IMG/VR virus record: IMGVR_UViG_3300031227_000314 | Coordinates: 1 to 27,961 of that record | Length of the DNA: 27,961 bases | Origin: a virus | Reading direction: 5' to 3' (one strand) | Shown here: one piece after another, positions 1 through 27,961 of the stretch | Position numbering within the stretch: the stretch's first letter is position 1 | How the letters are laid out: each line of letters starts with the position of its first letter | The notes under the pieces: model-generated | Told to the model about the DNA's origin: nothing | What the model saw: the letters and a program-made list of their open reading frames with translations, nothing else | The model's database searches: none | Program-made: the position numbers and the translations under genes

Positions 1-1
1 C

Positions 2-772
2 GTATGTGTGTCAGACCTGCATTTGGGCGATGGAGGTCCGAGAGACAATTTTAAGAAGAATCGGCATCTCTTCGAGTCGTTCCTTGACCAGGTTCAAAAA
101 GACGGTGACCGGCTCTATATCCTCGGAGACTTAATGGAATGGTGGCAAGTAAACATTGCTGCATCAGTCGAACATTACTACCCGCTCCTGGAACGACTAG
201 ATAACATGGGAGCGAGGTATGTCGTCGGAAATCACGACAATGCCTTTCTAGAGTGGATCAAGACGGGCGAACTGGATGCAATGGTCGGGATGGCGCTGAT
301 TGACCAGCAGGAAGAGTACTTCGTGAAGGTGATCGGTAAGCGTCATTTTCTGTTCTGCCATGGCCATGAAGGCGACGAATACTGTCGAGACATCAATCCT
401 GGGATGGGGAATATTACCTCAATCATCTCTGGCTTGTTAGAGGATGATTACCCACGTCAGAGGGCCGAAGAGAAATTCATGAATGTATTGGAATCATGGA
501 TCACCTTCTGGCGTGCGCTTGGTGGAAAGAAGCAACGACTCAAAGAAATGACTCAAGGTGTGGAGGATCTGCGCAGGAAGCATGAATGTCAGGTTGTAGT
601 ATGCGGACATACTCACCATGCCGGCTCTATTGCGGGCAAGCATTACAACTGCGGAACATGGACGGATGACGAAGCACCTACGTTTGTTCGCATCACTGAA
701 GGGGGCAATGCGAGCGTACGGTACTGGGATGGGAAACATGACCGCCCGTTCCTGCGAGGGTTAGAGACATGA
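2..772 (+). CDS. Calcineurin-like metallophosphoesterase, LpxH-like (5' end cut by window edge)
   Basis: The dimetal phosphoesterase signature is complete. Numbering from the GTG at base 8, it has SDLHLGD (Asp3, His5), LGDLMEWW (Asp41), GNHDN (Asn75, His76), FCHGHEGDE (His118) and CGHTHH near residue 200. The LGDL-E-W and HGHEGD wording resembles UDP-2,3-diacylglucosamine hydrolase (LpxH) and its relatives more than DNA-repair Mre11. Family members hydrolyse phosphodiester or pyrophosphate bonds using two metal ions. The substrate here cannot be told from sequence. The frame is open to base 2, and these proteins normally have a few hydrophobic residues before SDLHL, so the true start probably lies upstream of the window. 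The GTG at base 8 is possible but would remove the first beta strand. The stop overlaps the next gene by ATGA. The assignment to the superfamily is firm; LpxH activity is not. Confidence 0.9.
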   Translation, partial: VCVSDLHLGDGGPRDNFKKNRHLFESFLDQVQKDGDRLYILGDLMEWWQVNIAASVEHYYPLLERLDNMGARYVVGNHDNAFLEWIKTGELDAMVGMALIDQQEEYFVKVIGKRHFLFCHGHEGDEYCRDINPGMGNITSIISGLLEDDYPRQRAEEKFMNVLESWITFWRALGGKKQRLKEMTQGVEDLRRKHECQVVVCGHTHHAGSIAGKHYNCGTWTDDEAPTFVRITEGGNASVRYWDGKHDRPFLRGLET

Positions 773-1005
773 AGACAACCCTGCGATACATATGTCAGCA
801 CCCAGGATGCTACCGGACATTAGAAATGATTGACAACGGCGGCGGGGTTTGGCTTGCATGTCCGATGGGACATGGCAAGCTTCACCCGCTGCCAGTGCTG
901 CGTGGAGCAGGTTTAGTGCTCCACGTCGGGGGAACTCGCCTGACGGCACCCTATGTCCGTGGGCCTTTCACTGTCAATCCTCAAAATGCAGACCATCAGC
1001 GATGA
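769..1005 (+). CDS. Small Cys-rich protein, possible zinc ribbon
   Basis: A 78-residue protein starts at an ATG whose ATGA overlaps the stop of the phosphoesterase gene, the usual sign of translational coupling. Cys9-x4-Cys14 and Cys31-x3-His35 in the first half could bind one zinc ion. The C-terminal half has no recognisable domain. Its last 32 bases overlap the end of the convergent recombinase gene. I do not recognise the family, and the function is unknown. The ATGA overlap and the paired Cys motifs are the main reasons to believe it. Other frames in this stretch lack such support. Confidence 0.6.
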   Translation: MKTTLRYICQHPGCYRTLEMIDNGGGVWLACPMGHGKLHPLPVLRGAGLVLHVGGTRLTAPYVRGPFTVNPQNADHQR

Positions 1006-1726
1006 CTTTCCGAATGGTCCTCGGGCTCCAGGGCTTTCCACGGAACGTGCCGCTCATTTGTGTAGCCCAGATAGCAATCCATCCCGAGGAGAGTCCCTGT
1101 TTATGGAACGAGTGGATCAGCTTCACGGCCGCTCGTTCCTGCAGATTCGGGACAAGCTTCTTCTTGTCCTTGGGGTCTAACCCATAGCCGACCGGGATCG
1201 AGCCTACTCGCTCTCCGTTGGCTTTCTTTTTGGCTAGTCCGCGTTTTGTATTCACGCGAATCCGGTCACGCTCGTAAGCTGCGAACAGGGCGAAAATGCC
1301 CTGTACCAGCCGGCCTTCCGGTGAGTTTCCAGTGTTAAGCCCGTTTGCATACTCGATGCGTCCGCCGGCAGCTTGGACGGCAGATACGATCTGGGCATAG
1401 ACCAGGATATCCCTAGCAAGCCGGTCCTGCGTATCCACGACCAGAATGCAGTTATCGCCTTTCTCGATAGCCCAGATGGCCTTTTCTAGACCCTTGCGAG
1501 GGTAGGTTGCTCCGCTTACGTTCCTGTCAGTGTAGACCGCCCTGTACTCCGTGCCGATCCTTCTTCCTCCTGGCCCTGTTACCTCTTCATCGCTCTTAAT
1601 CAGCGGGATCGAGTACCCCATGCGTTTACAATATGCCTTACAGCGTTCGAGCTGCTTTTCGCATGATTGACTTGTCTTGGCATCCGGCCGAGGTGAGAAC
1701 CGAGCATAAAGGATTGCGCTGGTCAT
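974..1726 (-). CDS. Serine recombinase (resolvase/invertase family)
   Basis: This 250-residue site-specific recombinase cuts DNA through a serine nucleophile. The N-terminal catalytic domain shows YARFSP with the nucleophilic Ser and a catalytic Arg, then DTQDRLARD, and the helix AAYERDRIRVNTKRG with the conserved Glu-Arg and Arg residues. The C-terminal part, from PVGYGLDP to the WSPRTIRKV stretch, resembles the start of the 'recombinase' DNA-binding domain of large serine recombinases. It is short, so the protein lies between small invertases and large phage integrases. I chose the ATG at 1726 because GGAGAG lies 5 bases upstream; the frame is open further, to 1810. The first 89 bases overlap the zinc-ribbon gene. 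It is last in the leftward operon. No attachment site or repressor was found, so integration, inversion or dimer resolution are all possible. Confidence 0.92.
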   Translation of the reverse strand: MTSAILYARFSPRPDAKTSQSCEKQLERCKAYCKRMGYSIPLIKSDEEVTGPGGRRIGTEYRAVYTDRNVSGATYPRKGLEKAIWAIEKGDNCILVVDTQDRLARDILVYAQIVSAVQAAGGRIEYANGLNTGNSPEGRLVQGIFALFAAYERDRIRVNTKRGLAKKKANGERVGSIPVGYGLDPKDKKKLVPNLQERAAVKLIHSFHKQGLSSGWIAIWATQMSGTFRGKPWSPRTIRKVIADGLHFED

Positions 1727-1877
1727 ATATTCTCTCCGAGGTGTTATTCTTGACCTTTTCGAGACACTTCTTGCAAAAGGTCCCATGGCCAACGATCTGG
1801 ACGAAGCCACACTTCCTGCATTGGCACTTTTCCTTTGCGGGTCTAATGACGAGAATTCTTTTAGGCGAGGCGTTCAT
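1638..1877 (-). CDS. Small zinc-ribbon protein overlapping the recombinase start
   Basis: A 79-residue protein carries Cys20-x2-Cys23 and Cys35-x2-Cys38, the spacing of a zinc ribbon, within a basic N-terminal half. The start is well supported. GGAG lies 5 bases before the ATG at 1877, and that ATG overlaps the stop of the preceding gene by ATGA. The last 89 bases are shared out of frame with the recombinase, whose own ribosome binding site lies inside this gene, so the two are probably translationally coupled. It could be a DNA- or RNA-binding partner, but no function can be assigned. The part beyond about residue 50 has no evident structure and may be only the price of the overlap. Confidence 0.62.
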   Translation of the reverse strand: MNASPKRILVIRPAKEKCQCRKCGFVQIVGHGTFCKKCLEKVKNNTSERIYDQRNPLCSVLTSAGCQDKSIMRKAARTL

Positions 1878-2179
1878 ATAAACTCCACGGGGTCACAGGT
1901 CTGTCCGAAGTACATCGACTCTTGATTCAGCTCGATCTTGATCCACAAGATACAACTGCGTACTTCCTTCGGGTGAGCATCGGTAACGATAGTTAAGCGT
2001 CGGACCAGCTCACGATAAACTTTACCGCCACATAGATCCTTCCAGTATCCGATACCCTGATGATCGAGCGTACATCCACCAAAGTGCTCCGTTACATGAG
2101 CGAGTATCTTCTCAAGGATCTCGTTGGGAATAGCCGCTCCATTATTGTAGTGGGTCGGCAAAAAAGTAGTGAAAGTCAT
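1874..2179 (-). CDS. Conserved phage protein, paralogue of 6048..6356
   Basis: This 101-residue protein is unmistakably related to the product of 6048..6356. Both begin MTFTT-LPTH-NN, share LFGG/HFGGCTLD, W-KD, VYRE-V-RLT, a Cys-(I/V)-LWIK-like stretch, and both end in DPVEFI. The conserved block of Trp, Asp, Tyr and Arg residues suggests a small folded domain. I do not recognise the family and give no function. Its start is an ATG preceded by a run of G residues (GGGGGGCGAA). It overlaps the following zinc-ribbon gene by ATGA. Having two copies in one block indicates an ancient duplication. Confidence 0.78.
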   Translation of the reverse strand: MTFTTFLPTHYNNGAAIPNEILEKILAHVTEHFGGCTLDHQGIGYWKDLCGGKVYRELVRRLTIVTDAHPKEVRSCILWIKIELNQESMYFGQTCDPVEFI

Positions 2180-2242
2180 TTCGCCCCCCGAGTTGCTTCA
2201 GGGCGAGTCGTGCCATGTTCCTTGCCTTTCTTTCCGACCATC

Positions 2243-2530
2243 CTAAGCATACGCTTGGACGATCGCAATGTCAGGCGGCGATTCATCGGCGGCTGCAATT
2301 TCAGTCCCACATCCAGTGCCGGCGAAGATTTGACGAACATCATTATTCTCCCAGGTAATGTTACGAAGTTTGTCGATAAGGTCAGAAATGCTTTCCAGCC
2401 ATCTCGTGGTCAGCATAGCCAAGCGATCTTTTTCAAAATCGTCGTCTGTGCAACTGATGCGACGGCACACTCTCGCTGCTCGGACGGCAGTCACGGCGAT
2501 CTCTTGGAGATCTCGGTCTCGATCGTTCAT
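2243..2530 (-). CDS. Hypothetical phage protein, helical
   Basis: This 95-residue protein has a charged, helix-rich middle (RLAMLTTRWLESISDLIDKL) and an Asp/Glu-rich tail. The ATG at 2530 is preceded by GAGGA at a suitable distance. An extended -10 promoter element (2589-2597) sits about 60 bases upstream. The frame remains open to a TTG at 2674, but that longer form would contain the promoter and lacks a good ribosome binding site, so I prefer the shorter one. No domain was recognised. A plus-strand frame covers the same bases but opposes the direction of all neighbours. Confidence 0.6.
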   Translation of the reverse strand: MNDRDRDLQEIAVTAVRAARVCRRISCTDDDFEKDRLAMLTTRWLESISDLIDKLRNITWENNDVRQIFAGTGCGTEIAAADESPPDIAIVQAYA

Positions 2531-2588
2531 TGGTTCCTCAATAGTGGGGGATTGCAGAGTGACGGGTACGTTGCCGGCCTCTCTACTG

Positions 2589-2597
2589 ATTATAGCA
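2589..2597 (-). promoter_or_regulatory. Extended -10 promoter element
   Basis: On the minus strand TGCTATAAT gives a perfect -10 hexamer with the TGn extension that replaces a -35 box. No good -35 is visible 16-18 bases upstream. It lies just upstream of the 95-residue gene starting at 2530. This is a single-motif call. Confidence 0.4.
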
Positions 2598-2690
2598 CTT
2601 ATTGCGTCGCTCAGGATCGTTCCTAAGGGCCTCAAGGGCTCCTGGGTGAGTCCTAAGACTCCAGGAAAATGCAAGGCCTTAGAAGGCGTT

Positions 2691-2879
2691 TCAGGGTAGT
2701 CGTCTTGCCAATTTGACGTTACGATCAGCCATTATCTCAAGGGCTAAAATTTCGTCCCTTATCTGCCCGATCTGACGCCGTAAGTATTCCGCGTGCCGGC
2801 GTAGCTCCTTGGTTGATGGGATGATCGCCCCACAGGCCGCTGCCTCGTTCGTGGCTATGATCTCTTCAAGTGGACGCAT
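2691..2879 (-). CDS. Small hypothetical protein with helical C-terminus
   Basis: This 62-residue protein starts MRPLEEIIA and is rich in Arg, Glu, Ile and Ala. Residues from about 27 to the end could form one long amphipathic helix (LRRHAEYLRRQIGQIRDEI). AGGAG lies 7 bases before the ATG at 2879, which directly follows the sigma-factor stop, so the two are probably co-translated. An in-frame ATG at 2900 inside the sigma gene lacks such a site. The family is unknown. A coiled-coil partner for a neighbour is possible but not shown. Confidence 0.62.
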   Translation of the reverse strand: MRPLEEIIATNEAAACGAIIPSTKELRRHAEYLRRQIGQIRDEILALEIMADRNVKLARRLP

Positions 2880-2880
2880 T

Positions 2881-3513
2881 TCAGGACTCCTGTTGTTCAT
2901 GCTTGGCTCGTTGCATTTTCCCTAATGCCCGTTGCCTTACCTGGGAAACCCATTGCTTTGAACAGTCCAACTGTTCACCAATCTCTTCAAGGGTACGCTC
3001 GCAGTCACCGATGCCATATGACATCTTCACGACGATTCGCTCTATCGGGGTTAATGCCTTGAATAGTACAGACAATTCTTCACGATCGTCGATCTGTTTT
3101 AGCCGGGCAGTATTCCGCTTGTCTTCCATGTCAGCGCCTCGGTCGGAGCCACCCACAATTAGATCGACCTTATCGGCTTCGCTTATATTATAAAACTTGA
3201 CATGGGCCCACAATGCTTCGTAGCACTGATTACGCATCGCACGCTCAAGGTATCTAGCACATTGCCTGTCGCAGTAGCAGGAAAGATCTAGGTTGTCATA
3301 CTTGTCGACGATGGCTAGATTGCAGGCCGAAAGCATAACATCGTAAGGAGCACCAAGAGCGTTGGCCATGCGGCCGGCGATCACGCGAGCCCACGGGGCC
3401 CATTGCTTGAATGCGGCTCGTATTAGTGCGGGGGTCCGTTCGTCCATTAGTGTGGTTCCATTCTCGGTTAAGATTCGATTATGGGTGCTGCTCCGCCTCG
3501 TCTCGCGGTCCAT
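2881..3513 (-). CDS. RNA polymerase sigma factor, phage-encoded
   Basis: The C-terminal 55 residues match sigma-70 region 4. LTPIERIVVKMSYGIG is followed by TLEEIGEQLDCSKQWVSQV, the helix-turn-helix that reads the -35 element, and then RQRALGKM. The N-terminal half (roughly residues 30-110) is helical with Trp, Arg and Tyr residues and probably corresponds to region 2, but is too diverged for certainty. At 210 residues it has the size of a small group-3 or ECF-like factor. It would redirect host RNA polymerase to a subset of phage promoters. The ATG at 3513 follows AAAGG. It lies 12 bases after the phosphoribosyltransferase gene. Which promoters it serves is unknown, since those found here look like host sigma-70 sites. 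Confidence 0.82.
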   Translation of the reverse strand: MDRETRRSSTHNRILTENGTTLMDERTPALIRAAFKQWAPWARVIAGRMANALGAPYDVMLSACNLAIVDKYDNLDLSCYCDRQCARYLERAMRNQCYEALWAHVKFYNISEADKVDLIVGGSDRGADMEDKRNTARLKQIDDREELSVLFKALTPIERIVVKMSYGIGDCERTLEEIGEQLDCSKQWVSQVRQRALGKMQRAKHEQQES

Positions 3514-3525
3514 AGCATCTACCTT

Positions 3526-4182
3526 TCATTTGACTGCGATAATCCTGTCACCTTTAACGGTACACTCAGCTTTCCAAGTGTGACGTCTAGGGAAGTGCGG
3601 CCCCCTGATGATAATCTTACTTCCATCTCGCAAGCCCCTGTCGCTGTACGTGCCTGGCGAGAAGAAATTTATCCTGGTCTTTCGTTTAACAGCTTGCTTT
3701 AGGGCAGTCTTCGTTTGGCAGTTATACCTAGTGTAGTAGTGCTCATCCTTGGGCACGTAAAGGCTACTCACTACACCCTTCGCATAGAGCGTAAAGCCTA
3801 CGCATGTATGGCCCCAGTCCCTCAGTGTTTCCCTGATTTTCTCAATCGTGGCTCCCGTTTCCACGAAGTCATCCAGAATGAGGCAAGACCCCAAGACCTC
3901 GCCTACATGCCGCTGAGATGAGTGCGTCTTATCGCAGGGCTTGCGGAGTAAGATCCAGCTTTTCTCCATATGATCTGCGAGCATAGGGCCGACTAAGGCA
4001 CCGGACATACCGCGAAAAGCAAGCGTGCCAAATTCTATTTGGCTTGCCTTGATTATGCACGCGGTCCTCTCGACGGTCTTCCTTGTATCTACATGGAGGT
4101 TACTGTGGTAGAGATTATTTTTGTCCCATCCCTTGTTAATGATGGTCTTGGAGAGCGGAATACCGAAACTTTTATCTGGCAT
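3526..4182 (-). CDS. Phosphoribosyltransferase-like protein
   Basis: The PRPP-binding signature of type I phosphoribosyltransferases is clear. CLILDDFVETGATI (residues 100-113) places two acidic residues (Asp104, Asp105) and a Thr-Gly turn after a hydrophobic strand. Upstream, FRGMSGALVGPMLA (56-69) matches the flexible N-terminal loop region. The family transfers ribose-5-phosphate from PRPP to a base, as in orotate or purine salvage, but some members act as regulators. The basic tail beyond residue about 160 is not typical. The ATG at 4182 is preceded by GGAG at 6 bases. It sits between the tRNA-like RNA and the sigma-factor gene and is probably on their transcript. The substrate cannot be predicted. 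Confidence 0.85.
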   Translation of the reverse strand: MPDKSFGIPLSKTIINKGWDKNNLYHSNLHVDTRKTVERTACIIKASQIEFGTLAFRGMSGALVGPMLADHMEKSWILLRKPCDKTHSSQRHVGEVLGSCLILDDFVETGATIEKIRETLRDWGHTCVGFTLYAKGVVSSLYVPKDEHYYTRYNCQTKTALKQAVKRKTRINFFSPGTYSDRGLRDGSKIIIRGPHFPRRHTWKAECTVKGDRIIAVK

Positions 4183-4223
4183 AGTAAACTCCAGCAGGTT
4201 CGCGTTTACAGGAACAGAAAAGG

Positions 4224-4362
4224 CACCCCGCCAGGGAATCGAACCCTGGATATATGGAACTCATCACGCAGGGCGGTCTGCTCCGCTTTACTCGCCGATG
4301 CACACATAGTCATCAGCAAACGTGATGAGTCGCAGACCATATACATACCCATATTCGGGGCG
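4224..4362 (-). ncRNA. Compact tRNA-like structured RNA (tmRNA-like 3' domain)
   Basis: Read on the minus strand, the sequence folds into nested helices found by eye. The acceptor-like stem is 4356-4362 with 4224-4230 (7 bp, one G-U). A T-arm abuts it: 4244-4249 with 4231-4236, with loop TTCGATT closed by G and C as in tRNA. A connecting helix is 4337-4344 with 4250-4257. A helix of 11 bp is 4321-4331 with 4258-4268. Two apical hairpins are 4311-4317 with 4294-4300, and 4283-4286 with 4273-4276. The 5-base bulge TCTGC (4332-4336) is complementary to GCAGA in the loop of the second hairpin (4277-4281), a pseudoknot. After the acceptor the sequence reads CC then TTTT, so CCA is not encoded. There is no D-arm or anticodon arm, so it is not an ordinary tRNA. 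At about 139 nt it is far shorter than known tmRNA. Confidence 0.65.
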
Positions 4363-4368
4363 TGTCAC

Positions 4369-4518
4369 TTAAATATAGACTCCGGTTCGCATGATCTCAT
4401 TCCAGATTCCGCCTTTGTTGGACCTCCCATAATGCGGGCCCCTGCATCCGAATAAGTCAGAGTCTTCCAGGCTACTCGCAGTTAATGCCTCTCTGGTACG
4501 CTTAAAGTTCTCACGGAT
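4369..4518 (-). CDS. Possible small protein with non-canonical ATC start
   Basis: A 49-codon frame runs from an ATC at 4518 to a TAA 7 bases before the tRNA-like RNA. It reads IRENFKRTREALTASS and later HYGRSNKGGIWNEIM, a composition that looks protein-like. It lies just downstream of a strong promoter. The 13-base leader ACCCGAGGACTAA precedes it, and that leader also precedes the ATG of 5434..5778. No ATG, GTG or TTG is in frame near that leader. The GTG at 4514 opens another frame that stops after 10 codons. Either the start is ATC, or a base change broke the original start, or the frame is not translated. Confidence 0.3.
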   Translation of the reverse strand: MRENFKRTREALTASSLEDSDLFGCRGPHYGRSNKGGIWNEIMRTGVYI

Positions 4519-4539
4519 TAGTCCTCGGGTGAAAGTGAT

Positions 4540-4568
4540 AGTGTACCTCGGTCCCTGCCCATTGTCAA
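4540..4568 (-). promoter_or_regulatory. Sigma-70-type promoter for the leftward RNA/sigma operon
   Basis: On the minus strand TTGACA (4563-4568) and TACACT (4540-4545) are separated by exactly 17 bases. Transcription would start near 4533 and run into the short ORF, the tRNA-like RNA and the phosphoribosyltransferase gene. The 92 bases between it and the gene ending at 4661 contain direct repeats of GGTACGC but no visible gene. Confidence 0.7.
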
Positions 4569-4660
4569 GGGGCAGGGTACGGGAGACACTAATACTTTAC
4601 TCCACAAGCTTGGAGCCAAAGTCCCTGGTCCAAGTACGTGGTACGCGGTACGCGGCACAC

Positions 4661-5392
4661 TCACTTGGCGTGCGAGTACGAAACAATTCTTTCCCATGCA
4701 CATCTTTCTGCTACTTGCTCCGTGTTGATGTACATATTGAGTCCCTCCTCATTTTCCCAGTATTCATCCGCTTTTTCGGCACAAGTCTCGAATAGCTCAC
4801 GAAGCACGTCGTCGGCCGGCCAGACGAAATCAAAATCGGAGTATTTCCTTTCCAAGCGGCTTGTGAAGTCGTCGCGGACCCGGCTATTCCAGGCTTCTTC
4901 AGTCACTTCTGATTCGATTTCGCATATCGCATCGCCATCAATTACGGGGTAGTCCTCCATTGCCTCCAAGGTCTCCAATACTTCAACGAAGGTCTCTTCG
5001 CTGCATTGCAACAGAGCGGACAAGCCAAATACGACGTTCCAACTACCGCAAGCACCGTAGATCGCCCAGACGATATCCTTGCCCTTGTAGTCCTTGAGAA
5101 TGCAGTTAGCGTTTGCCTTTGTGGAGATTGCCCCACTGTAGTCTGAACCGCCGAAATGCGGCGGGGTGAAGTAGAGTTCACCGGGGTCGATTTCGTCGGT
5201 CGAGAGGTTCTTCAGGTAGTCGTTAGCGTCGACCGGGATGGGCATCTCAGACAAGTCTGTCGTGTAGGCCTCGGCGTTTCCGCTCAGTTTCCGAACATGG
5301 GATGAGTGCTCCCAGCCATCATAGCTACACCATCGGAGGCCATGAAGTTTAGTGATCCGGCCGAGACGATCTTGTGGAGTTGGGTCGTTCAT
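4661..5392 (-). CDS. Acidic hypothetical phage protein
   Basis: This 243-residue, strongly acidic protein has about 12 Trp/Tyr residues. Its core, around LETLEAMEDYPVIDGDAICEIE and EEAWNSRVRDDF, resembles from memory a recurrent family of acidic phage proteins of unknown role that share a 'YPVID-DA-SE-E' pattern. That resemblance needs a profile search. No catalytic motif or membrane segment is visible. The ATG at 5392 follows GAGACC, a weak site. It is the last gene of the small-gene cluster before the promoter at 4540-4568. The long plus-strand frames here are shadows. It is probably an early host-interaction protein, but that is inference from position only. Confidence 0.78.
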   Translation of the reverse strand: MNDPTPQDRLGRITKLHGLRWCSYDGWEHSSHVRKLSGNAEAYTTDLSEMPIPVDANDYLKNLSTDEIDPGELYFTPPHFGGSDYSGAISTKANANCILKDYKGKDIVWAIYGACGSWNVVFGLSALLQCSEETFVEVLETLEAMEDYPVIDGDAICEIESEVTEEAWNSRVRDDFTSRLERKYSDFDFVWPADDVLRELFETCAEKADEYWENEEGLNMYINTEQVAERCAWERIVSYSHAK

Positions 5393-5433
5393 AGTTGGGT
5401 CTCTATTCTATTGGGTTGCGTTGGTCCACAGGT

Positions 5434-5778
5434 CTAGTCGTCTAGTTCGTATTCGCCGCGAAGTCTATCAGCCGCTTCTTCGGCCCATTGCTGGAATGCT
5501 TCTAATGCTATTCGGTCTTCGTCATCGGCGAGTCGGGGGTGTTTCGCCAGTATCCGCACGCAATTAGACAGCTCACTGTCTAATTGGTCGAACAAGCTAA
5601 CGTACCATGCCTCATTGGTCATGGGTTCGGCGTTATCGTCCTCCGGGCGGAACCTTCCAAGTGTTAGCCCGCCGGTTGACGATATGGCGTACAGCATTGT
5701 ATCGACCCCGTCATGCCATTGGCTGCATAAGTCCACGTATTCATGCGGGATTTTGATTGAGTTCACTTCGGTCTTCAT
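5434..5778 (-). CDS. Acidic hypothetical phage protein
   Basis: A 114-residue protein has a net negative charge. Its C-terminal half is helical (EDRIALEAFQQWAEEAADRL). I chose the ATG at 5778 because GAGGA lies 6 bases upstream, within the leader ACCCGAGGACTAA that also occurs at 4518-4530. The frame is open to 5826, but the extra residues overlap the preceding gene. No domain was recognised. It lies between other small genes of the leftward block with short spacers. Confidence 0.7.
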   Translation of the reverse strand: MKTEVNSIKIPHEYVDLCSQWHDGVDTMLYAISSTGGLTLGRFRPEDDNAEPMTNEAWYVSLFDQLDSELSNCVRILAKHPRLADDEDRIALEAFQQWAEEAADRLRGEYELDD

Positions 5779-5813
5779 GTTTAGTCCTCGGGTTAAAGTC
5801 TTCGGGACGTGTT

Positions 5814-6008
5814 CTAGTACGAACATTGTTGCTGGCCGGTCAGCGGGTTCGGCTTACGCGGTGTATCGCTCACGCGATGTATACTCAAGAGTAGCGTATC
5901 CTCGCGATGTCCGAAGCCGAGGCACATGGCGTGCGTCTCGTCGGGTGTTAGGCACGCCGAGTAAATTTTACCGTTTGCCCATGAGTAGGTCCATGAAATG
6001 TCGTGCAT
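5814..6008 (-). CDS. Small hypothetical phage protein
   Basis: A 64-residue protein begins MHDISWTYSWANGKIYSA, probably a beta-rich start with several aromatic residues. The ATG at 6008 is preceded by AAGGGAG at 7 bases, within a spacer closely resembling those in front of the genes at 6885, 7120 and 7329. Some plus-strand frames overlap it but lack this signal. The function is unknown. Confidence 0.6.
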   Translation of the reverse strand: MHDISWTYSWANGKIYSACLTPDETHAMCLGFGHREDTLLLSIHRVSDTPRKPNPLTGQQQCSY

Positions 6009-6047
6009 GACTAGACTCCCTTGTGTTGTTGCCCCTGCTCGCTGGTT

Positions 6048-6356
6048 TCAGATGAACTCGACCGGATCGGAAGACTGGGTAAGGTACATAGCCTCTTGGC
6101 AAAGTAGGCCTTTGATCCACACAATACATGGGCGGACGGCGTCGGTTTGCTTGTCCTCCACGGAGAACGTTAGTCGCTGGACCTCTTCGCGGTACACCTC
6201 GCCGGTCTTCGGGTCTTTCCATGCCCCCAGACTTGGCGGATCAAGGGTGTATCCGCCGAATAGGTCCAAGACGCGTTCTAGGATCGTGTCTAGAATGTCA
6301 TTGGTGATGGGGCGGAGATTGTTGAAGTGCGTGGGCAGACAGGTCGTGAACGTCAT
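6048..6356 (-). CDS. Conserved phage protein, paralogue of 1874..2179
   Basis: This 102-residue protein shares its start (MTFTT-LPTHFNN), the LFGGYTLD, W-KD and VYREEV-RLTF blocks, the CIVWIK stretch and the final DPVEFI with the 101-residue protein at 1874..2179. Shared residues spread over the whole length make them true paralogues. The ATG at 6356 is preceded by AGGAGACAAAAGACA, the same leader type as its neighbours, and overlaps the stop of a 24-residue leader ORF. The frame is open upstream to 6458, but a promoter lies there. The function is unknown. Confidence 0.8.
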   Translation of the reverse strand: MTFTTCLPTHFNNLRPITNDILDTILERVLDLFGGYTLDPPSLGAWKDPKTGEVYREEVQRLTFSVEDKQTDAVRPCIVWIKGLLCQEAMYLTQSSDPVEFI

Positions 6357-6427
6357 TGTCTTTTGTCTCCTAATTGGATTAACCGAATCAGCATCAGTTG
6401 CCGGCGGATAATCTGTTGCGTGGTCAT
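6353..6427 (-). CDS. Possible 24-residue leader peptide
   Basis: Between the promoter at 6447-6474 and the 102-residue paralogue lies a short ORF, MTTQQIIRRQLMLIRLIQLG followed by DKRQ. It is basic and rich in Ile, Leu, Arg and Gln. Its ATG follows GAGGG at 8 bases. Its stop overlaps the next start (ATGA), so translation of the two is probably coupled. It may be a regulatory leader or a minimal gene. No attenuator hairpin was seen. Confidence 0.4.
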   Translation of the reverse strand: MTTQQIIRRQLMLIRLIQLGDKRQ

Positions 6428-6446
6428 TGTCTTGCCCTCTACCTAT

Positions 6447-6474
6447 AGTGTACGTCATCCTGAGTGAAAGTCAA
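6447..6474 (-). promoter_or_regulatory. Sigma-70-type promoter
   Basis: On the minus strand TTGACT (6469-6474) and TACACT (6447-6452) are 16 bases apart. The -10 is the same hexamer as in the promoter at 4540-4568. It would drive the leader ORF and the paralogue gene 6048..6356. Confidence 0.6.
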
Positions 6475-6481
6475 GGGGGAA

Positions 6482-6655
6482 TTATCGGGCCGTCGCGTGC
6501 ATATTCTGCCCATCCGGGCCAATTTTGTTGATAATTCTCGCTATGTGCTTTCGCCACCGCTCATTGCCTTGCACTAATACGCTTTCCTGTTTTCTAGTGA
6601 GACTGTAGTAAATCTCCACCCAGTCCGCCTTCGTAAGATTCGGTTTGCATGTCAT
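6482..6655 (-). CDS. Small conserved phage protein (TKADWVEIYYSL type)
   Basis: A 57-residue protein reads LTKADWVEIYYSLTRKQ near the start, then WRKHIARIINKIGPDGQN. From memory the pattern 'EW-EIYYAL ... W--HL--I--KIGPDG' recurs in many small phage proteins of unknown role, so I consider it a real member of that group. Its ATG at 6655 overlaps the stop of the upstream gene by ATGA, and AGGAGACAAGAGGCA lies before it. It ends 8 bases before the -35 of the promoter at 6469. Confidence 0.72.
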   Translation of the reverse strand: MTCKPNLTKADWVEIYYSLTRKQESVLVQGNERWRKHIARIINKIGPDGQNMHATAR

Positions 6656-6885
6656 TGCCTCTTGTCTCCTGGTTGCGTGTTGTGAATTTTTCCCTGCAAA
6701 ATAGCGATAGCTACGAATTGCCGTCCGTCGGTTATATCCCAGCCCGGGCCCTCGAATACATCATCCAGAGTATCGCCCGTCTTGTCGGTGTAGTACCTGG
6801 TTAGTTCTTCGCGGGTCATGGCCCACGGACCGCATTTTAGTATTGCATCCCATGATTCTCGGTTAATGGCTTCGCGTTTGGTCAT
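6652..6885 (-). CDS. Small hypothetical phage protein
   Basis: A 77-residue protein begins MTKREAINRESWDAILK and continues with LTRYYTDKTGDTLDDVF and GWDITDGRQFVAIAI. It is of mixed charge and has no signal or membrane segment. The ATG at 6885 follows CAAGGGAGATAAGAGACA, the repeated leader of this cluster. Its stop overlaps the next gene by ATGA. I do not recognise the family. Confidence 0.72.
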   Translation of the reverse strand: MTKREAINRESWDAILKCGPWAMTREELTRYYTDKTGDTLDDVFEGPGWDITDGRQFVAIAILQGKIHNTQPGDKRQ

Positions 6886-6919
6886 TGTCTCTTATCTCCC
6901 TTGTATTGGTGCGTGTGTA

Positions 6920-7120
6920 CTAGCTGGTGCAGCATCCCGCCTCGATGAGGTTCATGGCCAGCCGACCGTAGAACCCTTGTAGCTTCCAGACTAGTCCGCT
7001 ATCGATAAGGCGTTGCATACCTTCGATGATCTGATCGTCGTTTAATTCCCCTGCCTCATAATCCATGATGAAGATTACTTCATCGAAGGTTGGGGGTGTT
7101 TCATCTGTTGTCATTTTCAT
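6920..7120 (-). CDS. Small conserved phage protein with LQG-YGR motif
   Basis: This 66-residue protein has the pattern FDEVIFIMDYEAGELNDDQ, then LIDSGLVWKLQGFYGRLAMN and LIEAGC. The arrangement 'E-GEL---...L---G--W-LQG-YGR-A--LI-AG' is, from memory, a very widespread small phage protein family of unknown function. I chose the ATG at 7120 because GGGAGACGAGACA directly precedes it. The frame is open to 7204, but that would overlap the upstream gene and lacks a site. Its neighbours on both sides have the same leader type. Confidence 0.8.
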   Translation of the reverse strand: MKMTTDETPPTFDEVIFIMDYEAGELNDDQIIEGMQRLIDSGLVWKLQGFYGRLAMNLIEAGCCTS

Positions 7121-7170
7121 TGTCTCGTCTCCCTTTGTTGTGTTGCCTTGCCCCTTGCGTTGGTGCGTGT

Positions 7171-7329
7171 CTAGACCATGGACAATCGGTCGGATGCAAT
7201 CCATCCGGACCCTGATCCGTGCAACGGAGTGATCAGATACTCCACCACGCCGGAGCGGTCGCGAAAACCAATTACCCGCACCGGGATTTCTAATTGGCCA
7301 TATCGGAGGGTTATTGTTTGCTTGTCCAT
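7171..7329 (-). CDS. Small hypothetical phage protein
   Basis: A 52-residue protein, too short for many gene callers, reads MDKQTITLRYGQLEIPVRV, then EYLITPLHGSGSGWIASDRL. The alternating hydrophobic pattern suggests a small beta-rich fold. The ATG at 7329 follows AAGGGAGACGAGACA, identical to the leader of the next gene. It ends in TAG at 7171-7173. It lies downstream of the promoter at 7375-7402. No function can be assigned. Confidence 0.7.
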   Translation of the reverse strand: MDKQTITLRYGQLEIPVRVIGFRDRSGVVEYLITPLHGSGSGWIASDRLSMV

Positions 7330-7374
7330 TGTCTCGTCTCCCTTGTGGTAGTGCCTTGCCCCTTGTCCATCTTA

Positions 7375-7402
7375 ATCATAGCCCGTGTTTGCCGGTTGTC
7401 AA
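7375..7402 (-). promoter_or_regulatory. Sigma-70-type promoter
   Basis: On the minus strand TTGACA (7397-7402) and TATGAT (7375-7380) are 16 bases apart. The -35 contains the stop codon of the gene 7399..7578. It would drive the cluster 7329 to 6482. Confidence 0.7.
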
Positions 7403-7578
7403 ATGGAATTCCGAGATAATTTCCAATCCCTTATGATCTCCATAGCGTTATTCCATGATTCGGCGAAGCCGATTGTCTTGCCCTTATACATTATTCGCCA
7501 GCCGGTAGGTATAAGCCTAGCACGTCTGTTATCCCAGCGTGTGTGTATACGGTGTATCGTTGGTTCGTGATTGTCCAT
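7399..7578 (-). CDS. Small hypothetical phage protein, first of leftward block
   Basis: A 59-residue basic protein begins MDNHEPTIHRIHTRWDNRRA. The second half reads GWRIMYKGKTIGFAESWNN and AMEIIRDWKLS, a strand-turn-strand-helix pattern common in small phage proteins. The ATG at 7578 is preceded by purine-rich AGAAAGAAAGAG, a weak ribosome binding site. It lies 47 bases downstream of the -10 of the promoter at 7625. Its TGA forms part of the next promoter's -35. The family is unknown. Confidence 0.68.
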   Translation of the reverse strand: MDNHEPTIHRIHTRWDNRRARLIPTGWRIMYKGKTIGFAESWNNAMEIIRDWKLSRNSI

Positions 7579-7624
7579 GCTCTTTCTTTCTCTGGTTGAG
7601 TTATACGGTGGCCTTCGCTACTGT

Positions 7625-7652
7625 ACTATATACTGGCCCTGTACGTTGTCAA
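7625..7652 (-). promoter_or_regulatory. Sigma-70-type promoter, right end of leftward block
   Basis: On the minus strand TTGACA (7647-7652) and TATAGT (7625-7630) are 16 bases apart, both near consensus. It is the outermost leftward promoter and faces away from the 1.1-kb gene-free region. Confidence 0.75.
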
Positions 7653-7897
7653 GTGGAAATCCCAGCCTGTCGTAAACTCTAAGGAAATGGCAGGTGTTTA
7701 GGGTCGAGTTGACCGGCGTAGGGCCGTTAGAGGGCATTCTGAGCATGTCATTATGGCATGTTATTGGCGGTCATGCCGGTTATGAGGTGTGTAGTGGTTA
7801 GTGGGCCTTATCGGCATGTTTGGTGGTGTTCGCCGGCTGGCCGATCGATCGATGGTGTGTGGAGTGTGGTGATCTTGGTTGTACGTTGGGTGTGGCA

Positions 7898-7949
7898 GCA
7901 TACCACATCTTGTGCCTTGCACCATGGGGTGGCACATCATGTGGTATGC
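7898..7949. repeat. Long inverted repeat (hairpin)
   Basis: GCATACCACAT (7898-7908) is the exact reverse complement of 7939-7949. After a 2x2 internal mismatch, TGTGCC (7911-7916) pairs with GGCACA (7931-7936) about the same centre. In all 17 bp pair around a 14-base loop. No T-run follows, so it is not a simple terminator. Confidence 0.85.
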
Positions 7950-8048
7950 AGCATAGGTGGGGTGTGATGGTGTGATCTTAATTCGGATCGAATACCCAAA
8001 CCCCTTGCGAGCGTGTTATCAGGGCAATTTATGCCTGTACATGGGCTT

Positions 8049-8081
8049 GCATTGGCATGGCCGTAGCGTCTATGCCAATGC
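8049..8081. repeat. Perfect 10-bp inverted repeat
   Basis: GCATTGGCAT (8049-8058) and ATGCCAATGC (8072-8081) are exact reverse complements separated by 13 bases. It has the form of an operator or hairpin. No T-run follows. Confidence 0.8.
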
Positions 8082-8114
8082 CTAACTCATTTGATAGCCT
8101 ATACTTATATCGAT

Positions 8115-8162
8115 ACCCGGGGGGCCCCATGGGGTCAGCATTCCGTACCAGACCCCCCGGGT
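8115..8162. repeat. Perfect GC-only inverted repeat
   Basis: ACCCGGGGGG (8115-8124) and CCCCCCGGGT (8153-8162) are exact reverse complements with a 28-base loop. The loop begins with another short palindrome (CCCCATGGGG). It is a very stable hairpin without a following T-run. Confidence 0.8.
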
Positions 8163-8374
8163 CGTCGGCCCCACGGTACTACTTAAGTCCCACGCCGAGA
8201 ACGGCTTACGACCATTCTAGGGCCGTCCAACCGTTAGAGGGACCCACGACAACACCGAGCGCGATACGTACACAAAGGGAATAAAATTCTACCAGCCGGA
8301 GAAGGTATGAAAGTCGACCTAAACACACCCCACTTGTGGTTTGAGGCAGGGCCAAAACGCCTCGGAATTGATAA

Positions 8375-8403
8375 TTGATTAAAAACTCTGGCAGCCTTAT
8401 ATA
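8375..8403 (+). promoter_or_regulatory. Possible rightward promoter
   Basis: TTGATT (8375-8380) and TATATA (8398-8403) are 17 bases apart in an AT-rich stretch. No supported gene follows before 8824. It may be a secondary promoter, make an untranslated RNA, or be chance in AT-rich sequence. Confidence 0.4.
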
Positions 8404-8746
8404 GATGCACCCCCGATGGTCGTAAGGAGAGGGGGAAGCGTAGTAGAAGTGGTGGGAGAGCGTGGAGGGAAAGGTGTACGTATAGTAATATATATATATA
8501 TGTATTATATATCTATAGTCCTACTCTCACTCTACTTACGAATCAAACACTACTACATGGTGTTTTTAGTAACTATTGCACTAACAAAACGGGCCCCAAA
8601 AGTTACTGCAACCGGCTACTACTTCCATTGAGCTACTGGTAACGGGACCTATGGTATTACGCTCTAATGGAATACTACATGCTTCACTAATCATTACTGC
8701 GTTACACATGTATCTAAGGCCGGCAACGGTCATCTCGAGAATCTAG

Positions 8747-8776
8747 TTGACAAAAAGGCCTCAATTCGGATATAGT
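8747..8776 (+). promoter_or_regulatory. Sigma-70-type rightward promoter
   Basis: TTGACA (8747-8752) and TATAGT (8771-8776) are 18 bases apart. The same hexamers with the same spacing occur at 15567-15596. It lies 47 bases before the first gene of the rightward block. Confidence 0.72.
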
Positions 8777-8823
8777 AGTTAGAGAGATCAAGATGTCATA
8801 CTTACCCGAGAAGGAGAAGAGAA

Positions 8824-9087
8824 ATGCTATTTAAGTACCGGGAGATCCCACAGACCGAGGACGACAAACCTGACTTCCGGAGACGCCCTTGGCCGGCTGC
8901 TATGGATTGTGAGATAGTCATGAGGATCAGGGAGGTCATGAACAGCTCCTATGGCCACCCAATTATTGCCCTCGACCTGGATGCTGGGGAAACCGTCTAT
9001 GCTGCCAATACATTCAATCACATTTTTAATTCCATCAATCGAGCCCGAGAGGATACTAAACGGCAATACAAGGCGGTCAGTGGGTAA
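8824..9087 (+). CDS. Hypothetical phage protein, first of rightward block
   Basis: An 87-residue protein has FRRRPWPAAMDCEIVMRI and later ALDLDAGETVYAANTFNHI, ending in a basic helix. AAGGAGAAGAGAA directly precedes the ATG, a strong ribosome binding site, and a strong promoter lies 47 bases upstream. No known domain was recognised. The antisense frame covering it has no start signal. Confidence 0.78.
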   Translation: MLFKYREIPQTEDDKPDFRRRPWPAAMDCEIVMRIREVMNSSYGHPIIALDLDAGETVYAANTFNHIFNSINRAREDTKRQYKAVSG

Positions 9088-9126
9088 TAAGGTCCCAGGA
9101 CTCGACAATAACCTAAGGGAAGAGGC

Positions 9127-9279
9127 ATGAACGTTAGGGAGCTAATCAGGGAACTGAAGAAATGTGACATGGGCGCCGATGTCATCTTGGATACCTGGGG
9201 AATCGGCGGTGGAGAGCTGGGCAACGTCGTCTATGACCCGGCCGACGACAATAAAGTTTACCTGCAGATTGATGAATGA
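9127..9279 (+). CDS. Small phage protein, 'MNVRELIREL' type
   Basis: A 50-residue acidic protein begins MNVRELIRELKKCDMGADVI, continues LDTWGIGGGELGNVVYDPAD and ends with a beta-strand-like VYLQIDE. This layout (short helix, 'D--V', then strands ending in 'V-L') is seen in many small phage proteins of unknown role, as recalled from memory. GGGAAGAGGC precedes the ATG. It is too short for many gene callers but fits neatly between its neighbours, 39 bases after one and 9 before the next. Confidence 0.72.
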   Translation: MNVRELIRELKKCDMGADVILDTWGIGGGELGNVVYDPADDNKVYLQIDE

Positions 9280-9288
9280 GGAGAGGCC

Positions 9289-9531
9289 ATGACGACTTCT
9301 GAATTTCTGAAGTGTAAAATCGCAGAACGGAACAAGGACACGATGGAGCAGTACGAGAGGACGATCAGAATTCGTAAATTCCTCGTCGCCCTCGTGCTCG
9401 ATACAAAAGAGGAACCCGGAGGTTCCCGAGGGGCCAGGCTCTTTGACGCTGGTGGCCGGCTCATAGCCAAGGTAACCGATCCCGCATCATCCGTCATGCA
9501 ACAACTCGAAGAAAGAGACAGTAAATCATGA
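9289..9531 (+). CDS. Hypothetical phage protein
   Basis: An 80-residue protein has a charged N-terminal helix (MTTSEFLKCKIAERNKD) and a likely beta-rich middle (FLVALVLDTKEEPGGSR, RLFDAGGRLIAKVTD). GAGGAGAGGCC precedes the ATG. Its stop overlaps the next gene by ATGA. No domain was recognised. Confidence 0.75.
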   Translation: MTTSEFLKCKIAERNKDTMEQYERTIRIRKFLVALVLDTKEEPGGSRGARLFDAGGRLIAKVTDPASSVMQQLEERDSKS

Positions 9532-10244
9532 TAAAGGTACATACTTTTCCACCATACATAAGTGATAGCGAACCTGACGTTGCCTTCATTGAGCCGATGT
9601 ATATTATGGCTGTCTATGTACATCAAATGGAATTAACTATTGGTGTACGGTACTGCACAAAGATTCTCATGCGCGGATCAGCAGAACCACTCTTTGTGGC
9701 GGAGACCCCTGAAGAGATCAGTGTAATAATGGCAGCCAACGAAGCCACTATGTCCGGCGTCGATCGGCCGATGGCTTACCCTGGATCCCTGAAAGATCCC
9801 GAAGACCCTGTCGTTCTTTCGAAGGAGACCCACAAAAACGGCACGGAAGTTTCCCGTACTGCGGACGGAAGGACTGGTGTTTTCTTTCGTGGTGTGGAAC
9901 TCATTTTCACGGATGACCTGCAGGAATCTCTAGATGGTGATGTACTGTACACAGTAAAGCGTAACGAGATATTGGAGCGTGTACTCGAAGGCGACTTCGA
10001 AGTGAATGAAGTACCAGAGCCAGGCGAGCCGTTCGATGAATGTACGGACGATAGTGACAATCAGCCCTGGGGAGAGATGACCCAGGAGGAAGTTAATGAG
10101 GAAGCAGCTTGGGAAGCGGCGTCCGATGAATGCAGCGAAGGTGAAGACGACGAAGAAGACTGGGACGAACTTTATGACGAGTTGGATGATCTTGACTTCC
10201 CTGAGTCGCACGACCCGACTACCCCGACAACTGACGCCACGTAG
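9528..10244 (+). CDS. Acidic hypothetical phage protein
   Basis: This 238-residue protein starts at an ATGA overlap. The first about 150 residues are mixed strands and turns, with PYISDSEPDVAFIEP near the start. From about residue 155 to the end it becomes extremely acidic (EDDEEDWDELYDELDDLD). Such tails can mimic DNA or bind basic partners. The strongly basic 77-residue protein encoded two genes downstream is a possible partner, but this is speculation. No enzymatic motif was seen. Confidence 0.8.
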   Translation: MIKVHTFPPYISDSEPDVAFIEPMYIMAVYVHQMELTIGVRYCTKILMRGSAEPLFVAETPEEISVIMAANEATMSGVDRPMAYPGSLKDPEDPVVLSKETHKNGTEVSRTADGRTGVFFRGVELIFTDDLQESLDGDVLYTVKRNEILERVLEGDFEVNEVPEPGEPFDECTDDSDNQPWGEMTQEEVNEEAAWEAASDECSEGEDDEEDWDELYDELDDLDFPESHDPTTPTTDAT

Positions 10245-10253
10245 GAGATGATA

Positions 10254-10577
10254 ATGGTCTTTCCCAATCGGAATGGAGAACCAGACGGCACTGCCGAGCC
10301 TGGCCAGATCAAGAAGAGAAAAGTCAGGAAGAGATTTGGTATTGACGTTCGATACAGGAAGTCAATGTTCAAGTTCATGAGCGAGTGGCATAGCTGGGGC
10401 AAATACTTGACCGAAGAGAGGCGCGATCAGGCACTTGAGCGTCTTAATCAGAATCACGGACCTACTCAGTACTGCCGTAGGGGACCGCCCATGAAGTTCC
10501 GTAAGGCTAAGGACATTAGCGAAGGCAGTGAGGTTCAGGATCACATGGCAATGGGGAAGCTAGATGACACAGTATAG
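10254..10577 (+). CDS. Basic hypothetical phage protein
   Basis: A 107-residue protein is rich in Lys and Arg (QIKKRKVRKRFGIDVRYRK), with a Trp/Tyr-containing helix (FMSEWHSWGKYLTEERRDQ). I chose the ATG at 10254 because GGAG lies 6 bases upstream; an in-frame ATG at 10248 is immediately next to that site and too close. Its end overlaps the next gene by 14 bases. The charge suggests nucleic-acid binding. No known fold was recognised. Confidence 0.68.
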   Translation: MVFPNRNGEPDGTAEPGQIKKRKVRKRFGIDVRYRKSMFKFMSEWHSWGKYLTEERRDQALERLNQNHGPTQYCRRGPPMKFRKAKDISEGSEVQDHMAMGKLDDTV

Positions 10578-10797
10578 TAAACTAATGGAGAAAATTCGTG
10601 CCGAGCAGGGCAGGACAGTGGGGCTGGCCACCGGCAGCGCAACAAGGACTGTAAAGGTCACAAAGAAAGCGCCAGCAAAAAAGGCAGTGAAGGTACGGAA
10701 GAAGTCAAGTAGCTTCCTGAGTACGCTCCTTAGCCTGAAGAAGAAACGCTCCAGTCTTATTGGTGCTCTAACCCCGAAACCCCGGAAGAAGAAATGA
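10564..10797 (+). CDS. Lysine-rich, histone-like small protein
   Basis: This 77-residue protein is about a quarter Lys, with KKAPAKKAVKVRKKSSS and a final PKPRKKK. The pattern of Lys-Ala-Pro-Ala-Lys repeats is like histone H1-type or bacterial HC1-type tails, which bind DNA without sequence preference. The ATG follows GGGGAAG. It overlaps the previous gene by 14 bases and the next by ATGA. It could condense DNA for packaging, or be a virion-internal protein. No homologue can be named from sequence alone. Confidence 0.68.
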   Translation: MTQYSKLMEKIRAEQGRTVGLATGSATRTVKVTKKAPAKKAVKVRKKSSSFLSTLLSLKKKRSSLIGALTPKPRKKK

Positions 10798-11594
10798 AAA
10801 AGAAGGGTGATAAGCCACTATCCTGCAAGGACATGCCCGACGCCGAGACCGATCCGTTTATCAAAAAGGATCGCCGTCGCGCCATGACTGAATTCGCGTC
10901 TCGTGCGAAGTCAATCATCTGGCGACATGACGGTAAGGAAAAAGTGACGTACGAGCAATGGGAGCGCCGCATAGCCGAGCTTCAAGAAAGCTCTGGCTAC
11001 ACGAAGCTCCAGGCTCTTGTAGTCGCGACCAAGGAACTCGCCGGCAAGGTTGGACAGTTAAGAATTCTCTTTCGGAACTACGATACGCAGGAGTACGACC
11101 CCCACCCAGAGTCTCACCCAGAGGTTCATATGGCCGGCATCAATCCAGACCCAATGAGCGACGTCGTTCTCGAAAATAAGGAACTTCCATACAAGGACTG
11201 TGTTCGTTGGGCTGCTCGTGCGGCCGGTGCATATAAGCGCACTGACAAGCACCCCAAGACGGCCCCTAACGACGTAGCGTTCTACCTATATGTCCAGGCG
11301 ATAAATGAGTCGAAGGACTTCCTGGGGCGTCTGAACGCTATCGAGGTCAAGGAGGATGGAGATGAGGCCAGGCGCGATAAGATCCGTAAGAAAGGGAATC
11401 GATCGATCCGGGAGATTACCGAGATGCTAGATTCCCTGAAGGAGGAAAAGGTGGAGGAGGATGTTCCGGCAGAGTACGAACCCAGTGAATACGAGAAGGA
11501 CCTGAATGCGAAGGGATTAGAGTCTCGTGGTCAATACATTAGGCGCTGTGTAGAGGAGAGCGAGGATGAGTCGGACAAAGTCTGTGACGATTAG
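10794..11594 (+). CDS. Hypothetical protein upstream of terminase
   Basis: A 266-residue charged, mostly helical protein starts by ATGA overlap with the Lys-rich gene. The central part (RWAARAAGAYKRTDKHPKTA, FYLYVQAINESKDFLGRLN) contains conserved-looking aromatic positions, and the last third is Glu/Lys-rich. Its place shortly before the large terminase would suit a small terminase subunit. However, I see no clear helix-turn-helix, and the length is above the usual size, so that is only a suggestion. Confidence 0.75.
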   Translation: MKKKGDKPLSCKDMPDAETDPFIKKDRRRAMTEFASRAKSIIWRHDGKEKVTYEQWERRIAELQESSGYTKLQALVVATKELAGKVGQLRILFRNYDTQEYDPHPESHPEVHMAGINPDPMSDVVLENKELPYKDCVRWAARAAGAYKRTDKHPKTAPNDVAFYLYVQAINESKDFLGRLNAIEVKEDGDEARRDKIRKKGNRSIREITEMLDSLKEEKVEEDVPAEYEPSEYEKDLNAKGLESRGQYIRRCVEESEDESDKVCDD

Positions 11595-11615
11595 ATTTGG
11601 AGATGGCACAAATTG

Positions 11616-11825
11616 ATGACGTATAATAAAGAAATGGCCTGTTTTTTCCTTGCTGCCGTATGGTTTATTGTGAGCTATTCATTGCTCTTTCTCGGCTTTT
11701 ACTGCATCGAGAACTGCACGCCACCCACCGGCTGGTTACTGTTCGCTCTATTGTTCTGTAATCATACTGCGAGCATATACAATTTCCTAAAGGTCTGTGT
11801 GAGGTCATCAAGTGACAGCATATAA
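11616..11825 (+). CDS. Small membrane protein with two transmembrane segments
   Basis: This 69-residue protein begins MTYNKEMACFF and has two hydrophobic stretches, about residues 8-29 (CFFLAAVWFIVSYSLLFLGF) and 39-57 (GWLLFALLFC and onward), separated by a short Cys- and Pro-containing turn. That is the size and shape of a small holin, but no lysis partner is adjacent and other roles are possible. The ATG at 11616 is used; the ribosome binding site is weak (GGAG about 13 bases upstream). The last 14 bases overlap the next gene. Confidence 0.62.
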   Translation: MTYNKEMACFFLAAVWFIVSYSLLFLGFYCIENCTPPTGWLLFALLFCNHTASIYNFLKVCVRSSSDSI

Positions 11826-11991
11826 TAAAGAAGCGAACGACAGGGGATTGCGTCGCATGGAGGATGCCATATGGGGCAGCCCGGACAAGAACATGCTCTC
11901 TTCGGAGGAGCTAGGTCGCCTCGAAGCAGCCGCCAAACAGTACATTAAGCAGTACGAGGAACAAGCTCAGAAGAGGGAGACTGTTGAGTAA
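11812..11991 (+). CDS. Small helical protein before terminase
   Basis: A 59-residue, highly charged, probably all-helical protein starts at GTG. GAGG lies 7 bases or so upstream. It reads MTAYNKEANDRGLRRMEDA at the start and ends in LEAAAKQYIKQYEEQAQ. The first residues resemble those of the preceding membrane protein (MTYNKE), because both genes contain the 12-base string TATAATAAAGAA near their starts. It overlaps the terminase start by 8 bases. It could be a minimal small terminase or a terminase accessory protein. I cannot decide. Confidence 0.62.
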   Translation: MTAYNKEANDRGLRRMEDAIWGSPDKNMLSSEELGRLEAAAKQYIKQYEEQAQKRETVE

Positions 11992-13801
11992 GTTCTCCCC
12001 ATTCTATGGCTCGGTGCCAAGCGGGTATGAGGAGAACCTCAAGTGGCGCGCCAAGGTCCATAGGCGTGCCCTTGAGGATCCAGAGTTCGTGGCAGGTATC
12101 TGGGAGGCCTGCTCGAAGGACATCCTCTTCTACATGGCCGGCTTCCTTTGGACGTATGATCCGAGGAAGCGCCCGTGGGCGAAAGTGCCCTTCATTCCCT
12201 ATGAGTTCCAGGAAGAATCTCTCGAAGTCATCCTGAGCTGTATCGGAGTAGAGGATCTACTCATCCTCAAGTCACGAGACATGGGCGCTTCATGGATGAA
12301 CGCCGTGGCATGTGAATGGATGTGGCACTTCTCGAAGTCAGAAGGCAGCCTCCTGTTTGGGTCCAGAACAGAGGAGTACGTCGAGTCGAAGGACGGCAAC
12401 CCGAAGTCATTATTTTTTAAGATTGACTACATCCTGAATACGCAGCCTGAGTGGCTGCTACCTGAAGGGTTCAATATCCATAATCGAGAGTGCAGAAGTA
12501 AATTGCATCTCCGAAACCCGGCCACCGGCTACGTCATTGATGGAGAGTCGACGACTGGGGACTTTGCTCGTGGCGATCGCCGGACAGCAATTCTTCTAGA
12601 TGAGTTTGCCGCCGTTGAGAACGGCCATAAGGTTCTCGGCTCGACTCGTGACGTGACCAACTCTCGGATCTTTAATAGTACCCCAGCAGGTACAGGGAAC
12701 GCATTCTATGCCATTTCTCAGACGAATATCAGAACTCTTAGGCTTCACTGGACTCTTCATCCCGAGAAAGCTCGCGGTCTGTACACAACCGATAAGCAAG
12801 GATGTCTCGAGGTCCTCGACCAGGACGGTTATTCGGATGAATACCACCCGATACTTGATGGTAAGACACGATCGCCTTGGTACGATCGTGAGTGCGAGCG
12901 TTGTGTCTCCGTTAGGGAAATTGCTGCAGAACTCGACATGGACTTCGGGTCCTCCCAGTCCCAGTTTTTCGACGTCCCCAAAGTCAATGAAGCGATAAGA
13001 AAGTACGCTAGAACGCCAGGTATGGTTGGCGATCTCGAATATGACATACAGACCGGCGAGCCAGACGAATTTCGCGACAGCGCGAACGGCCTATTGAAGC
13101 TGTGGGTTCAGTTAGATGGCAGCATGAAGCCATCACTGGAAACTAAGTATGTTATTGGGTGTGATGTTTCGGCCGGCAGTGGCGCATCGAATTCGTGCCT
13201 GGCAATTTGGGATAAGGTTCTTAGAACTAAGGCTGGTGAATTTACCACCCCATACGTCAGGCCAGAGGCCTTGGCTTATCAGGCCGTAGCTATTGCAAAA
13301 CTTTTTGGGAACGCCACGCTCATCTGGGAAGACCGTGGGCCTGGGCAGCAGTTCGGAGCCAGGATTCTCGATCTCAACTATGGGAATGTATTCACCAGGA
13401 AGGCTGTCTCTTCTATTACGAGAAGGCACACTGATAAGGCTGGATGGGCACCAGGGCGCGAGAGTAAGCTGCGTTTAATGGGTGCCTACCGAACAGCGAT
13501 AGAGAAGGATCGTTGCGCTAACTTCTCAAGGGAAGCACTGGAGGAATGCTTGGAATATATTTTCGACGGCCAAGGCGGAGTAAAGCATGCCGCTGAAGAT
13601 GACAAGATGGATCCATCTGGAGCTAACGCGCAACATGGCGACCGCGTCATGGCCGACGCTATGGCTTGGCATTGCTGTACTGAAGTGAAGCCGAAGATAT
13701 GCCAAGAGCAGCCGGAGATTCCAATAGGGAGTCTTGCTTGGCGTAAGCAGCAGCGTAATAAAAAGAAAGAAAACAAAGGGGAACTAGGTAACGGGTGGTA
13801 A
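11984..13801 (+). CDS. terL: Terminase large subunit (packaging ATPase/nuclease)
   Basis: This 605-residue motor protein pumps DNA into the procapsid and cuts it. The ATPase domain shows a Walker A variant, KSRDMGASW (96-104), then Walker B with the catalytic Glu in ILLDEF (203-208), and the coupling motif STPAGTGNAF. The RNase H-like nuclease domain has Asp394 in VIGCDVSAG, an acidic pair in LIWEDRGPG, and Asp553 in HGDRVMADA, the usual three acidic positions. The length is close to that of T7-type terminases. The start is TTG at 11984, preceded by GAGGGAG and overlapping the upstream gene by 8 bases. The packaging strategy (cos or pac) cannot be told. Confidence 0.95.
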   Translation: MSKFSPFYGSVPSGYEENLKWRAKVHRRALEDPEFVAGIWEACSKDILFYMAGFLWTYDPRKRPWAKVPFIPYEFQEESLEVILSCIGVEDLLILKSRDMGASWMNAVACEWMWHFSKSEGSLLFGSRTEEYVESKDGNPKSLFFKIDYILNTQPEWLLPEGFNIHNRECRSKLHLRNPATGYVIDGESTTGDFARGDRRTAILLDEFAAVENGHKVLGSTRDVTNSRIFNSTPAGTGNAFYAISQTNIRTLRLHWTLHPEKARGLYTTDKQGCLEVLDQDGYSDEYHPILDGKTRSPWYDRECERCVSVREIAAELDMDFGSSQSQFFDVPKVNEAIRKYARTPGMVGDLEYDIQTGEPDEFRDSANGLLKLWVQLDGSMKPSLETKYVIGCDVSAGSGASNSCLAIWDKVLRTKAGEFTTPYVRPEALAYQAVAIAKLFGNATLIWEDRGPGQQFGARILDLNYGNVFTRKAVSSITRRHTDKAGWAPGRESKLRLMGAYRTAIEKDRCANFSREALEECLEYIFDGQGGVKHAAEDDKMDPSGANAQHGDRVMADAMAWHCCTEVKPKICQEQPEIPIGSLAWRKQQRNKKKENKGELGNGW

Positions 13802-13817
13802 CGCCCAGGAGAAGCAC

Positions 13818-15551
13818 ATGAGTGATTTGCTACCAGAAGCGGATTTTACGAAACTAAAGGAAGCTATCGAGTGGTCCCAAAAGCGACTTGAACGTCCAAG
13901 GGCAAACCGTATCGCTGCCGTACGGCAGTACGTTGGGTCTCATTATCATGAGGATGGCTCTGATCGTAACATACCGCTTCCGCTTCTTAAGATGGCGGTC
14001 TCTATCTATACTCGCCAATTGGCACCGAAGTCGCCGCGTGTCATGATGACGTCTAAGTATCCGGAATATCGTGCTACTGCCGCTAGTCATGAGGCTGCCG
14101 TTAATAAGATCCCCGGCGAGATTAACCTGACGCAGACATTCAGGCGCATCATGATGGAAGCCCTCTTCTCTATGGGCATTGCAAAATGTGGACTGTCCAC
14201 GTCACGCATCATTATGGAAGAGGAATATGGAGAGCCTTTCGTTGACAATGTGCCATTGAGTAACTTCTTTGTCGACCTCTCCGTAGATGATGCGCGGAGG
14301 TGCCAGTTTATGGGGAACGATAAAGAGTTCTCGTATGAGGAGCTGCAAGATGGGACCTGGCTCAGCACGAAGGCCAAGAAGGACTTGCAAAAGGACGACT
14401 CTGATGTCGTTGATTCAAATGGGCAAGTAAAGGCCAAGACTATAATTGGTGGCGGTGCCCCGGTAATGTTCAAGGAGCGCGTCACACTGCGTGATGTATG
14501 GCTCCCTGATGAGCGGCTTATGGTAACGTATCAAGTCTCCAATGGTAAGCAGCTCCATGTGTCAGCATGGGATGACGATCCAGAGAGTCCGTACACTATA
14601 CTTGGGTTCGACTGGGTTCCTGGGAATGTGTTGCCGCTGGCTCCGGCTGCGTCTCTCTATGATCTGCATGAATTAGCCAACGCCCTCTTTAGGAAAATGG
14701 GGAAAGGCGCTGACTCCCAAAAGGCAGTCCTCGGTTTCGGTGGCGATGATGATGAGAGCGTCAACAGCTTCAGGGATGCCGCAGACGGACAAGGGATCCT
14801 ATATGCCGGCACTCCGCCTCAGCTCTTGAGGGCTGGCGGTATCGATCCCCAGACGCTCGCGTTCGAGCTTCAAGTCAAGGAGCTGTTTAGCTACTTCGCC
14901 GGTAACTTGGACAGTATCGGGGGGCTTGCCCCGATGACGGATACAGTTGGCCAGGATAAGCTTCTTCAGCAGGCTGCCAATGCTTCGTTGCGCGACATGG
15001 GTGATGCCGCTGCAATATTCTACAAGAAGATCTTCGAGACGCTCAGCTATTATGAGTACAGCGATCCAGTGAAGGAACGTACGATCGAGAAGAAGATTCC
15101 TGGAATGACATCTGGGGTGCAGTCTAAGTTCGGCCCCAGGGACAAGGAAAAGGTCCCCTATGATGACCTCGATCTCGATATCGATCTCTACAGCCTCGCA
15201 GACGAATCGCCCCAAGTCAAGTACCAGAAACTCCGAATGTTCGTAAGGGAGGACCTCCCTGAGCTTGCGCCGCTTATCGAGGCGCAAGGTGGTTCCATCG
15301 ACATTGCTGCAATCATTTCTTTGATGTCGAAGTACGCTGACATGCCTGAAATCGCGGAGATCGTGCAGTTCGTTGAGAACGTAAATGTCGCCGATCGGGC
15401 CGGCGGACAAGGTGGAGGAGGTTCGAAGACGACAGAGTCGGTTCGCCGCAATGTCCCAGGAACACCCTCGCAGGCGGGGAGGGCACAGATCATGACACAG
15501 GCGCTGGCTGGAATGGCGCAACCCAGTGAGGCTGCTGCACTTGGGAAGTAA
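13818..15551 (+). CDS. Portal protein
   Basis: This 577-residue protein directly follows the large terminase and precedes scaffold and capsid genes, the standard portal position. Its length and its N-terminal pattern (IAAVRQYVGSHY, then NIPLPLLKMAVSIYTRQLAP, then PRVMM) are typical of portals from podovirus-like and environmental phages. A dodecameric ring forms the DNA entry channel and terminase docking site. The C-terminal part contains the usual long helical segment (around TVGQDKLLQQAANASLRDMG) and ends in a Gly-rich linker and an Ala/Gln-rich tail. AGGAGAAGCAC precedes the ATG. It was recognised by context and pattern, not by a catalytic motif. Confidence 0.88.
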   Translation: MSDLLPEADFTKLKEAIEWSQKRLERPRANRIAAVRQYVGSHYHEDGSDRNIPLPLLKMAVSIYTRQLAPKSPRVMMTSKYPEYRATAASHEAAVNKIPGEINLTQTFRRIMMEALFSMGIAKCGLSTSRIIMEEEYGEPFVDNVPLSNFFVDLSVDDARRCQFMGNDKEFSYEELQDGTWLSTKAKKDLQKDDSDVVDSNGQVKAKTIIGGGAPVMFKERVTLRDVWLPDERLMVTYQVSNGKQLHVSAWDDDPESPYTILGFDWVPGNVLPLAPAASLYDLHELANALFRKMGKGADSQKAVLGFGGDDDESVNSFRDAADGQGILYAGTPPQLLRAGGIDPQTLAFELQVKELFSYFAGNLDSIGGLAPMTDTVGQDKLLQQAANASLRDMGDAAAIFYKKIFETLSYYEYSDPVKERTIEKKIPGMTSGVQSKFGPRDKEKVPYDDLDLDIDLYSLADESPQVKYQKLRMFVREDLPELAPLIEAQGGSIDIAAIISLMSKYADMPEIAEIVQFVENVNVADRAGGQGGGGSKTTESVRRNVPGTPSQAGRAQIMTQALAGMAQPSEAAALGK

Positions 15552-15566
15552 GCTTTATAATTTTGG

Positions 15567-15596
15567 TTGACAAAACATGTCGAAAAGGAGTATAGT
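15567..15596 (+). promoter_or_regulatory. Sigma-70-type promoter inside the virion block
   Basis: TTGACA (15567-15572) and TATAGT (15591-15596) are 18 bases apart, the same layout as the promoter at 8747-8776. It lies 15 bases after the portal stop and could raise expression of scaffold and capsid. Confidence 0.7.
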
Positions 15597-15615
15597 AATA
15601 GACGGAGGAGATATA

Positions 15616-15963
15616 GTGGCTACGTATTGTTATACTGCTTTGAATGAAACGATCGAGCGTGATTATCCGATGGCGACCGTTCCGTGGACGTTCACGAAGG
15701 ACGGGGTTGTCTGGACAAGGGACCTAGCAGCCGAAAAGGTTGGGTATAAAGAACAAAAACGGTCCAACGCTCGATGGCCTATGGAACCATGTGTCGGCAG
15801 CGGAGTCAATCCAGAGGATGCGCAGAGGCTGCGCGATCACTTCGAGAAGTGTGGCGTACCAACTGAAGTACATCCTTCAGGGGACCCCGTCTATCGTACC
15901 CCGAAGCACCGAGAGCGTGCTCTAAAATGTCGTAATTTGCATGACAAGTCAAGTTTCAATTGA
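15616..15963 (+). CDS. Hypothetical protein between portal and scaffold
   Basis: This 115-residue protein starts MATYCYTALNETIERDYPMA if the GTG at 15616 is used. GGAGGAG lies 5 bases before that GTG, an ideal ribosome binding site. The frame is open to an ATG at 15577, but that longer form would overlap the -10 of a strong promoter, so I prefer GTG. The pattern 'MATY-Y' followed by a Trp/Thr-rich strand and a later PEDAQRLRDHFEKCGVPTEV helix is seen in small phage proteins next to portals, as recalled from memory. The function is unknown. Confidence 0.72.
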   Translation: MATYCYTALNETIERDYPMATVPWTFTKDGVVWTRDLAAEKVGYKEQKRSNARWPMEPCVGSGVNPEDAQRLRDHFEKCGVPTEVHPSGDPVYRTPKHRERALKCRNLHDKSSFN

Positions 15964-15973
15964 GGAGAGAGAA

Positions 15974-17065
15974 ATGCCACTTGATGAAGACTTCCTGAAA
16001 GAGATCGACGAAGCCGCCGACGAATCATTAGCCGAGACACATGGCCAGGAAGAAGAGGACTTAGACGATGGCAGACCTGACGAAAGCGGAATACGAGGAG
16101 AGGGACAGGAAACACCAGGAGATGGTGAAGAAGGAAACCCCGAAGGAGAGAACGCAGAGGTATCAGCGGGCACTGACAAAGGCGATAGTGGCGGAGTCGA
16201 ATCCGAGGCAGCGGAAGGACTGGGAAGTGAGATTAATGGAGGTGACGGAGCATCTAAAGGAACGTTACGGGAGCGACTAGACGCCGCAGGTGATGGCGAG
16301 ACTATCGAGGTTTCTAACGAGGAACTTGCTGAGTTATCGAAGCAGGGGCAGCAGGAGCCTACCGTCTCGGATGACCTGCTGACGCGAGCCCTGGAGGCAG
16401 GAATTCCGTTGCGTGAGGCGAGGAAGTTTCCCAGCGAGGAGCTACTGACCAGTGCTGTCGAGGCCATTGAGCGCGTCAAAGAACCAAACAAGAAGGATGA
16501 GGAAGAGGCGGACCCACTCGCTAATCTACCCGAGCTGGACCCGGAGGTTGTTGACCCTGCTGTCATTGAATACTTCAATGCGATGAAGGAAGTCATCAAG
16601 CTGCAGCAGGAGAGGATCCAATCCCAGAAGGCGACTGCCTCGCAGAGTGATGTAGAGGCAAATGCACGGCAGGCTGCTCAACTCGAAGTGTGGTTTGACG
16701 AGCGATGTGCCGCCCTCGATCTTGAGAAGACACTCGGTAATGGAAAATACAATGCGCTAGTGCAGGGCTCTGCTGAGCGTGTAAGCCGCGACAAGCTAAT
16801 CAATCAGATCAGTGTGCTCATGGCCGGCTATGAACAGTCCAACCAGGCTGTGCCGCCGCAAGATGAGATCTTCGCTCAGGCTGCGAAGCTTGCCTTAGGA
16901 GATGAGATTGCTGCTCGTAAGGAAGCGAAGCTCAAGTATGCTCTCAAGAAGCGTTCTGGGACTCATACCCGCCGTGCCGGCAGCTCAGGCAAGGGTAAAG
17001 CATCATCTGAGGAATCGGCTGATGCTGCTGCTATCAAAATGCTAGAGGAGAAATTTGGAGCATGA
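15974..17065 (+). CDS. Scaffold (capsid assembly) protein
   Basis: This 363-residue protein sits between portal and major capsid genes, where scaffolds are normally encoded. It is very acidic at the N-terminus (residues 1 to about 95 are a Gly/Glu/Asp/Ser low-complexity stretch). It then becomes helical and charged, with a likely coiled coil (IEYFNAMKEVIKLQQERIQ) and a basic C-terminus (KYALKKRSGTHTRRAG), as in T7 gp9-like scaffolds, whose basic tail binds capsid protein. The ATG at 15974 follows GGAGAGAGAA. An upstream in-frame ATG at 15941 overlaps the previous gene. Part of its low-complexity region doubles as another gene (16068..16280). Confidence 0.85.
   Translation: MPLDEDFLKEIDEAADESLAETHGQEEEDLDDGRPDESGIRGEGQETPGDGEEGNPEGENAEVSAGTDKGDSGGVESEAAEGLGSEINGGDGASKGTLRERLDAAGDGETIEVSNEELAELSKQGQQEPTVSDDLLTRALEAGIPLREARKFPSEELLTSAVEAIERVKEPNKKDEEEADPLANLPELDPEVVDPAVIEYFNAMKEVIKLQQERIQSQKATASQSDVEANARQAAQLEVWFDERCAALDLEKTLGNGKYNALVQGSAERVSRDKLINQISVLMAGYEQSNQAVPPQDEIFAQAAKLALGDEIAARKEAKLKYALKKRSGTHTRRAGSSGKGKASSEESADAAAIKMLEEKFGA
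16068..16280 (+). CDS. Nested out-of-frame gene inside the scaffold gene
   Basis: A 70-residue frame, one base out of register with the scaffold, reads MADLTKAEYEERDRKHQEM, then TPKERTQRYQRALTKAIVA, and ends LKERYGSD. It is a charged, helix-forming sequence with well-mixed residues and looks like a real protein. In the same bases the scaffold frame gives only Gly/Glu/Asp/Ser low complexity. The ATG is preceded by GAGG at 9 bases. This suggests that the small frame is under selection and that the scaffold tolerates it. No homologue was recognised. An alternative is chance, but long composition-balanced shadows are uncommon. Confidence 0.5.
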   Translation: MADLTKAEYEERDRKHQEMVKKETPKERTQRYQRALTKAIVAESNPRQRKDWEVRLMEVTEHLKERYGSD

Positions 17066-17659
17066 TAGCAGAAATCAAGAAAACATGTTCGCGTTGTGGG
17101 ACGGAGAAGCCTCTGAGTGGGTTCTCGAAGCGTAAGGCTAACTCTGACGGGTATCACTACAACTGTCTTGAGTGTACTCGGGCTGAAGGGAGAAAGCGCA
17201 GTCGCTTAAGTGCTGAACAGTGTAGACAGCGATCACGGGAATATCGCCGGTTGCATCCGAAGGCTTGTAATGATCGCACAAAGCAGTGGCGCGCCAAGCA
17301 GGACATTGAGGGGCTTCGCGCAAAGGGGGCGAAGTCGACATTATGCAGCTGACCGCTTTGAAATGGCGTTAAAAAGTTCACAATACAGCGCAAAAAGGCG
17401 TGGCTACATGCCATGTACCAATACAAGAGATGAGGTAGCCAATGCGTTTACTGGCTACTGTAGTATTTGCGGAATCCATGAGGATGACGTTAAAGGTCGC
17501 CTGAACATGGATCACGATCATACGAACGGAGCGTTCCGGGGTTGGTTATGCAGGAATTGTAATTTACTTCTTGCGAATGCCAGGGAATCTGCAGAGATTC
17601 TAAGAAATGCGGCAGACTACACGGAGTGTAAGAAGGAACTTGAAACACTAGGTAACTAA
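17062..17659 (+). pseudogene. Endonuclease VII-type HNH nuclease, split by a frameshift
   Basis: Two frames together make one about 198-residue nuclease. Frame one (17062 to 17352) starts by ATGA overlap with the scaffold stop and has a zinc ribbon, CSRCGTEKPLSGF...CLEC, followed by a basic stretch (RRLHPKACNDRTKQWRAK). The second frame, readable from about 17330 to 17659, has RRGYMPCTNTRDEV, then YCSICG, LNMDHDH and FRGWLCRNCNLLL. This is the His-Asp-His and four-Cys arrangement of recombination endonuclease VII, which in T4 cuts branched DNA. The frames meet near a G5 run (17325-17329), where removing one G restores continuity. It may be a broken homing endonuclease, a programmed +1 shift or a base-calling error. 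Confidence 0.82.
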
Positions 17660-17679
17660 TACATAAGGAATGATCACTA

Positions 17680-18717
17680 ATGGCATTGCAATTTTCTGAT
17701 ATCGACGACGCGGTGTTGAGCACTCAAGAGGCGCTGATTAAGAAGGGCGCTTTTTTGGACATGCAGTCTGACCTCACAGATCATGTGGCGGTCAGAGAGA
17801 TGTGGAAGGAACGCAAGAAGGTTTTTGACGGAGGTTATCCGTGGCAGTGGCAGGTCCAGATGGATCACAACTACTCTGCCAAGGCAGTCGCTCTCTATGA
17901 GACCGACACCAGTGCATTCACTGACACGTTGGTCGAGGCAGAGCTGACGCCGCGCCACGTCAACGCGCACTACATCTATGACAAGCGAGAGCCGGCATTC
18001 CAGCGCGGTGGCAAGGCTATCGTTGATCTCGTGAAGTCTCGCTACATCGCGATGATGGTCTCGTTGTTTGAGTATCTTGAGGAAGTGCTTTGGACGAAGC
18101 CGGCCGACAGCACCGATACGACCACCCCGTACGGGCTCACCTACTGGGTTGTCAAGAATGCTACTGAAGGCTTCAATGGCGGAGACCCGGCTGGTTTCGC
18201 CGATGGCCGTGCCGGCATTAGTACTGGCGCTTATGCTCGCTATGCGAACTACACTGCGGCTTACACCGAGATCTCGAAAGAGGACCTGGTTCGTAAGATG
18301 CGGCGTGCGACTCGCAAGACGAAGTTCCGCTCGCCCGTCTCTCACTCTCAGCCCGAGTTGGCTGGTATGAAGAACGGTGTCTATACCAATGACGAAGTCA
18401 TCGGTATCCTTGAGGAACTTCTCGAAGCCCAGAACATGAATCTCGGTAACGACATTGCCAGCAAAGACGGAAAGACCCTGTTCAAGGGTACTCCGGTTCA
18501 ATACGCTCCCTACTTGGACAATGACACCGAGAACCCGATCTACATGTTGGATTGGAAGTGGCTCGCTGTCGGCGTGATGAGTGGCTGGGAAAATCAGTTG
18601 ACCGCGCCCTACATGGTGCCCGGAAAGCATAACGTCCGTAGAGTCGATCTTGATGCAACACTCCAGATGGCCTGCACAAACTTAAGACGCCAAGCTGTCA
18701 TCTACGACAATAGCTAA
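17680..18717 (+). CDS. Major capsid protein
   Basis: This 345-residue protein follows scaffold and nuclease genes and precedes a decoration-like gene, the usual capsid position. It has a typical capsid size and a mixed composition with many aromatic residues. Its N-terminus (FSDIDDAVLSTQEALIKKGA) is helical, and a middle stretch reads YWVVKNATEGFNGGDPAGF. HK97 fold membership is inferred, since capsids diverge beyond motif recognition. AAGGA lies about 11 bases before the ATG, a rather weak spacing. A hairpin follows the stop. A long antisense frame on the same bases is a shadow. Confidence 0.88.
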   Translation: MALQFSDIDDAVLSTQEALIKKGAFLDMQSDLTDHVAVREMWKERKKVFDGGYPWQWQVQMDHNYSAKAVALYETDTSAFTDTLVEAELTPRHVNAHYIYDKREPAFQRGGKAIVDLVKSRYIAMMVSLFEYLEEVLWTKPADSTDTTTPYGLTYWVVKNATEGFNGGDPAGFADGRAGISTGAYARYANYTAAYTEISKEDLVRKMRRATRKTKFRSPVSHSQPELAGMKNGVYTNDEVIGILEELLEAQNMNLGNDIASKDGKTLFKGTPVQYAPYLDNDTENPIYMLDWKWLAVGVMSGWENQLTAPYMVPGKHNVRRVDLDATLQMACTNLRRQAVIYDNS

Positions 18718-18724
18718 CTTACTT

Positions 18725-18746
18725 GCCCTTGCTATGTGGCAAGGGC
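18725..18746 (+). terminator. Hairpin after the capsid gene
   Basis: GCCCTTGC (18725-18732) pairs perfectly with GCAAGGGC (18739-18746) around loop TATGTG, 7 bases after the capsid stop. No T-run follows, so it may protect the capsid message or attenuate rather than fully terminate. Confidence 0.5.
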
Positions 18747-18779
18747 GCGAAACGTGTATTAGTTTAGAAAGGTACTACT

Positions 18780-19589
18780 ATGTCCGATAGAAGTTTGAAT
18801 GCGCACGTCAAGAAGGGGCGTGTCTTTCCTGAATTCGTGTATTTCGCCGGCACCACCGCTCTGGTTAAAGGCCAGGGTCTGTGCTGGAATTGGGATTACG
18901 GTACGGCCGCAGACGTGGACTATCGCAGGGATAACTATGTTGAGGTTCCGTCGATCACCAACTCTCGTCATTTCGCGGGCGTTACTGCCCGTGCGTATAC
19001 TGCCAAGAGTACCGGCCAGTGGGTCGAGATTTACGGCCCTGGCTCGTGCTGCGAGATCGCTCTTTACGGCACCCCGGCTATTGTGGCCGGCAGCAATGTC
19101 GTGATCGGTTGTCAGGCTGGCGGAACTTACGCCGGCTACTTCACGAGAATCGGGTTCGAGGGCGAAGGCTCTGCGGTTCCACTGCAGACCGTAGACGCCT
19201 CGGCTCCTGAGGTCCTGTATTGCCAGGCGAAGCTGCAGATTGGTAAGCCGTCTGGCCTCGTCGAGGTTGTGACTCTCGATACGGATGGTGGAGCTGTCAC
19301 CTTGATGGCTGGCGGGATCAGTTACTTCCCGGCCTCGGCTCTGGACACTGCTGACGCTACATTCACGATGGCCGACGGAACTGCCGAGCAGCAACGCAAG
19401 AAGTGGTACATCGAGGGCGATCTGGCTGATGCCTTCGACCTCGTTATCACCGTTAATGGCATTCAGCGTGACGGTGCCGATACGGCCCTTGCTACGCTGA
19501 CTGGCGACGACGACGGAGATGTCGCTGTATTGGAATGGAATTGCCAAAAGTGGGTCGAAGTCCTCGTTGTGGGATTTGTGATTGCGTAA
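18780..19589 (+). CDS. Probable capsid decoration or head protein
   Basis: This 269-residue protein is rich in Gly, Ala, Val and Thr with a beta-rich pattern (VPSITNSRHFAGVTARAYTA, SGQWVEIYGPG-like stretches). Such Gly/Val strands with an 'FAGV...' motif recur in phage decoration proteins downstream of capsid genes. AGAAAGG precedes the ATG. Flanking hairpins (18725-18746 and 19594-19655) suggest it may be transcribed at a level separate from its neighbours. The role is inferred from position and composition. Confidence 0.68.
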   Translation: MSDRSLNAHVKKGRVFPEFVYFAGTTALVKGQGLCWNWDYGTAADVDYRRDNYVEVPSITNSRHFAGVTARAYTAKSTGQWVEIYGPGSCCEIALYGTPAIVAGSNVVIGCQAGGTYAGYFTRIGFEGEGSAVPLQTVDASAPEVLYCQAKLQIGKPSGLVEVVTLDTDGGAVTLMAGGISYFPASALDTADATFTMADGTAEQQRKKWYIEGDLADAFDLVITVNGIQRDGADTALATLTGDDDGDVAVLEWNCQKWVEVLVVGFVIA

Positions 19590-19593
19590 TTCA

Positions 19594-19655
19594 CCGGGCA
19601 TCGCCCGGATCAAGGTCGCCACCCAGTGCTCTCTTCCTGGGTGGCGGCCACTTTT
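19594..19655 (+). terminator. Tandem hairpins with T4 tail
   Basis: CCGGGC (19594-19599) pairs with GCCCGG (19603-19608). Then CGCCACCCAG (19617-19626) pairs perfectly with CTGGGTGGCG (19637-19646), and TTTT follows at 19652. The second hairpin looks like an intrinsic terminator with a weak T-tract. Confidence 0.6.
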
Positions 19656-19667
19656 GTGGAGTGACAG

Positions 19668-21182
19668 ATGGCTGAATCTAGTCTTAGTGTTGGTTGGACT
19701 GAACTCCAGCAGGAGGTTGGTTATGCCCTTGGCCACGGCCGCACTATCGCCAGTTTCACGGCAGATCAAGCATCGCTGGTTGAAGATATCGTTCAATCGG
19801 GGATCCGAAAAGTCTACTACCCGCCGGCAGTGATTCCACCGTCCGGCGGATCTCGATACTCAAAAGCCCCCGAACCGATCGTGGGCCATATCTGGTCGTG
19901 GATAACCCCTACCAGCTCACTTGCTGTCACTGACGGGGTAGACGACTACACGCTCCCTGACGACTTTGGACGGTTGAGGGGGCGTATGCATTTTGCGGCT
20001 AATTCAGAAAAGCGGGAGGTCTCAGAAATCTCGGTCTCTGAGTTGCTTGCCTTACGTGCTGAGGACACCACGGCCGGCGATGCTCAGTACGTGGCGATCC
20101 AGCCCGTCGAGGGTGACGGATCGACCGGGCATCGCTTCACGGCCCTATTGTATCCTACGCCGAACGCTGACCTGACGATGTACGTTGAGTACGAGGTGCT
20201 TCCAAGCGCCCTGGATGACACGTACCCGTATCCCCTTGGCGGCATGTCGCTGTCGGAACTGTATATTGAGAGCTGCCTTTCGGTAGTTGAGTCGCGTGTC
20301 ACTGGTGGTGATGTCCATACTCAGCTCTTTAAGCGGCTTCTCATCGACGCGATCCTCCGAGACCGCCAGGACATCGACAGTCTTGTCCACGTATATGACG
20401 CTGATTCGGCCACGTTCGGCCTGGTTGATCTAAGGCGATGGGTCGGGCGAGAGCTTGGCTACGGAACTGCGAACTCGGTATGGTCAACTGATCAACTGAA
20501 CGAGATAGATTCGTTCGTGAATGCCGGTGTCCGCAGGGTATACACGCCACCAACGGTTGGCAACGTGGTTGGTCATGAATGGTCGTGGCTGAAGGATTCG
20601 ATTGAACTAGACATTATAGTAGATGACTACGAGTATGATTTGCCGGCAGACTTTGGCCGGATGCGCAGCAAGTTCTCATACGAGAAAGATAAGTACCTGG
20701 CACCGATTTCGATCATTAGCGTGGTGGACCTACTCGATCTCCGTGCAGGTGGGGAACTTACACAGGCTCCGCAGTACGCGGCGATTCGCTTCAAGGATTC
20801 GGACGGGACAACCAGGCAGCTCCAAGAAGTTCTGTTCTTCCCTACGCCAGACGACAGCTATACGCTGCTCGGTGAGTACGACGCCTACACTGGCAGGCTA
20901 ACTGCAGCAGCTCCGGTGCCGCTCGGGGGCGACAGGCTCAACGAGTTATATATCGAGAGCTGTCTGGCTCAGGTCGAGAGGGATCGAGCGAAGCAGGAAG
21001 GCGTACATTGCTTGGAATTCAGCCGATTACTACTAGACGCTATTACACGCGATCGCAAAAAGGGTCCAAGGAACTTCGGAAACATGGGCCACCGAGACTC
21101 TCATTCAATTAACATTCGGCGAGGCGATACTGGATCAAGTCACATTGTCACGTACAATGGAGCCGACACTGACGGCCTTTAG
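19668..21182 (+). CDS. Head-tail adaptor, tandemly duplicated fusion
   Basis: This 504-residue protein consists of two homologous halves, about residues 5-238 and 247-478. Each half repeats the same order: 'VG-ELGYG' or 'VGYALGHG', an 'I---V--G-R-VY-PP' helix, 'GH-WSW', 'Y-LP-DFGR-R', 'DLLDLRA' or 'ELLALRA', 'PQYAAI' or 'AQYVAI', 'L-FPTPD' or 'LLYPTPN', 'PLGG--L-ELYIESCL', and 'F-RLL-DAI-RDR'. The single unit resembles phage neck or adaptor proteins of about 240 residues, recalled from environmental phages. The adaptor joins portal and tail. GGAG precedes the ATG at 7 bases. The C-terminal 25 residues are outside the repeats. The function is inferred from motif and position. Confidence 0.75.
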   Translation: MAESSLSVGWTELQQEVGYALGHGRTIASFTADQASLVEDIVQSGIRKVYYPPAVIPPSGGSRYSKAPEPIVGHIWSWITPTSSLAVTDGVDDYTLPDDFGRLRGRMHFAANSEKREVSEISVSELLALRAEDTTAGDAQYVAIQPVEGDGSTGHRFTALLYPTPNADLTMYVEYEVLPSALDDTYPYPLGGMSLSELYIESCLSVVESRVTGGDVHTQLFKRLLIDAILRDRQDIDSLVHVYDADSATFGLVDLRRWVGRELGYGTANSVWSTDQLNEIDSFVNAGVRRVYTPPTVGNVVGHEWSWLKDSIELDIIVDDYEYDLPADFGRMRSKFSYEKDKYLAPISIISVVDLLDLRAGGELTQAPQYAAIRFKDSDGTTRQLQEVLFFPTPDDSYTLLGEYDAYTGRLTAAAPVPLGGDRLNELYIESCLAQVERDRAKQEGVHCLEFSRLLLDAITRDRKKGPRNFGNMGHRDSHSINIRRGDTGSSHIVTYNGADTDGL

Positions 21183-21191
21183 GAGATAACT

Positions 21192-21497
21192 ATGATTAGT
21201 GATGGGTGGGCCGCGACAGCCGCAAGTAGCGAGATCGTCCCGGCGAATGAATTTCGTGACAGCCTGACGATTCAGAGCTATGGCGATGAGGAGGTCTGCC
21301 TTGCATTTGGCAAGACTGCCGTCTTTACTCAAGGGCTTACTCTTCAGGTATCAGGTGATGCTGTAACAGTAAACGGATGGCTGGCTCGCTTAGCCGTATA
21401 CGCCATTTGTGATGGCGGCAATATCTGTACTGGCGGATATCAAGAGGGCGGCCACTGCAACCTGGCCCTGGCTGGAATCGTGGAGGTCGTACCTTAA
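21192..21497 (+). CDS. Small virion protein, tandem paralogue 1
   Basis: A 101-residue protein shares with its downstream neighbour the pattern W-A-T-A---I--A-EFR--L-IQ, then an 'FG-A---G' stretch, 'LAR--VYA-C-GG' and 'GYQ-G...L-L--I'. It is beta-rich and Ala/Gly-rich, as expected of minor capsid or tail decoration proteins. AGGAG lies 6 bases before the ATG. It ends with TAA that overlaps the next ATG (TAATG). The exact role is unknown. Confidence 0.75.
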   Translation: MISDGWAATAASSEIVPANEFRDSLTIQSYGDEEVCLAFGKTAVFTQGLTLQVSGDAVTVNGWLARLAVYAICDGGNICTGGYQEGGHCNLALAGIVEVVP

Positions 21498-21811
21498 TGG
21501 CTGCAGACGGAACATGGTCGATACTGCCAGTTACGGCTACCAAGATCATCGAGGCCGATGAATTCAGGGAGTATCTATCGATACAGGTATTGACGGATGT
21601 TTTGATACTGTACGGATTCGGCCCTGGTGCTGAAGCAGCAGGCGGCTACATGAGAACTTACAATCAATTCGAGGCCATTCACTTAGATACTGCGCTTGCT
21701 CGCCAAGAGGTATGGGCATACTGCACCGGCGGCGTAGGAAGCGGAGTATACCAAACAGGACATGCCGAACTTGAACTGCGCCGCATTCGGCTGGTGCAGC
21801 AGAAAACATAA
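21497..21811 (+). CDS. Small virion protein, tandem paralogue 2
   Basis: A 104-residue protein is homologous to the previous one throughout (shared IIEADEFREYLSIQ / IVPANEFRDSLTIQ, FG-GAEAAGG, ALARQEVWAYCTGG / WLARLAVYAICDGG, YQTGHAEL / YQEGGHCN). The start overlaps the previous stop by TAATG, so translation is coupled. The pair probably arose by local duplication. About 54 bases of unassigned sequence follow before the next gene. Confidence 0.75.
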   Translation: MAADGTWSILPVTATKIIEADEFREYLSIQVLTDVLILYGFGPGAEAAGGYMRTYNQFEAIHLDTALARQEVWAYCTGGVGSGVYQTGHAELELRRIRLVQQKT

Positions 21812-21865
21812 TAGGAATTTATAGCATGGATGTGACCCCAGTTCTTAGAACATAGGAGACGTGAG

Positions 21866-23326
21866 ATGATTTCAAGGCTTAGTAAACTGATGCGGATGAC
21901 GCAACCTCATCCGTCCAACACTGGATTGCTGTGGGGGCACGGCGATACCGTTCCGACTAACGGAGACAAAGAATATGCAACCGGATGCCTTTGGCTGCAT
22001 ACTGACGGTGGCGCTGGCGATGCTCTTTATGTGAATGAAGGCACAAATACTAGCTGCGATTTCAACATCGTGGAGAGCCCCGGCACGCTGACGCTCGCTG
22101 ATCTGGCTGACGTTGCGGATGCCTTCCCGACTCGATTGGTCGAGACTGGCACTTATTCTTCGCTGGCCGGAGCTGGCGTTGCACTGAGCGTTACGAACAC
22201 TAGACCGGCAAGTTTCTTGTTTGATGACAATGGCGAAGTTCTGGCATCGGCGGATTATCGTCCGCTTCTGGCTCGGACCCTACTGACCGTTGACCAGACG
22301 GAAAATATTACGATCAATTCCGTGCGAGGGCAGTTAAAGCTGCTCGACTGCGTCGATATCTCCGCTGGCGTTCTCGCTGGCGTGTGTGGATACTTCGAGT
22401 TCGCAGGTACGAGCGCACGTAGTATCAGTAGCCACGTTGCTGCCGTACGAGCCGCGATCGAGGAAGGCGCCTCTGGGACTACGACCATTGCCGCTAGTTC
22501 TTACTATGCTGGCCTGGAATGCACACTGAACTCCTCTCGTGTATATACCGTCACTGGCGATATGGCTGGCGTCGTAGTTAACGTCGACGGTGGAACAAGC
22601 AAATGGCCGGAAGGCATCTTGATTGTCGGCCCGGACGTGACGAAGGGTATGCGTATCGGTAAGTTCGCAGACAGTGCTGCCACGACCTCTGCTGTTTTAT
22701 TCGCTACCGCCCAAAACGTCTACGCTGACGGTCAGCTTGATGTTCTGGAAGTTCACGGAGCGACGACCGGCGACTTGACTGCCGGTTATTCAGCTAAATG
22801 TGCTCGTCTGCGTCACGTTATTAACGCTGGAGATGCTACTGTCGCACAGGAGACGTATGGTGGTGTTGGTCAGCTTGTTGTCCGATCTGCCACACTCAGC
22901 CATCTTCACGCTGGATTGATGGGGACATTTGAGGGCCATACCGAGGGTGTGGTTCTTAATTCGAGCTATGATGTGGGTCATGCTGCTGTCATTGGACGGA
23001 TCGGTGGACACGCGGCAATCACGGCGACGACTCCGCTCGCTGGCTTCCTCGCGTTCAATAACGCAAGCGCCGAGCCTGCCTCTGGGCTGCAAGTGGCTTT
23101 CGCTGCTGCTAATGTCGGTGCCACGTATCTGTGGGACTCGCTGCTTTATGCGTCTGGGTGCGATGCGATTCTGTATGTGGCATCTGCCACTGATTACGAG
23201 GATGGTGTCAAGGCAGTCACGAAGACTCCTACTGGCAATACCAGTCACGTTATTAAGATCAGTATCGGTGGCACCAAGGCATACATCCCCTGTTACGACG
23301 ACGAAGCCTGTAACGCGGATGACTAG
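21866..23326 (+). CDS. Large beta-rich virion protein
   Basis: This 486-residue protein is rich in Ala, Gly, Thr, Ser and Val. N-terminal residues include TGLLWGHGDTVPTNGDKEYAT, a loop-like region. The rest is strand-rich, with ending KISIGGTKAYIPCYDDEA, a 'GGT-AYIP-Y' closing motif that recurs in phage structural proteins. TAGGAGACGTGAG precedes the ATG. An intrinsic terminator follows 10 bases after the stop. It is probably a head fibre, decoration or tail protein. I cannot say which. Confidence 0.75.
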   Translation: MISRLSKLMRMTQPHPSNTGLLWGHGDTVPTNGDKEYATGCLWLHTDGGAGDALYVNEGTNTSCDFNIVESPGTLTLADLADVADAFPTRLVETGTYSSLAGAGVALSVTNTRPASFLFDDNGEVLASADYRPLLARTLLTVDQTENITINSVRGQLKLLDCVDISAGVLAGVCGYFEFAGTSARSISSHVAAVRAAIEEGASGTTTIAASSYYAGLECTLNSSRVYTVTGDMAGVVVNVDGGTSKWPEGILIVGPDVTKGMRIGKFADSAATTSAVLFATAQNVYADGQLDVLEVHGATTGDLTAGYSAKCARLRHVINAGDATVAQETYGGVGQLVVRSATLSHLHAGLMGTFEGHTEGVVLNSSYDVGHAAVIGRIGGHAAITATTPLAGFLAFNNASAEPASGLQVAFAAANVGATYLWDSLLYASGCDAILYVASATDYEDGVKAVTKTPTGNTSHVIKISIGGTKAYIPCYDDEACNADD

Positions 23327-23336
23327 TGCGTTTTAC

Positions 23337-23371
23337 GGGTGAGTCCATCATGGGCTCACCCACATTTTTCT
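23337..23371 (+). terminator. Intrinsic terminator
   Basis: GGGTGAGTCC (23337-23346) pairs with GGGCTCACCC (23352-23361), including one G-U, around loop ATCAT. TTTTTCTTT follows. It ends the transcript of the 486-residue protein gene. Confidence 0.85.
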
Positions 23372-23387
23372 TTAGAAGGAGAGAGAC

Positions 23388-23771
23388 ATGAAACTTGGTG
23401 AAATTCTCAATGGTATGGGTGCATGGTCGCAGGTCGTTGGCTTGAAGCTGAAGCCTGTCATTGCGTACAAGCTTCTGAAGTACGTGCGAAAGGTCGAGGC
23501 TGAGCACTCGATCCTGCAGGGGCAGCGAACGAACAAGATCTGCGAACTGGCTGGAGTCGAACCCGGGCAGGCAGCCTCGCTTGAGGCAGGGACGCCTGAA
23601 GTTCTCGCATTCAGTTTGTGGCTCGGAGAGCTGCTCGAGCATGAGTCGGACCTGGAGAAGTGCAGTATGACAGTTGACGAACTGCTGGAGCACATTCAGC
23701 AGGATGAGTCGAATACGCTGTCGGTTACGGATATCGGTACGATTGAGCCGTTCATGAAAGAATCTAACTAG
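23388..23771 (+). CDS. Hypothetical tail-module protein
   Basis: A 127-residue helical protein reads KLKPVIAYKLLKYVRKVEAE and ILQGQRTNKICELAGVE. This pattern (a helix with 'AYKL-K--R-VE-E', then 'QR') recurs in small phage tail-module proteins, from memory, but I cannot name the family. It is flanked by terminators on both sides, so it probably has its own transcript, although no promoter was identified in front. AAGGAGAGAGAC before the ATG is a very strong ribosome binding site. Confidence 0.72.
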   Translation: MKLGEILNGMGAWSQVVGLKLKPVIAYKLLKYVRKVEAEHSILQGQRTNKICELAGVEPGQAASLEAGTPEVLAFSLWLGELLEHESDLEKCSMTVDELLEHIQQDESNTLSVTDIGTIEPFMKESN

Positions 23772-23780
23772 GAATTAACC

Positions 23781-23824
23781 ATGCACGCCATAAGGAACTG
23801 TCTTATGGCGTGCATGTCCTTTTT
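23781..23824 (+). terminator. Strong intrinsic terminator
   Basis: ATGCACGCCATAAG (23781-23794) pairs perfectly over 14 bp with 23802-23815 around loop GAACTGT. A T-run (23820-23824) follows. The symmetrical stem could also work in the opposite direction but lacks an A-run on that side. Confidence 0.88.
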
Positions 23825-23837
23825 ACGGTGATCGAAA

Positions 23838-26174
23838 ATGCCCGCCCAACAACAAGGAATCAACATCGGCTTTCCGCTCGGCGGGTTGGACTATGGTTCA
23901 GCCCTCCGTCAGCAGAAGCCCTATACTACGCCTGACTGCCGTAATGTCCGACCAAAGGGGCCTCTTGATGCCAGGAATCGTGGAGGTAGCCGGCCAGGGC
24001 TAATGCTCTCACATATCGACGATCTCGGCAGCGAGATCCGTATGTTGACATCTATGGTGCTTGCTCTCGGAGACGACTTCCTTAACTGGTCCGATACCTT
24101 CAATGGGCTGTCCTTGGAGGAGACCTGGGCTCAGGCCGGCTGGGCGACTGACGTACCGAGTATACTTCCTGGGTTCGCGTCCATAGACACGACCGTGGCT
24201 GAGGGCGAAGTGGTACGGGACGTGCTGGATCCGGCCATTGATACGGCCGAATCATATACGATCGAGATGCTACTGGTCCCATGGAATGGTGAGTGGCATG
24301 GTAACTATCGCCTGTATCTGCGCCTGGATGACACCACGCCGGCTTACGCCACAGATAGCGTATTGATAGAGCTATCGATGACTGGCGCAACAGGAGCGTA
24401 CACAGCGACGATGACGTCCTACCTGGTGGGTGGCGACACGGTGATCGACACCGCCGCAGCCACAGTAACCCCTCGACCAGGGTGGCTATCCGCTACCGTC
24501 GTCGGTGATACGGTCACTGTCTATTGGCAGGGCACGGCGATCATGACGGGGGCCTGCGATGCTCAGGGTGGAACTCGTGTCGGTTTCGGGCTGGAATGCA
24601 CTGAAGCTGGCGGGCTCTGTCTCGTGAACGTATTCAGGGCCCAGTACTATACCACAGGCACGGCACCTGCGCTGCGGTCGATGCTCGTTGCCTCGGCCGG
24701 CGGGGACATCTACAACGAGACATCGTATGGACGGATGACTGTCGTGGCGTCATCGTTGTCGGTTCGTGATGATGTGTCGCTCCAGGCAGTACAGAGCGGC
24801 CAGAAACTATACATTGCTGACTATGGAGACGCTACTGAAGGTACGGATGGGACGGTTACCGGCACGGCATTCGATGATGTTGCCGGCACGGACTGGACAA
24901 CGATCGGTGCAAACAAGCACGACTTCGTTGTTGTTATTTCAAACGGCACTGGTGCCACGACGGATGGCACCTACGAAATCGACACTGTCGCGGCAGGCTC
25001 GATAACGCTCGCGGCAGCTCCCGGTAACGGAACTTGCTCGTTCAGAATTGAGCGATGCCCGAAGATTTACGATCCTGATGCCGGCACATTAACGCGCTGG
25101 TTCGCCACACCAGGCCTGGGAGAGGTTCCCACTGGATGTCCGCTACTGTGGAGATTCAATGACAGGACCTGTCTAGGTGGAGCTGAGATCGCATCTCATG
25201 TCTGGTACATGGCTCACCGAGGTGACGAGCTTGACTGGGATTATGCTGATACCAGCACCGAAGCAGCAGTGGCCGGAACATCCGCAGACGCAGGTGTACC
25301 TGGGTCTCCCATAACGTGTGGAGCTGCCCATTCAGACGATTACAATATCATCGGATGCCGGAACGAACTATGGCGAATGCGCGGTGACCCAGCATACGGA
25401 GGGTCACTAGATGTCCTAAGTAAGACAGTGGGCGTAATTGGAGCAGAGGCCTGGTGTTTCGGGCCGGGCGGAGAATTCATTTTTATATCAATGAACGGCC
25501 TGTATGCTGTCGCCCCAGGTGGCGACTCGCCTCCGGTTTCGGTATCACGAGATACGCTCCCACAGGAACTAATCAACCTCAATCCAGACCTACTGAGCGT
25601 CTCGCTAGAGTACGATGCAGTCGATAATGGGGTGCATATCTTCCTGACCCCGCAATCGTCCAACACTAGGGTCCACTGGTGGCTTGACTGGCAGACTAAG
25701 ACGTACTGGCCACTCACACTCGCATCGGGCCACGAGCCGATGGCGACATGCACTTCCCAGGCTATCGCAGTGGAAGACGCTGGCGTTATTCTGGGCGGAC
25801 GCGACGGCTTCATGCGCCGCTTCAATCGACATGCGGACGATGATTGTGGTACTGCAGTCACGTCATACATCATCATAGGGCCCCTCCCCCTCGGAGAGGA
25901 TGGGCAGGAAGGTCTCGTAGTATCACTGGACTGTGTTCTGGCAGACGACAGCGGAGACGTGACGTGGGCTACGCAGCTCGCCCAGAGTTTTGAGGCTGCG
26001 ATCTCGGCGACAGCACAGCATACGGGGACATGGTCAGAAGGACTTAATTCGACAGTGCATAACTGTGGGCGGGGACAGGCACTTTGCCTGAAGCTAACAG
26101 GTGGCGGAGAAGCGTGGGCGTTCGAATCGGCGCATGCAGTCATCCAGCAATCTGGGAGCCGTAAGTTACTATAA
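23838..26174 (+). CDS. Large tail protein, tubular/nozzle-like
   Basis: This 778-residue protein is the largest in the window. It begins with INIGFPLGGLDYGSALRQQK and PYTTPDCRNVRPKGPLDAR, and later shows WWLDWQTKTYWPLTL, features recalled from propeller-like tail proteins of podoviruses and relatives that line the tail tube. Its composition is beta-rich with many Gly, Thr, Asp and Val residues. No enzymatic motif was seen. A weak GGTGA precedes the ATG. Its stop overlaps the next start by TAATG. The assignment as tail tubular protein B-like or stopper is by size, order and short motifs, so only 'large tail protein' is safe. Confidence 0.72.
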   Translation: MPAQQQGINIGFPLGGLDYGSALRQQKPYTTPDCRNVRPKGPLDARNRGGSRPGLMLSHIDDLGSEIRMLTSMVLALGDDFLNWSDTFNGLSLEETWAQAGWATDVPSILPGFASIDTTVAEGEVVRDVLDPAIDTAESYTIEMLLVPWNGEWHGNYRLYLRLDDTTPAYATDSVLIELSMTGATGAYTATMTSYLVGGDTVIDTAAATVTPRPGWLSATVVGDTVTVYWQGTAIMTGACDAQGGTRVGFGLECTEAGGLCLVNVFRAQYYTTGTAPALRSMLVASAGGDIYNETSYGRMTVVASSLSVRDDVSLQAVQSGQKLYIADYGDATEGTDGTVTGTAFDDVAGTDWTTIGANKHDFVVVISNGTGATTDGTYEIDTVAAGSITLAAAPGNGTCSFRIERCPKIYDPDAGTLTRWFATPGLGEVPTGCPLLWRFNDRTCLGGAEIASHVWYMAHRGDELDWDYADTSTEAAVAGTSADAGVPGSPITCGAAHSDDYNIIGCRNELWRMRGDPAYGGSLDVLSKTVGVIGAEAWCFGPGGEFIFISMNGLYAVAPGGDSPPVSVSRDTLPQELINLNPDLLSVSLEYDAVDNGVHIFLTPQSSNTRVHWWLDWQTKTYWPLTLASGHEPMATCTSQAIAVEDAGVILGGRDGFMRRFNRHADDDCGTAVTSYIIIGPLPLGEDGQEGLVVSLDCVLADDSGDVTWATQLAQSFEAAISATAQHTGTWSEGLNSTVHNCGRGQALCLKLTGGGEAWAFESAHAVIQQSGSRKLL

Positions 26175-27700
26175 TGAAACCAGTGCCTCATTCCGATAGT
26201 CCTACCGAAGTGCGTCGTTCCATACAGCGACTTCAGTTCAGTGGCGACACCAGTACGGTGGATATAGCCGCCAATGCTGCCGGTATCGCAGTTAATGTTA
26301 TTGACATTGCAACCAACGCAGCAGACATTGCGACCAACGTTACTGACATAGCCAGCATTGTCGCCGGTGATTATGTCGGGTCGACATATTCGGCTGAAGC
26401 TGCTGAGGATATTACATCTGGGTATCCAGTATACATGCTCGATGGCGTGCAAACCGTTGGTATAGCGCGATGTGATACACCGGCAAAGAGTACAGTCAAG
26501 GGGATTGCAATAGAGGATGCCACTGCTGGCGATCAGGTGAAGTACACTACGGCGAACCGCTTAGAGTTAGCTGATTGGCCAGTTGACGGAGAAGCCCCAG
26601 CCGAGGATGACGTAGCCGAGACATTCGGGAATGTTGTCGGTGGAGATAAATGGAACTCAGGTGCGATTGCTGCGAATGGATATATCTACGGCTGTCCAGA
26701 AGATAATGCGAACATCGCTAAGATTGACACTGCTGCTGATACTATCGCTACATTTGCTGGCCCTGTTGGTAATTTTAAGTATGACGGATGCGCGGTAGCT
26801 GCTAATAATATGATTTATTGCGTACCAAGGAATGCTGGAAACGTATTGAAGATTGATCCGTCCGACGATTCGTATTCAACCATTGGGGTAATTGTAGGAA
26901 CTAATCGCTATCGCGGCGCAGTGCTTGCTGCTGATGGCTGCATATATGGAATCCCATACAGTGCGACAAAAGTATTGAAGATCGACCCGACAACAGACAC
27001 GGTTTCTGAAGTTGGCGGCGTTGCGGGTGTGACGTACAAGTGGGCTAGTGGAGCATTGGATACAGTGAGCGGCTGTATCTACTGTCCTCCATATGATAAT
27101 GTTACTACCGTATTAAAGTTCGATCCGTCAGATAACTCGTCGTCAGTCTTCGGCAACATTGCCGGTACCGATAAGTATATCGGTGCAGTGCTTGCTGACA
27201 ACGGTTGTATCTATGGAATACCCTACACGGCAACAGCGATATGCAAAATTGATCCATCCGACAATTCGGTAACTACCTTTGGTGATATCGCTGGAGCGGC
27301 AAAGTATGCGCATGGATTCTTATCTAATAATGGTAAGATTTACTGCATACCATATACCGCTACTCAGGTGATGGTAATTGACCCATCCGACGACTCTATC
27401 GCGTACATTGATACAGCGTTAGGTGCTGGAGCAAAATGGTATGGCGGAGCGATGAACGACGACAATACCGTAATCTACGGAATGCCGTATGATTCCACTG
27501 CGGTTCTCAAGATAACTCCATATGTTGCGGCTGGTCCGGCCATAGTACCGCTCATTCCGGGCACGCGGTATTACCTTGCGTCAACTGGTGGACTCACCAC
27601 CACTAAGACCGTCGTGGCCGGGCACGTCGTGGTATCGCTAGGTTGGGCGGTAGACGATGCAACACTTGACGTGTCGATATTTGAAACACTGATGATATAG
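26174..27700 (+). CDS. Tail fibre-like protein with seven-blade propeller
   Basis: This 508-residue protein has four visible parts. Residues about 30-66 repeat DIAANAAGIAVNV-like heptads, a trimeric coiled-coil stalk common in phage fibres. About 68-140 is a beta domain (SGYPVYMLDGVQTVGIARCD, GIAIEDATAGDQVKY). About 153-450 holds seven repeats of 42-44 residues of the form 'KW-GA---NG-IYGIPY-AT-VLKIDPSDD', a seven-blade propeller. The end (VPLIPGTRYYLASTGGLTTT and GHVVVSLGWAVDDATLDVSI) looks like the second half of the beta domain. Phage fibres of this type bind receptors. The start overlaps the tail gene by TAATG. Confidence 0.8.
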   Translation: MKPVPHSDSPTEVRRSIQRLQFSGDTSTVDIAANAAGIAVNVIDIATNAADIATNVTDIASIVAGDYVGSTYSAEAAEDITSGYPVYMLDGVQTVGIARCDTPAKSTVKGIAIEDATAGDQVKYTTANRLELADWPVDGEAPAEDDVAETFGNVVGGDKWNSGAIAANGYIYGCPEDNANIAKIDTAADTIATFAGPVGNFKYDGCAVAANNMIYCVPRNAGNVLKIDPSDDSYSTIGVIVGTNRYRGAVLAADGCIYGIPYSATKVLKIDPTTDTVSEVGGVAGVTYKWASGALDTVSGCIYCPPYDNVTTVLKFDPSDNSSSVFGNIAGTDKYIGAVLADNGCIYGIPYTATAICKIDPSDNSVTTFGDIAGAAKYAHGFLSNNGKIYCIPYTATQVMVIDPSDDSIAYIDTALGAGAKWYGGAMNDDNTVIYGMPYDSTAVLKITPYVAAGPAIVPLIPGTRYYLASTGGLTTTKTVVAGHVVVSLGWAVDDATLDVSIFETLMI

Positions 27701-27709
27701 GAGGTAAGA

Positions 27710-27961
27710 GTGGCCGATAAGAGTCCAGTTGTGCAGGGCGACACTACCGACTATGAGTTATTGCAGTCAGGTGACGCATTAGCCGTTGGTGACTATTCGT
27801 TTCCAAGCACAATAGGGGCTGTATTGCAATGCCTCGTTGTTCAAGCAGATGGGACTTTGACATTCGCCACCGTTAGCCACGACGCACTTAGTGGCTTGGC
27901 GGATGATGACCATGGTCACTATCACACTGACGCTCGCGCCGCTACATGGTTGGCAGCCAAC
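27710..27961 (+). CDS. Probable tail fibre protein (3' end cut by window edge)
   Basis: The first 84 codons are visible. The GTG start follows AGGAGGTAAGA, a perfect ribosome binding site. It reads MADKSPVVQGDTTDYELL and later HDALSGLADDDHGHYHTDAR, matching the 'H--L-GL-DDDH-QY--' motif widespread in phage tail fibres and appendages. It lies 9 bases after the propeller gene. The function and total length cannot be seen. Confidence 0.75.
   Translation, partial: MADKSPVVQGDTTDYELLQSGDALAVGDYSFPSTIGAVLQCLVVQADGTLTFATVSHDALSGLADDDHGHYHTDARAATWLAAN

Follow-up and report, generated by a model that had tools for sequence, protein, structure and literature searches.

The bacteriophage T4 produces stable RNAs of no known function, which we tested as candidates for a comparison. 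One of these RNAs, the species 1 RNA encoded by rnaC (Table 1), was reportedly sequenced decades ago. In its fold (z -4.57), the acceptor stem runs directly into a T arm and 1 nt separates the latter from a 10-bp hairpin; a long arm is present and an anticodon arm absent. Matches to rnaC occur in 720 phage records, and in an alignment of eight sequences 92% of the pair cells are paired, with changes on both sides in 23 of the 49 pairs. This alignment holds 36 cells with double changes, a number that none of 500 shuffles attained, and the signal is abolished when the pairing partners are slid; the changes are strongly compensatory. The acceptor carries two U-U mismatches in seven of the members and is fully paired in the Yersinia phage fHe-Yen9-01, and in the Melville phage the long arm has been swapped out with the T arm and acceptor kept. 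Rfam 15 contains no family that matches T4 rnaC. A T4 study from 2022 reports RNAC and RNAD as late RNAs that are detected as Northern blot bands and whose function is yet unknown (PMC9697503), and a review on RNase P cites a paper titled on tRNA-like molecules produced in T-even infection (PMC11143913).

The tRNA-like domain of tmRNA (about 350 nt for the whole molecule) consists of an acceptor, a T arm, a D-loop-like strand devoid of a stem, and a long helix at the T arm. The mascRNA/menRNA family (RF01684; gathering threshold 42.5 bits) comprises eukaryotic, tRNA-like RNAs of about 60 nt that are cut from a long RNA and have no anticodon arm. YrlA, a bacterial Y RNA found in bacteria and phages, combines a tRNA mimic with a long stem. 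A 13-bp stack of acceptor and T arm is present both in the allo-tRNAs and in tRNA-Sec (8+5 bp), and both of these retain the anticodon arm.

The RNA that we compare here with these systems is encoded in a phage whose 27,961-base linear virus record is called the window in the following. The genes at the portal and capsid positions, assigned by their location and through relatives, follow the gene for the large terminase. The terminases of related phages are 40-55% identical and their capsid proteins at most 74%; a capsid with 74% identity to that of the window phage is found in G022 (the L121 relative), a complete 50-kb record with overlapping ends. Among bacterial genomes, the capsid has matches in Cerasicoccus frondis (71%) and in one Verrucomicrobia bin (66%), and the host is therefore probably a member of the Verrucomicrobiota. 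A preliminary description of the locus had placed phosphoribosyltransferase and sigma genes downstream of the RNA, and these are indeed found there; the first assignment is based on a match to phrog_2068, the Pfam score being under the cut-off. Close relatives of the phosphoribosyltransferase (PRTase) gene and of the gene at 4661-5392 were not found in IMG/VR, and no PRTase was found in 28 related records and genomes. Two paralogous genes of unknown function on the minus strand of the window (1874-2179 and 6048-6458) are 57% identical to each other and have relatives in L045 and L046.

The helices reported in the preliminary description, including the T-loop UUCGAUU and the two hairpins at the top, are all present in the fold of the minus strand from 4362 to 4224 (Table 1). 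The acceptor comprises 7 bp with one G-U pair and is continuous with the T arm, so that a stack of 13 bp results. Helix 2 (GUAUAUGG/CCAUAUAU; 8 bp) reaches the first base of the T arm without any linker, and is continued by helix 3 (GACUCAUCACGU/GCGUGAUGAGUU), which had been given as 11 bp in length and measures 12 bp when its two terminal G-U pairs are included. Within the linker that occupies the place of the D arm, a mini D stem of 3 bp (AUA/UAU) is possible, and its GGG could dock on the T-loop in the manner of G18/G19 of tRNA.

Table 1. Features of the window and of the RNAs compared with it; positions are those of the window unless another record is named.
Feature	Position	Strand	Details
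Serine recombinase gene	974-1810	-	
Sigma-70 region 4 protein gene	2881-3513	-	
Phosphoribosyltransferase-like gene	3526..4182	-	start codon 42 nt 3' of RNA; phrog_2068, E 1.5e-14
Two further C, then TTTT	4223-4222	-	directly after the RNA
tRNA-like RNA, 139 nt	4224..4362	-	5' end 4362; fold z -3.46; joint geometry 0/20000 shuffles
3' acceptor strand CGGGGUG	4224..4230	-	followed by CC, then UUUUCUGUU; CCA not encoded
T arm CCAGGG-UUCGAUU-CCCUGG, 6 bp	4231..4249	-	sequence and fold
Helix 2, 3' strand	4250..4257	-	directly adjoins T arm; fold
Helix 3, 3' strand	4258..4269	-	fold
Arm hairpin 2, GCGG-AGCAGA-CCGC	4273..4286	-	loop bases 4281-4277 complement the bulge
Arm hairpin 1 (UUUGCUGAUGAC..GUGCAUCGGCGA)	4292..4319	-	fold
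Helix 3 (12 bp), 5' strand	4320..4331	-	partner 4269-4258; fold
Bulge UCUGC, 5 nt	4332..4336	-	exact complement of 4281-4277; possible pseudoknot
Helix 2, 5' strand GUAUAUGG	4337..4344	-	partner 4257-4250; fold
Linker AAUAUGGGUAU, 11 nt, with GGG	4345..4355	-	in place of D arm, D-loop-like; sequence; unpaired in MFE and centroid
5' acceptor strand CGCCCCG	4356..4362	-	partner 4230-4224; fold
Large terminase gene	11984-13801	+	
T4 rnaC (species 1 RNA, band C), 139 nt	NC_000866 70908-71046 (L357 1547-1409)	- (L357)	annotated 'small, stable RNA'
83-nt RNA without anticodon arm	L204 6988-6905	-	8-bp acceptor and 5-bp T arm, one long arm; z -4.13

This fold is non-random and tRNA-like. A stretch of 171 nt folds with -66 kcal/mol, compared with -50.4 kcal/mol for the average of its shuffles (z -3.46; equalled by 0 of 200 shuffles), and the minimum free energy structure agrees with the centroid. 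When the T arm and the 3' acceptor strand were held fixed and the upstream 300 nt were shuffled 20,000 times, an abutting helix of at least 8 bp appeared in 2.7% of the shuffles and an acceptor strand in place in 0.55%; the abutting helix together with a continuation of at least 11 bp, or together with the acceptor, was found in none of the 20,000. As the preliminary description had stated, a hairpin loop matches the 5-nt bulge: the loop of hairpin 2 contains GCAGA, the exact complement of UCUGC. Such a match has a chance of 1.7% for Watson-Crick pairs and of 15% when G-U pairs are allowed, and is hence by itself modest evidence for a pseudoknot. Three other structures were considered and set aside. 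The plus strand folds with similar stability (z -3.41), yet the T-loop can be read on the minus strand only; a 50-nt alternative with the acceptor GCCCUGC competes with helix 3 and is less likely; and a nested GGUCUGC/GCAGACC helix in place of the pseudoknot costs 6 kcal/mol when the fold is forced.

Set beside the T4 species 1 RNA, the window RNA is likewise phage-encoded and 139 nt in length. In both, the acceptor continues into a UUCRA T arm, a GG-containing strand comes after the acceptor, a helix stands next to the T arm and a long arm is present, while an anticodon arm and an encoded CCA are lacking. They differ in the construction of the middle part: rnaC splits it between the 10-bp hairpin that precedes the T arm and a distinct long arm, whereas the window RNA has a single composite arm; moreover, rnaC is located in a tRNA cluster, and in most members of the rnaC family the acceptor carries the two U-U mismatches. 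A covariance model of the rnaC family (R2) scores T4 at 158 bits, the Yersinia phage at 144 bits and, with the filters switched off, the window RNA at 8.5 bits, aligning the latter end to end in such a way that its helix 2 falls on the rnaC hairpin before the T arm; with default filters, the window RNA is absent from the R2 matches. The general layout is thus shared, and membership of the window RNA in the rnaC family and kinship of the two RNAs are not supported. The earlier view that no class of this size and layout had been described is nevertheless wrong because the T4 species 1 RNA equals the window RNA in length and in general layout, and the window RNA is a variant of a poorly understood kind of phage RNA rather than an undescribed class.

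Searches with tools for established RNA families identify the locus as neither a tRNA nor a tmRNA. ARAGORN makes no tRNA or tmRNA call at the RNA, which has no cloverleaf with a 7-nt anticodon loop, and Rfam (RF00005 included) yields no tRNA or tmRNA match in the window or in a 241-nt stretch on its own. The canonical features of a tRNA that the window RNA does exhibit are the acceptor stem, the T stem and the T-loop TTCRANN. For the 241-nt stretch, the best sub-threshold Rfam match is mascRNA/menRNA (19.4 bits, E 0.12), with which the window RNA has in common its tRNA-like character and the missing anticodon arm; this match relies on an alternative acceptor strand. YrlA (RF02553) does not match the window RNA at E<=10, and a Ro60/TROVE gene was not seen in the fragment. 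The 13-bp stack is reminiscent of tRNA-Sec, although it is divided as 7+6 bp in the window RNA, which has no tRNA-Sec match and, unlike tRNA-Sec and the allo-tRNAs, no anticodon arm. In the literature on YrlA or phage decoys, no description of the window RNA was found.

A covariance model built from the window RNA (R1) detects no homologue in any of the sets searched with it, which comprised 1.56 Mb of related loci, 38 whole virus records together with two bacterial genomes, and 388 genomes from the phylum. An IMG/VR scan for the D-like strand combined with a T arm returned a complete list of 49 stretches, none of which has the layout of the window RNA, the exact 28-nt 3' end of the latter was not found in IMG/VR, and the blastn matches in phages and plasmids were confined to T arms of tRNAs and short chance similarities. 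The RNA was absent from relatives whose capsids are as much as 74% identical, and it is therefore not conserved within its phage clade. A looser IMG/VR pattern retrieved mostly ordinary tRNA arrays and a few enlarged tRNA-like genes, and none with the layout of the window RNA was among the matches listed. Two of these listed matches, L276 and L328, contain canonical D, T and acceptor arms with a stretch of about 53 nt replacing the anticodon loop; this gene is near identical between both contigs, and no other tRNA is called in the fetched loci. Also among the matches listed in the two IMG/VR scans are phage tRNA-like genes of about 120-160 nt in L392, L251, L240/L254, L277/L298, L290 and L351 that possess acceptors of 7-8 bp, T arms and enlarged middles; L392 resembles a tRNA-Asn with an enlarged D region, and L251 has an encoded CCA.

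The related phages contain few tRNA genes. A strict T-arm pattern occurs 22 times in 2.87 Mb of their loci, and a matching 7-bp acceptor accompanies 8 of these 22 and none of the 14 T arms found in the reversed sequence. Some of the T-arm finds are ordinary tRNAs, and several are odd ones that ARAGORN misses, such as the decayed-looking tRNA-like sequences in L069, L083 and L198. L083 has intergenic T-arm sequences without a tRNA call at 6034 and 5404 (minus strand) and at 8757 and 8880 (plus strand), two of which are near-identical (GCACGGCGCCGCCCGGTTCGAGTCCGGGCCCGGGGGATC). The clearest of the odd cases is the 83-nt RNA of L204, a locus of the G022 record; this RNA lies between ATPase-like and DUF669-like genes (assigned by eye), a genome position that differs from that of the window RNA. 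It is the top non-self R1 match of the search that returned it (27.9 bits, E 6.8e-5), and its best Rfam match, tRNA-Sec at 20.8 bits, is sub-threshold.

Several explanations other than a functional RNA acting in trans have to be weighed against these data. The window RNA might be a non-functional relic of a tRNA gene, perhaps tRNA-Glu-like, in which an insertion or rearrangement did away with the anticodon arm and which is now drifting. Its 3' end GGTTCGATTCCCTGGCGGGGTGCC resembles a verrucomicrobial tRNA-Glu (GGTTCGATTCCCCGTGGGGGTGCCA), the G-U closing pair included, a similarity that would fit descent from a tRNA whether or not the RNA is functional; the decayed-looking sequences of the relatives and the absence of the RNA from all relatives examined point in the same direction. 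Decay would break stems, however, and the window RNA keeps all of them: neither the T arm nor the acceptor is damaged, good pairing persists over 48 bp, among them those of a 20-bp arm, and the arm adjoins the T arm without a linker while the acceptor is in register, a combination seen in 0 of 20000 shuffles. We regard a relic as rather unlikely, though it is the main rival reading. The intact 5' acceptor strand and the long structured arm speak likewise against a phage attachment site, in which the T arm and 3' acceptor would have been copied from the 3' end of a host tRNA gene and neither of these elements would be needed. A serine recombinase is encoded in the window, but serine integrases seldom use tRNA genes, and about 2.4 kb separates the integrase from the site. 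Although tRNA 3' ends are common targets of integration (PMC9897764), 286 genomes of the probable host class, from which the true host may differ, contain no match with at most two mismatches, and this explanation is very unlikely.

Equally at the far end of the scale, and exceedingly unlikely in our view, is a minimal tmRNA in which the tRNA-like domain would carry a very short mRNA-like arm for trans-translation. The preliminary description had called the RNA tmRNA-like, and the geometry of the top half justifies the comparison: the acceptor, the stemless D-loop, the helix 2 placed at the T arm and the possible pseudoknot all correspond, so that a tRNA-like RNA with a tmRNA-type top half is supported. 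What did not stand up is the remainder, since the three-frame translation of the window RNA contains no ALAA-like tag, an encoded CCA and an Rfam tmRNA match are absent, the G-U sits at pair 2 of the 7-bp acceptor instead of pair 3 (G3-U70 in 7-bp numbering), and no SmpB-like gene was seen among the scanned proteins. Improbable, too, is a role in cis as a leader that would control translation or transcription of the PRTase gene and might include a small leader peptide. The RNA is on the same strand as this gene and 42 nt before its start codon, a small hairpin surrounds the PRTase ribosome-binding site, and short open frames overlap the RNA, one of which starts at 4368 with a GTGA overlap with the stop of the upstream frame. 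The codon usage of the frame from 4368 cannot be told apart from that of real genes, among which it ranks at the 31st percentile, but it is equalled by 8.8% of open wrong frames. Against a leader stand the failure to find an intrinsic terminator in the region, the lack of an Rfam riboswitch match, the position of the odd tRNA-like genes of the relatives in front of unrelated genes, and a fold from the RNA through the start codon in which the tRNA-like part stays an independent domain.

On the minus strand between 4481 and 4288, two short overlapping frames, one terminating as ..GPTKAESGMRSCEPESIFK and one GTG-started (MTRPEYGYVYGLRLITFADDYVCIGE), each closed by a stop codon, extend into the RNA; they have no family match. 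The claim of a strong promoter in the preliminary description is weak, as the region holds three promoter-like matches against an expectation of 1.8 +/- 1.3, among them one of 10/12 about 180 nt upstream of the RNA and one of 9/12 at 4400-4372. A perfect 8-bp dyad, CCCTGCCC-cttgacaat-GGGCAGGG, is situated on the minus strand at 4553-4577 with the TTGACA of the best promoter-like match at its centre and looks operator-like.

We tentatively favour the explanation, quite possible in our judgement, that the locus is a phage gene for a tRNA-like RNA that has kept the top half of a tRNA with its acceptor stem, T arm and a GG-bearing remnant of the D-loop, has replaced the anticodon arm with a long, branched and perhaps pseudoknotted arm, and acts in trans as a tRNA mimic. 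The helices of the window RNA differ in sequence and therefore do not derive from one recent inverted duplication. In the cell, host RNase P would trim the 5' end, and host enzymes would process the 3' end and add CCA, while the tRNA-like elbow would give the RNA stability. By analogy with the T4 species 1 RNA, which presumably does so, the RNA would work in trans, with its tRNA-like acceptor and elbow offered to a host tRNA-binding protein without the ability to decode. Most likely, its target during infection would be an enzyme that processes or cleaves tRNAs, for which the RNA would be a decoy, sponge or scaffold.

The T4 species 1 RNA has a counterpart in the window RNA, which equals it in size and general layout, comes from an unrelated phage of another bacterial phylum and shows no sequence kinship to it. 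RNAs of this type might be a general and repeatedly evolved phage strategy, in which the T4 species 1 RNA, the window RNA, the 83-nt RNA of L204 and perhaps further RNAs whose anticodon loops have been replaced would act in trans as tRNA decoys or scaffolds. Host enzymes that cleave or process tRNAs would bind them without being able to use them; as it stands, we hold this wider proposal to be unlikely. Both tRNA finders and Rfam miss such RNAs, and further ones may therefore sit unannotated in phage genomes. Through the comparison, the question of the function of the T4 species 1 RNA becomes testable, and together the two RNAs suggest that phages benefit from an acceptor plus T arm as such, even when no anticodon goes with it.
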